A stretch of 64,000 nt of DNA from an uncultured Treponema sp. (lineage in GTDB: Bacteria; Spirochaetota; Spirochaetia; Treponematales; Treponemataceae), in contig CAKUTI010000002.1 of assembly GCA_934691925.1 (NCBI GenBank), positions 48,987 through 112,986 of the forward strand. The letters are read 5' to 3'. Both the position numbers and the translations under genes were made by a program. Below the pieces are notes generated by a model. The model saw nothing but the letters and a program-made list of their open reading frames with translations, was not told where the DNA came from and did no database searches. Every line of letters begins with the position of its first letter. Positions within the stretch are counted from its first letter, which is position 1. This document shows, in pieces, positions 1-64,000 of this stretch.

Positions 1-748
1 CGTCTCCTGTAGCTCCCTTGTGGTTTGTTGTTCCGAATCCGGCAAGCTCCGGCTTGTACTTCACAACCATCTCAGGATTAGCTCCGAATCCGCCAGTCGC
101 GATGATTACAGCTTTCGCGTTGATATTGTAAGTTTTTCCCTGAGACTGAACTTTTACGCCCGAAGCCTCGCCGTTCTTTCCTTTGAGGATTTCAACGACT
201 TTGCTGTTCAAGCGGATGTCAGCTCCCTGATTCTGCGCAGCCTTGTACAAAAGAGGAACAAGATGCGCTCCGATTGGCGCGCCTCCCTTCGGACGGTGGA
301 TTCTCTTGTTTGTAGCTCCGCCGAAAATTCCGACATCAGAAAGGTCAGCTCCTACGATTGGAGACTGAAGCCATTCAACAATCGCCGCAGAGTTGTCAAC
401 CAAAGTGTGAACAAGCGCAGGGTCGTTTAGATTGTATCCGCCCTTCATTGTGTCGTTGAAGAAAGTCTCCTTGTCATCTTTGATTCCGAGACGCTCCTGC
501 TCCTTTGTGTAAGAAGCGTTGAGACCGCCAGTTGAATAGTTTGTGTTTCCGCCGACGATGTTCATCTTTTCAAGGACGATTACTTTCGCGCCCTTGTTAG
601 CAGCCTCGGTTGCCGCTGTGAGTCCAGCTCCGCCAGCTCCGATGACAACGATGTCTGTTGATTCCGCGCCGCAGGAAACAAGCCCCGCGCCAAGAGCCAA
701 AGCCGCAAATCCAAAGCAAGCCTTTGCAGCAAAAGTTTTAATATTCAT
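1..748 (-). CDS. FAD-binding lipoprotein, fumarate/urocanate reductase-like flavoprotein (3' end cut by window)
   Basis: The reading frame starts at the ATG at 748 behind an AGGAGGTAAT ribosome site and runs off the window edge, so only about 249 N-terminal residues are visible. A signal peptide ends in a lipobox (LVSC). A dinucleotide fold follows, with GAGGAG and an acidic residue at the end of the second strand (VLEK). HRPKGGAPIGAH and ATGGFGANPEM match the FAD domain of the flavocytochrome c/fumarate reductase family. In that family it reduces fumarate, urocanate or similar enoates outside the cytoplasm. The gene lies 64 bp downstream of an FMN-binding protein gene on the same strand, which would supply electrons. 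The substrate cannot be told because the C-terminal catalytic part is outside the window. Confidence 0.85.
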   Translation of the reverse strand, partial: MNIKTFAAKACFGFAALALGAGLVSCGAESTDIVVIGAGGAGLTAATEAANKGAKVIVLEKMNIVGGNTNYSTGGLNASYTKEQERLGIKDDKETFFNDTMKGGYNLNDPALVHTLVDNSAAIVEWLQSPIVGADLSDVGIFGGATNKRIHRPKGGAPIGAHLVPLLYKAAQNQGADIRLNSKVVEILKGKNGEASGVKVQSQGKTYNINAKAVIIATGGFGANPEMVVKYKPELAGFGTTNHKGATGD

Positions 749-812
749 GAATTACCTCCTATTGATATTCATGTGAAAATATTTTCAATTTTCTGACATT
801 ACGCTGAATCCG

Positions 813-1172
813 CTACTGAGCCTGATTCAGCAAAGCCTGAATTCCTTCCTTCATCGCGTTTGATGTTACAGTCGCGCCGCTAACTGCGTCGATTTTCTCG
901 ATTTTCTTTCCGCCGATGAATGCCTTGATAATTTCATCCTCGGCAGGCTGCGCAAAGAACGACTCCTCCTGAGAAAGAACGTTCACAGCGGAAGGCTTTC
1001 CTTTTGAGACAACCATTTCAAGCTCAATGGGAGCGTTTCTTCCCTGAACTGTCACATTGTAAGTTCCGTCTTTGTACTGAATTTTAGGCGAAGAAGTTTT
1101 TCCGACGATGCAGAATGCGGAAACTGCAAGAAAAACGGCAGTCGCGACTGCCGCTGTCTTTGAAATCTTCAT
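813..1172 (-). CDS. FMN-binding domain protein, secreted electron carrier
   Basis: A 119-residue protein with an N-terminal signal/anchor segment (MKISKTAAVATAVFLAVSAF) and an FMN-binding domain. The motif DAVSGATVT near the C-terminus is the ApbE target sequence; its threonine normally carries covalently linked FMN. I chose the ATG at 1172 because GGAGG lies just upstream. A longer frame to 1253 has no ribosome site. It is first in an operon with the FAD-binding lipoprotein at 748-1. FMN-bind proteins of this type pass electrons to extracytoplasmic reductases, so the pair probably forms a small respiratory or electron-sink module. No apbE gene is seen in the window. Confidence 0.85.
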   Translation of the reverse strand: MKISKTAAVATAVFLAVSAFCIVGKTSSPKIQYKDGTYNVTVQGRNAPIELEMVVSKGKPSAVNVLSQEESFFAQPAEDEIIKAFIGGKKIEKIDAVSGATVTSNAMKEGIQALLNQAQ

Positions 1173-1253
1173 AAAGCAAATCCTCCAAACAATCTTTGAC
1201 TGATATTTTAGCACAATAAGCAAAAATATTGAAACCAAAATCGCACTTGCCAT

Positions 1254-1397
1254 GCTGAACTCGCGGTTTTTACCGCGCTCTGTTTCCGAATTTCTTTTGC
1301 AGATTCCGAAATAACATACGTTTTACAGCTTCGCAGATTTGCGCGGTGAAAATCAAAAGACAGAATAATAAATCTTCAAAAAAAATAAATATTTTCC
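1254..1397. repeat. Intergenic region with REP-like half-site and small hairpin
   Basis: The sequence upstream of the FMN-binding gene contains a hairpin with CGCGGT/ACCGCG arms near 1262-1277 and a half-copy of the dispersed CAGATTCCGAAA repeat near 1299-1312. No gene was seen. It separates two divergently read genes. Confidence 0.4.
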
Positions 1398-1425
1398 TAA
1401 AGTCGTTTTTCTAAAAACCGAAACT
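1398..1425 (+). promoter_or_regulatory. Sigma-28 (FliA)-like promoter of flaB
   Basis: TAAA at 1398-1401, then 15 nt, then ACCGAAAC at 1417-1424. This fits the flagellar sigma-28 consensus TAAA-N15-GCCGATAA well. Its position about 100 bp before flaB supports it. Confidence 0.7.
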
Positions 1426-1454
1426 ATTTATGTAGGGTGCAAAAAAGCCCAAGA

Positions 1455-1518
1455 ACAACAGGTTCAGAAAAAATCTTAAGGCCTGTCGTTAATTAACCAA
1501 AATTCTTACAAGGAGATA
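1455..1518 (+). promoter_or_regulatory. flaB leader: hairpin plus ACAAGGAG ribosome site (possible CsrA site)
   Basis: Arms AACAACAGG and CCTGTCGTT form a hairpin in the transcribed leader. The ribosome site reads TTACAAGGAGAT (1506-1517), which contains UACAAGGA, the core of the known CsrA SELEX consensus RUACARGGAUGU. CsrA represses flagellin translation in several bacteria, so this could be a CsrA target. That role is inference. Confidence 0.45.
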
Positions 1519-1522
1519 TTGT

Positions 1523-2383
1523 ATGGTTATCAATCACAACATGAGTGCAATGTTTGCACAGAGACAGGGCGGAGTAACAGAGCTCAACCAGACAAAAAAC
1601 ATGGAAAAACTTTCATCTGGTATGAAAATCAACCGCGCTGGCGATGATGCTTCTGGACTTGCTGTTTCTGAGAAAATGCGCGCGCAGATCCGCGGAATGA
1701 ACAAGGCTTCTGAGAACGCTCAGAATGCAATTTCTTTCATTCAGACAACAGAGGGATACCTTCAGGAAACAACTGACATCGTTCAGAGAATCCGCGAGCT
1801 TGCTGTTCAGTCATCAAACGGAATTTACACAGATGAAGACAGAATGCAGATTCAGGTTGAAGTTTCTTCACTCATCGCTGAGGTTGACAGAATCGCTTCA
1901 CAGGCTCAGTTCAACGGAATGAATATGCTCACAGGACGCTTTGCACGCGCTACTGGAGAGAACACAGTTACAGCTTCTATGTGGTTCCACGTTGGAGCAA
2001 ATATGGACCAGAGAGTTCAGGCTTACATCGGAACAATGACAGCTTCTGCTCTCGGACTCCGCAATGTTGGAAACGAAGAGATTATGGCTCTCAGCGACCC
2101 AGATTCAGCTAACCGCGCAATCGGAACTTTGGATGAGGCTCTCAAAAAGATTAACAAGCAGCGTGCTGACCTCGGCGCTTACCAGAACCGCCTCGAGAAG
2201 ACAGTTGCAGGATTGAACGTTGGAGCAGAGAACCTTCAGGCTTCTGAGTCTCGCATCCGCGACACAGACATGGCTAAAGAAATGGTTGACTTCACAAAGA
2301 ACCAGGTTCTTTCTCAGGCTGGAACTGCAATGCTCGCACAGGCGAACCAGAGCTCACAGAACGTTCTTTCACTTCTCCGCTAG
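1523..2383 (+). CDS. flaB: Flagellar filament core flagellin FlaB
   Basis: A 286-residue flagellin of normal spirochaete FlaB length without the variable D2/D3 domains. The N-terminus [14 protein letters not shown], the [14 protein letters not shown] block and the C-terminal [21 protein letters not shown] are typical. The N- and C-terminal coiled coils polymerise into the core of the periplasmic flagellum, which drives cell-body motility. There is no signal peptide because it is exported by the flagellar type III system. It has a strong AAGGAG ribosome site, a sigma-28-like promoter and its own terminator, so it is probably monocistronic. Treponemes usually carry several flaB paralogues, and which one this is cannot be told. 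Confidence 0.97.
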
Positions 2384-2431
2384 TCTTAGCTGCATAAGCC
2401 AGCGTAGACTGACAGAATAAGATTATTGAAG

Positions 2432-2460
2432 ACCGCTTCCACATTGGAGGCGGTTTTTTT
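2432..2460 (+). terminator. Rho-independent terminator of flaB
   Basis: ACCGCTTCC, a 5-nt loop, GGAGGCGGT, then seven T. The 9-bp stem has one G-U pair. Confidence 0.9.
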
Positions 2461-2483
2461 ATTTCAATTCATAATAAAAATGC

Positions 2484-2540
2484 GTAATAAAGCAATCCGC
2501 TGCAAAAGCCAAATATTTTTTGCGCGGACTGCTTCATTAC
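2484..2540 (-). terminator. Long hairpin at the 3' end of the surface lipoprotein gene
   Basis: GTAATAAAGCAATCCGC and GCGGACTGCTTCATTAC pair over 15 of 17 positions around a 23-nt loop. On the minus strand it follows the lipoprotein stop codon and is followed by a short T run, so it probably terminates that operon. Confidence 0.6.
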
Positions 2541-2547
2541 TAGAAAT

Positions 2548-4521
2548 TTAGCGTGTGATTGTTACTGTTACCGGATAGGAAACATAAATATTTGTTGAAT
2601 ATCTTGCGCTGACTGTAATCTGATAAGTTCCGATATTGAGCTTTGAAAGCGGAATTTCAAAATCCTTTCCATCAGTTCCAACATCATATTCTGTTTTAGA
2701 CCAATATGTTTGCGCGCCTTTTGTAAGGGCAATTGTTACAGAATCATATTTGAAGTCATCTGTTATTTTGTTGCCGTCAGCAGCTGTCTTGAAGTTCCAT
2801 GTGGAAGAAGTTTTGGCATAAGCGTCAATGGTCAAAGTTTTTTGTCCGTCTGTGAACTGTGTTCCGTCAACAGTAAGCCAAGCGCCTTTGATAAAGTAAT
2901 CTTCTTTCTGCAGGAATTCCACATCCTGGGCGCCGTTTGAATATTTTGCGAAAAGCTCAAGGTTTTCAGAACCTGTGTAAGAAGTTTCAGTAAACTTAGT
3001 GCCGTCTTCTTTTGCCCATGCGCTCCAAGCGGCAGAGTCTGCATCAGATGTGGCTTTCAAAAGTCCGTCGTCTCCGTTTCCGTCCGGCTGCAATAACGCA
3101 TTGCCGTTTGTTGTTTCTTCGCAGAAATATTTCACGATATTTACAGCTGAGCCGGCTTTTGAAGTGTCTCCGTCTTCATAATAAACACCGCCGTTAAGAT
3201 TATATGTTATTCTGTAGCGGCTGATTACCGCGCTTGTAAATGCAGTTCCCTTTGCGCCGTCAGCAGTAACATACGCCCACTCTGATTTTCCGGCATCGTT
3301 TACAGCGCGAATTCTTGCGGCATAGCGCACGCCAAGCTCAAGATAAGCGGCGGCGGCAGTGTTTCCTGTCAAGAGAGAACCTGAGCCATAAAAATCGGAT
3401 GAAGAGAATTTTGCGTCAAAAGAATGAGCTTCAGCTCCCGAAGCAGCTGCCGCAGAAGTCCATTCATCATCGCTTGTTGGAAGAGTGGCTGTAGCTGCAG
3501 AGTCCGCAAGAGGAAGAACTTCAAGCTCGTAAGAAAGCTCGTTTTTAGAGCCTCGAGCCCATTCAAAATCAACTGTATAATAGCCGATTCTTTCATCTTC
3601 ACTGTTCGCTTCATAGCTTGCCTTGAAATCTGCCGGAGCAGAAGGCACTTCGCCAATCACATTTGGAATTGCAATTGAGTTGTCGACAGGCTTTCCCGGA
3701 AGAACGATAAGTGTGTCGCTCCAGACAAAGCTTTTCTTTGTGGCATCGCTTGTGTAAGTTACCTTGAAAAGATAAGTTCCAGGCGCCATTGAAGCAAGTG
3801 AATAATTTGCAGCCGCAGGTTCTGATGTTTCAAGCGAGGCAATGTCTTGGGCAGTCGCGTTTCCGCTTCCGTCGCCTTTATCTGTCGCGTCCGCTCCGTC
3901 GGTAAGCTTGTAAATGCCGGCTTTTATTGTGTAGCCGTCTGGAGTTGTCCAGCCGTCATTATAAAGCTTCATTGCAACAGAAGCCTCTTTTGTAAGACCG
4001 TCAGGAGAAAGCGTGAATTTTGCAGTGTCGCCGTAAGTCATATCAAGAGAAGCGTAGCCGATAAGAACCGCCTTTTCTTTCATTTCATCAAGCGTTGCCG
4101 GCACATCGTTCTTTGCAACCGCGGCAAGGGTAAATTCCCAGACTGCCGCCTCAGCGTCTATCTTTATTTTTCCGACAGTCTTTGAAACAGAGCCTGTTCC
4201 GGCATCTGTATTTCCTTCAAATTCCACCTTAGCAGGAGCGTTAAACTCCGTGCCGTTTGTAGCCACACCGTAGATATAAAGATCCACGCCGTCAGAATCA
4301 TAAGAATCCGGCATTATTGTTCTTGATGAGGCAAGGCTTCTTGAAGAGCCTGAAGCAAGCTCTGAATAGTTCGTGACTGCAATATTCAATGTTTTTGACT
4401 TTCCGTCTGAGTCAGAAACATATCCTCCGCTCAACTGATTTGCGCAAGAAGCAAAAAGCATTGCGGCAGCGGCAACAAAAAAACTTGCTGCGCGTGAAAC
4501 AATTTTTCCTTTTTCTTTCAT
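2548..4521 (-). CDS. Large modular surface lipoprotein with Fn3-like and InlB-repeat-like domains
   Basis: A 657-residue lipoprotein. The signal peptide ends in LFASC, and the ribosome site is GGAGG. Residues about 30-290 are beta-rich with no family I recognise. Residues about 295-425 look like a fibronectin type III domain (PADFKASYE through RIRAVNDAGKSEWAYVT). Residues about 435-525 (YRITYNLNGG through LELFAKYS) resemble Listeria-Bacteroides InlB B-repeats, which are surface adhesion modules. The last ~120 residues form another beta-sandwich. It is third after the beta-propeller gene and a small lipoprotein, all on the minus strand. It is probably a surface or periplasmic adhesin-like protein; the ligand is unknown. 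Confidence 0.75.
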   Translation of the reverse strand: MKEKGKIVSRAASFFVAAAAMLFASCANQLSGGYVSDSDGKSKTLNIAVTNYSELASGSSRSLASSRTIMPDSYDSDGVDLYIYGVATNGTEFNAPAKVEFEGNTDAGTGSVSKTVGKIKIDAEAAVWEFTLAAVAKNDVPATLDEMKEKAVLIGYASLDMTYGDTAKFTLSPDGLTKEASVAMKLYNDGWTTPDGYTIKAGIYKLTDGADATDKGDGSGNATAQDIASLETSEPAAANYSLASMAPGTYLFKVTYTSDATKKSFVWSDTLIVLPGKPVDNSIAIPNVIGEVPSAPADFKASYEANSEDERIGYYTVDFEWARGSKNELSYELEVLPLADSAATATLPTSDDEWTSAAAASGAEAHSFDAKFSSSDFYGSGSLLTGNTAAAAYLELGVRYAARIRAVNDAGKSEWAYVTADGAKGTAFTSAVISRYRITYNLNGGVYYEDGDTSKAGSAVNIVKYFCEETTNGNALLQPDGNGDDGLLKATSDADSAAWSAWAKEDGTKFTETSYTGSENLELFAKYSNGAQDVEFLQKEDYFIKGAWLTVDGTQFTDGQKTLTIDAYAKTSSTWNFKTAADGNKITDDFKYDSVTIALTKGAQTYWSKTEYDVGTDGKDFEIPLSKLNIGTYQITVSARYSTNIYVSYPVTVTITR

Positions 4522-4571
4522 TATTTTTCCTCCAAAAAAATAAAATCCTTAAAATGTCCGCCTGTACTTTC

Positions 4572-5084
4572 TCAAGGCTGATAAACCACAATTTTACAGT
4601 TGTCGCTATATTCTTTGCCCTCCTTGTCCGTTACTGTTAATGTGAGCTTGTAAGTTCCAGTTTCAAGACCTGAAGAGGGAACATACAAAACAAACGCTCT
4701 CGATGTCTCAGACGAGCCGTTGCTAAGACTGTATGCAACAGACTTTTCAACTGAATATGTCAAATTAAGACTCGTAACCTGCGCTATCTGCAAAAGTTTC
4801 CATTTATATGAGGCGCATTTTTCAGGACCGTAGAGATTCAAGGTCGCATCGCTTGCGACAAAATAAGTTGGACGAAGCATATTATCCGCGTTAAATCCGT
4901 CGTCGCCGGGCGAAAGGGCTGCGCTGGACTTTTTCACAGAAACATCCGATGAAAATCCTGAGTTGTAGTCAGAAAGCATTGAGCCGACTGAATTTGCGCA
5001 CGAAACAAAACTCAGTGCGAGAATCAGAATGAGAAAAACATAAAATCGGCAAAACTTTTTTAATTTGAATATTTTTCCGCTCAT
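4572..5084 (-). CDS. Small lipoprotein with Ig/PKD-like fold
   Basis: A 170-residue protein beginning with a signal peptide and lipobox (LSFVSCANS). The ATG at 5084 overlaps the stop of the upstream beta-propeller gene as ATGA, which indicates translational coupling; a longer in-frame extension lies wholly inside the upstream gene. The C-terminal half (TYKLTLTVTDKEGKEYSDNCKIVV) has the strand pattern of PKD/Ig-like domains. The function is unknown. It shares an operon with the propeller protein and probably with the larger lipoprotein 50 bp downstream. Confidence 0.7.
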   Translation of the reverse strand: MSGKIFKLKKFCRFYVFLILILALSFVSCANSVGSMLSDYNSGFSSDVSVKKSSAALSPGDDGFNADNMLRPTYFVASDATLNLYGPEKCASYKWKLLQIAQVTSLNLTYSVEKSVAYSLSNGSSETSRAFVLYVPSSGLETGTYKLTLTVTDKEGKEYSDNCKIVVYQP

Positions 5085-6760
5085 TTTTTTCTGTCCAGAC
5101 GAAAACAGACGCCCGCCCCTGCGCTCGCACAAAATTTCAAGATTGAATCCCAGGACGCACCTGCGAAAAAGCTCAAAAACTTAAATTCAAGCTGTATCCG
5201 CCCTGAAAAATTAAACGACGGAAAAATGCCGGAACTATAGAAGTCAGCCCCAATCTTTCGGTTCCATAAATACAAAAGGCTCGCGCCGGCCGAAACTTCC
5301 GCGCCCACAGCAATATCCTTATCTGAAAACGGCAATATAAAAATGCCAAAAGGAACAGAAAAACCTATTCCGGAAAGGCAAGGACTGTCCAAATCTTCCC
5401 CGTTAAGCGTGTAGTTATATGGAAAATTGTCTTTCGGAAAAGCGACAAACGGCCTGATTCTGCCGCCGATAAAAAACGGCTTTAAAACATCACAGGAAAT
5501 AAAAGAAAAGTCCGCGCCAACAGCAAACAGGAAAGGCTCTGGAACCGTAGCGCAGTCCAGCTGCAAATCCGCATAAAATCCTTCTTTTCGCCTGTTATCA
5601 CTAGAAACAGGCAATTTTCCTGAAGTTCCGGCAGACGTGCTGCCGCTATCACCAACAGAAGAACCGCTTCCGCTTGCAGCCGAAATTTTGCCGGATCCAT
5701 CTTTTAATGGAGTTTCCTCAGAATCAGGCTCCTCCGGGAAAAGCTCAAGTCCGCTGTCGTCAGCAAGCCATTTCCATAGATAAAGATTTCCTTTTTTTGT
5801 TGTAAAGAGAATTTTTTCGCCGTCAGGACTGAATGTTCCGGCGGAAAAGCTTTCTGATTTTCCAAGCGAAAGCGTTTTTATCAGATTGCCGCTGCCTGCG
5901 TCGAAAACGCAAAGACAGTTATTTTTAGTTCCAAGCACAATATACTTGCCGCCAGAAGAAAAACAGGCATCTCCGCTCAAGCCTTCGGGCACAGTGATTT
6001 CTGTAAGATTCGGAGACGTGCTTTCTTCAAGACCGTTAAAATGTGCGACAACAAGCTTGTCCTGCAGCATGGAAGACAAAAAGGCGGAGCCGTCAGAACT
6101 TATTTTCGGATAAACACCTGAATTGACATTCCATGAATACTCAGCAATGTTTTGATAAATGCCGTCAGAATTTGCGACAAGGTGAAATTTAGAATCCGAG
6201 GTTGAAACAATCAGACATTTTGAGTCGTCTGTCCTGCTCAAAAAGACAATTTCCTTATTAAAGTCAATCTTTTTATTCAAAAGATAGCTGTTCGAAGCAA
6301 GAAGCCTGTAATACTCAAAAAGATTCTTGCCGTCATATGGAAAAACAACAGAAAAGCCTTCTTCCCCAAAAACAGCAGCCTCCGCAGAACTTTTGTCCGA
6401 AGGAATCAAGTCTGTGAGAGCTCCAGAGTCTACGTCATACACCCCTATTGAACGGCAGCTTCTTACAGCAAGCATTTTCTTGCCGTTTCTAGAGAATTCC
6501 ATTGAAGCAACAAATGTGTTTCTGTTTTCTGAGGAAAAAGGCTCAAAGATTTTTTTAGGCATTAAATCATCCGAGCCGTAAAGAATAATCTTGTCTTCCT
6601 GCACTCCTGCAAAAATTGAGCCGTCAGGCGACCACGCCGGAAAACCAAAATATCCGTAAGCGTTTTTGACTTTTTCCACAAAGAGATTTTTTTCCTGAGC
6701 CTGCAAGAGAACAGAATAGAAAAAAAACAAGAAAATAAAAAATCTCTTAAAGAAAAACAC
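5081..6760 (-). CDS. Secreted WD40-like beta-propeller protein with barrel-like C-terminus
   Basis: I place the start at GTG 6760, giving 559 residues with a signal peptide rich in Phe and cleavage near LLQAQ. A start further upstream at 6796 would use the -35 box as coding sequence and put poly-G inside the gene. Residues about 20-350 contain WD40/TolB-like repeats such as FPAWSPDGSIFA and GTFSPDGEKILF. A Gly/Ser-rich linker follows, then a C-terminal ~170-residue section of alternating hydrophobic strands resembling an outer-membrane or beta-barrel domain. It heads an operon with the small lipoprotein. Expression may vary through the poly-G promoter spacer. Confidence 0.72.
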   Translation of the reverse strand: MFFFKRFFIFLFFFYSVLLQAQEKNLFVEKVKNAYGYFGFPAWSPDGSIFAGVQEDKIILYGSDDLMPKKIFEPFSSENRNTFVASMEFSRNGKKMLAVRSCRSIGVYDVDSGALTDLIPSDKSSAEAAVFGEEGFSVVFPYDGKNLFEYYRLLASNSYLLNKKIDFNKEIVFLSRTDDSKCLIVSTSDSKFHLVANSDGIYQNIAEYSWNVNSGVYPKISSDGSAFLSSMLQDKLVVAHFNGLEESTSPNLTEITVPEGLSGDACFSSGGKYIVLGTKNNCLCVFDAGSGNLIKTLSLGKSESFSAGTFSPDGEKILFTTKKGNLYLWKWLADDSGLELFPEEPDSEETPLKDGSGKISAASGSGSSVGDSGSTSAGTSGKLPVSSDNRRKEGFYADLQLDCATVPEPFLFAVGADFSFISCDVLKPFFIGGRIRPFVAFPKDNFPYNYTLNGEDLDSPCLSGIGFSVPFGIFILPFSDKDIAVGAEVSAGASLLYLWNRKIGADFYSSGIFPSFNFSGRIQLEFKFLSFFAGASWDSILKFCASAGAGVCFRLDRKK

Positions 6761-6766
6761 TATAAG

Positions 6767-6796
6767 AGTGTACCCCCCCCCGCATAAGAAAGTCAA
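6767..6796 (-). promoter_or_regulatory. Promoter with poly-G spacer, possible phase-variable switch
   Basis: On the minus strand TTGACT (6796-6791) and TACACT (6772-6767) are separated by 18 nt that include nine consecutive G (6781-6773). The GTG start follows 6 nt after the -10 box, so the transcript may be leaderless. Gain or loss of G would move the spacing around the 17-nt optimum. Confidence 0.6.
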
Positions 6797-6862
6797 TTGC
6801 GTTTTCTTTTTTTCTAAGAGATTTTTATAAAACTAACTGGTTATAAAGAATGATTCCGCACC

Positions 6863-7038
6863 GCAAAAGAAATTTTCAAGAGGCACACCTATTTCAGACT
6901 AAAGGAATACTTCCTAAGAGGCTAAGGTATACTTCCTTCAGTCCTTAGGAAGCCTTACTTCAGCTCTTAGGTAGGCTTCCTTCAGCCCTTAGCTAGGCTT
7001 CCTTCAGCTCTAAGGTATGCTTCCTTTAGTTTTTATGG
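6863..7038 (+). repeat. Dispersed intergenic element, copy A, built of ~22-bp tandem units
   Basis: Six imperfect units of the type AGCYCTTAGGTAGGCTTCCTTC lie between conserved flanks. The left flank contains AGGCAC and TTTCAGACTAAAGGAATACT; the right flank is TTTAGTTTTTATGG. The same flanks and unit type recur inverted at 40245-40416. No reading frame. It sits between the propeller promoter and the 3' end of rsmE. Confidence 0.85.
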
Positions 7039-7105
7039 AAAACGCGGGAAAAAACCGGCAATGCCAAATGATTTTCAAGGAAAGCGAAGCCTGAGCTCCG
7101 CGCTT

Positions 7106-7873
7106 CTAATTCAAAAATCCCATTGAGTCGAGAATTATTGAACTTGCGACTGTAGCGGCGGTCTCTGTGCGCAAGATGCGGCTTCCCATGCTGCAAAGCG
7201 TGAATCCAAATTCTTCGAGCAGGTCGCGCTCTTTTTCTGTCCAGCCGCGCTCGCTTCCAATTGCTGCGACAACGCTAAGCGCGCTCTCGTGAAGCAAAAA
7301 GTCATGCAGGCTTTTTTTTGCGCGCCGGTTATCCAAGGCGATTTTCGAGCACGCCTCCCATTTTACGAATCCGGATGTCAATCCGGATTTCTCATCTTTC
7401 AAAGAAGAGAGTGTGTCATAAAGATTATTATAGAAAGAAAGCTCTGGAACGTGGGTTGAAGCCGCCTGCGCTGTTCCATCAAGAAGCATTTCATACGCGC
7501 TTCCGTCTTTCACAACGTTTGAATTCAAGTAGGATTTCTCGGTAAGCTCAGTTCCTGTCAAAATAACTTTCTCGCAGCCAAGCCCCGCAACGTCACGCAA
7601 AAGCCGGCGGAGCTGAATCGGGCGAGGGAATCCGATTATCAGCGTAAGCGGATAAAGCTTTTTTCCGGCGGATTTCGCCTCAAAGTCAAAGAAAATTTCC
7701 CCGTCGTCAGAGATTTTTGTGATTCTCGCAGTTCCGGCAGCTCCACCGATAATTCCCGCGTCAAATTCGTCTCCTGCCTTTTTATGAAGAACCTTTATAA
7801 TATGCTGAGCGCGCTCATCTTTTTTTGAAAGCGGATTTTTAATTTCTTCCTTATCAAATAAACAGATATTCAT
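7106..7873 (-). CDS. rsmE: 16S rRNA m3U1498 methyltransferase RsmE
   Basis: A 255-residue SPOUT-family methyltransferase. The N-terminal PUA-like domain (residues about 1-70) contains HIIKVLHKKAGDEFD. The C-terminal knotted SPOUT domain carries FPRPIQLRRLL, IGSERGWTEKE (the GPEGG-like S-adenosylmethionine loop) and MGSRILRTETAA, all diagnostic. It methylates N3 of U1498 in 16S rRNA. ATG 7873 is chosen. A TTG at 7882 lies closer to the GGAG ribosome site (4 nt versus 13 nt) and remains possible. It stands alone on the minus strand. Confidence 0.92.
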   Translation of the reverse strand: MNICLFDKEEIKNPLSKKDERAQHIIKVLHKKAGDEFDAGIIGGAAGTARITKISDDGEIFFDFEAKSAGKKLYPLTLIIGFPRPIQLRRLLRDVAGLGCEKVILTGTELTEKSYLNSNVVKDGSAYEMLLDGTAQAASTHVPELSFYNNLYDTLSSLKDEKSGLTSGFVKWEACSKIALDNRRAKKSLHDFLLHESALSVVAAIGSERGWTEKERDLLEEFGFTLCSMGSRILRTETAATVASSIILDSMGFLN

Positions 7874-7977
7874 TGCAGACAAAACACTCCGTAAACGGTT
7901 TAAGACTTCAATTATTATAATAGAAAATTCAATTCAAAATTGAAGCTCTGCGTTAATAATATATTTCAGAGACAGTT

Positions 7978-9846
7978 ATGAAAAGATTTCAGTTTTTTCT
8001 TTTAGCTTTTTGCGCTTTTTTTCTTGTATCGTGCACAGACATCAGTTCTTCTTCATCGTCAGATTCTTCCGATGAAACATCAGGCTCGTCTTCGGCAGAC
8101 ACAAAAACACAGACAAATCCTTCATCCACAACAACGGCCTCAAACGCGGAAACTTGGGCTTACGACGAGTCGTCTCCGATTTACGAGATTTCAAGCGATA
8201 TAAGCTCGCTCACAGTTTCAGGCGACTTGAGCGGAAAATCCGTCTATCTCGTAAAGGCGAACAAGACAAGCTCCACAATTTCAGCGTCAAACGAAAGGAC
8301 AATCACAAAAATTTCAAATATTTCTGCTTCGAGCGGAATTTCAGATTTTTCGCTTGAAGCAGAAAATGAAGATTTTAGGAAAAGGCCGAAATTCAGGAAT
8401 TTCATTCCGCCTGAGGATGTCGGAAAAACAGTTTTTAATGGAAGAAAATCAAATTCTCAAAGCCGTTCAATTTCGTCAGGCACTTCAACTTCGATGATTT
8501 CAACTGTTGAGCAGATTTCAGCGGAAGTTGATTCCACAACAAAATCTGTCTACGTTGACAACGACACCGAACTTAGCACTTTCACTTTAAAAACCGCGAC
8601 CTTGCGCGCAAAAGGCGAATACTGCTACGTCTGGGTTGTCGATGACTACTACATGAGCGAAAGCGCGGACGGCTCTAAAGTTGACTCTTCCACGGCGGAA
8701 ACTTTCGCGCTTAAATTTGACGAAATCTATCCTGCAATCAGAAATGTCTTCGGAAGCGAATCCGACTGCCTGATAAACTACGACACAAGCATAACTTCCT
8801 ATGACGCGTCCCTTTCAATGGAAAGCTACAGCGACACAGGAACAATGGTTAACATCGTTATTTACGACATCGGCGCGGACTCTGAACTTGACAGCTCAAG
8901 CCAGTGCGGAGTCGTGGGATACTTTTACTCAAAGGACTACGTTTATCCGTCATCATCTGTGAGCAAAAATTCCGTCATAAACTACTCGAACAAGGGAAAA
9001 TATTTCTATGTGGACTCAAGCTACGCAGTCTCTTATTTTGATACGGTGATTTCGACTCTCGCCCACGAATTCCAGCATATGATAAATTTCAACGTGAAAA
9101 ATATCTCACAAAATCTAAGCCCGTCAACTTCATACAACGAGATGCTTTCGATGCTCTGCGAGGACATGATGCAGAAAATGCTAGGAATTGACGATGACGG
9201 ATCGCCGAAAGCTCGGCTTCAAGGATTCAACGCGTATTATTTTCTTTCAGGGCTGAGCGAGTACAATTCAAGCTGCGCGGTTGTCTCCTACGCTGATTCC
9301 TACGCGCTTGGGGCGTGGCTTTCAAGGCAGTACGGAGGCGCGGCTCTTGTTCAGGCGATTATGCAGAATGATTCTGTTGACAACGACTCGATTGCAGCGG
9401 CTGTGAATTCATTAAACGGAACTGATTACGATTTTGATGACTTGTTTGAACAGTTTTTGCTTGCAATAACAGGAAATGAGACTTTCACGCTTGAAAAAGA
9501 CGCGGAAGAAAATTTGTCATATGAAAACGGAGACGAACCCTACACTTACCCGATGACAGCGATTAACTTATGGAACGAGGACTACAGCATAACTTCGTCA
9601 GGACTAAGCGACTATTCCTCAGTGCAAAGCTCTCTTTCAACGGCAAAATATTCTTCATATGACTGGTGCGGGCCTTACTTGTTCTCGAAAAGCTACAGCT
9701 ACGCGCTGCGCCCGGATTACGGATTCACGCTGCACGGAATCGAGGAGATTTCTTCAAGCTCATCAGACACAGATAAAATAGAACGCACTTACACGTTCAG
9801 CGAAAGCGGAAGCTCCGGATTGACGATGTATTTAATTATCCAGTGA
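7978..9846 (+). CDS. Lipoprotein zinc metalloprotease, M30 (hyicolysin)-like
   Basis: A 622-residue lipoprotein with signal peptide and lipobox (FFLVSCTD) followed by a Ser/Thr-rich linker. The sequence TLAHEFQHMINF gives a zinc HExxH motif at H363-E364-H367, and its surroundings are like those of peptidase family M30. Downstream, a conserved NEMLS segment would supply a further ligand region. It would act at the outer surface or in the periplasm on protein substrates. A 107-residue secreted protein follows 19 bp later and may be co-transcribed. Family assignment rests on the motif and general shape, so protease activity is likely but the family is less certain. Confidence 0.75.
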   Translation: MKRFQFFLLAFCAFFLVSCTDISSSSSSDSSDETSGSSSADTKTQTNPSSTTTASNAETWAYDESSPIYEISSDISSLTVSGDLSGKSVYLVKANKTSSTISASNERTITKISNISASSGISDFSLEAENEDFRKRPKFRNFIPPEDVGKTVFNGRKSNSQSRSISSGTSTSMISTVEQISAEVDSTTKSVYVDNDTELSTFTLKTATLRAKGEYCYVWVVDDYYMSESADGSKVDSSTAETFALKFDEIYPAIRNVFGSESDCLINYDTSITSYDASLSMESYSDTGTMVNIVIYDIGADSELDSSSQCGVVGYFYSKDYVYPSSSVSKNSVINYSNKGKYFYVDSSYAVSYFDTVISTLAHEFQHMINFNVKNISQNLSPSTSYNEMLSMLCEDMMQKMLGIDDDGSPKARLQGFNAYYFLSGLSEYNSSCAVVSYADSYALGAWLSRQYGGAALVQAIMQNDSVDNDSIAAAVNSLNGTDYDFDDLFEQFLLAITGNETFTLEKDAEENLSYENGDEPYTYPMTAINLWNEDYSITSSGLSDYSSVQSSLSTAKYSSYDWCGPYLFSKSYSYALRPDYGFTLHGIEEISSSSSDTDKIERTYTFSESGSSGLTMYLIIQ

Positions 9847-9865
9847 TTTTCAATAGAATCGGCTT

Positions 9866-10189
9866 ATGAGAAAATATCTTTTTGGAATTATGATTTTAAT
9901 TCTTGGACTTTCTGCGTTTTCGTTCGGAGGAAAAGCCCCTGCGAGCATTGCTGGCCACATAAAATTCTACGGAAACGCGCCTTTTGAATATCCTGGAATC
10001 GAGACTGTTGACGGCTATCTTTACGCGGTGCAAGCTGAAAAAGATTCCGGCATTTCAATTGAAGAAATAAAAGCGACGCAAGGCAAGATGATTGAGCTTA
10101 CAGGCCGCGTCGAGAAAAAAGAGAAGCTTTCCGTCTTTTCCCTCCGCGACGGAACTTTTGTTGTCTCCGACTTTAGGATTCTTGAATAA
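9866..10189 (+). CDS. Small secreted protein of unknown function
   Basis: A 107-residue protein with a clear signal peptide (MRKYLFGIMILILGLSAFSF) and a short beta-rich mature part. The strand pattern around GHIKFYGNAPFEYPG and KMIELTGRVEKKEKL would suit an OB-like barrel, but I do not recognise the family. It starts 19 bp after the M30-like protease gene, so the two are probably in one transcript. There is no strong ribosome site (only AATAGAATCGGCTT precedes the ATG). Confidence 0.6.
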   Translation: MRKYLFGIMILILGLSAFSFGGKAPASIAGHIKFYGNAPFEYPGIETVDGYLYAVQAEKDSGISIEEIKATQGKMIELTGRVEKKEKLSVFSLRDGTFVVSDFRILE

Positions 10190-10266
10190 CCGTAATTGAG
10201 AAAGCGAGCGAAGCAATCCCCCAAAAATGATCCGCCCCGCTCTCACAAAATCCGCAAAAACGTTTT

Positions 10267-11103
10267 TTATTTTTTCATCATCTCTGAAACCGACTTCAAA
10301 TAATCACGGCTTATATTCTCGTGTTTTTTGAGCATTGCGTAAGGAACTCCGTACGCTTTCTCAATGTCCTCGCGCGTCAAGACTTCGTCCGGCGTTCCAA
10401 GCGACATATCGCGGTTCGGATAAAAAAGCAGAACCTGATCCGCGTATTTTTTTGTAAGGTCAAGCTCGTGCATTGAAATATAGATTGAAGTTCCAGTCTT
10501 ATGGACAAAATCCTTAAGATAAGCGAGCGCGTTTTCCTTCTGATATTCCTCCATCGCGAAAAGCGGCTCGTCCATGAAAACAGTCGCGCTTCCGTACAAA
10601 ATCGAGAACGCAAGAAGAACACGCTGAATCTCGCCCTTGCTAAGCTGCATAAGCCCGTGGCCAAGCACATTTTTCAGCTCAAAGACATCGACAACCTCGC
10701 TCAAGAGGTCAGAATCAGAATTTATTCCTTTCGCGTTTCCTTTCAGATTTCCGTTTGAATAAACCTGGCTCAAAAGCTCTGAAACCTTGTCCTCAGACTC
10801 AAATTCCATATTCTGGTAAATCACAGACGCAAGGAGATTTTTCTGCTCCTGACCAAGAAGATAAGGATTCTGTCCAAGAAGATTCACGCTTCCAGAATCA
10901 GGCTTGAGGCGGCCTGAGCAAAGCATTAGGAGGGTCGTTTTTCCGCAGCCGTTCTGCCCGACAAAGCTAACAAATCCTGACGGAAGCTCCGCCGAAAAAT
11001 GCTCGAATACAGGCTTACTCTCAACCGGCTTTCCGTTCTCGTCAACATCGCCCTCAACCGGCGGATAAGCAAAAGACACGTCATTAAGTTCAAGAAATTT
11101 CAT
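10267..11103 (-). CDS. ABC transporter ATP-binding protein, substrate unknown
   Basis: A 278-residue ABC ATPase. Walker A is GQNGCGKTT at about residues 48-56, the signature is LSKGEIQRVLL (a variant of LSGGQ), Walker B is ATVFMDEPLF and the switch His is in SMHEL. An insert (EGDVDENGKPVES) lies before Walker A. No permease is adjacent, so it must work with a partner encoded elsewhere or have a non-transport role. The ATG at 11103 has no ribosome site but follows a TATCAT box by 6 nt, which suggests a leaderless transcript. Confidence 0.88.
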   Translation of the reverse strand: MKFLELNDVSFAYPPVEGDVDENGKPVESKPVFEHFSAELPSGFVSFVGQNGCGKTTLLMLCSGRLKPDSGSVNLLGQNPYLLGQEQKNLLASVIYQNMEFESEDKVSELLSQVYSNGNLKGNAKGINSDSDLLSEVVDVFELKNVLGHGLMQLSKGEIQRVLLAFSILYGSATVFMDEPLFAMEEYQKENALAYLKDFVHKTGTSIYISMHELDLTKKYADQVLLFYPNRDMSLGTPDEVLTREDIEKAYGVPYAMLKKHENISRDYLKSVSEMMKK

Positions 11104-11115
11104 AAAGATATGATA
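11104..11115 (-). promoter_or_regulatory. TATCAT box 6 nt before the ABC ATPase start (leaderless candidate)
   Basis: Minus-strand TATCAT at 11115-11110, then 6 nt to ATG 11103. There is no Shine-Dalgarno sequence. Confidence 0.45.
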
Positions 11116-11163
11116 ATAAAAATCCGGCTCTATTGCGAGATGATATTTTTTGTGAATTTTGAA

Positions 11164-11197
11164 TTACAGATTCCGAAACAAGTTCGGAATGACACGT
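11164..11197. repeat. REP-like palindromic repeat
   Basis: ACAGATTCCGAAACAAGTTCGGAATGACACG has TTCCGAA/TTCGGAA arms. Related copies occur near 1299, 16860, 32978, 63486 and 63702. Confidence 0.6.
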
Positions 11198-11242
11198 TTT
11201 ACCAGCTTGTCTGGCCGCGAAACGGCAGCGCCCAGATTACAA

Positions 11243-11278
11243 TTGAGAATATCATGATTTTTCGGTATTCTATTTGCT
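11243..11278 (+). promoter_or_regulatory. dnaX promoter giving a likely leaderless transcript
   Basis: TTGAGA (11243-11248), 17-nt spacer, TATTCT (11266-11271), 7 nt, ATG 11279. There is no ribosome site between -10 and ATG. Confidence 0.6.
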
Positions 11279-13507
11279 ATGTCTTATGAAGTAACCGCGA
11301 CACGCCGGCGTCCTCAGGCTTTTGACGCTCTTGCCGGTCAGGAATTTGTTGCTGAAACCTTAAAAAATTCTATCGAGTCAAAAAAAATCGCCCACGCATA
11401 TCTTTTTTCAGGACCGCGGGGCTGCGGAAAAACTTCAACCGCGCGAATTTTAGCAAAAGCCTTAAACTGCGCTAACGGGCCGACTGCGACCCCGTGCGGA
11501 AAATGCCAGCAGTGCCTTGAAATCACAAAAGGCCAGAGCACAGACGTAATCGAAATCGACGGCGCGTCGAACACTTCTGTAAACGACATCAGACAGATAA
11601 AGGACGAGGTTCTTTTTCCGCCGCAAAGCTCAAGATACAAAATCTACATAATCGATGAAGTCCATATGCTTTCGACTTCGGCCTTCAACGCGCTCCTAAA
11701 GACGATTGAAGAGCCGCCAGCCTACTGCATCTTTATTTTTGCAACAACGGAGCTTCACAAAGTTCCTGCAACGATAAAATCGCGCTGCCAGCAGTTCAAC
11801 TTCCGCCTTGTTCCGATTGAGAAAGTCAAAATGGAGCTTGCGGAAGCGGCAAAGGAAATCGGAATTCAGGCGGACGACGAGGCGTTGTACTGGGTTGCAC
11901 GCGAGTCTACAGGCTCAATGCGCGACGCCTACACGCTTTTTGACCAAGTTGCGGCCTTCTCAGGCGACCACATAACCTATGAAAAAATAAAGGACAAGCT
12001 GGGTCTCGTCGGAATCGAGAGCCTAAACGAGATTTTCGAGGCGGCGGCAAAAAATGAAAGCGAGAATGTTCTATTAAAGATAGATGAATTTTTGCAGAAC
12101 GGAATTTCCATCGAGCAGCTTGTCACAAACTGCACCGAATATCTCCGCTCAGTTCTTCTGATAAAGGCAGGAATCACAAAGGAGTCGCTTTTAGGACATC
12201 CGAAAGAAAGATTCTCAGAAACCGTTTTAAGCTCGTGGAATTCAATTCAGACAGAGCGCGCGCTTTCAATTCTTCTTCAGCTTTTCCGCGACATAAGATA
12301 CTCGCTTTCGCCAAGATACGAGCTGGAGCTTGCATTCTCAAAAATCAGCTGGCTTACGCAGTACGTTTCTCCATCGGAAGTAAAAAAAGCGATTGACGAG
12401 GCGAAAAATCTTCTTTTGAGCGCGAATATGGCACAGCCAGCAAATTCTGGATTTGCAAATCCATACGCAGCGCAAGCTAATAGCGGATTTGCAAACGCTG
12501 GCGCAACTTTTGCGGCGGCAAGGCAGAATTTAAATCAGCAAAATCAATTCTCAAAACCGGCGCAAGGCGGAACGCTTTCTTCAAACATTTTCGCGCAAAA
12601 CCAGAACCAAAATCCGTTCACAGGGAAAACGGCTTTTCAGCAAAACGATAAAACGTCGGCTTCAGTTGCAGCGCACCCGGAAAATACAGCGCAAGCTAAT
12701 GCTGGATTCGCAAATCCTTACACTGGAAGAACAGTTTCCGCGCCAAGAAATATTTTCGCGCAATCGCAGGAACAGCCTCAGCCTGAAACTTTCCACAATC
12801 AGAATTATCAGGCACAAAATCCGGCGGCAAATGCGAACTCGAACGAAAGCGCAAATTCTCTGCAGACAAATTTCTCAGCAAACGCAATCGGAAACGCTGG
12901 CGCACAGACAGGGAATTTTGACTCCACGCAGGAAATCACAAGCGAGGATTTTGCCCCCCCAGACCCGACTCCAAGCTCAGCCCCATCTTTTAGCGATGGC
13001 GGAGCTGAACCGCCTGAACAAACGGCAAACGCAGGCGAAATAAATTCACAGCAGAATCAAAATTCTTCATCTGAATCGGATTTCAGGGGAAAAATTCTCA
13101 AAGAGCTTTCAATGCACGAGCCAATGCTTGCAAGCTCGCTTTTTCAGACCGGCGAATGGACAAAAAACGGAAACGTCGTCTCAACCACAGTCCAGTCGTC
13201 ATTTCTAAAGCTCCAGCTGGACTCGAATCTAAAGAAAATATCAGGATTTCTCTCAAAATATTTCGGCGAAGAAATCGCTTTTCAGGTGAATCTTAAACAG
13301 CAGCGGCGCGCAGCCACAACGGAAAACGCGCCTGCGGAGATAAAAATGCTCTGCGAAATGTTCCGCGGGCAAATCGTGGGCCACACTAAAAAAACAGAGC
13401 AGGAAATCGAGCAGGCAAAGCAAGAAGAAAAAAATCAGGACGGAACGGTCTCTTCTTCCGACGATGAATCTGACATTTCAGGTGGCGAAGAAAGCAGCGA
13501 TGACTAA
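11279..13507 (+). CDS. dnaX: DNA polymerase III clamp-loader subunit gamma/tau
   Basis: A 742-residue protein. The AAA+ module (residues about 1-230) has Walker A GPRGCGKTST, a zinc-binding Cys cluster (CANGPTATPCGKCQQC), DEVHML and the sensor/arginine-finger segment TIKSRCQQFNF. Domain III ends near residue 370. An unusually long Asn/Gln/Ala-rich low-complexity linker (about 375-590) with repeated GFANPY-like units precedes the tau C-terminus. It loads the sliding clamp and links polymerases in the replisome. An A7 run at codons 368-370 could allow a -1 shift to a gamma-like ~372-residue product. First gene of the dnaX-ebfC-recR cluster. Confidence 0.95.
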   Translation: MSYEVTATRRRPQAFDALAGQEFVAETLKNSIESKKIAHAYLFSGPRGCGKTSTARILAKALNCANGPTATPCGKCQQCLEITKGQSTDVIEIDGASNTSVNDIRQIKDEVLFPPQSSRYKIYIIDEVHMLSTSAFNALLKTIEEPPAYCIFIFATTELHKVPATIKSRCQQFNFRLVPIEKVKMELAEAAKEIGIQADDEALYWVARESTGSMRDAYTLFDQVAAFSGDHITYEKIKDKLGLVGIESLNEIFEAAAKNESENVLLKIDEFLQNGISIEQLVTNCTEYLRSVLLIKAGITKESLLGHPKERFSETVLSSWNSIQTERALSILLQLFRDIRYSLSPRYELELAFSKISWLTQYVSPSEVKKAIDEAKNLLLSANMAQPANSGFANPYAAQANSGFANAGATFAAARQNLNQQNQFSKPAQGGTLSSNIFAQNQNQNPFTGKTAFQQNDKTSASVAAHPENTAQANAGFANPYTGRTVSAPRNIFAQSQEQPQPETFHNQNYQAQNPAANANSNESANSLQTNFSANAIGNAGAQTGNFDSTQEITSEDFAPPDPTPSSAPSFSDGGAEPPEQTANAGEINSQQNQNSSSESDFRGKILKELSMHEPMLASSLFQTGEWTKNGNVVSTTVQSSFLKLQLDSNLKKISGFLSKYFGEEIAFQVNLKQQRRAATTENAPAEIKMLCEMFRGQIVGHTKKTEQEIEQAKQEEKNQDGTVSSSDDESDISGGEESSDD

Positions 13508-13549
13508 AATCTCTTAAATTAAAATCGGACAAAATTTTTGGAGGAAAAA

Positions 13550-13858
13550 ATGGTTAATCCTTTTGACTTGGTAAAAAATCTCAAAAATCTTGAAGGAACA
13601 ATGAACACAATGAAGGAGGAGCTTGCAAATATTTCGGAGACAGGCTCGGCAGGCGGAAACATTGTTCAGGTGACGCTCAACGGAAAATTCGAGCTTACAG
13701 ACATTAAACTCGACCCGATTGCGGTTGACCCGCGCGACATTCAGATGCTTCAGGACTTGATAAAAGCCGCGCATCATGACGCTATGGACAAAATTCAGGA
13801 AGCGATAAAGGAAAAATCGGGCGCGCTTCTTGGCGGAATGAACATTCCAGGAATGTAA
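13550..13858 (+). CDS. ebfC: YbaB/EbfC nucleoid-associated protein
   Basis: A 102-residue protein of the YbaB/EbfC family (MVNPFDLVKNLKNLEGTMNTMKEEL, then GGNIVQVTLNGKFELTDIKLDP). The family forms dimers that bind DNA with little specificity. ATG 13550 is chosen because GGAGG lies 7 nt upstream. It lies between dnaX and recR, the order seen in many bacteria. Its last codons overlap a 14-bp palindromic tandem repeat. Confidence 0.93.
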   Translation: MVNPFDLVKNLKNLEGTMNTMKEELANISETGSAGGNIVQVTLNGKFELTDIKLDPIAVDPRDIQMLQDLIKAAHHDAMDKIQEAIKEKSGALLGGMNIPGM

Positions 13859-13896
13859 TTCCAGGAATATAATTCCGGGAATGTGATTCTAGGAAT
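13844..13896 (+). repeat. Four 14-bp units with palindromic ATTCCNGGAAT core
   Basis: ATTCCAGGAAT, ATTCCAGGAAT, ATTCCGGGAAT and ATTCTAGGAAT start at 13844, 13858, 13872 and 13886, exactly 14 bp apart. The array spans the ebfC stop codon and the ebfC-recR gap. Confidence 0.85.
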
Positions 13897-13904
13897 CTAT
13901 TTTT

Positions 13905-14495
13905 ATGAACGCAATTGATGAACTTACAGACTCTTTCTCTCGCCTGCCCGGAATCGGAAAAAAATCCGCAGGAAGGCTTGTGAACTACATATTAAAAGCC
14001 GACTCAATATGGGTAAAGCGATTCGCAGACGAAATTTCAGGACTGCAGGAAAAAATCAGGCCGTGCTCAATCTGCGGAAGCTGGACAGAAAGCGATCCCT
14101 GCCCAATCTGCTCGAATCCGCTCCGAGACCAAAGTCTTATCTGCGTTGTGGAGCAGCCGCAAGATGTAAGCACAATCGAAAGCTCGCACGAATACAACGG
14201 GCTTTTCCATGTTCTAGGCGGAGTGATTGCGCCGCTCGAGGGAATCGGGCCTGACCAGCTCAGAATCGCCGAGCTTTTAGAGCGCGTAAAGTCAGGCAAA
14301 ATAAAGGAAGTTATTCTCGCGACAAATCCGACTGTGGAAGGCGACACAACCGCGCTTTATATCCAGCGTCTCTTGTCGGAAAACAAGGAAATCGCTGTAA
14401 CCCGCCTTGCGTCAGGCTTGCCAGTAGGAGGCGACCTTGAATACGCTGACCGGCTCACGCTCGCCCGCTCTTTCCGAGGCAGAAGCAAATTCTAG
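13905..14495 (+). CDS. recR: Recombination protein RecR
   Basis: A 196-residue RecR. An N-terminal helix-hairpin-helix (SRLPGIGKKSAGRL) is followed by a zinc finger (CSICGSWTESDPCPIC) and a Toprim domain (ICVVEQPQDV, VILATNPTVEGDTTALYI). It acts with RecF/RecO to load RecA at gaps. It is third in the dnaX-ebfC-recR cluster and its stop codon overlaps the converging gene at 14492 by 4 bp. No strong ribosome site precedes the ATG, and the 14-bp repeat array occupies the upstream gap. Confidence 0.96.
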   Translation: MNAIDELTDSFSRLPGIGKKSAGRLVNYILKADSIWVKRFADEISGLQEKIRPCSICGSWTESDPCPICSNPLRDQSLICVVEQPQDVSTIESSHEYNGLFHVLGGVIAPLEGIGPDQLRIAELLERVKSGKIKEVILATNPTVEGDTTALYIQRLLSENKEIAVTRLASGLPVGGDLEYADRLTLARSFRGRSKF

Positions 14496-14914
14496 CGTTT
14501 TGCAAAGCAGCCTGTGCAGCCAACAATCAGAACGTGCTTTTTTCCGTTTGAAGTCTTGTTGAAAAGACGCGCCACAAGCTCGCCATCAACAGGAACTTCC
14601 TTTTTGCAGACAGGGCAGATTCTCTTTGCGCCGTTCTCGACTTTCGGATAGCAATGCGGGCAGCCGTGAATCGTCATTCTCTGGTCTGGAGCCGTCATCG
14701 GGCGGTAAACGCGCGAAAACATATTCTCGCCCTTTGAAAGCGGCGTGCTGCAAAGCGGGCATCGCACAAAATCGATTTTTCCGTCCTCAGTTTTCTGCGT
14801 CCTAAAATGCTCATCGACTTCTTTTCCAGTCTTTTTCAAGAATTTCAGCTTTGAAAAAATCGCCAAAGCCGCAACAATCACAACGGCCGCAACAAAAATC
14901 AAAAAATATTCCAT
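14492..14914 (-). CDS. Membrane-anchored zinc-ribbon protein of unknown function
   Basis: A 140-residue protein with one N-terminal transmembrane segment (FLIFVAAVVIVAALAIF) and a cytoplasmic part holding three Cys pairs: RCPLC, GCPHCYP and ICPVCKKEV, plus GCTGC at the end. The CxxC spacing suits one or two zinc ribbons. I do not recognise the family. It converges on recR and is not in its operon. The ATG at 14914 follows TATAGT by 6 nt and has no ribosome site. Confidence 0.65.
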   Translation of the reverse strand: MEYFLIFVAAVVIVAALAIFSKLKFLKKTGKEVDEHFRTQKTEDGKIDFVRCPLCSTPLSKGENMFSRVYRPMTAPDQRMTIHGCPHCYPKVENGAKRICPVCKKEVPVDGELVARLFNKTSNGKKHVLIVGCTGCFAKR

Positions 14915-14926
14915 AAAATTACTATA
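14915..14926 (-). promoter_or_regulatory. TATAGT box 6 nt before a start codon (leaderless candidate)
   Basis: Minus-strand TATAGT at 14926-14921, then six A/T-rich bases to ATG 14914, with no Shine-Dalgarno sequence. Confidence 0.45.
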
Positions 14927-14997
14927 TCATAAAATTCAGGCAAAAATAAAAACTTAACTTTAATTTTAAATAAATTTGTAGATTTCTTAATATATGA

Positions 14998-15057
14998 TAT
15001 AATACTTTGTGGCCGCCCAAAATGTGCTAAAAGCACTATACAAACGGGGGGGGTATT
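14998..15057 (+). promoter_or_regulatory. Leader of the GGDEF gene with TATAAT, small hairpin and G8 tract
   Basis: TATAAT at 14998-15003, a GTGC/GCAC hairpin at about 15024-15036, and eight G at 15046-15053 ending 4 nt before the TTG start. The G tract sits where a ribosome site would be, so changes in its length could alter translation. Confidence 0.5.
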
Positions 15058-16803
15058 TTGGAAACGCCAATAAATCAGAGAAGACTTAGCGACATTTCTT
15101 TTTCAATCGACAAAAATCTTAATGTACAAGGCGGAAACAGAAGTTTTCTTGTGCTTTTGCGCAGAACAGATTTCGCGGAAGTCAATCTATCATCAATTCT
15201 TTCAGAGACAGACGCAAAAAACCTGAAATTCTTCCTTGATAATTTTTCAAAAAATCATGACAAGACAAGCGAACTGGCAAATTTCATCGCAAAAATAAAG
15301 CCGGGCGACTTTATCGTAAGCTGCATTTTCACAATCCAAAAGAAAGAAGACGAGATTTTCGATGTTACAGTCGAGGAGCTTTCCTATTCGCGCCATCTCC
15401 TTGAAAAAGCGCTGCTCGAAAGCCGGGAATACTCGGCTCTTCTCCAGAATTTTGACGCTTACTATTTTCTTTACGACGGCGAAAGATTCATAATAAAGAA
15501 CACAAAGGATTTGAACTCGCTTTTCAACGGCAATGTAGAGGATTTCAGAAAATTTTTCAGCAACTCATTCAAGCTGAACACGGAATCTCTTGAATCCGAA
15601 GCGCAGATGAAGGCGATGCTCGACAATATCCAGAATTTCGAGACCGGAAAATACTACAATTTCTTCCGCACCGACAAGAAAATGCTCACAGTCCACACAC
15701 TCAAGACAAGCACGCGAAAAAAGTCGATTATCGTCGGAAGCGTAAATTTCGAGCAGCAGTCGCTTCCTTCGGCGAACATCTACGCGCAGGAGCATGACGG
15801 GCTCACAGGGCTTTACAACAAAAAGGCGATTACCGAGCTTGCAATCAAAAAAATCAACGAAATCAAAGAGCCTTGCTCAATGATTATCATCGATGTTGAC
15901 AAATTCAAGGAATGCAACGACACTTACGGGCACATTTTCGGAGACAGAGTTCTCGTGGCGGTGGCAGGCTGCATAAACGACGCGATTGCAGGAAACGGAA
16001 TTGCAGGAAGAATCGGCGGAGACGAATTTCTCGTGATTCTCGACAAGACAGACGAGGCGGATATCAGAAACATAACGAGAAATATCCGCGCCGGAATCCA
16101 ATGGAACATCACCTCGATTGACGCTGCCAGTGCCGTTACATGCTCAATGGGAATCGCCCGCTTTCCTCTTAACAAGCAGAACTACGAAAGCCTTTTCAAA
16201 CTCGCGGACAAATGCCTTTACATCGCGAAAAACCACGGCCGCAACTGCTACATAATCTACAAGCCGGAGCTTCACGACAAAGTCATAATGGAAAGCAAAA
16301 ACAACGAGAACAAAATCTCCAACGGCGAATTTTTCCATGACGCGGCAGAAATGGAATTCCAGATTCTAAAGTGCTTCTCAAACAAATTGTGCAAATTTCA
16401 GGACATTCTTTCAAAAATCGTGAAGTATATGAAAATCAGCAAAGTCTCCGTGTATGACGCAAATTTAAAGCCGCTCTACATCGTTGGAACAGACTCAGAA
16501 AATTTCCGTGCAGATTTCCTGAAAAACAGCAGCTATTTTTCAATCTTCAACGAGTTCGGCTATCTTCATATGGACAACACGAACATTTTGGACTCTGTTG
16601 ACCAGAAAAGATACAAGCTCTACAACGGCAACAACATATGCTCAACAATCGAGGTTCTCTGCAAAAATCCGAAAGGAAAAATCTCCGCGCTTATCTGCTT
16701 TGACATCTACAAGCCGGCTCAGACTTTCCCAAAAGAGAAAATAACGTTCGCGCTTCTCGTTTCAAAGCTGATTGAGCAAAGAATAAAGCAGAAAATCATA
16801 TAG
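15058..16803 (+). CDS. Diguanylate cyclase (GGDEF) with N-terminal PAS-like and C-terminal GAF-like regions
   Basis: A 581-residue cytoplasmic protein starting at TTG 15058; no ATG precedes the first conserved segment. Residues about 10-110 look PAS-like (DISFSIDKNLNVQGGNRSFL). The GGDEF domain spans about 250-400, with GLTGLYNKKAI, DVDKFKECNDTYGH and an intact GGDEF active site at 320-324. No RxxD inhibitory site lies five residues before it, so product inhibition is probably absent. Residues about 425-581 resemble a GAF sensor. It makes cyclic di-GMP. It is monocistronic, with a G8 tract just before the start. Confidence 0.88.
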   Translation: METPINQRRLSDISFSIDKNLNVQGGNRSFLVLLRRTDFAEVNLSSILSETDAKNLKFFLDNFSKNHDKTSELANFIAKIKPGDFIVSCIFTIQKKEDEIFDVTVEELSYSRHLLEKALLESREYSALLQNFDAYYFLYDGERFIIKNTKDLNSLFNGNVEDFRKFFSNSFKLNTESLESEAQMKAMLDNIQNFETGKYYNFFRTDKKMLTVHTLKTSTRKKSIIVGSVNFEQQSLPSANIYAQEHDGLTGLYNKKAITELAIKKINEIKEPCSMIIIDVDKFKECNDTYGHIFGDRVLVAVAGCINDAIAGNGIAGRIGGDEFLVILDKTDEADIRNITRNIRAGIQWNITSIDAASAVTCSMGIARFPLNKQNYESLFKLADKCLYIAKNHGRNCYIIYKPELHDKVIMESKNNENKISNGEFFHDAAEMEFQILKCFSNKLCKFQDILSKIVKYMKISKVSVYDANLKPLYIVGTDSENFRADFLKNSSYFSIFNEFGYLHMDNTNILDSVDQKRYKLYNGNNICSTIEVLCKNPKGKISALICFDIYKPAQTFPKEKITFALLVSKLIEQRIKQKII

Positions 16804-16844
16804 CTTTTACTGCGCAATTCCGCAAAAGTCTTCTATATACAAGT

Positions 16845-16950
16845 GCAATCACTTAAATAAGCGTCATGCTGAATTTATTTCAGCATCTCTTTGCGGATTC
16901 AGAATCCACTCGAACACTAAAGCGTTCGGAATGACGCACGTTTTTTCCGA
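16845..16950. repeat. REP-like intergenic repeats
   Basis: GCGTCATGCTGAATTTATTTCAGCATC and CACTCGAACACTAAAGCGTTCGGAATGACGC are inverted arms of the dispersed GTCATNCTGAA/TTCGGAATGAC family. There is no gene between 16804 and 17011 apart from the purD promoter region. Confidence 0.6.
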
Positions 16951-17011
16951 CTCCTTGCAGACAAACGATTTTCATATAAAATATAAATCATTCTATTATT
17001 GAGGTTAGAAA

Positions 17012-18352
17012 ATGAAAATTCTTGTAGTTGGAAGCGGCGGACGCGAGCACACAATCAGCTGGAAACTTGCGCAAAGCGAAAAAGTCGGGCAGGTTATCTG
17101 CGTTCCTGGAAACGGCGGAACTGAATTTGAAGCGAAATGCAAAAATATCAATCCAAAAGACATTCCAGAGATGGAAAATCTTTCGCTGAACGAGGCGGCG
17201 GCAAAAATCGCAAAGGACGAGAAAATTGACTTTGCTGTAATCGGCCCGGAAGACCCGCTCGCGGAAGGAATCGCGGACAAGCTATGGGAGGAGGGAATTC
17301 CGACTGTAGGTCCAAAGTCAAAAGGAGCGGCTCTCGAGGCTTCAAAGGACTTGTCGAAAGTCTTTATGAAAAAGCACGGCGTTGCCTGCGCTGACTCAGA
17401 GACTTTCACAGACAAAGAAAAGGCAGTTGAATACATAAAGTCAAAAGGCGCGCCAATCGTTGTTAAGGCTGACGGACTTGCGGCAGGAAAAGGCGTTGTC
17501 GTGGCAAAGACGGTCGATGAAGCTGTTCAGGCGGCGGAAGACATGATGGGCGGAGAATTCGGAGATGCGGGAAAAAAGCTCGTAATCGAGGAATATCTTC
17601 AGGGCGTTGAAATTTCTGTTCTTGCTGCTGTGAGCGTCACAGAAGAATCGGCGAAAAACGGAAAAGCCTGCATTAAAGCGTTTCTCCCGGCGCGCGACCA
17701 CAAGCGGCTTCAGGACGGAGCTAAAGGCCCGAACACAGGCGGAATGGGAGCTGTCTGCCCTCCGCAAGACGTTACAGAAGAGACGATGAAAGCGTTCGAG
17801 GAAAAAATCCTGAATCCGACGCTCAAAGGTCTTATTGAAGAAAAAATCGATTACCGCGGATTCATCTTCTTCGGTCTTATGCTCACGAAAAACGGCCCGA
17901 AAGCTCTTGAATACAATGTGCGGCTCGGAGACCCTGAAACTCAGGCGGTCCTTCCGATGATGGACTTTGACTTTGCCGAGCTTTGCCAGGCGATTATGGA
18001 CGGAAGCCTTAAAGATTTCGAGATGAAATGGAAAAAAGGATTTCAGGTTGCCCCGGTTGCAGTAAGCGGCGGCTATCCTCACAAATATCCAAAAGGCAAG
18101 CTTATTTCTTTCGACAACGAAAAAATCAATGCGGCTGGAGCAAAAGTCTTTATCGCAGGCGCAATCAAGGACAGGCGCGCAAAAACTCCTTCGCTTATCA
18201 CAAGCGGCGGACGCGTTCTTGCCTGCTCTGCGCACGGCGAAACTTTCGACGACGCATGGAAAGCCGCCTACTCTGCTCTTGAAGGAGTCAAATTCGACGG
18301 AATGTTCTACAGAAAAGACATAGGACTTCCGGGCGCTGCAGAAAGCAACTAA
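17012..18352 (+). CDS. purD: Phosphoribosylamine-glycine ligase
   Basis: A 446-residue ATP-grasp enzyme. MKILVVGSGGREHTISWKL is the diagnostic N-terminus. The ATP-grasp part has PIVVKADGLAAGKGVVVA, and the C-terminal part holds NTGGMGAVCPP and EYNVRLGDPETQAVLP. It joins glycine to phosphoribosylamine, the second step of purine synthesis. A GAGG ribosome site precedes the ATG. No other pur gene is nearby. The HTH-TPR regulator begins 21 bp downstream and may be read through. Confidence 0.97.
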   Translation: MKILVVGSGGREHTISWKLAQSEKVGQVICVPGNGGTEFEAKCKNINPKDIPEMENLSLNEAAAKIAKDEKIDFAVIGPEDPLAEGIADKLWEEGIPTVGPKSKGAALEASKDLSKVFMKKHGVACADSETFTDKEKAVEYIKSKGAPIVVKADGLAAGKGVVVAKTVDEAVQAAEDMMGGEFGDAGKKLVIEEYLQGVEISVLAAVSVTEESAKNGKACIKAFLPARDHKRLQDGAKGPNTGGMGAVCPPQDVTEETMKAFEEKILNPTLKGLIEEKIDYRGFIFFGLMLTKNGPKALEYNVRLGDPETQAVLPMMDFDFAELCQAIMDGSLKDFEMKWKKGFQVAPVAVSGGYPHKYPKGKLISFDNEKINAAGAKVFIAGAIKDRRAKTPSLITSGGRVLACSAHGETFDDAWKAAYSALEGVKFDGMFYRKDIGLPGAAESN

Positions 18353-18372
18353 AAAAGCAAAAACTGCAGTTA

Positions 18373-19281
18373 ATGAATGCATATTTCATCGGTGAAATTC
18401 TAAAGGAATACCGCACACGTTTTGAAATTTCGCAGGAAGAACTTTCTTTCGGGCTTTGCGCCGTTTCAACGCTTTCAAGAATTGAAAGCGGCACGCAAAT
18501 TCCCGGAAGAAAGCTTGCCGAAGCCCTGTTCAGCAAAATGGGAATGAAAACGCCTTCAAGCGCGACTCCAATGAGCAGGCTCGATTTCAAGCGTGAAAAC
18601 CTCGAACACAAAATAATCGACTCAATTGCAAACGGAAATTTTGACGTTTTTGCCACGCTTGAAGAATACAGGAACTGCGGAAAAACTTTAGACCCGCTCG
18701 AAAAGCAGTTCTACATTTTCTACAAGGCGATTGCAGAGGACGCTCTTGAACATAACGCGGAAAAAGCGTTGAAAGAATATTTTGAAGCGATAAATTTAAG
18801 CATAAAGAATTTCAATCTGGACGACGTGCAAAAAATAAAATTTCTCACAAGAACAGAACTTATGATTCTGAACAATATCTCGCGCGCGCTGTATTTTTCC
18901 GGGAAAAAAGACAAAGCGATTTCTCTAATGGAATTCTTACGGAATTATTACGAAACAAGAGAAATAAGCGAAGAAGAAATGGCGAAAGGCTATCCTGTAA
19001 TCCTGTTCAATCTTGAAAACTGGTACGGAGACGAAGAAAGATTCCAGGAAGCGCTCGAGTTATCCGAAATAGGAATAAAAATTTGCATAAATTATGGAAA
19101 ATTAACGCCTTTTCCTTTCCAGCTTTTTAACAAAGGCTGCTCTCTTGTGAAATTAAAGCGGATAAACGAGGGAAAAAAGTTTTTGTCGCAGGCTTTTTCA
19201 GTTTTTGAGGCAATGAATTTGACTGACGAAATGAATTACGGCAAAAAATGGGTCGCTGAAAACCTGAAAATAATTTTTTAG
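18373..19281 (+). CDS. HTH-XRE regulator with TPR-like C-terminus (Rgg/RRNPP-like architecture)
   Basis: A 302-residue protein. Residues about 5-60 are a Cro/C1-type helix-turn-helix (FEISQEELSFGLCAVSTLSR followed by IESG). The remainder is all-helical with TPR-like periodicity (ALKEYFEAINLSIK, ALELSEIGIKICINYG, AFSVFEAMNL). Length and layout match the Rgg/PlcR group of RRNPP regulators, in which the TPR part binds a short peptide pheromone. Three small secreted or membrane proteins follow on the same strand, beginning 90 bp later. Peptide sensing here is inference from architecture and neighbours. Confidence 0.72.
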   Translation: MNAYFIGEILKEYRTRFEISQEELSFGLCAVSTLSRIESGTQIPGRKLAEALFSKMGMKTPSSATPMSRLDFKRENLEHKIIDSIANGNFDVFATLEEYRNCGKTLDPLEKQFYIFYKAIAEDALEHNAEKALKEYFEAINLSIKNFNLDDVQKIKFLTRTELMILNNISRALYFSGKKDKAISLMEFLRNYYETREISEEEMAKGYPVILFNLENWYGDEERFQEALELSEIGIKICINYGKLTPFPFQLFNKGCSLVKLKRINEGKKFLSQAFSVFEAMNLTDEMNYGKKWVAENLKIIF

Positions 19282-19371
19282 CAAAAAATCAAAATTTGCG
19301 TAAAACGCTATGGTGGTTTTATTTTGCTCCGCTTAAACTAGTCTCACTTTTTTAGAACGGAGGAAATAAAA
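19282..19371 (+). promoter_or_regulatory. Intergenic region with inverted repeat before the small lipoprotein
   Basis: GCGTAAAACGC (19298-19308) is a short inverted repeat in the region between the HTH-TPR regulator and the 69-residue lipoprotein gene. It is a candidate operator for the regulator. A GGAGG ribosome site lies at its downstream end. Confidence 0.35.
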
Positions 19372-19581
19372 ATGAAAAAAATCCTAAAAGCATTGTTCTT
19401 ATGCTTTTCGCTGGCGGTAGGAATGTTTCTTTTCAGCTGCTCATCATCAGTTTCAGACAATGACGAGCAGACAACGGAATTTTCTGAAAACGACGATTCC
19501 GATTCTGCAAGGTACGCTTTCAGCGGAAGAGGCGGAATCGGCGGGCACGGATGCGGAAACAAGTCATCTTTAAGCCGCTAA
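19372..19581 (+). CDS. Small lipoprotein-like peptide precursor with Gly-rich tail
   Basis: A 69-residue product. The signal peptide ends in lipobox MFLFSC, followed by an acidic stretch and then a basic Gly-rich tail (ARYAFSGRGGIGGHGCGN). A strong ribosome site (CGGAGGAAATAAAA) supports expression. The layout of signal, acidic spacer and glycine-rich tail is what one would expect of a secreted peptide precursor. I do not recognise the family. It is directly downstream of the HTH-TPR regulator and could be its target or the source of its ligand. Confidence 0.6.
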   Translation: MKKILKALFLCFSLAVGMFLFSCSSSVSDNDEQTTEFSENDDSDSARYAFSGRGGIGGHGCGNKSSLSR

Positions 19582-19634
19582 AACAAAAAAATCATTCTAA
19601 ACTAAAAAATTTATAAAACTGGAGAGTTATATAT

Positions 19635-20348
19635 ATGAAAAAAATTCTTTCAAGCGTTATCGCTTCGCTTATTCTTATGTCGTTTGTTCTTTCTGGCTGC
19701 TCGCAGCTTTCAGACAGCGAAACAAAAACATCATCTTCAAGCACGGCGCAGTTCGGAAAATATTCTGAATTCGGGGCAAGCGTAAAATCAGGATTCGAGG
19801 AAAAATTCGGAGACGCAGAGACTGCACGGAGCGCGATTCTTTCTGAAACAATCGTTTCTGAATCTGATGAAATTTCAGATGAAAATGTGGAATACTTAGA
19901 CGAGGACGCTTCTGGCGCGGAATATCTTCTTGAAAACAACTACATTTCAGAAACAGCCGCGGCATACATCAAGAGAATTGAGTCCGCAATCGACAACGCA
20001 GGAAGCAAAGCGAGCTTCAACGAGGAAGTTTCGGCGATAGAAAACGAAGCAATGGAAAATCTTTCAGACTCAGACCTTGACAACGTTATGTATTACGCCG
20101 AAGCCTCAAAAGCAAGCGCGGACTACTGGGCAGAAGACGATGGCGAAGCGAGATGGAGTCTCAGGAAATTTTGCAGAAAATACAAACATGTAATTGCTTC
20201 CGCTGCAATAGGTGCTGTAACTGGAATAATAAAAACAGTTGGAAAGAATCCTACTCCAATAGGAATTGTACAGGGAGCTGTAACAGGAGCAATTACAGCA
20301 GGAATTGGTGCATATACTTCTGGAAAAATTTATGTAGCAGGAAAATAA
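19635..20348 (+). CDS. Lipoprotein with acidic body and glycine-zipper hydrophobic tail
   Basis: A 237-residue lipoprotein (lipobox LSGCS) with a GGAGAG ribosome site. Residues 20-175 are acidic and helical. After EARWSLRKFCRKYK the last ~55 residues (VIASAAIGAVTGIIKTVG and GAVTGAITAGIGAYTSGK) form a glycine-zipper hydrophobic segment like those of pore-forming bacteriocins and membrane-active peptides. The acidic-then-AR[YW]-then-tail pattern is shared with the 69-residue neighbour. The 3' part is more AT-rich than the surroundings. A secreted membrane-active peptide is possible; a simple structural lipoprotein is the plain alternative. Confidence 0.6.
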   Translation: MKKILSSVIASLILMSFVLSGCSQLSDSETKTSSSSTAQFGKYSEFGASVKSGFEEKFGDAETARSAILSETIVSESDEISDENVEYLDEDASGAEYLLENNYISETAAAYIKRIESAIDNAGSKASFNEEVSAIENEAMENLSDSDLDNVMYYAEASKASADYWAEDDGEARWSLRKFCRKYKHVIASAAIGAVTGIIKTVGKNPTPIGIVQGAVTGAITAGIGAYTSGKIYVAGK

Positions 20349-20424
20349 CAACAAAACTTTTTTATGTCGCTATCGTTTTACTTATCTAAAATGATGGCGA
20401 TATAAAAAATGAAGGACAATTCTT

Positions 20425-20946
20425 ATGAAAAAACTTATTTTATCATTCTTATTCTTGATGTCATTTTTTGCAGTAAACGCACAAGAAGTTAAAGAGTCAG
20501 AAACAACGAGAACTGAAACTTCTGTTCCAAGCGAAGTAACTTTTTCATTGAATGAAAAATCTGAAACAGAAATTCCAAAGCTCATAATAAACAGAGAAAG
20601 CATTTTTGACTGTTGGGATGGAGCTTATAAGTTGTCTGACGGCACAAAACTTTCAAACAAAGAATTTAACGCTCTCTTAAAAGCAGAAGCCAATCAAATT
20701 TTTGTCAAAAAAACAAAAATATATGAAGGACTTTTTTATCTCTTTGATGTAGGAATGTTAGCTTCCGTTATTGTAAACAGTTATGCGTATTCAAAAGGCT
20801 GGGACAATATGACATTTTACAGCGCAACTGCTGCCGGAGTCTGTTTTGTATCTTCTCTTTGGACAGCTGTTCTTTCAAACAGGAATCAGCAACTTGCTAT
20901 CGACAGCTACAACTTAAATATTCTTGGGTTGGGGCAAAAGAAATAG
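20425..20946 (+). CDS. Small membrane protein, unknown; possible partner or immunity protein
   Basis: A 173-residue protein with signal peptide (SFLFLMSFFAVNAQE), a soluble part, and two hydrophobic segments near the C-terminus (LFDVGMLASVIVNSYAY and ATAAGVCFVSSLWTAVL). Ribosome site GAAGGAC. AT-rich compared with the window, as is the end of the preceding gene, which suggests they arrived together. The position after the glycine-zipper lipoprotein would suit an immunity or partner role, but nothing in the sequence shows this directly. Confidence 0.55.
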   Translation: MKKLILSFLFLMSFFAVNAQEVKESETTRTETSVPSEVTFSLNEKSETEIPKLIINRESIFDCWDGAYKLSDGTKLSNKEFNALLKAEANQIFVKKTKIYEGLFYLFDVGMLASVIVNSYAYSKGWDNMTFYSATAAGVCFVSSLWTAVLSNRNQQLAIDSYNLNILGLGQKK

Positions 20947-20949
20947 AAT

Positions 20950-21200
20950 CAAAACAGCGAATCTGATTTTATGGATTGCTTCGCTCGTGTTGCAATGACG
21001 GAAATCTTTAGCTTGCAATGCTGAGGCGTTTTTCCCAAAACAACGGAGAGTTTTTAGAAGTCATAAAAAAATGCTGAGACCAAGATAAAAACCGCGATTT
21101 CAGCATAAAAAAGTTTTTAAGTCCTAAAAAAAAGCTTGCTGAACAATTTTACTCGTTCAGCAAGCTTTTCATTTTCTTTTCTATATTTCTAATTCCTATA
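20950..21200. terminator. Convergent intergenic region with bidirectional terminators
   Basis: An AAGCTTGCTGAAC/GTTCAGCAAGCTT stem of 13 bp at about 21131-21167 flanked by A and T runs will terminate both strands. A second hairpin with ATGCTGA/TCAGCAT arms lies near 21072-21106. A REP-like piece (GGATTGCTTCGCTCG, GCAATGACGG) lies near 20972-21005. Confidence 0.75.
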
Positions 21201-21209
21201 AAATCAAAA

Positions 21210-23297
21210 CTAAACTCTAAACATCAGGTCGGCGTAGTTCGGGAACGGCTTGAACTTTTCGCCCAAGAGAGGCTCAATTTTGTCCGCGACCGCGCGTGTC
21301 GCTTCCATCTGCGGAATCACCTTGTCGGCGTAATCGCGCGCCTGCTTTGCAACGTCTTTCTCGTTCTCAGCCGCATTGTGAATGTTCTCTAGCTTTTCTG
21401 TCTCAAAATTCAGTTTGTCGGCAAGAGAAGTCATTTTTTCAAGCAGCGATGTCTGGGCGGCACATCTCGCATTCGCAACAAGATTTCTAACCTTCGCCGC
21501 GCTGTCTGCAACTGCGTCCATATAAGCGTAGCTCGCCGGAAGAATGTCCTTGTAAATCATATCAATCATTGTCCTGACTTCAATGTTCAAGGTTTTCGAG
21601 TATTTTTCAAGCTTGATTTCGTGGTGGCTTCTCATCTCGGACTCTGTGTAGATTCCGTATTTTGAGAACATCTCAACGTTTTTTCTGTCAAGATAATGCT
21701 CCATCGCGTCCGGCAAAGTCTTAAGATTCATAAGACCGCGCTTTTCGGCCTCTTTCACCCACTCGTCAGAATATCCGTTTCCGTTGAAGATGATTTTCTT
21801 GTGATTTTTGATTGTCTCTTTCACAAGTTTCTGCAAGTCGGAGATAAAATCATCAGAATTTTCAAGTTTCGACGCGAACTCGTCCAAAGTCTCGGCGACA
21901 ATCGTATTCAAGACAACGTTAGGTCCTGAAATTGAAAGAGAAGAGCCAAGCGAGCGGAATTCAAACTTGTTTCCAGTGAACGCGAACGGAGAAGTTCTGT
22001 TTCTGTCGGTTGTGTCTTTCGGAATTGAAGGCAAAACAGAAACGCCGATTTTCATTCGTTCTTTTGACTTCTGCGAGTAAGGAGTTCCGTTTTCAATCGA
22101 GTCCAAAACCGCCTGAAGCTCATCTCCGATAAACATCGAGATAATCGCAGGCGGCGCCTCGTTCGCGCCCAGACGGTGGTCGTTTCCGGCAGAAGCAACC
22201 GAGTCGCGGAGCAAATCCTGATGCTTGTCCACAGCCTGAATCACCGCCATCAGGAACAAGATGAACTGCGCATTGTCGCGCGGAGTCTCGCCCGGCTCAA
22301 GGAGATTCTGACCGTCGTCAGTTCCCATAGACCAGTTGTTGTGCTTTCCAGAGCCGTTCACGCCCGCAAAAGGCTTTTCCGCAAGAAGACAGTAAAGGCC
22401 GTGCCTGTCCGCGACTTTTTTCATCATCTGCATTGTAAGCTGGTTCTGGTCCGCGCTCAGGTTTGTCGTCGTGAAAATCGGGGCCATCTCGTGCTGCGCC
22501 GGAGCCACCTCGTTATGCTTTGTCTTGCTCAAAATTCCAAGTTTCCAAAGCTCCGTGTCCAAGTCCGCCATAAATTCAGCAACGCGCGGCTTTATTTGCC
22601 CATAATAGTGGTCGTCCATCTCCTGACCCTTAGGAGGCATTGCCCCGAAAAGAGTTCTTCCGCAGAAAATCAAGTCCTTGCGCTGTTTCCAAAGATTCTT
22701 GTCTATTAAAAAATATTCCTGCTCAGGGCCGACAGTCGTAACAACGCGCTTTGCGACAGTGTTTCCAAAAAGACGCAAGATTCTAAGAGCCTGCTTGTTC
22801 AACGCTTCCATTGAACGCAAAAGAGGAGTTTTCTTGTCCAAAGATTCGCCAGTATAAGAGCAGAACGCAGTCGGAATGTAAAGCGAGCCGTCTTTTATGA
22901 ACGCATAAGAAGTCGGGTCCCAAGCCGTGTAGCCTCGAGCCTCGAAAGTTGCGCGCAGTCCTCCGGAAGGAAATGAAGAGCCGTCAACCTCGCCTTTCAC
23001 AAGCTCCTTTCCGCTGAATTCCATAATCACGCCCGAGTCTCCGAACGGCTGGATAAAGCTGTCGTGCTTTTCGGCTGTAAGACCGTTCAGCGGCTGAAAC
23101 CAATGCGTAAAATGAGTCGCTCCTTTTTCGGTAGCCCAGTCTTTCATCGTGTTTGCAACGACATTCGCCACGTCAAGCTCCAGAGGAGTTCCTTCCTTTA
23201 TCGTCTTTTTGAGAGACTTGTAGACATCTTTCGGCAAACGCGCGCGCATAACGTCATCATTAAAAACCATGCTTCCAAAAATTTCTGGAACGTTCAT
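21210..23297 (-). CDS. glnN: Glutamine synthetase type III
   Basis: A 695-residue GSIII. The N-terminus [35 protein letters not shown], and the conserved blocks [29 protein letters not shown] and [16 protein letters not shown] identify the family. It makes glutamine from glutamate and ammonia as a dodecamer, and is common in gut anaerobes. The ATG is preceded by AAGGAG. It is monocistronic, facing the small membrane gene across a shared terminator. The 260-bp upstream region holds no gene. Confidence 0.97.
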
Positions 23298-23558
23298 AAA
23301 ATCTCCTTATATTTATTGTCCAATTTTCATACTTTCGGTTCTTGATTTTTTCCAAGATAGAACTAAAGTTACCGGCAAAAACAAGAAACGACCTGCACTT
23401 TCTTTAAGCGAAAGCAAAAGCCTCATTTTTTTTGAAGACAGCCGCACCAAATGCTAAAATAAATTCAGCATGACCACATTTTCAGTAATCCATAATTAAG
23501 CGCGGCCAATGCAGAACGCTTTGTCGTGTTCTTCCCGTTCTATCTTTTTTTGATTTTT

Positions 23559-24860
23559 TTACTTTGCCTTGTGCCTTTTATCAAGCTCGTCGTAAACGTC
23601 TTTCCACGCGACTCCCTCTTTGTACATCAGAACACTTACAAAATAAAGCAAGTCCGCAGCTTCCCAGATTACGTCCTCTTTTGTCTCGGCTTCGTCTGTA
23701 AGCTCCTCGGCTTCCTCCATAATCTTCTCGCGCACGCGCTTTGAGTCGAGAGTCGCAGTGTAGCTTCCAGGCTTCGGATTCGCAAATCTTTCAGCGATTG
23801 TCGAGTAAAGCCGCTCAAGGCTTGATTTCGGGTCAGGGTCGGAAGAAAAGCAAGTGTAAGAGCCAGTGTGGCAAACTCCGCCGTTAGGAAAGACTGTCGC
23901 AAGAACAGTGTCGCGGTCGCAGTCGGCGCGCATTTTTACAAGCTCCAAGAAATGGCCGCTAGTCTCGCCTTTTGTCCAAAGCTTGTTCCGAGTTCTGCTG
24001 AAGAAAGTGAGTTTTCCAGTCTCGAAAGATTTTTCAAAAGCCTCTTTATTTGAATATCCGAGCATCAAAACCTCGCCCGAAGGAGACTGCGCGATAACAG
24101 GAATCATTCCGTTTGTCTTCTCAAAGTTAAGGCAGCTGATAAAAGCGTCTTTAAGCGAGACCGCGCCTGTATAAAGAGCCATTCCAAGCTGAACATCGCA
24201 GCCGATTTTTTCAAGCTCTGCAATCTGCTCAACTGAATTCACTCCGCCTGCGACAACAACGCGGCATTTCACAGCGTCTCGCAAAGCCCTGCACGCTTCC
24301 ATGTCAGTTCCCTGCATGCAGCCTTCTTTTTCAACGCAGGTGAACAAAAGCTCTGAAGCGTATTTTTCAGCCTGCTTCGCGCCTTCAATCAGCGGAATGT
24401 CAACAGTCTCTGTCCAGCCTTTCACAGCGATTTTTCCGTTGATTGCGTCAACAGAAATAATCACGCGCTGCTTTCCAATCGCCTTGCAAAGCTCTTCCAA
24501 GAATTCTTCGTCCAAGACAGACTCGCCGTCTTTAGGATTCGGATTCCAAGCCGCCGAGCCGATGATGACTTTCTCAGCCCCAAGCGAAATAAGCTCGCGC
24601 GCCTTTTTCACATCGCGGATTCCGCCGCCCACACGCACATTTCCGCGCCTGAGCAAATGCTTCAAAAGCTCCGTGTTCTTTGTGTTGCCTTTCTCGTCAG
24701 TGTTGCGAAGCGCCTGATCCAAGTCGATAATCGCAACCTCGCCGTATTTATTAAAATCAGAAATCAAATTATCCGCATCGTCACGCTGGAGCATCAAATC
24801 CTTGCCGTTTTTCAGCTGCACAACGTGTCCGTCTTTCATATCAATAGAAGAAATTACCAT
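23559..24860 (-). CDS. hisA: HisA-HisI-HisE trifunctional histidine biosynthesis fusion
   Basis: A 433-residue fusion. Residues 1-240 form a HisA TIM barrel (SIDMKDGHVVQL, VRVGGGIRD, SVDAINGKIAVKGW, VVVAGGV). Residues about 245-345 are HisI, phosphoribosyl-AMP cyclohydrolase, with LWTKGETSGH, RADCDRDT and GGVCHTGSYTCF supplying zinc and magnesium ligands. Residues about 350-433 are HisE, phosphoribosyl-ATP pyrophosphatase (EKIMEEAEELTDEAE, WEAADLLYF). One chain therefore covers steps 2, 3 and 4 of the pathway. HisIE fusions are common; adding HisA is rarer. ATG 24860 follows TATACT by 7 nt with no ribosome site. Confidence 0.93.
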   Translation of the reverse strand: MVISSIDMKDGHVVQLKNGKDLMLQRDDADNLISDFNKYGEVAIIDLDQALRNTDEKGNTKNTELLKHLLRRGNVRVGGGIRDVKKARELISLGAEKVIIGSAAWNPNPKDGESVLDEEFLEELCKAIGKQRVIISVDAINGKIAVKGWTETVDIPLIEGAKQAEKYASELLFTCVEKEGCMQGTDMEACRALRDAVKCRVVVAGGVNSVEQIAELEKIGCDVQLGMALYTGAVSLKDAFISCLNFEKTNGMIPVIAQSPSGEVLMLGYSNKEAFEKSFETGKLTFFSRTRNKLWTKGETSGHFLELVKMRADCDRDTVLATVFPNGGVCHTGSYTCFSSDPDPKSSLERLYSTIAERFANPKPGSYTATLDSKRVREKIMEEAEELTDEAETKEDVIWEAADLLYFVSVLMYKEGVAWKDVYDELDKRHKAK

Positions 24861-24873
24861 AGCCGAAAGTATA
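24861..24873 (-). promoter_or_regulatory. TATACT box 7 nt before hisAIE start (leaderless candidate)
   Basis: Minus-strand TATACT at 24873-24868, then 7 nt to ATG 24860. On the plus strand the same site reads TATAAT (24870-24875) and could fire the other way. Confidence 0.5.
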
Positions 24874-24939
24874 ATGAATTTCTCATTTAAGGAAAATAGC
24901 AGCTAATTACACAGGTTGAGCCTGCGAAACCAAAATGCA

Positions 24940-25062
24940 AGCCGACACGGATGTCGGCTGAAAGCAATTTCATCCCCGCGAGTTTTCGCCAGAAAACTTG
25001 TCTGCGACAGGAGGTCGCAAGTTCTCGTAAGAATGAAAATTACAAGGATGTAATTTTCATTC
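24940..25062 (+). ncRNA. Modular multi-hairpin element copy 1, GGA loops (CsrA-sponge-like candidate)
   Basis: Consecutive hairpins: AGCCGACA-CGGA-TGTCGGCT (24940-24959), AAAGCAA linker, GAGTTTTC-GCCA-GAAAACTT, GCGAC-AGGAG-GTCGC (25004-25018), GTTCTCGTAAGAA linker, and GAATGAAAATTACA-AGGA-TGTAATTTTCATTC (25031-25062). Three loops present GGA on the plus strand, and TACAAGGATGT fits the known CsrA consensus. The second and third hairpins compete, because AACTT at 24996-25000 can also pair with AAGTT at 25019-25023. It lies between divergent genes, upstream of the esterase promoter (TATAAT at about 25093). Whether it is transcribed is unknown. Confidence 0.5.
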
Positions 25063-25152
25063 CGCATATTTTAGACAAAATTCACGCAAATTTATAATTA
25101 CAGACCGCAAATCTCGGGCTTAGAATCTTTGTATTGGAGGAAAATTCTGAAT

Positions 25153-26340
25153 ATGAAAAAAAATCTTAAAAAATCGCTTGTTGCTCTCGCGCTCGCGGGG
25201 CTTGCATTCTCGTCTTTCGCGCAAAACGCTGACTATGTAAAGCAGGAAATCAACGCGAACGACCGCTGTGTTCCGACTTTCTATGAGGCTCTCAAAGAGC
25301 GGATGACTTTTCCGCTCGGCTTCAAAGATAATTCCGACCCTAAAAAATGGAAGAAGGCAGGCCTTGCAAAGGCAAAAGAGCTTATCATAATGCACGAGGA
25401 CACAAAGCCTTTCGACCCAGTTGTAATCGCCGAAGAGAAACGGGACGGCTACACGGCGCAGAAAGTCGTTTTCAACATCAGCGACACAACGCGCACAATG
25501 GCTCTCGTCCTTATTCCAGACTCATCAAAAAAGAACCAGAAATTCCCGGCAGCCCTTATGCTCCACGACCACGGCTCAAAGTTCTCAATCGGAAAGGAGA
25601 AAATGGTAAAGCCTTTCGAGTCAGACCCGGCGGACGAGCAGAAATTGAATCAGGCGGTCGCGTGGTCTTCAAGATATTTTGAGGACACTTTTCCGGGCGA
25701 CGAGCTTGCAAAACGCGGCTACATAGTGCTTAGCTTTGACGCTCTCGGCTGGGGCGACCGCTCTGTTGACGGCTTCAAGACAGCTTCCCAGCAGTCGCTT
25801 GCGTCAAACCTTTTCAACATGGGAACAAGCTTCGCCGGAATCATCGCACAGGAAGACATCCGCGCGGCAAAATTCCTCGCATCTTTTCCGAATGTGGACA
25901 AAAAGAGAATCGCCTGCATCGGATTCAGCATGGGAGGATTCCGCTCATGGCAGCTTGCGGCTTTAAGCGACGACATCACAGCCGGAGTTTCTGTCTGCTG
26001 GATGGGAACGATGGTGAACCATATGCAGATTGGAGACGGACAGCTTAAAGGAAACAGCGCGTTCAGCATGCTTCATCCGCTTATCGCGCGCTATCTTGAC
26101 TATCCTGATGTGGCAGGACTTGCAGCTCCAAAACCGATGATGTTCATCGGCGGCACAGCAGACCCGGTAAATCCTGTGGCAGGAACTGAGGAAGCATACG
26201 CTAAAATGCAGAAAATCTGGAAAGCGAACAAGGCGGAAAAAAATCTCGAGACAGTTCTCGTGCAGGACGGAGAGCACACATTTCTTCCGTCAGAGCAGAA
26301 GCTCGCATACGACTGGCTCGATAAAGTCTTCAAGAAATAA
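25153..26340 (+). CDS. Secreted alpha/beta-hydrolase, acetylxylan/pectin esterase-like
   Basis: A 395-residue periplasmic or secreted hydrolase. The signal peptide ends near SSFAQ. The nucleophile elbow GFSMGG places Ser259, with Asp337 in GGTADP and His375 in DGEHTF completing a triad. LMLHDHGSKF forms the oxyanion region. It resembles the Abhydrolase_7/dienelactone-hydrolase group that includes carbohydrate deacetylases. ATG 25153 is used; a TTG at 25129 precedes the GGAGG site. It stands immediately before a small secreted protein and a PL9-like pectate lyase, so removal of acetyl or methyl esters from pectin is a reasonable guess. Confidence 0.78.
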   Translation: MKKNLKKSLVALALAGLAFSSFAQNADYVKQEINANDRCVPTFYEALKERMTFPLGFKDNSDPKKWKKAGLAKAKELIIMHEDTKPFDPVVIAEEKRDGYTAQKVVFNISDTTRTMALVLIPDSSKKNQKFPAALMLHDHGSKFSIGKEKMVKPFESDPADEQKLNQAVAWSSRYFEDTFPGDELAKRGYIVLSFDALGWGDRSVDGFKTASQQSLASNLFNMGTSFAGIIAQEDIRAAKFLASFPNVDKKRIACIGFSMGGFRSWQLAALSDDITAGVSVCWMGTMVNHMQIGDGQLKGNSAFSMLHPLIARYLDYPDVAGLAAPKPMMFIGGTADPVNPVAGTEEAYAKMQKIWKANKAEKNLETVLVQDGEHTFLPSEQKLAYDWLDKVFKK

Positions 26341-26424
26341 CATCGGCTTCTTCACTTTTGAAACATTCTTCTTATTATCAGAAAATTTAAAAAAAACGTA
26401 TGCTTTTTATTTTTGCGGCAAAGT

Positions 26425-26549
26425 ATACTAGATTTCACAGAAAATTGATGATTTTCTGTATCACAACAATTTATAAATTGTTCTAGCATTTAAGAACGTT
26501 GGCGGCTATGAGCAAAAGCCAGTCGGCCAAATTTGGAGGATTAAAAAAA
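26425..26549 (+). promoter_or_regulatory. Structured leader before the small secreted pectin-cluster protein
   Basis: TATACT near 26425 is followed by three hairpins: CAGAAAAT/ATTTTCTG, ACAATTTATAAATTGT, and TTGGC-GGCT/AGCC-GCCAA just before TTTGGAGGA. The last one borders the ribosome site and could control access to it. No riboswitch class was recognised. Confidence 0.4.
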
Positions 26550-27053
26550 ATGAAAAAGATTATCGCTACATTGACAGCAATCGCAGCAGCAATGACACTC
26601 GGCGCATTCGCAGAAAAATATGTTTCTGCAAACGACCTGGAGCTTGGAACAGTAGCAGAAGACAAAGCCCTTGAAGATGACTTTGTAATCAAGGCGACAG
26701 CGGAAAAAATCGTTGAAATCACAAAGCAGTCTTCAGACGCTCCAAACTCAGTTGGCGATGAGACTTTCACACAGAGAATCAAAATCGGCGGAGCTGGAAA
26801 TCCAACTTGCCGCTCAATCCAATTTCCTGCAAAAGCCGGACAGAAAGTAACAGTCTATGCGAAATCTTCCTCAAAAACAGACAACAGAATCGTCGCAGTT
26901 CTCGCTGAGGACGGAACACAGGTTGGAACTTCAGAAGCTGCTGCCTACGCTGAGGAAATCTCAGTCGGAAGCGTGACTCTTCCTGCTGACGGAAACTATT
27001 TCGTAACTTCTGGAAAATCAGGAATCTACATCTACGAGATTATCGTTGAGTAA
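26550..27053 (+). CDS. Small secreted protein, carbohydrate-binding-like domain
   Basis: A 167-residue protein with a signal peptide (cleavage near GAFAEK). The mature part is a single beta-sandwich (QFPAKAGQKVTVYAKSSSKT, TLPADGNYFVTSGKSGIYIYEI) of the type appended to polysaccharide lyases. GGAGG precedes ATG 26550. A strong terminator follows. It sits between the esterase and the pectate lyase, so it may be a free-standing sugar-binding module. Binding itself is not shown. Confidence 0.6.
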   Translation: MKKIIATLTAIAAAMTLGAFAEKYVSANDLELGTVAEDKALEDDFVIKATAEKIVEITKQSSDAPNSVGDETFTQRIKIGGAGNPTCRSIQFPAKAGQKVTVYAKSSSKTDNRIVAVLAEDGTQVGTSEAAAYAEEISVGSVTLPADGNYFVTSGKSGIYIYEIIVE

Positions 27054-27072
27054 ATAAAATTCTGTTTTATTT

Positions 27073-27115
27073 TACAAAAGCGCAGTTTTCTGAATTTCAG
27101 GGGCTGCGCTTTTTG
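27073..27115 (+). terminator. Rho-independent terminator after the small secreted protein
   Basis: AAAAGCGCAG and CTGCGCTTTT arms (10 bp), then further T. Confidence 0.85.
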
Positions 27116-27195
27116 TGTTAAAATGGCACGGCTTAACGTCAAAAAAGCGGAAAACGCAAAATTAAAAAAGTATCAAATTTTAGAAGGAGTAACCG

Positions 27196-30100
27196 ATGAA
27201 AAAGACATTCATCAAAATGGCTCTCGCACTTGCTTTGATTGGAGCAACTGCGGCTGGCGCGTTTGCTCAGAAAGCAAGAAAACCGTGGAGCGAAGTGCCG
27301 AATCCGAAAATCACTTCGGTTGTGGCGGACGCGAAAAATCCGAAAGTGATTATCGTAAACTTCGATATGGACACGCCAAGAGACAATTCCGGAGCTGACA
27401 AGGCGACAGTTGTTGTCTCAGGACCTTCAAGCAAGACCGCGCAGGTCGGAAAAACACGAAACAAGGCGAAAAAGGCTGAAATCGAGCTTGATGTCTCTGG
27501 AACTTACACAATCGTTGTAAAAGGCTACAGAAACGAGGAGAAAACCTCGCACGACTCAGAGCCGGCAACGTACACTTTCACTTTGCCGCTTGCAAAGCCA
27601 GCTCTCTCTCTCCTGAACGTTGGAGACGCAGTAATCAACGCGGAGTGGTCTCCTGTTGACGAGGCTACAGGCTACGTTCTTTCGTACACAGCAAACGGAA
27701 AAACTGTGAGTCTGCCTGAGACAAAGTCTCTCTCAGGAAAAATCTCAGAACTTAAAGTCGGAGACGTTGCAACTGTAAAAGTTACAGCCTTGCGCGGAAA
27801 AGACTCTTCTGTTTCTGACTCTGTAAGAAAAACCGTAAGACAGGACGCTGAGCGCGTATGGGAATTCACAGAATTCGGAACATCAACAAATCCTGAAAGA
27901 AACCGCTACGAGCTTTTGGACGCAGACAATCTTAAAGTGCGCCTTCTTTCCTGCACTTACAATCCAAAAACAGGAAACATTATCGACAAAGGCGGAAAAT
28001 ACGAGTCTTTCTTTGACGGAATGTCGTTCTATTACACAAAAATAGACCCGAGAAAAGAGAATTTCGAGCTTACCGTGACTGTGACAGTTGACTATCACAA
28101 CCCGATTGCAGACGGGCAGGAAGGATTCGGCGTTCTCGCGCTTGACCAGCTTGGAGTTGACGGACAGCCGATGATTATCGCCTACAACAACTCAACTGGA
28201 ATCGTTTCAAGAAAATTCACAACGCACGTGAACGGCGCGAAAAAGGAAATCAAGAACGGAATCGGCTACCGCGCTGTAACAGGCTTGACCGAGGGAATCA
28301 TCTCTCAGGGTGACGCGGCAATCAAAAAGATGGCTTCAAGCATTTACGAGGCATTCAGCTATGACCAGGCGGCAGACGCAGTAAAAACAGGAGACGTTTA
28401 CCGCGTAACCCTCAAAAAAGACAACACTGGCTACCACTCAATCTACAAGAGAGCGATTGCCTCAGAGGGAACTGTCGAAGAATATATTCTCTACGACACA
28501 AAGAACACAAAGCTTCTCCAGCTTGACCCGGAATGTATTTACGTCGGATTCAGCGTGGCGCGCGGATGCAACGCGACTTTCAGCGATGTTGTCTTCAAGA
28601 CCTCTGACCCGAAAAACGACCCGCCAGCTCTTCCAGAGCCTCCGGAGCTTGTTCCGCTCGCTGTAACAATCGACTGTCCTTCAACATACACATCAAAATC
28701 TTATCCGTTTGCGATGATTTCAAACGCGAAGGGAACAATCCATGTTGAGGACAAATACGGAAACGTTGTAATCGACAAAGACCCGGTTGAAGCGAACACA
28801 TACTACAAGAAAAACATCAGTATCAAAGTTCCTTCAACAAACGACTGGAATGTCACTTTCGACCCGGAAGACAAATGGCAGCCTGGCGAGAATCAGGTAA
28901 TTGCGCAGTACAACGACGAAGATGGAAGATATGAGGAAAACTACAAGAGCGTAACTTATGTACACTCGGTTTCTTCGCTTGTCTTCAAAGGCAAGAATCT
29001 TTACGTCGGCAAAAACGGCACAATCTTCGGAAAGGGAACAAAAGACGACCCGATTGACCTTGACTCAGCAATCAAATACCTGCAGCCAGGCCAGACAGCT
29101 CTTCTTCTTCCTGGAAGATATTTCCCTACAAAGAATCTTGAGATTGAAAGAGGAAACAGCGGAACTGCAAAGAAACGCAAGGTTGTAAAGTCGGCAGACC
29201 CGAAAAACCGCGCAATTCTTGACTTCACATCTTACTCAGGAACAAACAGCGCAGTAAACCTTTTCGGCGACTACTGGACACTCGAGAATTTCGACATCAC
29301 AAATTCTCCTGAGAACAGCAAGGCTTTGCAGATTGGCGGAAGCTACAACGAAATCAGAATGGTTGACACTTATCTCAACAAGGACACTGGAATCCAGATT
29401 TCAGGCCGCTCTACAGAAAGTACCGATATGTGGCCTCACGACAACCTTGTCTACGGCTGCGAGTCGTTCGGAAACTCTGACCCTGCGCAGAACAACGCCG
29501 ACGGATTCGCTTCAAAGCTCACTTCCGGAAAAGGCAACGTTTTCAGAAACTGCGTATCGCACCACAACGTAGACGACGGCTGGGACTTGTACTCAAAAGT
29601 CGAGACTGGCGCAATCGGCGAAGTTTTGGTTGAAAACTGCATCGCCTACGCAAACGGAACAAAGCTCGACCTTTCTGGAAAAGGCGACGGGAACGGCTTC
29701 AAGATGGGTGGCGACGGAATCGCTGTAAAGCACGTCCTTAGAAACTCAATCTCTTGGGGCAACGGCGCAAACGGAATCACCTGCAACTCAAACCCTGCAT
29801 TGATTCTTGACCGCGTAACAGCATTCGGAAACGCGGCTTACAACATCGCGCTCTACGGAAAAGGAAACGAAGGCCAGAATCCTAGAATCTTCGAGACTGA
29901 CGGAGTTCTTTCATTTGAGGGCGGCCAGGGCGACAACATCAAGGAAAAGCCGGACTTGCTCAAAGAAAACACTTTCTACTTTGACGGCGCAAAAACAAAG
30001 AACGCAAGCGGAAAAGTTCTTTCCGCAAAAGATTCTTTCGTACGCGTTGACTGGGAAAGCTACAATAACGGCTACAATGCCGACGGAACTTTCAACAGAA

Positions 30101-30201
30101 TTCCGCGCGATGAGAACGGCGTTTTCAATCTTGGCGACCTGTTCAAGAAAACAGACGCTGTTCCGGCTGATGTCGGCGCAGACTACAACAACTTGAAATA
30201 A
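27196..30201 (+). CDS. Pectate lyase, PL9-like right-handed beta-helix with Fn3 domains
   Basis: A 1001-residue secreted protein with an AGGAG ribosome site and signal peptide ending in GAFAQ. Residues about 30-210 contain one or two Fn3-like domains (PALSLLNVGDAVINAEWSPV). A middle beta-sandwich region follows (about 215-470). The C-terminal ~400 residues are a parallel beta-helix with ENFDITNSPENSKALQIGG, NADGFASKL, GNVFRNCVSHHNVDDGWDLY and GNGFKMGG, matching polysaccharide lyase family 9. It cleaves polygalacturonate by beta-elimination with calcium. Together with the esterase and the small secreted protein it forms a pectin-use cluster. Confidence 0.88.
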   Translation: MKKTFIKMALALALIGATAAGAFAQKARKPWSEVPNPKITSVVADAKNPKVIIVNFDMDTPRDNSGADKATVVVSGPSSKTAQVGKTRNKAKKAEIELDVSGTYTIVVKGYRNEEKTSHDSEPATYTFTLPLAKPALSLLNVGDAVINAEWSPVDEATGYVLSYTANGKTVSLPETKSLSGKISELKVGDVATVKVTALRGKDSSVSDSVRKTVRQDAERVWEFTEFGTSTNPERNRYELLDADNLKVRLLSCTYNPKTGNIIDKGGKYESFFDGMSFYYTKIDPRKENFELTVTVTVDYHNPIADGQEGFGVLALDQLGVDGQPMIIAYNNSTGIVSRKFTTHVNGAKKEIKNGIGYRAVTGLTEGIISQGDAAIKKMASSIYEAFSYDQAADAVKTGDVYRVTLKKDNTGYHSIYKRAIASEGTVEEYILYDTKNTKLLQLDPECIYVGFSVARGCNATFSDVVFKTSDPKNDPPALPEPPELVPLAVTIDCPSTYTSKSYPFAMISNAKGTIHVEDKYGNVVIDKDPVEANTYYKKNISIKVPSTNDWNVTFDPEDKWQPGENQVIAQYNDEDGRYEENYKSVTYVHSVSSLVFKGKNLYVGKNGTIFGKGTKDDPIDLDSAIKYLQPGQTALLLPGRYFPTKNLEIERGNSGTAKKRKVVKSADPKNRAILDFTSYSGTNSAVNLFGDYWTLENFDITNSPENSKALQIGGSYNEIRMVDTYLNKDTGIQISGRSTESTDMWPHDNLVYGCESFGNSDPAQNNADGFASKLTSGKGNVFRNCVSHHNVDDGWDLYSKVETGAIGEVLVENCIAYANGTKLDLSGKGDGNGFKMGGDGIAVKHVLRNSISWGNGANGITCNSNPALILDRVTAFGNAAYNIALYGKGNEGQNPRIFETDGVLSFEGGQGDNIKEKPDLLKENTFYFDGAKTKNASGKVLSAKDSFVRVDWESYNNGYNADGTFNRIPRDENGVFNLGDLFKKTDAVPADVGADYNNLK

Positions 30202-30270
30202 AATCCTGAAATTTTAGCTTGGAAAGTGTCCAGGACAATTCCGGCACTTTTCCAGACTGTTTCAAGCTTC

Positions 30271-30310
30271 GGCGGACAGGAAAGCGCATTTCCTGTCCGC
30301 CGTTTTTTTT
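30271..30310 (+). terminator. Strong terminator abutting the next promoter
   Basis: GGCGGACAGGAAA and TTTCCTGTCCGCC arms (13 bp) followed by eight T (30303-30310). The TATAAT box of the next gene begins 2 nt after the T run. A weaker hairpin (GGAAAGTG/CACTTTTCC) lies just upstream. Confidence 0.9.
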
Positions 30311-30312
30311 GC

Positions 30313-30324
30313 TATAATCATCTT
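30313..30324 (+). promoter_or_regulatory. TATAAT box 6 nt before DTW gene (leaderless candidate)
   Basis: TATAAT at 30313-30318, CATCTT, ATG 30325. There is no ribosome site; the bases upstream are the preceding terminator. Confidence 0.6.
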
Positions 30325-31005
30325 ATGCGCGAATTTTGCTACAATTGCTTCAGACCAAAAGAAACCTGCCTCTGCAAATACTTAAAACCGTTCGCCCCGG
30401 GAATCAAATTTGTTTTTCTTATGCACCCGAAAGAGGCCAAGCGGCAGCGTACAGGAACAGGAAGAGTCGCCCACGCAGGACTTATAGACTCGGAAATTCT
30501 CGTGGGAATCGACTTCACAAAAAACGAGCGGCTTTGCGCTCTTCTTTCAGACCCGCAGTATTATCCTGTTCTTCTTTATCCTGACGAAAACGCGTGGAAT
30601 TCAAAAAAGGAAGGCTTCAAGGAAGCCGTCGGAAACAAAAAACTTCTCGCAATCATAATCGACTCCACGTGGTTCTGCTCAAAAAAGATGATCCGCCTAA
30701 GCTCAAACATCATGGCTTTGCCAAAAGTCAGTTTTTCTTATAAATACAAGTCGATTTTCACTTTCAAGAAAGAGCCGTCGGAAGAGTGCGTCTCAACAAT
30801 CGAAACCTGCTACTATCTGATAAAGGAAATGCAGGAGGCTGGAATCGCAGACAAAAACGCGAACCCGGAATGTCTGATGGACGCGTTCAAGGAGCTTATC
30901 AAGATGCAGCTTCAAAAGGAAAACGACAGAATCGAGGGAAAGCTCCCGAATAGCCACGCAAGCGACTTTAAATACACAAAGAAAAAAGAAGTTCCGGATT
31001 TTTAA
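30325..31005 (+). CDS. DTW-domain protein, tRNA aminocarboxypropyltransferase-like
   Basis: A 226-residue protein. N-terminal Cys motif CYNCFRPKETCLC, then FLMHPKEAKRQRTGTGR, and IIDSTWFCSKKM, a variant of the DTW motif (here STW). The family (TapT/YfiP type) transfers the aminocarboxypropyl group from S-adenosylmethionine to tRNA uridine, forming acp3U. The ATG 30325 is chosen because the coding frame upstream of it is a terminator. Its 3' end overlaps the converging GH3 gene by 4 bp. Confidence 0.85.
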   Translation: MREFCYNCFRPKETCLCKYLKPFAPGIKFVFLMHPKEAKRQRTGTGRVAHAGLIDSEILVGIDFTKNERLCALLSDPQYYPVLLYPDENAWNSKKEGFKEAVGNKKLLAIIIDSTWFCSKKMIRLSSNIMALPKVSFSYKYKSIFTFKKEPSEECVSTIETCYYLIKEMQEAGIADKNANPECLMDAFKELIKMQLQKENDRIEGKLPNSHASDFKYTKKKEVPDF

Positions 31006-32696
31006 TTCAGCGGAAGCTCGCCCTGCGGCTCAAACTCGCCTGAAAGCGCGCCGAACAAAGCCTTGAATGTGAACGGCGAATAGCTGTAGCCGAGCAGAAT
31101 CGTGTCTGCCCAGTCAAAGCGCAAAACGGGAACAGGCGAAAGCACCGACATTATAATGACGCGCTTTCCAGAATTTTTAAGGCGCGAAGCGATTTGCGCG
31201 CTTCTCTCGTTCGCCACGCAGATTATGATTGTGTCGTAGCTTCTCGCAGTCGCCTCGATGTTGTTGCTCATCCAGTCGGTCTGGTTCGGGCCAAGCTCAT
31301 AGTCATACTTGAACTGCGCGCAGTCTCCAAAGCGTTTCTTAGCCTCGTCAAAAAATTCCGGGAACTGGTTCTGCCCTGCAAGAAGAATTTTCTCGCCCGT
31401 GGAAGGCTTATATGGAAAATCGCCTTTTTTGTACGCCGTAATCGAGCGGCACGCCTGCGAGAGAAAAAATCTCTGGCCGTCCTTGTCAGGAACTTTCTCA
31501 TGCAAAGTCTCAATCTCAGGATAAAGAGGCGCGGCATTATCGCTTTTAAAATATTCGAGTTTGTGAAGAATCACATTCCGGGCCGCGTTCTTCACTTTTT
31601 CCCTGAATTCAGAATCATTTTGCATTGTCTCAAGATTCAACGTCCAAAGACGGTCGTTAAAGTCGGCAGTCTTTGAAAAAATTATTATGTCGTTTCCGGC
31701 TGAAATCGCCATCTGAACCGCCTTTGAAACCGTTCCGGCGTAGCCCCACGCGCCTTCCATCTGCATATCGTCGGTGATAATCAGCCCCTTGTAGCCAAGC
31801 TCGCCTCGCAGAATATCCGTAAGAAAATATTTTGAGAGGGAAGCCGGCTCTCCGCTCGGCAAAATCCGCGGAAAGCTCAAATGCGCGCTCATGATTGCAG
31901 GAATATTCTCCGCAATCAGAAATTTAAAGGGAACAAGCTCGCGGTTTTCAAGCGTTTTCAAGTCGATATTGATTTGAGGAAGCTTTGTGTGCGAGTCAAG
32001 GCTTGTGTCTCCGTGGCCTGGAAAATGCTTTGCAGTCGGAATAACGCCAGCCGCAATAGAGCCAGCTGTGAACGCGCTTCCCAAAAGCCCTGCAGCTTCT
32101 GAATCCTCGCCAAAAGAACGCGGGCCAATTACAGATGAGTTGTGGTTCGTGTAAAGGTCAACTGTCGGGGCAAAATTCATATTGATTCCAAGAGCCTTTA
32201 TCTCGCGCGAGATATAATACGCGCTGTAGTAAGCGTCTATCGGATATTGAGACGCGCCAATCGCCATATTTCCCGGAGTATCGGAAGTGTCGCCTTTAAC
32301 GTGGCGAATCCAGCCGCCCTCCTGATCTGTCGCGACAAAAAGCGGAATCCTCAATTTTCTGTTCTGGGATTTTTTTTGAAGAGAACTCACCGACTTTGCG
32401 ACAAGCTCAGTGTTGTCCGTGTTCCAGCCGAAAACTTTCACGCTTCCAAGCCCCCGCTCAGAAACCCAGGCATTCAAAAGCGCGCTCGGCTCCGCGCCTG
32501 CCCAGCCGAACATCAGAATCTGCGAGAGACAATCCTCGTCCGTCATCTTTGAAATAAGAAAATCCGCAAGCTGACCGTTTGGAAAATCGCTCCAAAAATC
32601 TGCGTTGTCTGGAATATTTTGAGTCTGTGAAAACAAATTCTGTGAAAAAGAAAGCAAGGCAAAAACTGCCGCAAGAAGTGAAAAAGTTTTTTTCAT
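31002..32696 (-). CDS. Secreted glycoside hydrolase family 3, NagZ-like beta-N-acetylhexosaminidase
   Basis: A 564-residue protein with signal peptide (MKKTFSLLAAVFALLSFSQN). KHFPGHGDTSLDSH carries the His/Asp dyad typical of NagZ-type GH3 enzymes, and ITDDMQMEGA holds the nucleophile Asp. Residues about 400-564 form the C-terminal alpha/beta sandwich domain. It would remove N-acetylglucosamine from peptidoglycan fragments or chitin-like sugars in the periplasm. ATG 32696 lacks a ribosome site; TATAAT lies 21 nt upstream, so the leader is very short. An in-frame extension upstream overlaps tRNA-Cys and is unlikely. Confidence 0.88.
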   Translation of the reverse strand: MKKTFSLLAAVFALLSFSQNLFSQTQNIPDNADFWSDFPNGQLADFLISKMTDEDCLSQILMFGWAGAEPSALLNAWVSERGLGSVKVFGWNTDNTELVAKSVSSLQKKSQNRKLRIPLFVATDQEGGWIRHVKGDTSDTPGNMAIGASQYPIDAYYSAYYISREIKALGINMNFAPTVDLYTNHNSSVIGPRSFGEDSEAAGLLGSAFTAGSIAAGVIPTAKHFPGHGDTSLDSHTKLPQINIDLKTLENRELVPFKFLIAENIPAIMSAHLSFPRILPSGEPASLSKYFLTDILRGELGYKGLIITDDMQMEGAWGYAGTVSKAVQMAISAGNDIIIFSKTADFNDRLWTLNLETMQNDSEFREKVKNAARNVILHKLEYFKSDNAAPLYPEIETLHEKVPDKDGQRFFLSQACRSITAYKKGDFPYKPSTGEKILLAGQNQFPEFFDEAKKRFGDCAQFKYDYELGPNQTDWMSNNIEATARSYDTIIICVANERSAQIASRLKNSGKRVIIMSVLSPVPVLRFDWADTILLGYSYSPFTFKALFGALSGEFEPQGELPLN

Positions 32697-32739
32697 ATGA
32701 TAAAAATTGATTTTTTTATTATATCGAATCGAAAGACTA

Positions 32740-32768
32740 TAGACAAACGTTTTGATTTGAGTTATATT
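32740..32768 (+). promoter_or_regulatory. tRNA-Cys promoter
   Basis: TAGACA (32740-32745), 17-nt spacer, TATATT (32763-32768), 11 nt before the mature tRNA. Confidence 0.65.
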
Positions 32769-32779
32769 ATTAGCACTTC

Positions 32780-32851
32780 GGCGTCTTATCCAAGCGGTAA
32801 GGAAGCGGTCTGCAAAACCGTTATGCAGCAGTTCGATTCTGCTAGACGCCT
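32780..32851 (+). tRNA. tRNA-Cys (GCA)
   Basis: Acceptor arms GGCGTCT/AGACGCC, anticodon loop TCTGCAAAA with GCA, T-loop GTTCGATTC, and discriminator T73, the usual Cys identity base. CCA is not encoded. Confidence 0.97.
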
Positions 32852-32859
32852 TTTCAAAA

Positions 32860-32887
32860 AAGAGTCGCAAACGCGGCTCTTTTTTGT
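32860..32887 (+). terminator. tRNA-Cys terminator
   Basis: AGAGTCGC-AAAC-GCGGCTCT stem with one G-U pair, followed by a T run. Confidence 0.85.
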
Positions 32888-32977
32888 TTTCCGGGTCTGT
32901 CTTGGCAAAGCCGGGACTCGTTTTTATATATTTGCTGGTTTTTCGAAAGACAAACCAGCATTTTTTTAGATTGTAAA

Positions 32978-33014
32978 AAGCACGTCATTCCGAATTAAAT
33001 TCGGAATCCGTTGA
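32978..33014. repeat. REP-like palindromic repeat
   Basis: ACGTCATTCCGAATTAAATTCGGAATCCG, inverted arms of the family also at 11164. It lies just downstream of the membrane-protein gene on the minus strand. Confidence 0.6.
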
Positions 33015-33032
33015 TTCGCATAACCGGCAACT

Positions 33033-33560
33033 TTAGTTTTCCGCTTTAAGCTCTGGCGCAACAGAAAGAATCGTCTGCACAGCCTGATTTCTAAGCTCCT
33101 CGGTCGGAAATCCGAAATCCACCTGCTTTCCGTTTTTCAGGACGGCTTTCAAAAATCTCTTGTCAACGCCGGTTGTCTCCTCGTCATCTTCATAAGAAAG
33201 AGTCGGAAAAAGCTCAATCTCGTCATAAAAATAAGAATAAGTTCCGTAAAGGATTTTTTTCTCGTAAACTCCGGCGTTGTTTGAAATCATCAAATCGCGC
33301 ACGGCAATCTCGCCTGCAATCAGCGCAATCAAGACAAACATAACGTCAAGATAAAGCGCGAAATTCCTAAGGCAAATCGCGCCAATCATCGCGGCGGCAA
33401 AAATCATAATGCAAAAGTCCTTCGCACAAACGTTGCCCGGCAATTTCAAGAGCAGTTTTCCCGCGTTCAGGACAACGAACTTCCGGCGCACAAAAAAAGA
33501 CGCAAGCAAGCAAAGATAGGCGATTCCGCCGACAATCGAAATCAAAAATTTGTATTCCAT
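33033..33560 (-). CDS. Membrane protein of unknown function
   Basis: A 175-residue protein with three or four N-terminal transmembrane segments (FLISIVGGIAYLCLLASFF, DFCIMIFAAAMIGAICL, MFVLIALIAGEIA) and a soluble C-terminus with a PH-like look (YFYDEIELFPTL, KQVDFGFPTEELRNQAVQTI). AAGGAG precedes the ATG. I do not recognise the family. It follows the NUDIX gene on the same strand after about 70 bp. Confidence 0.65.
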   Translation of the reverse strand: MEYKFLISIVGGIAYLCLLASFFVRRKFVVLNAGKLLLKLPGNVCAKDFCIMIFAAAMIGAICLRNFALYLDVMFVLIALIAGEIAVRDLMISNNAGVYEKKILYGTYSYFYDEIELFPTLSYEDDEETTGVDKRFLKAVLKNGKQVDFGFPTEELRNQAVQTILSVAPELKAEN

Positions 33561-33629
33561 AAATGCTCCTTAAAACCGGTAAAATCAATTTCGCTTTATG
33601 CGATTTTATTCCATCAAAATATCATTAAG

Positions 33630-34145
33630 CTACAAAATCATTTTCAGGACGTTTTTCGCGCTCACAAAGGCAAGCGGCAAAGATTCAAGCTCGCTTTCAG
33701 TCCGGCAAAAACGCCATTCAAATCCCAAAACCTCGCTTTCCTGAGCTTTTAGCGCCGCATTTTCAGGAAGAACCGCCTCAAAAAACAGGTCGCAAGTCTT
33801 ATAGACGATATTCTTGAACTCGTAAGTGTTCGGAAAGCTCGCGATAAACTTGATTTTTTCAGGCTTCACGCCGATTTCCTCGAAGCACTCGCGCACGCAG
33901 GCATTTTCGGCAGTCTCGTCAGGCTCGCAAAAGCCTCCGGGAAAAGCAAGAAAGCCTTTTCTCGGCTCTTTCGCCCGCCGCTCAAAAAGAATCTTTCCAT
34001 CAAAATTCCTTATCACTAATCCCACCGCAGTCGCAACGTTGTTGAAAAGCTCAAATCCGCAGTCAGGACAAAGCCATTTTCTTTCATCAATATTCTTGAT
34101 TTTCTTGCTTCCACATTCGGGGCAAAACTTAAAGTCGTTATTCAT
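33630..34145 (-). CDS. NUDIX hydrolase with N-terminal zinc ribbon
   Basis: A 171-residue protein. The zinc ribbon FCPECG...WLCPDCG occupies residues 5-32. The Nudix box reads GGFCEPDETAENACVRECFEEIG, here quoted in part: GGFCEPDETAENACV, then RECFEEIGV. It probably hydrolyses a nucleoside-diphosphate-linked compound such as NADH or ADP-ribose; the zinc ribbon resembles NudC-type enzymes. ATG 34145 is chosen; a TTG at 34163 would add six residues. It begins 24 bp after the ECF fusion gene and is probably co-transcribed. Confidence 0.85.
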   Translation of the reverse strand: MNNDFKFCPECGSKKIKNIDERKWLCPDCGFELFNNVATAVGLVIRNFDGKILFERRAKEPRKGFLAFPGGFCEPDETAENACVRECFEEIGVKPEKIKFIASFPNTYEFKNIVYKTCDLFFEAVLPENAALKAQESEVLGFEWRFCRTESELESLPLAFVSAKNVLKMIL

Positions 34146-34169
34146 ATTTTCTCTTTTCTCCAAAAAATT

Positions 34170-36299
34170 CTAAAGTTTTCTCGCCGTGAGAGCGTCGGCA
34201 AGAGCCTCGGAGCGTTTCACAGTCTGAATTATCAGCGGAATAAAAAGCGGAATCAGGATTTTTATCTTCGAGCCTAAAGATTTCGCCTCTCCAAGCCCGC
34301 CGCGCACAATCTGCGTCTTTACAATAGAACAAAGCTCCTCAATCAAAAGCGGAATAAACCTGAAAACAATCTCGACAATCACAATCACGCTTCGCACAGG
34401 AATCTTAATCATTTCAAGCGGCTTCAAAATTCCTGAAATTCCGCTTAGAAACTCGCCTTCGGAAGTTGAATAGATAAAGACTCGCACACAGCAAAACGCG
34501 CTGAACGTGTGGAGAACGAGATTCACGCAGGCAAGGATTTTCGACTTTGAGACCAGAATCCAGCCGAGCTGAAAATAGACAACATCGTTTTCGGCAGGAA
34601 CAGAAATCAAAAGCTGAAAAGCGCAGAAAAAAATCATCCAAGGAAGAATAATCAGGAATGACGACAAATAGCGTCTCGCAGGAAAAGCCGCGCAAATTCC
34701 GTAAATTACGCACAAAAGAACCATAAAAGACGAGGCGAAGACATTTTCAAAAACGAGCGAAAGCACAAAAAGCGCGAGAAAAATACAGTATTTCGGAACT
34801 GCCCCCGCTTTCTGAAGCGGATTCTTGCGGTGCGTTTCCGGATTCTCGCCGAAGATTTTTGTTTTTCTAAGTTTTTCAAGAAGCCCGGTGCCTTGAAGCT
34901 TTTTCGCTTCCGGAAGATTTTTGTTTTCTGATTCTGCCCCAGATTCCGTTTTCAAAGAATCGCCGACAATTTTTCCATTTTGCATTTTTATATGGCGGTC
35001 GGCAAAATCAGCCTCGTCCATGCGGTGCGTGCTAAAAACAACGGTTTTTCCGCTTTCAACGAGCTTTCTAAACTGAATCATAATATTCAGGCGGCTTTTC
35101 GGGTCAAGTCCGGCGGTCGGCTCGTCAAAAAGAATCACGTCGCTGTCAAGCGCGATAATTCCGGCAAGAGCGAGCTTGCGCTTTTCTCCGCCAGAAAGCA
35201 TAAAAGTTCCGCGGTCGGCAAACTGCTCAAAAGGAAGCCCGGCTGTCTCCATCGAATTTTTCACGAGACTTTTAAGCTCTTTGCCTTTTTTCCCAAGATT
35301 TTTCGGGCCGAACGCGACATCGTCAGCGGCAAAAGCCTCAAAAAGCGCGGAAGAAGCGTCCTGAAGCGCGAGAGACGGCCGTTTTTCGCAGAAAACATTT
35401 CCGCTTTGAGGATTCAAAAGCCCTGCAGAAAGCTCCAGAATTGTAGATTTTCCGCTTCCGCTCGCGCCAGTAATCGCCGTCAAAGTTCCTTTTTTTATCG
35501 AAAGATTGAAATTTTCAATCGTGCTGGAATTGCCGCTATTGCTGTCATAAGAAAAATTCAAGTCTTTTAAGACAAGAACGTCCTCGCCGCCAGTTTTTTT
35601 TGCTCTGTCCTGATTTTTTGGAATCGGCTCACCAAAAAGATTTTCGATTATATTCTTTTCCGAAAGAAACTCGTCTTTTCCGCCGTCAAAAACAAGATTT
35701 CCCTTTTCAATCACAATAATGTGAGTCGCCTTCAGAGCCTCGTTAAAATCGTGCGTGATATGCACAATTGTCTGTCCGCGCCTGTGCGAAGAATCGATAA
35801 AGTCAAGAAGCTCCTTCCGAGAGTCCGGGTCGAGCATCGATGTTGCCTCGTCCAAAATCAGAAGCTCCGGATGCAAAGCCAGAATTCCGCTCACGGCAAG
35901 TTTTTGTGTCTGGCCTAAAGAAAGCGCGTTTGTTGAGCTCATCGCCTTGTCGAGTAAATCCGTTGCAGAAAGGCTTTCAATCACACGCTGCTCGACTTCA
36001 GATTTTTCAACTCCAAGGTTTTCAGGACCGAACGCAGTGTCGCGGCTCACAATCTCAGAAACAACCTGTTCTTTTGGCGACTGAAACACAATTCCTGTAA
36101 GAAGATTCTCATCAAATTCGATTTTTCCGGAACTCGGCTGCAAGAATCCTGCCATAATGCGGGCTAAAGTCGATTTTCCCGAGCCGTTCGTGCCTAGAAC
36201 AACACAATAGTCGCCTTTTTTTATCTCAAAGCTCACATCTTTAAGAGCGAAATTTTTAGAATCAGGATAAGAATAAGAAACATCAACAACGCGAAACAT
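34170..36299 (-). CDS. ECF transporter energizing module: EcfA-EcfA-EcfT in one chain
   Basis: A 709-residue fusion. First ATPase (residues about 1-230): GTNGSGKST, LSLGQTQKLA, LLILDEATSML. Second ATPase (about 245-450): GASGSGKST, LSGGEKRKLALAG, VILFDEPTAGLD. After a charged linker, residues about 500-709 are an EcfT/CbiQ-like membrane domain with several transmembrane segments and coupling motifs VRG (expected ARG) and ARK near the C-terminus. It powers uptake by separate S-components for vitamins or metals; none is encoded nearby, so it is probably shared. ATG 36299 follows TAAAAT by 7 nt with no ribosome site. Confidence 0.9.
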   Translation of the reverse strand: MFRVVDVSYSYPDSKNFALKDVSFEIKKGDYCVVLGTNGSGKSTLARIMAGFLQPSSGKIEFDENLLTGIVFQSPKEQVVSEIVSRDTAFGPENLGVEKSEVEQRVIESLSATDLLDKAMSSTNALSLGQTQKLAVSGILALHPELLILDEATSMLDPDSRKELLDFIDSSHRRGQTIVHITHDFNEALKATHIIVIEKGNLVFDGGKDEFLSEKNIIENLFGEPIPKNQDRAKKTGGEDVLVLKDLNFSYDSNSGNSSTIENFNLSIKKGTLTAITGASGSGKSTILELSAGLLNPQSGNVFCEKRPSLALQDASSALFEAFAADDVAFGPKNLGKKGKELKSLVKNSMETAGLPFEQFADRGTFMLSGGEKRKLALAGIIALDSDVILFDEPTAGLDPKSRLNIMIQFRKLVESGKTVVFSTHRMDEADFADRHIKMQNGKIVGDSLKTESGAESENKNLPEAKKLQGTGLLEKLRKTKIFGENPETHRKNPLQKAGAVPKYCIFLALFVLSLVFENVFASSFMVLLCVIYGICAAFPARRYLSSFLIILPWMIFFCAFQLLISVPAENDVVYFQLGWILVSKSKILACVNLVLHTFSAFCCVRVFIYSTSEGEFLSGISGILKPLEMIKIPVRSVIVIVEIVFRFIPLLIEELCSIVKTQIVRGGLGEAKSLGSKIKILIPLFIPLIIQTVKRSEALADALTARKL

Positions 36300-36312
36300 T
36301 TTTACGATTTTA
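36300..36312 (-). promoter_or_regulatory. TAAAAT box 7 nt before ECF fusion start (leaderless candidate)
   Basis: Minus-strand TAAAAT at 36312-36307, CGTAAAA, ATG 36299. No ribosome site. Confidence 0.45.
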
Positions 36313-36362
36313 GCAGAAACAAGAGAAATATTAAACTTGCAGTGCAAGACAAGAACTTTCAA

Positions 36363-37238
36363 TCAGAAATAAACAATCCTATAGTCTGAAATTTTCTTGA
36401 AACCGCATGACTTGTAAAGCGAGAGCGCGGCGAGATTCGATTTTTTCACAAAAAGCACGATTTTCTTTCCGTTTTCAGCGTATTTCCTGCAGAATTTTAA
36501 AAGAAGAGCTTTCGCAAAGCCTTGCTTCCTAAAATCTTTGGCTGTAAAAACGCCGCCCAGTTGAACGCAGTTTTTTCCGCGCGCGTTCACCGAAAGTTTC
36601 GAGACGATTTTTCCGTCTTTTTTGAGCGCGAAGACTCGTTTTCTTTCAAGGTTCTTTTTCAAAACCAGCCTTGAAGCCGCCTCGTTGAAATCCTTTTCAG
36701 AAAAAACAACTTCCTCAAGCTCATAAGATTTTTGAAGAGGAAAAATTTCATCAAGCTCCAAAACAGAGCAACATTCAGCAAGAAGATTCTCGTTATTTTC
36801 CGCAAAAACCCCGTTTCTCAATTTTTTTCCAACAGAATCTCCGTTAAAAATCATAAGGTCAAAATCAACCTCGTGCCTTGCATTTCTGCAAAGATGATTT
36901 TCCGCGATTCTCGAAATCAGAGAGCAAAATCCGCCTGTTCCCATAACGCTGAAAATCTTCGGAAAATAACCGTCAACCGCCTTTCCAACTGCAAGGCGAA
37001 AAAGAGTTTTCTCGTCTTCGTCTAAATTGTTCCGAGCAAAAAAAAGCAGCTGGGCGCCCGAAGAATATGAAAAAACAGCCGCGATTTTTCCGCCGTCATC
37101 TTTCAAAAGATAAATCTTAGAGTTGTTTTGAAGAAATCTTGCTGCCAATGAAACGCAGTAAATCTCGTTCTGAACCAGAAAATCTTCGGCTTCATCACGC
37201 GATTTTTTGTCGCCGTCTGCCAAAAGTGAAAAAGTCAT
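36363..37238 (-). CDS. GNAT-family N-acetyltransferase
   Basis: A 291-residue protein. The C-terminal half is a GNAT fold: GGVFTAKDFRKQGFAKALLLKF is motif A with the acetyl-CoA pyrophosphate loop (RKQGFA), followed by LFVKKSNLAALSLYKSCGF (motif B). The N-terminal ~150 residues look like a degenerate second acetyltransferase-like domain. The acceptor is unknown. ATG 37238 follows TATAAT by 7 nt with no ribosome site. It is upstream of the ECF fusion gene on the same strand, but that gene has its own promoter. Confidence 0.8.
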   Translation of the reverse strand: MTFSLLADGDKKSRDEAEDFLVQNEIYCVSLAARFLQNNSKIYLLKDDGGKIAAVFSYSSGAQLLFFARNNLDEDEKTLFRLAVGKAVDGYFPKIFSVMGTGGFCSLISRIAENHLCRNARHEVDFDLMIFNGDSVGKKLRNGVFAENNENLLAECCSVLELDEIFPLQKSYELEEVVFSEKDFNEAASRLVLKKNLERKRVFALKKDGKIVSKLSVNARGKNCVQLGGVFTAKDFRKQGFAKALLLKFCRKYAENGKKIVLFVKKSNLAALSLYKSCGFKKISDYRIVYF

Positions 37239-37251
37239 CCTAAAAATTATA
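37239..37251 (-). promoter_or_regulatory. TATAAT box 7 nt before GNAT start (leaderless candidate)
   Basis: Minus-strand TATAAT at 37251-37246, TTTTAGG, ATG 37238. Confidence 0.5.
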
Positions 37252-37367
37252 TTGAAAATCAAGCTCCGTTTGAACAAACAGGATTTTTTTTGTATCTTTT
37301 TATAGAAAGCAAAAAAAGAAGCCTTTTTAACGCTCTTTTTCTTCCAATTTTTTCACAAGGAGTTTTT

Positions 37368-37904
37368 ATGAAAATCGAAGACAAGAAAATGGTCAAAATC
37401 CATTACACGCTCAAGGACAAGGACGGAAACCAGATTGACTCTTCACTTGGCGGAGAGCCGCTTGAATATATGCAGGGAGTCGGAAGCCTGATTCCAGGTC
37501 TTGAAGTTCAGCTTGCAGGACACGAGCCGGGAGACAAATTCCACGCGGAAGTAGAGCCTGCGCTTGGCTACGGAGAATACAGCGACGCGCTTGTTGCGGA
37601 AGTTCCGAGAAGCCAGTTTGACGCTGATTTTGAGATTGAGGTGGGACAGAGCTTTCAGGCTGACACGCCTACAGGTCCTACAATCGTGCGCGTAACAAAA
37701 GTTTCTGACGACAAAATCACAGTTGACGGAAACCACGAGCTTGCGGGCAAGAAACTTTTCTTTGATGTTGAGATTGTCGATGTGCGCGAGCCTACAGAAG
37801 CAGAGCTTGAGCCGTACAATTCAGGCTGCGGCGGTTGCGGAGGAAGCTGCGGCGGCGGATGTGGCAGCGGCTGCTCTAGCTGCGGCGGAAGTTGCGGAGA
37901 GTAA
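37368..37904 (+). CDS. slyD: FKBP-type prolyl isomerase SlyD with Cys/Gly-rich metal tail
   Basis: A 178-residue SlyD. The FKBP domain (MVKIHYTLKDKDGNQIDSS, GSLIPGLEVQLAGHEPGD) is split by the insert-in-flap chaperone domain (VEPALGYGEYSD, VPRSQFDADFEIEVGQSF). The tail after residue ~150 is Cys/Gly-rich (GCGGCGGSCGGGCGSGCSSC) and should bind nickel or other metal ions, where Escherichia coli uses a His-rich tail. It helps folding and metal delivery in the cytoplasm. CACAAGGAG precedes ATG 37368. A bidirectional terminator follows. Confidence 0.95.
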   Translation: MKIEDKKMVKIHYTLKDKDGNQIDSSLGGEPLEYMQGVGSLIPGLEVQLAGHEPGDKFHAEVEPALGYGEYSDALVAEVPRSQFDADFEIEVGQSFQADTPTGPTIVRVTKVSDDKITVDGNHELAGKKLFFDVEIVDVREPTEAELEPYNSGCGGCGGSCGGGCGSGCSSCGGSCGE

Positions 37905-37926
37905 AACTATAGGCATTTCCAAATAA

Positions 37927-37967
37927 AAAAGGCTGCTGAAGCAATTTCTGCTCCGGCAGCCTTTCTT
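37927..37967. terminator. Bidirectional terminator between slyD and the chemoreceptor gene
   Basis: AAAGGCTGC and GCAGCCTTT arms with an inner GAAGC/GCTCC stem, flanked by A and T runs; serves both converging genes. Confidence 0.85.
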
Positions 37968-38004
37968 GTCTTTATCCAGAAATCTTCAATATAAAAAATC
38001 AGTC

Positions 38005-40095
38005 TCAGACTTTGAACTGGTCAATCTGACCTGAGATTTTGTCTATTGAACTCTTAACCTGTGAAGAAATTTCGTTAAGGACAGTTCCTGTCTCGTTGAT
38101 TTTCTTCGCGCCCACAGACATTTCTTCCATGCTGTCTTTCATTACGCTTGTGGCATCCTGAAGCCGCTTGACTTCCTCAAGAATCGCCTGGTTGCCCTGA
38201 GACATCTCAGTTGAAGCGCCTTTAACTTCGGAAGAGTTATCGTTCAAAGAAACAATTGTGTCGCTTATCTGCTTAGAGCCTTCGTTCTGCTCAGAAAGTG
38301 CGCCTTTAATCTGGGTAACAAGCTGGACAGTGTCCTGAATTTTCTGCGAGACCATCTTGAACGCGCTGCTTGACTCCTCAGAAGAAGAAACAACCTCGCT
38401 GATGGAATCCTTAATCTGGTTAAGCTGCTCGCCGATTGCCTTTGACTGCGTTGTTGAAGTCTCGGAAAGCTTTCTGATTTCGTCCGCTACAACAGAGAAG
38501 CCTTTTCCAGCATCTCCAGCGTGCGCAGCCTCGATTGCGGCGTTCATTGCCAAAAGGTTTGTCTGCTCCGCGATTGAAGAAATTACAGAGTTCGCTTCCT
38601 GAAGCATTGCCGACTGGGCCTCAATTTTCTCAATCTGCTCGTTCACAACCTGCTGCTTTGAGTATCCGGACTCGGAATGTTCCTGCAAGTCAGAGAATGA
38701 CTTTGACATTCTGTCCATGATTCCGTTGATAGAAGAAATGTTTCCAATCATCTCCTCGATTGCGGCAGACGCCTGGGTAATTCCGCTTGTCTGGTTCTCA
38801 ATCATTCTGTTGAGGGAATCAATGTTTGAAGCAATCTGGTTTACAGCTCCGGCAGTTTCCTCAACGCTCGCGCTCTGGTTCACAATCTGGCCGCGCAAAC
38901 TTTCAATGTTCGCAAGAATCTGCGTGATGGAGCTTCCTGTGTCCTGCGCGCTAAGAGCAAGCGACTCTCCAAACTGAGAAAGCTCCTTTTCAGAAGACTT
39001 AACCTCGCTGATGATTGTCTGAAGTTTTCCAGTAAAGCCGTTGAATCCTTTTACAACAAGCCCGATTTCGTTGTTTCCAGTGTAGTCAATACGCTTTGTC
39101 AAATCAGCGTTTCCAGAAGCAATCTCTGTGATTGCAGACTCGACTTTTCTAAGCGGCTGCAAAGTCTTTACCAGCACAAGTCCGATAAACACAAGCAGGA
39201 TTACAATAGTAAGCGCGCCAGCTACAACCATCATTCTTATTGTGTTATAGACGGACTCGTAAATTTCACCCTGAGGGATAGAGAAAGCAAGTCCCCAGCC
39301 GGAATTGTCAACTCCGTCATATGCGATGAAGTCCTTTCCTCCGTCAAGGCCTTTTACCCAGCCCCAGCCCGTCTGGCCTTTCACAATCTCCTTCGCAAGC
39401 TCCGCCATATCTTCATGGCCGTCCGCCGCAACATCGGTTATGAAGTTCTTTGTCATGTTGTACTCTTTTCTTGGATGCGAGATGACCATTCCGTCGCTTG
39501 CCAAAAGCCATGAATAGCCCTCGTCGCCAATCTTAATATCGTTTACCAAGTTCACAATGCTTTCAACGCTTACAACGCCGCACATAAGCCCCACAGTTCT
39601 TCCCTTCTGGACTACAGCGCGCGAAACGTGAACAACAGGCTGACCGGTCGTTTTTGAAATTACAGGGTCGTCAATAAACGCGGACTTTCCGCCGTTAAAA
39701 ATCGCATTGAAATAAGAGCGTCCATAAATGTTTGTGGTTGCGCCAAGGTCTGTATATGCAGTTCCGTCCGGAAGGGCGTAAAGCATATAGTCAAAAACCG
39801 CATTTCTCTTGTGTGCTTCCTGATTGATAAAGCCTATAATATCCTGAGAGCTGCCTTCCTTTACCTCGTCGGAATTCATATAGTAGTCCATCGCAAGGAA
39901 GTAGCCCTCGATTTTATTCTGAATCGCCTCTGTATAAGCAATTGCTATTCTCTTGTAGTTCTCGCAGTCATTCTCAACCTGAATTTTGCTGTCAGCTTTG
40001 CCAATCACAATAATCTGGATGACATTGAACAGCAAAATCGAAGCCGCGACTCCCACCAGCAAAGTCGTTACAAGACTCTTCTTCTTCATTTTCAT
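38005..40095 (-). CDS. Methyl-accepting chemotaxis protein with dCache-like sensor
   Basis: A 696-residue chemoreceptor. TM1 is near residues 8-28, and a periplasmic dCache-like domain runs from about 40 to 285 (YGRSYFNAIFNGGKSAFIDD, SWLLASDGMVISHPRKE). TM2 is near 290-310, followed by HAMP. The cytoplasmic signalling hairpin contains EQTNLLAMNAAIEAAHAGDAGKGFSVVADEIRKL, quoted in part as NLLAMNAAIEAAHAG. It would feed CheA/CheW to steer periplasmic flagella; the ligand is unknown. AGAAGG precedes the ATG. Confidence 0.95.
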   Translation of the reverse strand: MKMKKKSLVTTLLVGVAASILLFNVIQIIVIGKADSKIQVENDCENYKRIAIAYTEAIQNKIEGYFLAMDYYMNSDEVKEGSSQDIIGFINQEAHKRNAVFDYMLYALPDGTAYTDLGATTNIYGRSYFNAIFNGGKSAFIDDPVISKTTGQPVVHVSRAVVQKGRTVGLMCGVVSVESIVNLVNDIKIGDEGYSWLLASDGMVISHPRKEYNMTKNFITDVAADGHEDMAELAKEIVKGQTGWGWVKGLDGGKDFIAYDGVDNSGWGLAFSIPQGEIYESVYNTIRMMVVAGALTIVILLVFIGLVLVKTLQPLRKVESAITEIASGNADLTKRIDYTGNNEIGLVVKGFNGFTGKLQTIISEVKSSEKELSQFGESLALSAQDTGSSITQILANIESLRGQIVNQSASVEETAGAVNQIASNIDSLNRMIENQTSGITQASAAIEEMIGNISSINGIMDRMSKSFSDLQEHSESGYSKQQVVNEQIEKIEAQSAMLQEANSVISSIAEQTNLLAMNAAIEAAHAGDAGKGFSVVADEIRKLSETSTTQSKAIGEQLNQIKDSISEVVSSSEESSSAFKMVSQKIQDTVQLVTQIKGALSEQNEGSKQISDTIVSLNDNSSEVKGASTEMSQGNQAILEEVKRLQDATSVMKDSMEEMSVGAKKINETGTVLNEISSQVKSSIDKISGQIDQFKV

Positions 40096-40244
40096 ATTTC
40101 GCCTTCTCTTAAAGAATTAAAATCAAATATGCAAATTATTATAGACCAAAATTTGTATTCCGTATACAAGAAACTTAAAAAAATCTTAACGGAAAATAGC
40201 AGAGGGAAACAAAAACAGATTGCGGGCAAAAAAATGCTGCTGAG

Positions 40245-40416
40245 CCATTCAAAACTAAAGTAGGCCTTCCTAAGAGCTAAAGTAAGCCTTCCTAAGAGCT
40301 GAAGTAAGCCTTCCTAAAGACTGAAGGAAGTATTCCTTAGGCTCTTAGGAAGTATTCCTTAGGGAGTTAGGAAGTATTCCTTTAGTCTGAAACTGCTGTG
40401 CCTCTCAGAAATTTGC
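40245..40416 (-). repeat. Dispersed intergenic element, copy B, ~22-bp tandem units
   Basis: The reverse complement begins GCAAATTTCTGAGAGGCAC, then TTTCAGACTAAAGGAATACT, five or six ~22-bp units (AGCTCTTAGGAAGGCTTACTT type), and ends TTTAGTTTTGAATGG. Both flanks match copy A at 6863-7038. It occupies most of the 490-bp gap between the chemoreceptor and fic genes; the rest is A/T-rich with no gene. Confidence 0.85.
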
Positions 40417-40572
40417 ATTTGCATTGACAACAAGCTTGGCTAGGAAGATTGAGTTCAGGGAAAGATTGCATTTTTATTCTAAAACGGAAGAACGGCAATA
40501 AAGCCAATCTATCGGCAAAATAAAACAGACAAAATACATACCCAAACATTTTATACTTTGCCGATAACGTGA

Positions 40573-40585
40573 TATAATATTGCCT
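40573..40585 (+). promoter_or_regulatory. TATAAT box 7 nt before fic (leaderless candidate)
   Basis: TATAAT 40573-40578, ATTGCCT, ATG 40586; TTTATA lies at 40550-40555, 17 nt upstream. No ribosome site. Confidence 0.55.
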
Positions 40586-41491
40586 ATGGCAAAGACAGAA
40601 TATATTTCAGTTGAAGAGGCTGCAAGAATCTGGAATTTAAGCGAGCGCAGCGCAAGAAATTACTGCTCACAGGGCAGGGTTCCGGGAGCTTTTTTAGAAG
40701 GCAAGACTTGGAAAATTCCGGCAAACACTGAAAAACCGGACCGCAAGGCTCGTCATATAAAAAATGAAAATAATCTTTTATCAGTTTTGAAAAGAGAAAA
40801 AGATGCCGGCTTAAAAAACGGTATTTACCACAAAATTCAGATTGACCTTACATATAATTCAAATCATATCGAAGGCTCAAAACTCACTCATGACCAGACC
40901 CGCTATATTTTTGAGACAAAAACTCTTTGCATTACAGATGATGCAGTAAAAGTCGATGACATCATAGAAACCGTAAACCACTTCCGCTGCATTGATTTGA
41001 TTATCGAAGGCGCAAATTCCAAGCTTTCAGAAAGTTTCATTAAACAGCTTCATTATATACTGAAAACAAGCACAACAGATTCACAGAAATCCTGGTTCAG
41101 AGTAGGCGACTACAAAATGCTGGAAAATGAGGTAGGCGGAATTGAAACCGCAAAGCCTGAAAATGTCGCTAAGGAAATAAAATCATTGCTTGAAGAATAT
41201 AACGCAAAATCGGAAATCTCTTTGGATGATATTCTTGATTTCCACGTTCGCTTTGAATCAATTCACCCATTTCAGGACGGAAACGGCCGTGTCGGGAGAC
41301 TGATTATGTTAAAGGAATGTCTTAAGTATAACATAGTTCCGTTCATCATCACTGAAGAATTAAAGATATTCTATTACAGAGGAATCAAAGAATGGAAAGA
41401 CGAGCGGGGCTATCTAAAAGACACCTGCCTGACAGCTCAGGATGCCATGAAAGAAAGCTTGGATTACTTTGGCGTGAAGTATGAGGACTAA
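40586..41491 (+). CDS. Fic-family protein (AMPylase) with N-terminal HTH
   Basis: A 301-residue protein. Residues 5-50 are a MerR/excisionase-like helix-turn-helix (YISVEEAARIWNLSERSARN). The Fic core has HPFQDGNGRVGR with catalytic His227. SNHIEG at residues 92-97 matches the inhibitory (S/T)xxxE(G/N) motif, making it a class II Fic whose activity is self-inhibited by the N-terminal helix. It would transfer AMP or a related group to a target protein. The HTH suggests self-regulation. It faces the defence operon. Fic proteins often sit in such islands. Confidence 0.9.
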   Translation: MAKTEYISVEEAARIWNLSERSARNYCSQGRVPGAFLEGKTWKIPANTEKPDRKARHIKNENNLLSVLKREKDAGLKNGIYHKIQIDLTYNSNHIEGSKLTHDQTRYIFETKTLCITDDAVKVDDIIETVNHFRCIDLIIEGANSKLSESFIKQLHYILKTSTTDSQKSWFRVGDYKMLENEVGGIETAKPENVAKEIKSLLEEYNAKSEISLDDILDFHVRFESIHPFQDGNGRVGRLIMLKECLKYNIVPFIITEELKIFYYRGIKEWKDERGYLKDTCLTAQDAMKESLDYFGVKYED

Positions 41492-41512
41492 AGCAGGGGT
41501 GATTTATCAAGT

Positions 41513-41561
41513 TTACCTGCCCAGTCTTTCGCACAGCGGAAGCAGCTCCTCGACTGCGGCG
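41513..41561 (-). pseudogene. Remnant of the hsdS 3' end (49-bp duplication)
   Basis: The 49 bases TTACCTGCCCAGTCTTTCGC...CTGCGGCG match 42620-42668, the stop codon and last ~15 codons of hsdS, with one mismatch. The two copies are direct repeats flanking the Abi gene. Next to the remnant lies a hairpin (CGCATCC/GGATGCG, with outer TTTCACGC/GCGTGAAA) at 41567-41614. The 41492-41677 gap holds nothing else. Confidence 0.85.
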
Positions 41562-41677
41562 GATAATTTCACGCAAAAAAAACGCATCCAAATGCAGGCA
41601 TCCGGATGCGTGAAATCTTTAGATTTTTGGTCTTCATATTGATATTAATAGTATTGACAAAAATTGTCAACTTTTTA

Positions 41678-42604
41678 TTAAATACATTTTATAACAGATT
41701 CGATAAAGTCCAATCCACTTATAATATTCAATTCCTTGATAAACAGCGTCTTATTCAAATCAATATATTTCTGAAATGAACCAAAAGACTCCTTTGTCCG
41801 TTTATATGCATTCTCACTTTTTATTAAATTTTTATAGACAAAAACACTTGCTGCAAAATCATGTAAAACTGGAATGGCTAACAGCTTGTTGCATCTATCT
41901 GTGGATAAATGCATATTGTTCCGCACAAACTGGAAAACTTTTTTTGAAGGTTCTATCCTAAATCCAGAAACGCTTAATTGGTTTAGCATACAGTTATTAT
42001 GAGCCGAAGCATTCCTGATAAAACGCACATACCTAAGCATATTGCTATATGAAGAAGACAGTTTTTTCCGTTTTAAATAAAACTCATAAAAAGCTACTAA
42101 ATCGCCAAAAGATAGAATCTCAACCAAATTCCAAGAAGCAAAATCGTTTTGGTATTTATTCACAAGGTCATAAACATAAGAATTTGATGTGCAATGAGAT
42201 AAAATTTCTTGTATTTTTTTAGTCACTCTAGGATTCCTAAGTATAAAATCTTGTGTAATGCTATAGCCGTTCTCTGTCAAATCATCGGATATAAGCTTGT
42301 TCATCAATACTTTTAATGAATGCTCAATTTCAAGAGACATTTCTAATAAAGACTTTCTAAATTTCATGTCAATTTCTGACAAGACTACGATTTGATTAAA
42401 ATCTAAAGAGACATACTGCCCATACTTTGGATGTGCGGCATTTATGTATTTTTGAAAGCATTTTGAATAAGCTTTGAGTTTAAAAAAGTAAGAATGTTCT
42501 TCAAGGAATCTCTTTGCAAATTGTTCATCATAAAGGTTAAAAGTTATTCCCTTTGACTTCATGTAAAGAATCTGCTCGTTTATAGTCAACTTCGGTTTTT
42601 GCAT
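41678..42604 (-). CDS. Abi-family (AbiD/AbiF-like, Abi_2) HEPN protein
   Basis: A 308-residue protein. LTINEQILYMKSKGITF and EEHSYFFKLKAYSKCF match the Abi_2/AbiD-AbiF family, and RNASAHN is the RxxxxH HEPN motif typical of RNA-cleaving defence proteins. The family causes abortive phage infection. AAGGAC precedes the ATG 15 bp after hsdS, so it is read as the last gene of the type I operon. It is AT-rich relative to hsdM and hsdR, and is bracketed by copies of the hsdS 3' end, both signs of recent insertion. Confidence 0.85.
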   Translation of the reverse strand: MQKPKLTINEQILYMKSKGITFNLYDEQFAKRFLEEHSYFFKLKAYSKCFQKYINAAHPKYGQYVSLDFNQIVVLSEIDMKFRKSLLEMSLEIEHSLKVLMNKLISDDLTENGYSITQDFILRNPRVTKKIQEILSHCTSNSYVYDLVNKYQNDFASWNLVEILSFGDLVAFYEFYLKRKKLSSSYSNMLRYVRFIRNASAHNNCMLNQLSVSGFRIEPSKKVFQFVRNNMHLSTDRCNKLLAIPVLHDFAASVFVYKNLIKSENAYKRTKESFGSFQKYIDLNKTLFIKELNIISGLDFIESVIKCI

Positions 42605-42619
42605 AAAATGTCCTTTTTA

Positions 42620-44164
42620 TTACCTGCCCAGTCTTTCGCACAGCGGAAGCAGTTCCTCGACTGCGGCGACAATGCGCTTCTGCTCAGAGAGCGGCGGAAG
42701 GGGAACAAGCCCTTTGTATAATTTATCATCATTTATTGCTGGATATGCCACACCTTTTGAATTTTCAGTGTCATTTGCATAATTATCAAATATTGGCGAA
42801 AGCAAATAATAAAATAAGAATTTATTATAAATTGCATCGCAACACGACATTACAGCAAAACCTGTGCTTGCAATCGGTTCTTCTGAAAAATCTTTGTCAA
42901 TAATGCACATATTGTGAAGATAAGGTCTAACAGTTGAATAAATAATATCACCTTTCTTAACAATTTTTCTTGCTCGTGAAGGAGCTTTTTCCGGCAATAT
43001 TAAATTTTCTTTTTCATTCAATTTTTGATTGATATTATCAATAGAGCCAATGTCTATATAACTAAATTTTTTATCAGGAGTTTTCTGCCCATTGTTATAA
43101 ACAATTTCTCCCAGTCTGCACCAGCACCAGTTCTCTGGAATCTCAAACGGAATTTCGTCTTCACCAATTTTGCTTGCGGCAACAGGAGCGGGCTTTTTCG
43201 CCTTTGGATTGGCTTTAAGAGCTTCTTTCCATTCGGAAAGCAGCTTGGAGTTGCGTTCGGCGATGATTTCTTCAAGCAGGTCTTTTGCGTTGCCTTCGCC
43301 TGCAATCTGCGGAACAAGCTTGCCCAGCACGGCCTCCTGCAGAACGGCTTTTTTTACCTTGTCCTTAAGCGCGCCTTTCAGTTCCTCTTTCTGCAAAACC
43401 GCGTTCTCGTAGGACTCCACCAGCGGCAGCACCTGCTCAAGCTTTGCGGCAACGGCGTTCTGAACGGCAAGAGGTGGGAGAGGGAACAAACATTCTCTAA
43501 ATGTATTTAAACCAACAAAAGATTGAACACCACCAGAAGCTATTTTTTTTAATTCTATTTGAATATAATCCAAATAAAAATAAATATATTTCATATCAGT
43601 TAATTCTTTTTCATAACTTTTAAAAAGTGCCATATTTTTGAAACTGAAATCAAATTCTTTTTTTACAATCACAGGATTCCCAATACTACCTATCATTGCA
43701 AAAAGAATATCTCCATCTTCAACGAAAGAGCGTGCACTAAATTTTTTATGGTCTTCTTCTGAAATATATTTACAAGAAGAAAAATCTAGTTTTCCTTCAT
43801 TTAGATTTTTGCTTGTAATAAAAGGAATCCCATTATCATAATATCTTGGCGAATCATGTGTACCATCTCTAATATCTAAATATTCTCCCAGTCTGCACCA
43901 GCACCAGTTCTCTGGAATCTCAAACGGAATTTCGTCTTCATTAATTTTGCTCGCTGCAACAGGAGCGGGCTTTTTTGCTTTTGGATTGGTTTTAAGAGAT
44001 TCTTCCCATTCGGCAAGGAGTTTTGCGTTGCGTTCTTCAATGATTCTGTCTAAAAGCTGCCTGCCGGTTTCAGTTTCCCCTTCCACCGCAGAAACCAGCC
44101 GCCCCGTAACCGCCGCCTGAAGAATCGCTTTCCTTAAGCTAGTGTCTTTTTTTATCTGTGCCAT
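42620..44164 (-). CDS. hsdS: Type I restriction-modification specificity subunit HsdS
   Basis: A 514-residue HsdS with two target-recognition domains (residues about 90-255 and 350-495) separated by helical spacers (VQNAVAAKLEQVLPLVESYE and SEQKRIVAAVEELLPLCERL). An N-terminal repeat block (SLRKAILQAAVTGRLV) recurs in the centre (VKKAVLQEAVLGKLV). About 135 bp encoding FEIPENWCWCRLGE and its lead-in are nearly identical at 43106-43240 and 43883-44017. ATG 44164 is used; a longer frame upstream crosses a set of hairpins. It gives DNA sequence specificity to HsdM and HsdR. Confidence 0.93.
   Translation of the reverse strand: MAQIKKDTSLRKAILQAAVTGRLVSAVEGETETGRQLLDRIIEERNAKLLAEWEESLKTNPKAKKPAPVAASKINEDEIPFEIPENWCWCRLGEYLDIRDGTHDSPRYYDNGIPFITSKNLNEGKLDFSSCKYISEEDHKKFSARSFVEDGDILFAMIGSIGNPVIVKKEFDFSFKNMALFKSYEKELTDMKYIYFYLDYIQIELKKIASGGVQSFVGLNTFRECLFPLPPLAVQNAVAAKLEQVLPLVESYENAVLQKEELKGALKDKVKKAVLQEAVLGKLVPQIAGEGNAKDLLEEIIAERNSKLLSEWKEALKANPKAKKPAPVAASKIGEDEIPFEIPENWCWCRLGEIVYNNGQKTPDKKFSYIDIGSIDNINQKLNEKENLILPEKAPSRARKIVKKGDIIYSTVRPYLHNMCIIDKDFSEEPIASTGFAVMSCCDAIYNKFLFYYLLSPIFDNYANDTENSKGVAYPAINDDKLYKGLVPLPPLSEQKRIVAAVEELLPLCERLGR
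43106..43240. repeat. Internal direct repeat of hsdS, second TRD copy
   Basis: Matches 43883-44017 with few differences. The offset is 777 bp, a multiple of three, so recombination would delete one TRD in frame. Confidence 0.85.
43883..44017. repeat. Internal direct repeat of hsdS, first TRD copy
   Basis: Partner of 43106-43240; encodes the segment entering the first recognition domain. Confidence 0.85.
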
Positions 44165-44183
44165 GTTACGCCTTCCGTTTGAA

Positions 44184-44281
44184 CTTGTGCAAAAAATGCA
44201 CAAGCTGAGTCTTGTACCAAAAATCGCTTTTTTGGTGCATAAGCCATTGTGTTTGTACCAATTTTTAAATTTTTGGTACAT
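44184..44281 (-). promoter_or_regulatory. Three consecutive hairpins between the ATPase gene and hsdS
   Basis: CTTGTGCA/TGCACAAG (44184-44204), GTACCAAAAA/TTTTTGGTGC (44214-44238) and TGTACCAA/TTGGTACA (44255-44281). The last two share GTACCAAAAA. The 120-bp gap contrasts with the tight spacing elsewhere in the operon and may be a boundary or regulatory site. Confidence 0.55.
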
Positions 44282-44284
44282 AGC

Positions 44285-45286
44285 TCATTCCGCTTTTATT
44301 TCCGCCAGTATCTTTTCTGCGTTTTCTTTTTGCTTGTAAAAATCTGCGAGAGCGGATTTGTTTTCGCTGTAGCGCATATAATCAAGCCCTTTTGTCCGCT
44401 CAGCAAGAAGATGAGTGAAGAACTGTTCCCAGCTGAAAAATTCTTTTGACTCAATATAATCCGACGGATTTTTCAATATTTCGTTTATATCTTCCTGACG
44501 AAGCAAGCCTGATTTTAAGATAAGCCACTCAAACGATTCAGGAAGGCAAAGCGTGATATTTGAAGCATTTTTCGCGCTCTTGTAGATTTCCATAAACCTG
44601 TTCATTTCTGAGCCGAATGCGGCTCCGTCAGCAATCACAAGAAGTTTTTTTTCAGGATTTGAGTCTGAATAATCTTTTGCCCATTTGTTCAGTTTTGATT
44701 TTGAGCCGGAAGTTTTGCATACGACTTTTGTTCCGTCAAAATACGCGCAGTAAAATTCGTATCCAGATTTTGAATATTCAACCACAACGGTGTCATAAGC
44801 AAACTTTTTCGCCGCGCTATTTTTTGTGTAGATATGCTTTTCATTCGAATCAAATATTCTTGCAAAAGAATGATTTTTTTTTCCCGATGTCTTAATCTGA
44901 TAAATTTCATCTACGCTGTAAGGCAGCTGGGAAAGTTTTTCCCTGTTGAAAAAGACATAATAATTGTCGCTTCCTTTTATCGCTTTTGCGAAATCCTCAG
45001 AAAGAACAAAATTGAATCCCTCGTCAATGAAAACAATGCTGTTTCTGATGTCCTCAAGATTCCGCTGCCAAAAGTTCGGGTCTGAAAGCACAGCGCATTT
45101 TTTTTCGCCGGAGCAAGTCCATTTTACGCCGCTTGCAGTTCCCTGCTCATAAAATGCGCGAACCATTCTATATAATGTGGTTTTTCCCGAGCCGCTGTCG
45201 CCACAGACAACAGTGATGTTCCGTTTTAAGTCAAATGTGTATTTTGCATTTCTGTTTGAAACTTCTATATGCTGAACGCCTTTCAT
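44285..45286 (-). CDS. P-loop ATPase, partner of the DUF4869-like protein
   Basis: A 333-residue protein. VVCGDSGSGKTTL is a Walker A motif near the N-terminus and NSIVFIDEGF a probable Walker B. The middle part is basic and beta-rich, and KLLVIADGAAFGSEM begins a second alpha/beta section. ATG 45286 is used because GAGG lies 6 nt upstream; TTG 45298 would overlap the upstream stop. I do not know a function. It always appears, as far as I recall, next to a gene like its upstream neighbour; here the pair lies between hsdM and hsdS, so a defence role is likely. Confidence 0.65.
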   Translation of the reverse strand: MKGVQHIEVSNRNAKYTFDLKRNITVVCGDSGSGKTTLYRMVRAFYEQGTASGVKWTCSGEKKCAVLSDPNFWQRNLEDIRNSIVFIDEGFNFVLSEDFAKAIKGSDNYYVFFNREKLSQLPYSVDEIYQIKTSGKKNHSFARIFDSNEKHIYTKNSAAKKFAYDTVVVEYSKSGYEFYCAYFDGTKVVCKTSGSKSKLNKWAKDYSDSNPEKKLLVIADGAAFGSEMNRFMEIYKSAKNASNITLCLPESFEWLILKSGLLRQEDINEILKNPSDYIESKEFFSWEQFFTHLLAERTKGLDYMRYSENKSALADFYKQKENAEKILAEIKAE

Positions 45287-45294
45287 CATCCACC

Positions 45295-45741
45295 TCAAAT
45301 TCCGGAAAATGATTCAGAGACAAATTCGCTCATATTGTGAACAACCGCGCCGGTGTTTGTTATTTTTATCTTGAAATCCTCAGTCCCAAAATCCATTACA
45401 TGCCGGAGATTTATCCGCAGCTTCTTTTCCCTACCGAGCTTCAAAATCCATTTTGCGCAGTTGTTTCCGCAGGTTGAGGCATTGAATATCTTTGAGTTGT
45501 CAAACGCCATAAGGAGCAAAGTTTTTACTCCGCCTGAAAGCTCGTTTGGTGTAATCGCTCCCAGGAAAGGGCTTTCAATGACATGGGCGGAAACCACATC
45601 GGATTTGTCCACGTCTTTTATAACCGCTTTTCCAAAGTCCGATGTAATCCACCTGTCCTGAAAAGTATTGTCAAAATATAAATCGGTGTTGTATATATAG
45701 TTTTCTGCATCGAACATATCGCCAAAAGTAACGCTCAGCAT
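45295..45741 (-). CDS. DUF4869-like protein, partner of the ATPase
   Basis: A 148-residue protein (FGDMFDAENYIYNTDLYFDN, HVIESPFLGAITPNELSGGV, NCAKWILKLGREKKLRINL). This pattern matches my memory of DUF4869, a family without known function. There is no signal or transmembrane segment. GGGAGG precedes the ATG, which lies 12 bp after the hsdM stop; the ATPase gene begins 8 bp after its stop. The tight spacing places both in the type I operon. The pair may sense or block phage independently of restriction; that is inference. Confidence 0.65.
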   Translation of the reverse strand: MLSVTFGDMFDAENYIYNTDLYFDNTFQDRWITSDFGKAVIKDVDKSDVVSAHVIESPFLGAITPNELSGGVKTLLLMAFDNSKIFNASTCGNNCAKWILKLGREKKLRINLRHVMDFGTEDFKIKITNTGAVVHNMSEFVSESFSGI

Positions 45742-45753
45742 TTTTACGCCTCC

Positions 45754-47229
45754 CTACAGCTCAATTCCAAGAATCTCGGTGATTTTTGCAAGCGTGGAGC
45801 TGATTCTTTCGTCGGCGGCCTCGCTGTGCTTCTTGTAGTTCTGGATTGTTTCCGCGATGCTCAGGATTTCTTCTTCCTCGTGCGGGTAGCCGCAAAGGTC
45901 AAGGTTGTAGCCGGCTGCCGCAATTTCCGATTTTTTAAAGCGGCGGGCTTTTTCGTTTCCTTCCTCTGCAATTTCCGTGCGGTTGTTCCACCACAGTTTC
46001 ACAGCTGCCATATGCGCATCTGTAATCGGCTTTGTCTTTGAGAAGTGCTTCAAGTCTTCGGGCATATCCATGCGGTAAACCCACAAATCTTCCGCCGGCT
46101 TTTTGTTGTCAAAGAAAAGAATGTTCGTGGTGATGCTTGTATACGGAGCAAACACGCTTGAGGGCAGGCGGATAATTGTGTGAAGGTTCATCTCTTCCAA
46201 AAGGACTTTCTTTACCGCAACGCTTGCGCTGTCGTTTCCAAAAAGGAATCCGTCCGGAATGATTACCGCCGCCCTGCCATTCTGCTTAAGACGTCTTGCA
46301 ATGTAGGCGATAAACAGGACGGCTGTCTCGCTTGTCCTGAACTGCGCCGGAAAGTTTGCAAGCTCCGTGGCTGTTGTCACTCCGCCATAAGGAGGATTCA
46401 TTGCGATAACATCGACTTTATCTTTTTCATCAAAGTCGTTTATAGGCTTGCAGAACGCGCTTCCGTATTCAATTTGGGGAGTGTCAATTCCATGCACCAA
46501 AAGATTTGTGTTGCATAAAAGGTACGGGAACGGCTTGTATTCAAATCCGTAAATTGAGTTGCTGATTTTCTTCACATCCTCGTTGGAAGCGTTTTTCTGC
46601 TCATGAAAATAATCGATTGCCGCCGTCAAGAAGCCTCCTGTGCCGCAGGCAAAGTCTCCAAATGTCTCCCCCACTCTTGGATTAAGCATTTCCACAATAA
46701 ATTTTGTTACTGCGCGCGGAGTATAGAATTCCCCTGCGCTTCCGGCTCCCTGCAGAAGCTTGAGCATCTCCTCGTACATCTGTCCAAAAAGATTGCGCTG
46801 CTTTGCGTCGTGATAGTTCAGCTCATTTACAACATCAACCAGCTCACGGAGATTTGTTCCGTCTTTCATGTACTGGTTCAAGTCTGTAAAGACTTTGCGG
46901 ATAATTCTCTGGCGCGGCTCCAAGCCTTCTACGTTCACTTTTTTCAGGTACTTAAAAAGCTCATCAACTAAGGATAAAAGCCCGTCGCCTGTAAGCGTTT
47001 TGCCGTTCGCATCAGGAACGGCCCAGTTTCGCCATTTGAATTTTTCTTCTATAAAAACAGAGCTGAATTCGCGGCCGTCATTTTCCGCCTCGTCTTCCCA
47101 TTCTTCTTCAAGCGCATCATAAATACGCAGGAATACAAGTGAAATAAGCTCCTCAAGGCGCTGGACATCGCTTGAAATGCCCTGGTCTTTTCTCATTATG
47201 TTGCGTGCGGTTTTCCATGAAAATGACAT
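45754..47229 (-). CDS. hsdM: Type I restriction-modification methyltransferase HsdM
   Basis: A 491-residue adenine-N6 methyltransferase. An N-terminal HsdM helical domain (residues about 1-140) precedes the catalytic domain, with FACGTGGFL (S-adenosylmethionine binding), AGEFYTPRAV and the catalytic NPPY in IAMNPPYGG. The C-terminus ends in a coiled-coil that contacts HsdS. AAGGAAAAACT precedes the ATG, 20 bp after hsdR. It protects host DNA by methylation as an M2S complex. Confidence 0.95.
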   Translation of the reverse strand: MSFSWKTARNIMRKDQGISSDVQRLEELISLVFLRIYDALEEEWEDEAENDGREFSSVFIEEKFKWRNWAVPDANGKTLTGDGLLSLVDELFKYLKKVNVEGLEPRQRIIRKVFTDLNQYMKDGTNLRELVDVVNELNYHDAKQRNLFGQMYEEMLKLLQGAGSAGEFYTPRAVTKFIVEMLNPRVGETFGDFACGTGGFLTAAIDYFHEQKNASNEDVKKISNSIYGFEYKPFPYLLCNTNLLVHGIDTPQIEYGSAFCKPINDFDEKDKVDVIAMNPPYGGVTTATELANFPAQFRTSETAVLFIAYIARRLKQNGRAAVIIPDGFLFGNDSASVAVKKVLLEEMNLHTIIRLPSSVFAPYTSITTNILFFDNKKPAEDLWVYRMDMPEDLKHFSKTKPITDAHMAAVKLWWNNRTEIAEEGNEKARRFKKSEIAAAGYNLDLCGYPHEEEEILSIAETIQNYKKHSEAADERISSTLAKITEILGIEL

Positions 47230-47249
47230 AGTTTTTCCTTATCTTAAAT

Positions 47250-49160
47250 TTATGCGGCGTAGAGAATTGATTCTATGTCGCGGACAACTTTCTTGAACTG
47301 GTCTTTTCCTCCGAAAAGGCTCTTGATAAAAAATGGTGTTCCTAGTTCCTGAAGTCCATTCGCCTTCAATGCCTCATTTTCTTCAAAGGCAAGAATTCCG
47401 TGGTCGGCATAAGTCTGAAGCAGAGCCTCGAGAACACGTTTTGCGCTACCCTGAAATTTTTCAAGGAAGTTCTTTTCTTTTATCCGTTTTGCCCTTTCTG
47501 TTCTGAAAAGCATCGGCTCATTGAAAGCCACATTCACGATAATGTCAAAAATATCCCTGCTCTGGAATTTTTCAGGATAATGTTTTTGAAGCTCTTCTAT
47601 CTTGATTCCAGCCTTTTCCATCTGGTCTACAATAAGCTGCTTGCGTTCAGCCTTGTTCCACTGCGCAAGAAAGTCATCAAGACTTGAATACAGGGTATTG
47701 AGTTTTTCTTTTGAAAATTCTATGTATGAAACAGTCATCGGCTTTCCGTCTTTATCAAGAACCATTTTTGTTTCGCTGTCGATATAGATTTCGTGGCCGT
47801 CGCCTGTGATAATTGGCTTTTGCTCCGGCTTGTTTTTCTTTCTCTTTGATTTATGCTGACTTTTACCGCCGGGACCTTCCGGAATAACCGGCTCGCCGTC
47901 AAAAGCAGGGTCAAAGAACAATTCACTGGCATTTCTAAAGTCCAGAATGTCAAAATAGTATTTCTTTTCCTCTACAATGCGCGTTCCCCGGCCGATAATC
48001 TGCTTGAATTCGGTCATGTTTTCAATATTGCGGTAAAGGACAATAAGCCCTACAGCTTTTGTGTCAACACCGGTGGAAAGAAGCTGGCTTGTTGTTACAA
48101 CTGTTGGAGTAGGCACATTTTTGGAAATAAAGTCTCCAAGATGCTTTTTTCCCTCAGCATCGCTGGAAGTTATCCGCATGATATATTCATTGCGATTTTC
48201 CGTCTGGCGCTCTTCGTTGTAATGAATCAGGGCTGAACGCATTTGCGCCGCATCTATTTCCTCATCGCAGAAGACAATTGTTTTTGTCATAGGACCGATT
48301 TTTTCAAGAAACTGTGTGATACGCTCTGCCGCAACTAAATAATGCTTTTTGATTCCAAGCTTTAAGGCAAGGTCTTTTTTCTCAATTGTCTGGCCGGCAA
48401 AAAGCTTTCCTTTAGACTGAAACGAATCCTCCTCGTTAATATCCATGCCGCCGTCAACATTGATGTGGACTTTTGTAACACGGTAAGGAGCTAAGAATCC
48501 GTCTTCAATCCCCTGCTTGAGCGAATATGTGTAAAGAGGCTCCCCAAAGTAGCTGATGTTGGAATTGTCGCTGTCTGCGTCATCGCGCGGAGTCGCAGTC
48601 ATGCCAATCTGGACCGCGCCGCTAAAGTAATCAAGAATCTTGCGCCATTCAGAATTTTTCTTTGCAGAGCCGCGGTGACACTCATCAATCATAATAATAT
48701 CAAAATAATTCGGATTGAACTGCTCATACGGCTGGGGCGCGCCGGGAGTCAGATTGTATTCAACAAGCTGCTGATAAAGGCTCATAAAAATCTCATAGCT
48801 TGTGCTGGCAGTTCGATTCTCAATCTTTACCATCTTGTTTCCGAAAGGCTTAAAGTCCTGATCCATTGTCTGGTCAATCAAAACATTCCGGTCTGCAAGG
48901 TACAGGATTCGCATATTATTGCCGGAAGCGCCCTGCATAAGACGGTGCAGAATCTGGAATGCGGTATAAGTCTTGCCGGTTCCTGTAGCCATCACAAACA
49001 TCATACGTTTTGCGCCGCGCGCATAGGCTTCCACAACCTTGTCAATTACGGCGCGCTGATAGTAACGAGGCTCTTTTCCGTTTGCGTCGTGATAATAATC
49101 CTTGCTGATAATCTCAATCTGCTCAGGAGTATATTTTTTTAGCTGACGAACATTTGCCAA
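47250..49160 (-). CDS. hsdR: Type I restriction HsdR, helicase/translocase part (frame-split)
   Basis: A 636-residue protein with the full SF2 motor: MATGTGKTYTA (Walker A), MIDECHRG (DExH), GMTATP (motif III) and QIIGRGTRI (motif VI), followed by the C-terminal HsdR helical region. It lacks the nuclease domain, which is in the overlapping upstream frame (49139-49564). The only available start is TTG 49160, inside that overlap. Insertion of one base near 49146 (GTCAG to GTCCAG) would join the two into a ~780-residue HsdR of normal length. Either the gene is broken, a sequence error exists, or two subunits assemble. Confidence 0.88.
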   Translation of the reverse strand: MANVRQLKKYTPEQIEIISKDYYHDANGKEPRYYQRAVIDKVVEAYARGAKRMMFVMATGTGKTYTAFQILHRLMQGASGNNMRILYLADRNVLIDQTMDQDFKPFGNKMVKIENRTASTSYEIFMSLYQQLVEYNLTPGAPQPYEQFNPNYFDIIMIDECHRGSAKKNSEWRKILDYFSGAVQIGMTATPRDDADSDNSNISYFGEPLYTYSLKQGIEDGFLAPYRVTKVHINVDGGMDINEEDSFQSKGKLFAGQTIEKKDLALKLGIKKHYLVAAERITQFLEKIGPMTKTIVFCDEEIDAAQMRSALIHYNEERQTENRNEYIMRITSSDAEGKKHLGDFISKNVPTPTVVTTSQLLSTGVDTKAVGLIVLYRNIENMTEFKQIIGRGTRIVEEKKYYFDILDFRNASELFFDPAFDGEPVIPEGPGGKSQHKSKRKKNKPEQKPIITGDGHEIYIDSETKMVLDKDGKPMTVSYIEFSKEKLNTLYSSLDDFLAQWNKAERKQLIVDQMEKAGIKIEELQKHYPEKFQSRDIFDIIVNVAFNEPMLFRTERAKRIKEKNFLEKFQGSAKRVLEALLQTYADHGILAFEENEALKANGLQELGTPFFIKSLFGGKDQFKKVVRDIESILYAA

Positions 49161-49564
49161 AGCTCAGCCTGGCACGGAAAATCGTCCATGGCAAATTCTT
49201 CCTCATGCCCATTCAAAAGGCTTGTGAACACAAAAGATTTTCCATTGCTTGAGGCGGCAAAAGGAGCTTTCAGAAGATTGCAGTAGTTTATTGCCTGCTG
49301 GATTCCAGTCCCCTCAACCTGATTAGCGCGCTTAGCCTCGACAACGCAAAGAGGCTGATTGTTCGGAGCAAACAAAAGGTAGTCGGCGAACAAGGCTTCA
49401 TCACGGAAAGTCTCGCCGTCCTCATCAATCTGAACACGTCCGTCTGTAATTTTATATTCATAGCGCATATTAAGCTTAAGCTTCCAGCCTTTTGCTTTGA
49501 GCGCGTCTGTGATGAATTCCCTTGTTTCTGTTTCGTTAAAGTCGTTGTCTAATGTGTCGCCCAT
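49139..49564 (-). CDS. hsdR: Type I restriction HsdR, N-terminal nuclease part (frame-split)
   Basis: A 141-residue HSDR_N domain. ADYLLFAPNNQPLCVVEAKR contains the D...ExK residues of the PD-(D/E)xK endonuclease. It begins MGDTLDNDFNETETREF, typical of HsdR; ATG 49564 follows AGGAAAGAG, and an ATG at 49588 is an alternative. The frame ends at TAA 49139 after LWQMFVS, where intact HsdR proteins continue into the helicase. It overlaps the helicase frame by 22 bp in the -1 frame. Confidence 0.85.
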   Translation of the reverse strand: MGDTLDNDFNETETREFITDALKAKGWKLKLNMRYEYKITDGRVQIDEDGETFRDEALFADYLLFAPNNQPLCVVEAKRANQVEGTGIQQAINYCNLLKAPFAASSNGKSFVFTSLLNGHEEEFAMDDFPCQAELWQMFVS

Positions 49565-49588
49565 AAATGCTCTTTCCTGATTAAGCAT

Positions 49589-49714
49589 GTTACTTATATT
49601 ATGGCATATTTTTCCTGATTTTTCTTTATCCTTTATTATAGCGAAAGCCAGAAAAGGCGAAGCGATGAGAAAAAAAGCGTAGAGACTCGCTGCAAAGAAG
49701 GCAGTTAAAAAACA
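49589..49714. other. Intergenic region upstream of the type I operon
   Basis: Contains a likely -10 region (CATAATATAA near 49593-49602) for the operon on the minus strand. Nothing else was recognised up to the tRNA terminator. Confidence 0.4.
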
Positions 49715-49746
49715 AAAAAGGCTTTCCGAAAAATCAGAAAGCCTTG
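49715..49746 (-). terminator. tRNA-fMet terminator
   Basis: Minus-strand AGGCTTTC/GAAAGCCT stem followed by T run. Confidence 0.85.
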
Positions 49747-49751
49747 AAATT

Positions 49752-49824
49752 TAGCGGGGGTAGGACTCGAACCTACGGCCTCCGGGTTATGAGCCCGACG
49801 AGCTGCCAACTGCTCTACCCCGCG
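49752..49824 (-). tRNA. Initiator tRNA-Met (CAT)
   Basis: CGCGGGG and CCCCCGC acceptor region with anticodon loop CTCATAA between three G-C pairs (GGG/CCC), the initiator hallmark. The 1-72 pair is C-U rather than the usual C-A mismatch, still unpaired as initiators require. CCA is not encoded. Confidence 0.95.
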
Positions 49825-49839
49825 TTGTAATGTTCCAAT

Positions 49840-49868
49840 AATATACGCTATATCTTTAAAACTGTCAA
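49840..49868 (-). promoter_or_regulatory. tRNA-fMet promoter, near-consensus sigma-70
   Basis: Minus-strand TTGACA (49868-49863), 17-nt spacer, TATATT (49845-49840). Confidence 0.8.
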
Positions 49869-49915
49869 GAAAAAACGAGGAAATTACAGCACTTTTCCGC
49901 GTTTTTTAATAAGAG

Positions 49916-50602
49916 TTAATTTATTTCTTTTTGGCTCTGAGATTTTGCCGAAAGATAGAAGATTCTGCACTCAACAGCGGCGAAAATTATCGAGACAAAG
50001 GCAAGGCAGCGGAATCCCGACGAGAAAGCGGCGAAAAAATTGTAGATTCCGTGGAGCAAGACCGCGTAAGCGAAAGGCATTATGTTTTTCGACTTGAAAT
50101 GCCGGTAGCTCCAAAGATAAAGCGCGCTCAAAGCCGCGCAAAAAACGTGAATCGCCTGCGCGCTGAAAATTCGCCTTATAAGAAGATTCAAAATAATCTC
50201 GCGGCCCGAGCCGAGCGTTATCTCCTGAAATTTTCTGACTATGTAGACAACTGACTCAAAGCCGCCCGCAAAAAGCGCGTAAATCACTGCGCAGCAGAAA
50301 AACGCGCCTAAAGTCTGCTTTTTCTGAGGAATCGCGCACATAAAAAGCATTTTCATTGTCTCTTCGATTAAGCCGTTGAAAACTATCGCCGTAACCATAA
50401 CAGCCGCAAAGCTGTCTCCGCTGAAAATCTGCATTTTTAATAGAAAGAACTGAATCAAAGACGTTGGAAAAACAGTCGCCAAGCCCAAAACGCAAGACAA
50501 AAGTCCGTATCTGACCTTGAAATTCGGATTCAAGACCTTGCTCAAAACAAAAAACAGAACAGCGGGAATAAAGCTGATTCCCAAAATCGCATACAAATTC
50601 AT
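49916..50602 (-). CDS. PrsW-like intramembrane metalloprotease
   Basis: A 228-residue polytopic membrane protein. NGLIEETMKML carries the EExxK motif, GGFESVVY the second conserved Glu, AIHVFCA a conserved His and LLHGIYNF the terminal HxxYN, all as in the PrsW/CPBP-related family. The family cleaves membrane-bound regulators such as anti-sigma factors; no anti-sigma gene is nearby. It is read divergently from aroK across 50 bp. Confidence 0.83.
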   Translation of the reverse strand: MNLYAILGISFIPAVLFFVLSKVLNPNFKVRYGLLSCVLGLATVFPTSLIQFFLLKMQIFSGDSFAAVMVTAIVFNGLIEETMKMLFMCAIPQKKQTLGAFFCCAVIYALFAGGFESVVYIVRKFQEITLGSGREIILNLLIRRIFSAQAIHVFCAALSALYLWSYRHFKSKNIMPFAYAVLLHGIYNFFAAFSSGFRCLAFVSIIFAAVECRIFYLSAKSQSQKEIN

Positions 50603-50638
50603 CGGGAAAAAATCCTATCATTTTTTTTGAATTGAAAC

Positions 50639-50652
50639 TATAATCTCATTCC
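50639..50652 (+). promoter_or_regulatory. TATAAT box 8 nt before aroK GTG (leaderless candidate)
   Basis: TATAAT 50639-50644, CTCATTCC, GTG 50653. No ribosome site. Confidence 0.5.
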
Positions 50653-51252
50653 GTGAGCGAAAACAAAAAATCGATAATTCTGCTTGGAATAAAACATTCC
50701 GGAAAATCAACTCAGGGAAAACTTGCGGCAAAGCATTTTGAATGTGATTTTTTTGACACAGACGACGAAATCACAAAGATGACAGGAAAAACTCCGCGCC
50801 AAATTTACACGGAAAGCGGCCAGGAAGCATTTTTAAAGGCTGAGGAAGAAGCGTGCAGAACGCTTGCCGAAAACGTAAAAAACGCCGGAAACGGAAAACG
50901 AGTTGTAATCGCGACAGGCGGCGGAATCTGCAACAACTGCGCCGCGCTTGAAGAGCTTCACAAAATCGGGATTTTCGTCTTTCTTGACTCTGACGAGGAG
51001 ACCGCGTGCAACAGGATTGTGCGCGAGATAAAATACGAGAAAGACGGCTCAATGTCGAATCTTCCGGCTTACATCGCAAAGAAAAATCCGTCGGATATAA
51101 CCGATGTAAGAAAAATCTTCCACGGATTCTACACAGAAAGGCAAAAAATCTACAAGTCAATCTGCGACATCTCGGTAAATCTTGCCCACAGCGCGACAAA
51201 GCAGGAAAACTGCGGAAAAATAATTTCCGCAGTTTGTGAAAGCGGATTATGA
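50653..51252 (+). CDS. aroK: Shikimate kinase
   Basis: A 199-residue kinase starting at GTG 50653. GIKHSGKSTQ is the P-loop, FFDTDDEI the shikimate- and Mg-binding acidic motif, VIATGGGICN the conserved Walker-B-like GGG, and RQIYTESGQEAF the shikimate-binding region. It phosphorylates shikimate in aromatic amino acid synthesis. It is slightly longer than usual (about 170-180 residues) because of a longer lid (YEKDGSMSNLPAYIAKKNPS). It stands alone. Confidence 0.93.
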   Translation: MSENKKSIILLGIKHSGKSTQGKLAAKHFECDFFDTDDEITKMTGKTPRQIYTESGQEAFLKAEEEACRTLAENVKNAGNGKRVVIATGGGICNNCAALEELHKIGIFVFLDSDEETACNRIVREIKYEKDGSMSNLPAYIAKKNPSDITDVRKIFHGFYTERQKIYKSICDISVNLAHSATKQENCGKIISAVCESGL

Positions 51253-51292
51253 ATCGAAGCGGAATTCAGCATGACGCGGCTTCTTCCAGCGG

Positions 51293-53032
51293 CTAAGATT
51301 CCATTTTTGTGAGCTTGCGCTGAAGCTCGAGCATTTCCTTGTGCAGATAATGGTCAACGGTGAACTTTTCAAGAACGCCCATCGGCTTTCCTTCGCCGTC
51401 AACAATGTTAATCGCGTCTGTGTCATAGTCGGTGAAAAGCTGGTAAGCGTCAGGCAATGAAGTTTCAGGCGTGCATTTCGCGTTTGGTGTTTCCATAACG
51501 TCCATAGCAAGCATATACTCGCCCATCTCGCCGATTGTCATCGCCTCTTTCAGGTGCTCAAGAGTAATTGTTCCAACCAGTTTTCCCTTGTTTTCGCTTT
51601 CTGTGCTTCTGACCTCGTAGTTCGAATTTTCGTGATGGCTGAAATCCGAGATTATTTTTCCAACGTAGTCAACATCGTTCACAATCATATAGGAATCGGC
51701 GCAACAGATTTTTTCTCCGTCAACAACAATGTCGCTCACTTTCGCCTTTTTCATAATGTCGTCAATTGTGATGTCAAGTCCGACCTCGCCCGCTTTTGTG
51801 ACTCCGTGCTTTACGCAAATCGGGCCGAGAATCTGAACGATAAATGTTGTCGCGGTGATAATCAGCATAATCTGAGGTCCGACAGAATCAGGAAAATCAT
51901 TTCCGGCTGCGATTGAAAGTCCGATTGCGACTCCGGCCTGGCTCAAAAGACAGAACGGAAGATATTTTCTGACAGTTTCAGGAGCTTTTGTGATTCTGGC
52001 TCCAAGACGGCTTCCGATTGTCTTTCCGAGCGTGCGTCCGCCAACGTAAAGAAAAGCAATCAGAGCGATAAACGGAGTCAAAATCCAGATGTTGAGCTTC
52101 GCGCCGACTGTAACAAAGAAAAGAACATAAACCGGCGGAGTGAATTTCTCGACAAGCTTGAACATCGGCTGTGTCTTAGGCGCGCCGAAATTCGTCATAA
52201 AAAATCCGATGAACATTGAGGCAAGAATGTTGTCCAGCCCGACCGCCCCGCAAATGCCGGTGCAAAGGAAAATCGCTCCGAGCGAGAAGCCAAGAACGCG
52301 GCCGTCGTTTCCCATAACGCCTTTCAAAATCTTGCTCAGAACAAATCCGAACGCAAGACCGAGCGCGACCGAGCCGAAAATGTCATATGCGATTGAGCCG
52401 AGCTGCCGCACAAAAGAGACGGAATGACCTTCCAGAAGCGGAGACGCAATTGTTGAGGCGATTGCGTACAAAATCAAAGCAACAGCGTCGTCCATCGCGA
52501 CGATTCCAAGAACAGTTGTTGTTAAAGGACCTTTTGTCCTGTATTCCTTTAGAACGTCAGTTGTGGCGGCAGGAGCCGTGGCAGCGCAGATTGCGCCGAG
52601 CAAAAGCCCGAAGCACACCGACTGCACAACAGAATGAGTGAAAATAAAAGTCGCAAGCCCTGTCAAAATCGCGACGACAAAAAACGGCGTGATTGATTCT
52701 CCAATCAGAATTCCGACAAACTGCTTTCCATATTTCTTGATTACCTTGATTTTAAGTTCCGCTCCGACCAAAAATCCAATCAGAGAAAGAGAAGCTGTTG
52801 AAATCGGGTTCATCGCGGCTATTGTGTCCTTTCCAAAAACCACAATTCCTGAAACTCCGAGAACAATTCCGACGACAATATAGCCGACAACCTGCGGAAT
52901 TTTAAGCTTCTGGAAAATTCTTCCTCCGAAAGAGCCGAAAAACATCATAATACCCAAAAGAAGAATAAGTTCTGAGCCGTGCAGACTCATAACGTGCATA
53001 AAATTTGGGATAAACTGCGCAATTGGATTCAT
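51293..53032 (-). CDS. Cation/proton antiporter (CPA2-like) with CBS-type C-terminus
   Basis: A 579-residue membrane protein. Residues about 15-410 hold 11-13 transmembrane helices with antiporter hallmarks GYIVVGIVLG, GAICAATAPAATTDVL and GIVAMDDAVALI, where the Asp pair would carry the ion. The soluble C-terminus (about 420-579) has one or two CBS-like pieces (MDVMETPNAKCTPETSLPDA, INIVDGEGKPMGVL) that could bind nucleotides. It exchanges Na+ or K+ for H+. GAGG precedes the ATG. Confidence 0.88.
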   Translation of the reverse strand: MNPIAQFIPNFMHVMSLHGSELILLLGIMMFFGSFGGRIFQKLKIPQVVGYIVVGIVLGVSGIVVFGKDTIAAMNPISTASLSLIGFLVGAELKIKVIKKYGKQFVGILIGESITPFFVVAILTGLATFIFTHSVVQSVCFGLLLGAICAATAPAATTDVLKEYRTKGPLTTTVLGIVAMDDAVALILYAIASTIASPLLEGHSVSFVRQLGSIAYDIFGSVALGLAFGFVLSKILKGVMGNDGRVLGFSLGAIFLCTGICGAVGLDNILASMFIGFFMTNFGAPKTQPMFKLVEKFTPPVYVLFFVTVGAKLNIWILTPFIALIAFLYVGGRTLGKTIGSRLGARITKAPETVRKYLPFCLLSQAGVAIGLSIAAGNDFPDSVGPQIMLIITATTFIVQILGPICVKHGVTKAGEVGLDITIDDIMKKAKVSDIVVDGEKICCADSYMIVNDVDYVGKIISDFSHHENSNYEVRSTESENKGKLVGTITLEHLKEAMTIGEMGEYMLAMDVMETPNAKCTPETSLPDAYQLFTDYDTDAINIVDGEGKPMGVLEKFTVDHYLHKEMLELQRKLTKMES

Positions 53033-53140
53033 TTAAAACCTCGAAAAATATGAAGAAAATATTATAGCGAATTTGAAAAATCAAATATATACGGTTAGAA
53101 TTAAGCTAGTATTAAGCAAGCTTTTTTAATGGGAGATTTT

Positions 53141-53617
53141 ATGAACAAAAAAAGATTTCTTGTTCTCGCCGTTTTTGCCGCTGCGCTAAGCGCGTTCTGC
53201 GCAGGCTTTTCAGCGGGAAAAACCGTCTATGTTTCTGTAAAGACCGCGAACCTTAAAAGCGGAACTTCGTTCTTCTCAAAGAATGTCGAAAAATTGTCTT
53301 ACGGAAACTCAGGAACTGTTGTGCAGTCAAACTCAAAGCAGACAAAAATCCGCCTTTCATCTGGCGCGACAGGCTGGGTTTCAAACGGAAGCCTTACTTC
53401 AAAGAAAATCGTCGCTTCATCAAGCGCAACTAGAGTCTCGTCTTCGGAGCTTGCAAACGCGGGAAAAGGATTTTCAGCGGAGGCGGAAAACGCATTCAAG
53501 TCGTCAAACAAGAATCTTGACTACGCCGATGTTGACGCAATGGAAAAAATCACAGTCTCAGAATCAGAGCTTCAAAAATTCATCTCAGAAGGACACCTGA
53601 ACGGAGGAGAAGAATGA
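53141..53617 (+). CDS. Secreted SH3-domain protein
   Basis: A 158-residue protein with signal peptide (FLVLAVFAAALSAFCAGFSA) and a bacterial SH3 domain (KTVYVSVKTANLKSGTSFFS through ATGWVSNGSL). Such domains bind peptidoglycan or metal ions. ATG 53141 is chosen because GGGAG lies 5 nt upstream; ATG 53129 lies before that site. The stop overlaps the M48 protease start as ATGA, so the two are translationally coupled. Confidence 0.85.
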   Translation: MNKKRFLVLAVFAAALSAFCAGFSAGKTVYVSVKTANLKSGTSFFSKNVEKLSYGNSGTVVQSNSKQTKIRLSSGATGWVSNGSLTSKKIVASSSATRVSSSELANAGKGFSAEAENAFKSSNKNLDYADVDAMEKITVSESELQKFISEGHLNGGEE

Positions 53618-54540
53618 AAAAAACAACAGGAAAATTTATTTCAAATAAACAGGCTTTTCTTGCGGCTTTCGCGCTGGCTTGCGTTTCAGCGACGTTCTTC
53701 TCATGCGCCACGCCCGCGCTTTTGACAGACGCTCTTTCATCGGCAGGAGAAATCGCCTCAAAGGCAGGATATTCTGACGCAGGAAATGTCCTGAACGCAG
53801 CTTCATCAGCCTCAAAAGCGATGGAAGAAATCACGCCTGAAAACGAATATTACATCGGCCGTGCGGTCGCGGCTACGGTTCTCACAAACTACAAGAAGGC
53901 AAACGCGGAAAAACAGCAGGCTTATCTTAACAAAATAATAAACACGCTTGCGGTAAATTCAGAGGAAGCAGAGCCTTTCAACGGCTACCACGTCATGATT
54001 CTTGACTCGTCGGAGATAAACGCATTTGCGACAAGCGGCGGACACATTTTCGTGACAAAAGGGCTTTTCAACACGGCAAAGTCGGAAGACGAGATTGCGG
54101 CGGCTCTTGCGCACGAGATGGCGCACGTCCAGCTAAAGCACAGCTTAAAGGCAATCAAGTCAGGCAGATGGACTTCTGCAGGAATTTCCGTTCTTAGCAC
54201 GGCGGCAAAATTCTCAAACGCGGAGCTTGCGTCCTCAATGAACGACATTGTCGGCGACCAGATTTCAACGATGGTGAACAACGGCTACTCGCAGACTCAG
54301 GAATTTCAGGCAGATGAAAAAGCTCTCACAATTCTTGCAAACGCAGGCTACAATCCAAAGGCGATGATTGAAATGCTGAATTCTTTGAATGCGGTTCAGG
54401 GAAGCTCCGGCTCCGGAATGTTCAAGACACACCCGACACCAGAAAAGAGAATCGCAAAGGCGAGCAGCGCGCTAAAGTCAGTTTCATCTCCGGCAGACAC
54501 AAGCTCATACAGGAAGACAAGATTTGCAGAGTCAAAATAA
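53614..54540 (+). CDS. M48-family metalloprotease lipoprotein
   Basis: A 308-residue protein with lipobox (TFFSCATP). LAHEMAHVQLKH holds the zinc HExxH at His167-His171, and the later EFQADEKAL carries the third ligand Glu. The layout matches periplasmic BepA/YcaL-like proteases that trim or fold outer-membrane proteins. It is second in an operon with the SH3 protein and the CHASE2 cyclase, whose start overlaps its 3' end by 17 bp. Confidence 0.92.
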   Translation: MKKTTGKFISNKQAFLAAFALACVSATFFSCATPALLTDALSSAGEIASKAGYSDAGNVLNAASSASKAMEEITPENEYYIGRAVAATVLTNYKKANAEKQQAYLNKIINTLAVNSEEAEPFNGYHVMILDSSEINAFATSGGHIFVTKGLFNTAKSEDEIAAALAHEMAHVQLKHSLKAIKSGRWTSAGISVLSTAAKFSNAELASSMNDIVGDQISTMVNNGYSQTQEFQADEKALTILANAGYNPKAMIEMLNSLNAVQGSSGSGMFKTHPTPEKRIAKASSALKSVSSPADTSSYRKTRFAESK

Positions 54541-56584
54541 AAATCCGAAAAAACATATCGTTCAGGCGGCAATTTCAGTGGCGGCGGTTTTCGCCGCTGT
54601 CTTTATTGTCTTTGCCTCGGGAATTCTCTCGTCCGCAGAAAAAAAATCCTATGACTCGCGGATGAGATTCTCGTCAAGGCGCACAGAAACCTCCGACAGA
54701 ATCTCCCTCGTTCTGCTTGACCAGGAAAGCCTTGACTGGGCAAAAAAAGAGCGCGGATGGAGCTGGCCGTGGCCGCGCGAAGCATACGCTGAAATGGTCA
54801 GATACTTCAACCGCGCAGGAGCTTCAAGCCTTGCGTTCGATATGATTTACTCCGAGCCTTCAATTTACGGAAGCAGCGACGACGATTCGTTCGCAAAGGC
54901 GAGCAAAGATTTCGGAAAAGTGATTCAGACTGTCTACTATGAAAACGAGGAAAGCAGCGAGGGAACTTATCCGATTCCAGTCCTTAAAAATTCAGCGGCG
55001 GAAATCGGAAGCGTGTCGTCAAGCCTTGACAAAAGCGACCGCGTGGCGCGAAGAAATCTTCTCCGTACAAACGCTGGAAACAAGGAGCTTTCGCTCGCGC
55101 TTGCAAGCCTTAAAACCGCAGGCGTTGAAACCGACAATGCGCAGATTGCGCAGATTCCTTCCGCGAAAGAAGGCGGAATGTACATAAAATACGTTGACGA
55201 TTTGGCGCGATTTGTTCCGTACAGCGCAAAGTCGATTCTGATAAGCGAAGCGGTTCTTGAAACCGGCAATGAAAAAGAAACTGAGGATTTTATTCAGCCT
55301 GAGCAGTTCAAGGACAATTTTGTTTTCTTCGCATTGTACGCGCCGGGGCTTTTTGATGTCTGCGCAACGCCGGTCTCATCGACTTATCCCGGAGTCGGAG
55401 TTCACGCGTGCCAGCTCAACTCAATTTTGAACGGCGACTATCTTCAAGATGTTCCTGATTTTGTTCCAGTCATTCTGATTCTTATTTCAGTTCTCGCAGG
55501 ATTTCTGCTCGCCAAGTCGGTTCATCAGGAAAAAAATTCCTCGCTCGCGCTTAAAACTTTCCTTGCAGTCCTAATCTGCTTCGGATACGCGGCGGCAAAC
55601 TACGCGGCTTTCAATTCCGGCTACATTCTTCCGTTCATAATTCCGATTTTCGGCTTTGTTCTCGCCTATCTAACGGCGGTCTTTGAGGATTATCTCACGG
55701 AAGGGCATCAAAAAAGATTCATAAAATCCGCTTTCAAGCATTATTTGAGCGCGGACGTAATCGAGCAGCTTATTGCAAATCCTGAGTCGCTTCATCTTGG
55801 AGGCGAGGAAAAGGAAATCACGGCTTATTTTTCCGATGTTCAGGGCTTCACTTCGATTTCTGAAAGCCTAACGCCTACCGAACTGACGGAGCTTTTAAAC
55901 GTCTATCTGAGCGCGATGACGGACATAATTCAGGATTACGGCGGCTACGTTGACAAGTACGAGGGAGACGCGATTGTGGCGTTCTTCGGCGCGCCGGTTG
56001 ACCAGAAAGACAACGCAAAACGCGCGGTTGACGCGGCATTGGCCTGCCAGAAAAAGCTTGAGGAAATGCAGGAAGAGCTTGTGAAAGTCTCGAAAAAGCC
56101 TTTTATCCAGCGAATCGGACTGAACACAGGAAAGGCGATTGTAGGAAACATGGGAAGCAAGACGCGATTCAACTACACGATGATGGGCGACACTGTGAAC
56201 CTTGCAAGCCGTCTTGAAGGAATCAACAAGCAGTTTGGAACTTACACAATGTGCTCGGAATCGACAATGAAAAGCGCGCTTGAAAACGGCTCGGAATATG
56301 CGTTCCGCCAGCTTGCGAATATCGCTGTTGTCGGCAAAAAGACAGGCGTTAAAGTCTTCAATCCTATGTCAAAAGAAGAATTTGAGAAAATGTCTGAAAT
56401 TCGGAAAACCTACGATGACGCTTACGCAAAATTCACCGCTGGCGACTTTGAGAAGGCAAAGGAGATTTTCGAGACGAACGCGAAAAATGACCCGCCATCC
56501 GCAAAATTCGTCGAAAAATGCCAGAAGATGATTTCAAATCCGCCTGAAAACTGGGACGGAATCCTAAGGGCGACAGAGAAATAA
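54524..56584 (+). CDS. Adenylate/guanylate cyclase with CHASE2 sensor
   Basis: A 686-residue membrane enzyme starting at TTG 54524; no ATG lies before the first membrane segment. TM1 (AAISVAAVFAAVFIVFASGI) is followed by a periplasmic CHASE2 domain (residues about 40-310). Three further TMs (about 315-395) lead into a class III cyclase domain (about 420-610). Metal ligands are Asp438 (YFSDVQGFT) and Asp482 (YEGDAIVAFFG), with MMGDTVNLASRL completing the site. The product is probably cAMP. A TPR-like tail follows. Third gene of the SH3-M48-cyclase operon. Confidence 0.92.
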   Translation: MQSQNKNPKKHIVQAAISVAAVFAAVFIVFASGILSSAEKKSYDSRMRFSSRRTETSDRISLVLLDQESLDWAKKERGWSWPWPREAYAEMVRYFNRAGASSLAFDMIYSEPSIYGSSDDDSFAKASKDFGKVIQTVYYENEESSEGTYPIPVLKNSAAEIGSVSSSLDKSDRVARRNLLRTNAGNKELSLALASLKTAGVETDNAQIAQIPSAKEGGMYIKYVDDLARFVPYSAKSILISEAVLETGNEKETEDFIQPEQFKDNFVFFALYAPGLFDVCATPVSSTYPGVGVHACQLNSILNGDYLQDVPDFVPVILILISVLAGFLLAKSVHQEKNSSLALKTFLAVLICFGYAAANYAAFNSGYILPFIIPIFGFVLAYLTAVFEDYLTEGHQKRFIKSAFKHYLSADVIEQLIANPESLHLGGEEKEITAYFSDVQGFTSISESLTPTELTELLNVYLSAMTDIIQDYGGYVDKYEGDAIVAFFGAPVDQKDNAKRAVDAALACQKKLEEMQEELVKVSKKPFIQRIGLNTGKAIVGNMGSKTRFNYTMMGDTVNLASRLEGINKQFGTYTMCSESTMKSALENGSEYAFRQLANIAVVGKKTGVKVFNPMSKEEFEKMSEIRKTYDDAYAKFTAGDFEKAKEIFETNAKNDPPSAKFVEKCQKMISNPPENWDGILRATEK

Positions 56585-56612
56585 AAAGTATGACGGGAGA
56601 CGCCTAAAAAGC

Positions 56613-58910
56613 CTAATACAAAAGCTCGCGGACAGTTTCGGCTGGAGTTTTGCTTTCGTAAAGCCAGCCGTAAATTGCCGCCGCCGAGACAAGCTTTCTT
56701 CCGTATTCGCGGGTCTCGGAAAAAGGAAGCGTTTCAAGAAAAAGATCCGTAGGAATTCCGCAAGGCCCGCGCGGAGCGTTTCCAGTTGAAGCAGCCCAGT
56801 CCTTTTGAGCCGCGGAAATCCAGCCGCGCACGTGGGTCAAGCCTGCGTTGTACGCAAAAAGCGCGAGAAGCTCGTTTTTTTCAGGAACTCGTCCAATCAG
56901 ATTTGAAAGATAATGCGAGCCGAACATCAAATTCGTCTCGGGATTTAAAATGTCATACTCTTCGATTTTCGCTTTTTTAGCCTCGTCCGCCGCTGTCGAG
57001 TCCATAAGCTGCGTAAGCCCGGAAGCTCCGGCATGGCTTGAAACTTGGCTGTCAAAAAAACTCTCGCTACGCACAAGCGCGTACAGAAGATATTCAGGAA
57101 TTCCGTTCTCGGCGCAGGCTTTTTCAATCTCGTTTCTGTAAAAGCGAGGAAAAGTCAGCTCCAAAAGATCAAGAGGAATTTTTCCTTTCGCAGAATTATA
57201 GCCGCGCGAAGCGATTCTAAGGCTTTGAACGTTGTAGTCGTTCTTGTTTGCAGAATCCAAAAGAGCGCAGCGATTCAAAAATCTTGAAGCATTCACAAAG
57301 TCAAAAACCGAAAGAGAATCTCGGACTGCAAGATATTCCGTGTAGATTTTATGAGGAAAACCGAATGCAGCGTAGCCCGAAAGCAGTCTTCCGGCAGGCT
57401 TCTGCTCAGATTCAGCAATCTCGTCGATTTCCGGGATTTTCTCCTTTGAAAGCATCATCGAGCGAATCATCTCGTCCTCGGAAAGATTCAGCCTTTCAAG
57501 CGCGCAAACTTTATAGTAAAGGCTTCCGCCGCCGCCAAGAACTTTCGTGAACGCGTCAACTGTCTGCCGCGTCTTCAAGCCTTCCGCGCCCTTAGCAAGC
57601 CCCTCCTCAATCAGGCGGCCTGAAATATAAGCGTACTTTGCCTGAGTCTCCTCGCTGAAATTCGAATTTGTCTCTTTCCAGACCTCAAAAAAATCCTGCC
57701 ACTTATGGCTTGAAAGAAGAAGAACCGAGAGCGAGTCGAAAAAATCATCAAAATAAGAAGGGCTGTTGATTTTAGAGCCGTAAGTTTTCAGCGTTGAAAT
57801 AATGTCGTCAGTCGAAGTGCGCAGCTGAAAGTTAAGAAGATACCAGAGGCAGTTGTCAAACTGATTTCCGTCGGCCGCGTTTTCCAAAGCCGAGCGGAAG
57901 CGACTTAAAGTCTGCGTCCTGTAGCGTCCTGCCTTATCGTAAAGCCGTGCCGCGTAAAAGTAAGCGTAAAAAGCCTGCTTCGAATTAAGATTCTGCGCCA
58001 TGCGGTCAAATTTCCGCGCGGTCGCAAAATAGTCGTCAGTTCCGTAAAGCGCGGCTTTTCCAATGTCTGACAAAATCTGGCACTCGACTTCCTCTCCGAA
58101 ATTGTCAAAAACAGAAAGAATCTTGTCGATTTGCCTGAAGCACTCGATATATTTCCGCCTGTAAACCGCAACGCGGTAGCCGATTATCGTCTGCCTCGGA
58201 CTTTCAATCTCCGAATCCTCAGTAAAAAAATCCTCAAAATCTGTCTGCGGCTCCAAGACTTCGGAGACAATATCGCCGTTCCTGTCGAATTCCGGCGCAG
58301 AAGAATGTTCAAGAATTCTGTAGCGGTCAAGACTTTCCTGAAATTTTCTCGCGTGCTCCTGAATCCGCTCCAGCTGCCGAAATTCAAAATCCTTGTAGCT
58401 CTGATAAATTTCAAGATGCTCTGATGAAAGCGGACGCGAGACAAACCATCTGTAAAACTCGCTTTCAAGGCGGCTGTCCTCTTTTTCAATCAACGAGAAC
58501 ATTCTAAGCGCAACCAGCTCGTTTGAAGATTCCGCCAAGTCCAGCCCGTCTGTAATCTCGATTACTTTTGAAAATTCTCCGTCGCGGTAAAGCTCCCTGC
58601 AAGCAAAAATCTGCGCTTCCTCGTCAGCAAAATGCTCGGCAAGATAAACCGAAGCCGAAATCCGCTCCTTGACGCTTCCCAAAAGCGTAAGCGACTCCGC
58701 GCTTCTCCGTGCGACAAGCTCGCTTCCTTTCTCGCGTGAAATCCTAAACTTGCGGACCGCTTCCTTTTCATCTCCAGAATCAGCGTCTTTCAATCCTAAA
58801 AAATAATACGAATCATTTCCAAGCCTCTTCTGAGCCGCGCCGCCCACATCAACAGCCGAGCAAGAAGAAATCAAAAACAAGACAGCAAGCAGCACAGAGA
58901 TTTTTTTCAT
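56613..58910 (-). CDS. Soluble-lytic-transglycosylase-like lipoprotein
   Basis: A 765-residue lipoprotein (FLISSCSA). The N-terminal ~590 residues are helical repeats, as in the U- and L-domains of Slt70. The C-terminal SLT domain has LVRSESFFDSQVSSHAGASGLTQLM (in part: LVRSESFFD, with catalytic Glu) and NLMFGSHYLSNL, FAYNAGLTHVRGW. It cuts glycan strands of peptidoglycan. ATG 58910 follows TAAAAT by 6 nt without a ribosome site. Confidence 0.92.
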   Translation of the reverse strand: MKKISVLLAVLFLISSCSAVDVGGAAQKRLGNDSYYFLGLKDADSGDEKEAVRKFRISREKGSELVARRSAESLTLLGSVKERISASVYLAEHFADEEAQIFACRELYRDGEFSKVIEITDGLDLAESSNELVALRMFSLIEKEDSRLESEFYRWFVSRPLSSEHLEIYQSYKDFEFRQLERIQEHARKFQESLDRYRILEHSSAPEFDRNGDIVSEVLEPQTDFEDFFTEDSEIESPRQTIIGYRVAVYRRKYIECFRQIDKILSVFDNFGEEVECQILSDIGKAALYGTDDYFATARKFDRMAQNLNSKQAFYAYFYAARLYDKAGRYRTQTLSRFRSALENAADGNQFDNCLWYLLNFQLRTSTDDIISTLKTYGSKINSPSYFDDFFDSLSVLLLSSHKWQDFFEVWKETNSNFSEETQAKYAYISGRLIEEGLAKGAEGLKTRQTVDAFTKVLGGGGSLYYKVCALERLNLSEDEMIRSMMLSKEKIPEIDEIAESEQKPAGRLLSGYAAFGFPHKIYTEYLAVRDSLSVFDFVNASRFLNRCALLDSANKNDYNVQSLRIASRGYNSAKGKIPLDLLELTFPRFYRNEIEKACAENGIPEYLLYALVRSESFFDSQVSSHAGASGLTQLMDSTAADEAKKAKIEEYDILNPETNLMFGSHYLSNLIGRVPEKNELLALFAYNAGLTHVRGWISAAQKDWAASTGNAPRGPCGIPTDLFLETLPFSETREYGRKLVSAAAIYGWLYESKTPAETVRELLY

Positions 58911-58922
58911 AGAACAATTTTA
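58911..58922 (-). promoter_or_regulatory. TAAAAT box 6 nt before transglycosylase start (leaderless candidate)
   Basis: Minus-strand TAAAAT 58922-58917, TGTTCT, ATG 58910. Confidence 0.45.
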
Positions 58923-58968
58923 ATGGAAATAAAAACGTTTGAAAACGAGGCAAAAAACAGAAAAAAAA

Positions 58969-59247
58969 ATTGCCGCATGGAGCGACGCTAGCAAGCGTTG
59001 CGTCGCGCAATAAAGCAAAGAGAGAATTTTCACAGAAAATTCTCGTAAGAAGAGGAATTAAAAAGCCTATCCCACGGATGGGCTAAAAGCAAGTAAATCT
59101 CCACAAAGCTGAGTTTTCGGAGAAAACTCGTTATGAACACAAAAATCAAAAAAAATTGCCGCACGGATGCGGCAATAAAGCAAAGAGAGAATTTTTCTCA
59201 GAAAAATTCTCGTAAGAACAGAAATTACAAGGATGTAATTTCTGTTC
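58969..59247 (+). ncRNA. Modular multi-hairpin element copy 2, three units (CsrA-sponge-like candidate)
   Basis: Three units, each with a GGA-loop hairpin, an AAAGCAA linker and a GAGAA-type hairpin. Unit a: GCATGGAGCGAC region then GAGAATTTTC/GAAAATTCTC (59022-59044). Unit b: AGCCTATCCCA-CGGA-TGGGCT (59064-59084) then GAGTTTTC-GGA-GAAAACTC (59111-59129). Unit c: ATTGCCGCA-CGGA-TGCGGCAAT (59155-59176), GAGAATTTTTC/GAAAAATTCTC, and GAACAGAAATTACA-AGGA-TGTAATTTCTGTTC (59216-59247). At least five GGA loops lie on the plus strand, while both neighbours are on the minus strand. Arms differ from copies 1 and 3 but stay complementary. Confidence 0.55.
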
Positions 59248-59250
59248 TAG

Positions 59251-60963
59251 TTATTCCGAAGGAATCAAAATGTCTGTTCCTGAAATAATCAGGTCTGGAT
59301 TCTTGATATGGTTGTAGTTCGCGATTTTCGGATATTTCCACGGATTCTTATAGTAAGAATCCGACAAATCCCAAAGAGTGTCTCCCCAGCGGATATGATA
59401 TTTCACGTCAGGCTTTTTCTCCGCTTTTGGAGCTGGAGCCGGAACAACTTTCTCAGGCTCTTTTGCAACAACAACCTTGTCCTCAAGGGCAGGAGCAGCC
59501 TCGCTTTCATTTTCTGCCACAACAATCTGCACAGGAGACTCATCAACAGGAGCGGCTGGCTCGGCATTTTTCGCGCCATCATCTGGGAGCTCGGAAACCG
59601 CAGATTTTCCGCTGTCTGAAATCTCAGTTTTTTCCATATATCTCGTGTTGCGAGACCTTATCAGATTGTATTTTGACGGAACGATAAAAAGAACCAAAAT
59701 TGTCGCAAGAACACAGATTACCGCACAGATTATGCAGATAACCACAGGAACGCGCGTCTTTTTCTCGCTGTCCTCGTCGTAGACCGAAGCATGCTCGCCG
59801 TTCATCGTCTCCTTGTCATACAAATCAGAAAAATCCATCGCAGAGCCGTTTGTGTAGCCCGCGCCAGAATTTTCCGAAGACGGAGAACTTTTCAAGCTGT
59901 CAAGCGAAGCGTCCAAATCAGAAGTGTCAAAGTCATCAAGAGCCGAAGTGTCAAATGCAGTGTCAATGTCACTTTCAGAAGCAGGTTTTGAAGCCAAAGC
60001 AGACTCTGCCTTGAACTCGTCGTCATCAAAATCAGGCAAATCGCCAAAATCAAGCCCTGTCGTGTCAGCAACTATATTGCTGGCCGCAGCCGTTGCTTTT
60101 CCGTCAGAATTATTTTCTCCAGAATCCGCGCCGCTTTCAGAGATTTTAGTCTCATCGGAATCAAAATCGTCTGTATCAAAATCAGGCAGGTCAAAATCGC
60201 CTGTTGAAGAATCTGAAACTGTATCATCGGCAACTGTCGCGTCGGAAGATTCGTCAGGAACAGCTTCCTCTCCAGTTGGAACTGGACTGTCAAAATTCAT
60301 TCCCTCAAGCGTGTTGTCCGCAATTCCCAAGTCGTCGGCATTTTCAGAATTTGGAGAAGACTCCGCCAAATCAGAAGCAGCATCAGGAATTTCTGTCTTG
60401 TCAGAATCGTCAAAGCTGAACGGCATATCCTCAAGCGCGTCAGACTTTATCTCAGGCAAGTCGTCAGGAGACAAAGCAACGTCCTTTTCTTCCTCCTCGG
60501 CCAAAGTGTCGTCCGCCAAGTCGTCAAAAGAATAATCCTCGCCGTCAGATAAAAGACCGTTCGCTCCGTCATTTTCGCCTGAACCAGATTTTAATGACGG
60601 AGCAAAATCAGCAGGGCTTGCCTTCTCAGCAAGCGTCTTTGAAACGAGATTAACTTCCGTCTCGCTTTTTTTGCCGGTTTCAGGGTCAATCACCTCGGCA
60701 GAAAGATTGTTGTCCTCGTCAAGGCCGAGCGAAAGATGAAGCTCCGGCTCGCCGTTCGGGTGCGGAACAAGCTTCGTAACCTCAAGCGTGTCAACGTATT
60801 CCGCGTCGTCCATCGTGCCAGTTTCAGAACGATACAAGTCAATCTGAACTTTTGTCTGATTGTCTTTCGCAGTTGTCAAATCCAACATTCTCTTTTTTGG
60901 AGTTCCCTCCTCGAGAATTGGATAAAATGTTCCATCTGCAAGTTTTATTCCGATTGTCTTCAT
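59251..60963 (-). CDS. Membrane protein with Hsp70-substrate-domain-like N-terminus and C-terminal LysM
   Basis: A 570-residue protein. Residues 1-110 resemble the beta-sandwich substrate domain of DnaK (LTTAKDNQTKVQIDLYRSE, PHPNGEPELHLSLGLDEDN, DPETGKKSE). Residues about 115-400 are a disordered Asp/Ser-rich stretch. A single transmembrane helix (about 407-430; VVICIICAVICVLATILVLF) precedes a Pro/Ala-rich linker and a LysM domain (about 522-569; YHIRWGDTLWDLS). The N-terminus is therefore cytoplasmic and the LysM periplasmic, on peptidoglycan. GGGGAAAG precedes the ATG. Confidence 0.82.
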   Translation of the reverse strand: MKTIGIKLADGTFYPILEEGTPKKRMLDLTTAKDNQTKVQIDLYRSETGTMDDAEYVDTLEVTKLVPHPNGEPELHLSLGLDEDNNLSAEVIDPETGKKSETEVNLVSKTLAEKASPADFAPSLKSGSGENDGANGLLSDGEDYSFDDLADDTLAEEEEKDVALSPDDLPEIKSDALEDMPFSFDDSDKTEIPDAASDLAESSPNSENADDLGIADNTLEGMNFDSPVPTGEEAVPDESSDATVADDTVSDSSTGDFDLPDFDTDDFDSDETKISESGADSGENNSDGKATAAASNIVADTTGLDFGDLPDFDDDEFKAESALASKPASESDIDTAFDTSALDDFDTSDLDASLDSLKSSPSSENSGAGYTNGSAMDFSDLYDKETMNGEHASVYDEDSEKKTRVPVVICIICAVICVLATILVLFIVPSKYNLIRSRNTRYMEKTEISDSGKSAVSELPDDGAKNAEPAAPVDESPVQIVVAENESEAAPALEDKVVVAKEPEKVVPAPAPKAEKKPDVKYHIRWGDTLWDLSDSYYKNPWKYPKIANYNHIKNPDLIISGTDILIPSE

Positions 60964-61039
60964 ATCTTTCCCCTGAAAGTCTGATTCTTAAATTTTTTCT
61001 GCCGCAATCTAAAAGTAATTTATATTTTTCCCTTCCGCC

Positions 61040-61139
61040 ACAAGGAGCGACGCTAGCAAGCGTTGCGTCGCGCAATAAAGCAAGGAGAGAACTGAAAGTT
61101 CTCGTTAATAAAAAAATTACAGGATGTAATTTTTTTATT
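61040..61139 (+). ncRNA. Modular multi-hairpin element copy 3 (CsrA-sponge-like candidate)
   Basis: Forty bases (61044-61083) are identical to copy 2 (58979-59018), including GCGACGC/GCGTCGC. Then GAGAACT-GAA-AGTTCTC and a 33-bp hairpin AATAAAAAAATTACA-GGA-TGTAATTTTTTTATT (61107-61139), which overlaps the stop codon of the minus-strand gene at 61135. ACAGGATGT fits the CsrA consensus on the plus strand. Confidence 0.5.
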
Positions 61140-61995
61140 TAGCATTTGCTGAAGCGTTTCCGCTGCCATATGAATATTCGGCAATTCCGGCAAGCTCGTT
61201 CACAGTCGTTCCGAATTTTTCAGCAACGTTGTATGTCGTCTTCTTTGTGATGTTTCCGTTTGAGTCATATTTATAGATGATTCTTACAGTAAGCTTGTTC
61301 TCTGCGTCGTAAGTCTGCTCCTCTGTAATCTGGTAAGAAGCGTCAAATCTGAAAACTGTCTTGTGCGTGAGCTTTGCAGCCAGGTCTGAATAAGCGATTT
61401 CGGAAAGTTTTCCAGCATCGTTGTAAGAATAAGCCGCTTTCTGCTCGAGGGAGCCGTTCGCATTGTAAGTCGCGACCTCGCCAGTTCTTCCTTTCTCGTC
61501 GTATTTTGTGATTATTTTTGAAAGAAGCGCGCCGTCGGCATTGTAATAAGACTCGTCAACCTGCTTTCCGTCAGAAATCTTCCAGATTGTCTTGTTCACC
61601 AAAGAGTCAGAAGCATTGAATTCAGACTCCTCGGTCCTGTTCCCGTTAGCGTCGTATGCGCATGAGATTTTCCACTGGATTTTTCCGTCAGCGTCTGTGC
61701 AGACCTGCTCCGCAAGATTTCCTTTCGCGTCATAAACATAGGCGATTCTATCGACAACCGCGCCCTTGCTTGTAAGCTCTGAAGACTCGGTCTCTTTTCC
61801 GCTCGCGTCAAAAACGTGGGAATATCTTGCCTTTGGAGAACGATAGTAATCTCCGAATTTCTCCGTGATTGTATATTCAGTTTTTGTATATTCCCTTTCT
61901 CCGCCCAGCGGCTTTAGCGAGACATCATTATCAAAAGCGTAGAGACTTACCGCAAATCCAGCAGCCAATGCTGAAGCAAATAAAATTCTTTTCAT
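61135..61995 (-). CDS. Secreted YD/RHS-like repeat protein
   Basis: A 286-residue protein with signal peptide (ILFASALAAGFAVSLYAFDN). From residue ~55 it consists of ~22-residue repeats of the type YDAKGNLAEQVCTDADGKIQ, YDANGNRTEESEFNASDSLV, YDEKGRTGEVATYNANGSLE. These resemble YD repeats, but the protein is far shorter than RHS toxins and has no toxin end. It is probably a periplasmic or surface repeat protein of unknown ligand. It is followed by the LysM gene after 170 bp. Confidence 0.78.
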   Translation of the reverse strand: MKRILFASALAAGFAVSLYAFDNDVSLKPLGGEREYTKTEYTITEKFGDYYRSPKARYSHVFDASGKETESSELTSKGAVVDRIAYVYDAKGNLAEQVCTDADGKIQWKISCAYDANGNRTEESEFNASDSLVNKTIWKISDGKQVDESYYNADGALLSKIITKYDEKGRTGEVATYNANGSLEQKAAYSYNDAGKLSEIAYSDLAAKLTHKTVFRFDASYQITEEQTYDAENKLTVRIIYKYDSNGNITKKTTYNVAEKFGTTVNELAGIAEYSYGSGNASANAK

Positions 61996-62115
61996 CTTTA
62001 ATTCTCCCGGAAAAAAATACTTTCCTTTTTCTTTAAATATCGGAATAATTTATGATAACTCAATAAAATTAAAAATCATATTTGACAAATTTTCATCTAA
62101 AAGAAGCGTGCAAAA

Positions 62116-63459
62116 ATGAAAGACTTCACATCAGGCAAGATTTATCCGCAGCTTATAAACTATGCGATTCCTTTAATCCTCGGAAATTTTTTCCAGCTAA
62201 CGTACAACGCGGTTGACTCGATAATCCTCGGGCGTTTTGCAGGAAAAGAATGTCTGGCCGCCGTCGGAATCGCAAATCCTGTGATGAACATAATGGTCTT
62301 CTTGATTGTGGGAATCTGCCTCGGCGCGGGAATCATAATGTCGGAATTCTACGGCGCGCACGACGAGAAAAAGCTCAAAAGCGAAATCAGCACCACAATC
62401 GCAATCGGATTCTGCTTTACGGCTTTTGTTAGCGTCATCTGCTTTATTTTTGTAAAGCAGCTTCTGCGCGCAATCCGCTGCCCGGAAGACTTAATCGAGC
62501 ATACGGCAAGCTATCTGAGAGTCGTCTTTGCAGGGCTTGTGTTCACTTTCTTCTATAATGTGTTCGCTTCCGCGCTCCGCGCCGCCGGCGACTCAAAGTC
62601 TCCGATTATCTGCGTTGCAGCAAGCGCGGTTTTCAACGGAATTCTAGACTATGTTCTCGTTGCCGTATGCGGCTTTGAAATGCGCGGAGCCGCATATGCG
62701 ACTGTCGCCTCCCAGCTGATAAGCTGCCTTTTGATAATGGGCTACATCTACAGGAAAGTCCCGATGATTGCAATCAGAAAAAACGAATTCAAGGTTGACC
62801 GCTCGCTGATTTTCCGCACTGTGAACTACTCGTGGGCGACCGCCTTGCAGCAGTGCGTTCTCTATGTGGGAAAGCTTCTCGTGCAGTGCGCCGTGAATCC
62901 GCTCGGAGTTGACGCAATCGCAACTTTCAACGCTGGAACAAAAATCGACGACTTCTGCTATCAGCCGACACAAAGCATCGGACACACAATCACGACCTTT
63001 ATGGCGCAGAACCGAGGAGCAAAAAAGCCGGCGCGCCAGCGCGAAGGATTCTTGAAAGGATTCTCTCTCGAATGGATTTACATCGCTTTCACAATCATCC
63101 TCGTGATGATTTTCAGGAATCAGATTGTCACGCTCTTCGCAGGAAAAGACGAGCCGGAAGTTGTAAGCCTCGGCGTCCGCTATCTTTTCCTGATGGCGTG
63201 CTTCTACATTTTCCCGGCGACAACAAACGGAATCCAGTCGTTTTTCCGCGGAACAGGCGACATCAAAATCACTGTAATATCGACAACCGCGCAGATAATT
63301 TTCCGTGTTGCGTTCAGCTTTATCCTCTGCCCGGTAATGGGCGTGAACGGAGCTGCGTGGGCCTGCCTTGCCGGATGGATTGCGATGCTTGCCACAGAGC
63401 TTCCGATTTTCTTCTTCGCATGGCGAAAAATGAAAAGAGCAATCAGAGAAGCCAGATAG
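62116..63459 (+). CDS. MATE-family efflux transporter
   Basis: A 447-residue protein with 12 predicted transmembrane helices. The N-terminus (PLILGNFFQLTYNAVDSIILGRFAG, in part LTYNAVDSIILGRF) and the matching half-repeat after residue ~230 (FNAGTKIDDFCYQPTQSIGH) are typical of the DinF/NorM-like MATE group. It exports drugs or metabolites by Na+ or H+ antiport. The substrate is unknown. A TTGACA sequence lies upstream at about 62085. Confidence 0.94.
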   Translation: MKDFTSGKIYPQLINYAIPLILGNFFQLTYNAVDSIILGRFAGKECLAAVGIANPVMNIMVFLIVGICLGAGIIMSEFYGAHDEKKLKSEISTTIAIGFCFTAFVSVICFIFVKQLLRAIRCPEDLIEHTASYLRVVFAGLVFTFFYNVFASALRAAGDSKSPIICVAASAVFNGILDYVLVAVCGFEMRGAAYATVASQLISCLLIMGYIYRKVPMIAIRKNEFKVDRSLIFRTVNYSWATALQQCVLYVGKLLVQCAVNPLGVDAIATFNAGTKIDDFCYQPTQSIGHTITTFMAQNRGAKKPARQREGFLKGFSLEWIYIAFTIILVMIFRNQIVTLFAGKDEPEVVSLGVRYLFLMACFYIFPATTNGIQSFFRGTGDIKITVISTTAQIIFRVAFSFILCPVMGVNGAAWACLAGWIAMLATELPIFFFAWRKMKRAIREAR

Positions 63460-63485
63460 ACTAGAGACAAAGCCAGTTCCTAATT

Positions 63486-63505
63486 TTTAGCAGATTCCGA
63501 AACAA
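63486..63505. repeat. REP-like half-site
   Basis: GCAGATTCCGAAACAAAATTG, one arm of the dispersed GATTCCGAAACAA family. Confidence 0.45.
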
Positions 63506-63527
63506 AATTGAGGCAGCCCGAAGAAAA

Positions 63528-63683
63528 CTAAAACGGACGCTGGAACGGGTCTCCGTAGTTGTCCATCATAGAATCTTTCATATTTCCGTCGTTGCCATAG
63601 TTAAAATCGTAAAGGTCTTTCGCGTTCACGCAGCCTGCAAAAAGAAACAGAGCGAACAAGACTAGCATAAAAACATTTTTCAT
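63528..63683 (-). CDS. Small lipoprotein, 51 residues
   Basis: The frame starts at ATG 63683 after AAGGAAG and ends at TAG 63528. It encodes a signal peptide with lipobox (LFAGC), then a polar Asp/Asn/Tyr-rich mature part (CVNAKDLYDFNYGNDGN). It is too short for family recognition. The clear lipobox and ribosome site make it a likely real gene; such tiny lipoproteins are easily missed. Confidence 0.65.
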   Translation of the reverse strand: MKNVFMLVLFALFLFAGCVNAKDLYDFNYGNDGNMKDSMMDNYGDPFQRPF

Positions 63684-63701
63684 TGTCGTCTTCCTTACAT
63701 T

Positions 63702-63850
63702 CCCGTCATGCTGAACTCGAGTATTTTTTATACTCGCTTTGATTAAGCATCTTTATTTTAGCAGATTCCGAAACAAAAGCGAGAACTAACGTTTTCGAGT
63801 TAAGAATGACATGTTTTTCCGCCGCCTTGAATTCAGAATGACGCGCTTTT
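63702..63850. repeat. Cluster of REP-like repeats
   Basis: GTCATGCTGAACTCGAGTA, a GAGTA/TACTC hairpin, CAGATTCCGAAACAAAAG, CGAGTTAAGAATGACATG and GAATTCAGAATGACGCG occur within 150 bp. They are variants of the family also at 11164, 16860 and 32978. Confidence 0.6.
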
Positions 63851-63889
63851 ATCTCCTTTTCTCCCATCAAAAGAAAATTTTATCGCTTG

Positions 63890-63918
63890 TTGAAACATTC
63901 CAAATCACGATGTAAAAT
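63890..63918 (+). promoter_or_regulatory. Promoter of the gene starting at the window edge
   Basis: TTGAAA (63890-63895), 17-nt spacer, TAAAAT (63913-63918), about 75 bp before the start codon. Confidence 0.6.
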
Positions 63919-63995
63919 AGCTTCAATATAAATTTCAGAATTAACTTTTCTGCTTCTATTTGACAAAAAATCCATAGTTAATTTAGGAGGACAAT

Positions 63996-64000
63996 ATGTC
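63996..64000 (+). CDS. Start of a gene cut by the window end
   Basis: ATGTC follows a strong AGGAGG ribosome site (63985-63990). Only the first codon is visible, so the product cannot be told. Confidence 0.6.

Follow-up and report, generated by a model that had tools for sequence, protein, structure and literature searches.

The hairpin cluster at positions 58969-59247 of the 64,000-nt stretch of DNA analysed here (the window) consists of tandem copies of a three-hairpin element, H1-H2-H3, related to the Rfam motif TD-2. The arms of these hairpins co-vary while their loops stay fixed, and copies come and go between related genomes. We tentatively read the cluster as tandem copies of a dispersed, gained-and-lost TD-2-type element whose GGA-bearing strand would, as RNA, form a two-site CsrA-binding module, a reading that we regard as plausible if a little short of an even chance. 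An earlier note on this DNA had proposed a single dedicated, CsrB-like sponge locus; what was found is rather a dispersed family, already filed in Rfam as TD-2.

Hairpin layout and relation to TD-2

The earlier note had described at least seven tandem hairpins in 280 bp, arranged in repeating units. The MFE fold of positions 58950-59260 on the plus strand indeed contained seven hairpins (-101.8 kcal/mol); 100 shuffles of the same sequence averaged -58.4 (sd 5.05), and none folded as well (z -8.59). The minus strand folded almost equally stably (z -7.74), so that fold energy alone cannot choose the strand. Repetition of the units was evident from an identical 24-nt stretch at 59007 and 59172 and from two adjoining stretches that were 85% and 89% alike. 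The cluster is laid out as tandem copies of one element in the order H1-linker-H2-linker-H3. The features of the window are as follows, with the basis of assignment where it was recorded.

24940-25062, plus strand: second element site, flanked by divergent genes; match to our own model at 24939-25065
24940-24959, plus strand: H1 of the second site, with AGCCGACA/TGTCGGCT arms
24980-25026, plus strand: H2 of the second site, branched, with an inner GGA-loop hairpin at 25003-25019
25031-25062, plus strand: H3 of the second site
56613-58910, minus strand: lytic-transglycosylase gene
58970-59010, plus strand: H1-like hairpin of unit 1 with an inserted extra hairpin (GCGACGC...GCGTCGC); sequence, fold, repeated 28-mer
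59022-59044, plus strand: H2 of unit 1 (GAGAATTTTC ACA GAAAATTCTC); sequence
59064-59084, plus strand: H1 of unit 2; sequence, fold
59111-59129, plus strand: H2 of unit 2, with a GGA triloop (GAGTTTTC GGA GAAAACTC); sequence
59145-59176, minus strand: opposite strand of unit 3 H1 plus a T-run, terminator-like, downstream of the LysM gene
59155-59176, plus strand: H1 of unit 3, loop CA[CGGA]TG; sequence, Rfam TD-2 match
59187-59211, plus strand: H2 of unit 3; sequence repeat
59215-59248, plus strand: H3 of unit 3, 15-bp stem, loop ACA[AGGA]TGT, ending 2 nt away from the LysM stop codon (minus strand); sequence repeat
59251-60963, minus strand: LysM-domain gene
61044-61140, plus strand: third element site; TD-2 match of 29.4 bits, own-model match at 61062-61141
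61044-61071, plus strand: extra-hairpin module of the third site
61087-61103, plus strand: H2 of the third site
61107-61139, plus strand: H3 of the third site
61135-61995, minus strand: RHS-repeat gene

The regular unit order described earlier fails in unit 1, where no H3 was recognisable and the first hairpin resembles an H1 with the extra hairpin inserted. The 28-mer carrying that hairpin is identical at 58979-59006 and 61044-61071, in the H1 of two element copies; it also creates short spurious ORFs starting MRDATLASVAPCG. In unit 2, the CCCA/TGGG hairpin with a GGA loop exists as an alternative fold, CCCA[CGGA]TGGG, and only there is GGA in the loop; in the MFE fold GGA is paired and CAC occupies the loop. 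The AGCCGACA/TGTCGGCT arms that had been assigned to the first copy of the cluster actually belong to the second site, outside the cluster. GGA lies on the plus strand at all three element sites of the window, and H3 of the third site overlaps the stop codon of the RHS-repeat gene. A spirochaete host, as had been supposed, is supported by the transglycosylase, whose named relatives are from Treponema (closest genome found, Candidatus Treponema equifaecale, 63% identity over the best segment). Two further intergenic inverted repeats, at 21130-21169 and 37928-37964, have long stems of 17 and 16 bp and are unlike the element.

The TD-2 model (RF03162) matched 59157-59252 on the plus strand with 46.5 bits against a cut-off of 48.7 (E 2.6e-5, 2.3 kb searched), and 61047-61143 with 29.4 bits, again under the cut-off. 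At both places the full 98-position model (1-98) was aligned, with the three hairpins in order. Neither match appeared in whole-window Rfam scans, which also gave no match in the window to TD-1 (RF03155); the Csr/Rsm RNA families of Rfam had no match there either. Because the window copies score below the cut-off, we filed them as a divergent variant of TD-2 (RF03162, clan CL00124), and this assignment is firm. In common with TD-2, the element has three hairpins in the same order, the same H1 and H3 loops and a GAG...CTC H2, and it occurs in Treponema in tandem and dispersed copies; it differs in that the best window copy falls slightly below the cut-off. Rfam types TD-2 as 'Gene; sRNA' and TD-1, which shares its clan, as 'Cis-reg'. 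The earlier note had held that a known mobile repeat with no RNA would point to a DNA element; the match is to a known repeated motif, but one filed as RNA.

Copies of the same layout passed the RF03162 cut-off in three loci (L080, L098 and L108) and at one place in a fourth (L120), at 11 places across five stretches, each 20 kb long, of the T. denticola-like genome G174, and at 26 places in 20 loci. When seven loci were searched at E up to 5, RF03162 found only two places (L120 1656-1749 and L122), and our own model found copies missed by RF03162 in L114, L117, L118, L126 and L129. TD-1 gave one match in the five T. denticola-like 20-kb stretches, and this overlapped an opposite-strand TD-2 match. 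At L202 1119-1274, a minus-strand TD-1 overlaps a plus-strand TD-2, so that the two Rfam families may partly be views of the same arrays. Both are reportedly from Weinberg 2017. The literature searched, which leaves out most subscription journals, yielded no account of a role for TD-1 or TD-2 RNAs and nothing relevant on palindromic T. denticola repeats or dispersed CsrA hairpins.

Spread across Treponema and arm covariation

Our own model, R2, was built from 45 copies by way of a two-sequence seed and then structure-guided searches; a MAFFT seed alignment (A2) was dropped because it misaligned the arms. In a phylum sample of 198 genomes, RF03162 matched at least 13, at least 11 over the cut-off, and R2 matched at least 24 at E up to 0.001, both counts being lower bounds since some 20 candidates were scored per genome. 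With E up to 0.1 and 150 candidates scored per genome, R2 gave 30, 30, 43 and 31 matches in T. ruminis and three relatives (gut/rumen), a few of them overlapping on opposite strands. By contrast, RF03162 gave T. ruminis none in the phylum search, with its 20 or so candidates per genome, and we therefore call the window form a divergent TD-2 variant. This variant extends the TD-2 motif into gut and rumen Treponema that are largely missed by Rfam's model.

The pattern CANGGATG-N35..60-CANGGATG had 49 matches in 10 genomes, some of which resemble chance matches in genes, against one for a backwards control. A pattern with exact linkers had no match in the species-genome collection, which we do not take as absence since linkers vary between species. 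Among phage records, the element had no match. At L063 10530-10820 and L004 9970-10270, a larger repeat with GGGGCAGGACTCG / CGAGTCCTGCCCC inverted arms also contains CANGGATG hairpins; it is probably another hairpin repeat family.

The note's argument that arms differ while staying complementary was borne out. In the 45-copy alignment, changes on both sides were present at 34 of 34 pairs, double-change cells numbered 378 against a mean of 93.2 in shuffles, and 94.8% of cells paired against at most 55.4% when slid; these figures lean upward because the structure guided the alignment and hairpins were picked as its initial seeds. The arms thus change together while the loops stay, and the structure is under constraint. 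At the LysM site of the window we claim no orthologous covariation, since only one of 30 LysM loci (L244) had an own-model match and the T. ruminis LysM gene lies elsewhere, at G004:402153; this position also ruled out L114 as the orthologue of the site.

Pairing within the arms bears on whether the constraint acts on RNA. Among 109 distinct GGA hairpins, folded with equal penalties, there were 1235 Watson-Crick, nine G-U, no A-C and six other pairs. That G-U outnumbers A-C (two-sided p 0.004) favours the GGA strand as the RNA that folds. G-U is nevertheless far rarer than in tRNAs (9 of 1244 Watson-Crick and G-U pairs, against 73 of 854 in 39 tRNAs predicted in the DNA fetched for this analysis), with the reservation that equal penalties undercount G-U near stem ends. 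Plain selection on RNA does not predict this scarcity.

GGA loops and CsrA

The CsrA-like GGA loops noticed earlier proved to be confined to particular hairpins. Over three sets of copies, CANGGANG occurred in 78 of 105 H1, 72 of 105 H3 and none of 105 H2. For the 36 distinct copies selected with Rfam, the counts for H1, H3 and H2 were 27, 22 and 0, with CAGGANG in a further three and five; for 42 model-selected copies, 28, 27 and 0 (CAGGANG 3 and 9); and for 27 regex-seeded or window copies, 23, 23 and 0 (CAGGANG 0 and 1). Because the regex set was seeded with CANGGATG, part of its loop count is built in, which is not so for the Rfam set. The Rfam-selected and model-selected sets supplied 129 GGA hairpins, which we examined without assuming the motif. 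G stands two positions after GGA in 127, C three before it in 106 and A two before it in 107, the base directly before GGA being free. In 42 hairpins a base other than T follows GGA, and A would be unable to pair with it; A nevertheless stands two before GGA in 34 of these, and C, giving the CAGGANG shape, in eight.

We take the element loops to resemble the solved RsmE-hcnA hairpin. According to the accessible part of PMC4894983, CANGGANG apical hexaloops are high-affinity CsrA/RsmE targets. An 11-of-12 fit of TTACAAGGATGT to RUACARGGAUGU, claimed earlier, was confirmed; an excerpt of PMC6692469 gives this as the E. coli CsrA consensus, beside mAwGGAs for C. jejuni. If the GGA strand were transcribed, H1 and H3 would each show a C[ANGGAN]G apical hexaloop, with H2 in between, and each unit would thus offer a CsrA dimer two sites. 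In unit 3, 66 nt separate the two GGA, against an optimal spacing of 18 nt in the excerpted text of PMC4894983.

The csrA gene, whose presence the earlier note had asked about, was matched in 12 of 14 element-bearing or related genomes and in 189 of the 198 genomes of the phylum sample. None of the nine without a match is among the 24 with R2 matches, though chance allows as much, and csrA is so widespread that its co-occurrence with the element is uninformative. In G226 (2.0 Mb, completeness not given), csrA was not found despite an element beside glmS. In T. denticola, the CsrA homologue TDE2355 adjoins fliW, according to the portion of PMC9481697 available.

Judged from the loops, CsrA may bind the GGA strand. 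Transcription of that strand, and titration or regulation through the element, would be further steps: dispersed units might titrate CsrA, or make the transcripts in which they lie subject to it. As in CsrB/RsmZ sponges, there are repeated hairpins with CsrA-type GGA loops, several per putative RNA; the difference is that element copies are dispersed, numerous and in both orientations. A wider proposal is that TD-2-type elements together make up a mobile network, in many copies, of CsrA-binding RNAs that have two sites each and spread CsrA sites to gene ends. This seems to us rather unlikely; were it true, free CsrA in these Treponema would be set by tens of dispersed modules and not by one sponge RNA. 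The CANGGANG signature names CsrA as a testable protein partner of the orphan TD-1 and TD-2 motifs. Should CsrA bind, a repeat family would be seen distributing the sites of a regulator, and a spirochaete regulator encoded beside fliW (PMC9481697, in part) would gain a large, fast-changing set of RNA sites.

Turnover, placement and alternative readings

The element turns over between relatives. At one site in T. denticola-like genomes, G041 seems empty, G029, G135 and G182 each have their own subset of the hairpins, and G174 has more. After glmS, inspection by eye of the first 125 nt placed the element in two of the 23 orthologues that were readable, out of 30 with T. ruminis among them; G002 has an apparent remnant, and G251 has none despite a 93% identical GlmS. 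After a Na/Pi transporter gene, T. ruminis and G251 have the element, which was not seen in four others. At L080 896-978, a copy lies in frame within an open reading frame, presumably dapF, and adds about 25 residues; further copies in the same genome also lie within ORFs. At L203 11713-13056, two TD-2 copies in opposite orientations flank a multi-copy gene that we take to be of the formylglycine/C-type-lectin kind; several paralogues carry a 3' TD-2, and there may be a link to diversity-generating genes.

This behaviour would suit a palindromic DNA repeat (REP- or RPE-like) that is mobile or prone to slippage and has no RNA role, its loops being recognised in single-stranded DNA by some enzyme and their likeness to CsrA sites coincidental, a reading that we consider somewhat unlikely. 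Presence or absence and differing hairpin subsets at orthologous sites, the in-frame copy in the L080 gene and the near-perfect Watson-Crick pairing of the arms all speak for it. REP/RAYT and Rickettsia palindromic elements are short palindromic repeats at gene ends, and the element resembles them in its short palindromes, its placement at gene ends and its one in-frame copy; it differs in that its arms turn over while the loops stay, and in that the Y1 transposase (PF01797) is present in four and absent from eight of 12 element-rich genomes. The Y1 family is therefore not a general mobiliser. Flanking direct repeats of variable length, scoring at least 11, were found at five of 69 copies against none of 331 control pairs. 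In L126, however, which has the best of them, a second, degenerate H1 comes after the repeat, and the relative L278 lacks that repeat, so that tandem duplication fits as well as target-site duplication or better. A DNA repeat also predicts neither CANGGANG in H1 and H3 with none in H2 nor the excess of G-U over A-C.

Placement was assessed for 70 copies with simple codon-usage gene calls. In 24 the sole abutting stop codon is an antisense one at H3, in 13 it is a same-strand one just ahead of H1, and in seven both occur; three copies are inside ORFs and 23 elsewhere. For copies antisense to the adjoining gene, the window cluster included, the other strand may help to end that gene's transcript. 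A consensus scan of 58800-59350 found no plus-strand promoter-like site and four terminator-like hairpins, on the minus strand only, against 0.6 expected. With copies in both orientations that come and go at orthologous sites, this does not agree with the simple sponge of the earlier note. We find it quite improbable that the element chiefly marks or ends the transcripts of abutting genes on either strand, its GGA loops being of little weight: the terminator-like sites, the 44 of 70 copies with a stop codon adjoining at least one side and the A-runs directly before H1 in several copies (T-runs past H1 on the other strand) argue for such a role, but the same-strand copies listed generally lack a T-run after H3, 23 copies are away from stop codons and three within ORFs, and the loop motif and its absence from H2 are left unexplained.

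Both alternatives account better than the CsrA-binding module for placement and turnover, but not for the loops. Counting against the module are the antisense copies, the lack of a promoter-like site in the scan, the wide GGA spacing, G226 and the rarity of G-U.

An antisense stop codon lies near H3 in 31 copies, in 12 at distance 0 from the model end. Of the 12 antisense genes at this distance, nine have Glu as their last residue, against 27 of 273 other genes at the same loci (p 1.5e-7, the distance grouping having been chosen post hoc on data already seen). This excess may point to a junction preference next to GARTAR, as a DNA repeat might have. One of these Glu-ending genes is presumably GlmS, named by its C-terminus. 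All 23 GlmS orthologues with a readable 3' end finish in Glu, most of them without the element, so that the Glu codon there is the gene's and not the element's. Some copies (L186 3021-3110, L116, L123 and L167) adjoin an opposite-strand, ribosome-binding-like CCTCCTTT, and several copies are preceded by a short CCGCGTTAGCGG-type hairpin.
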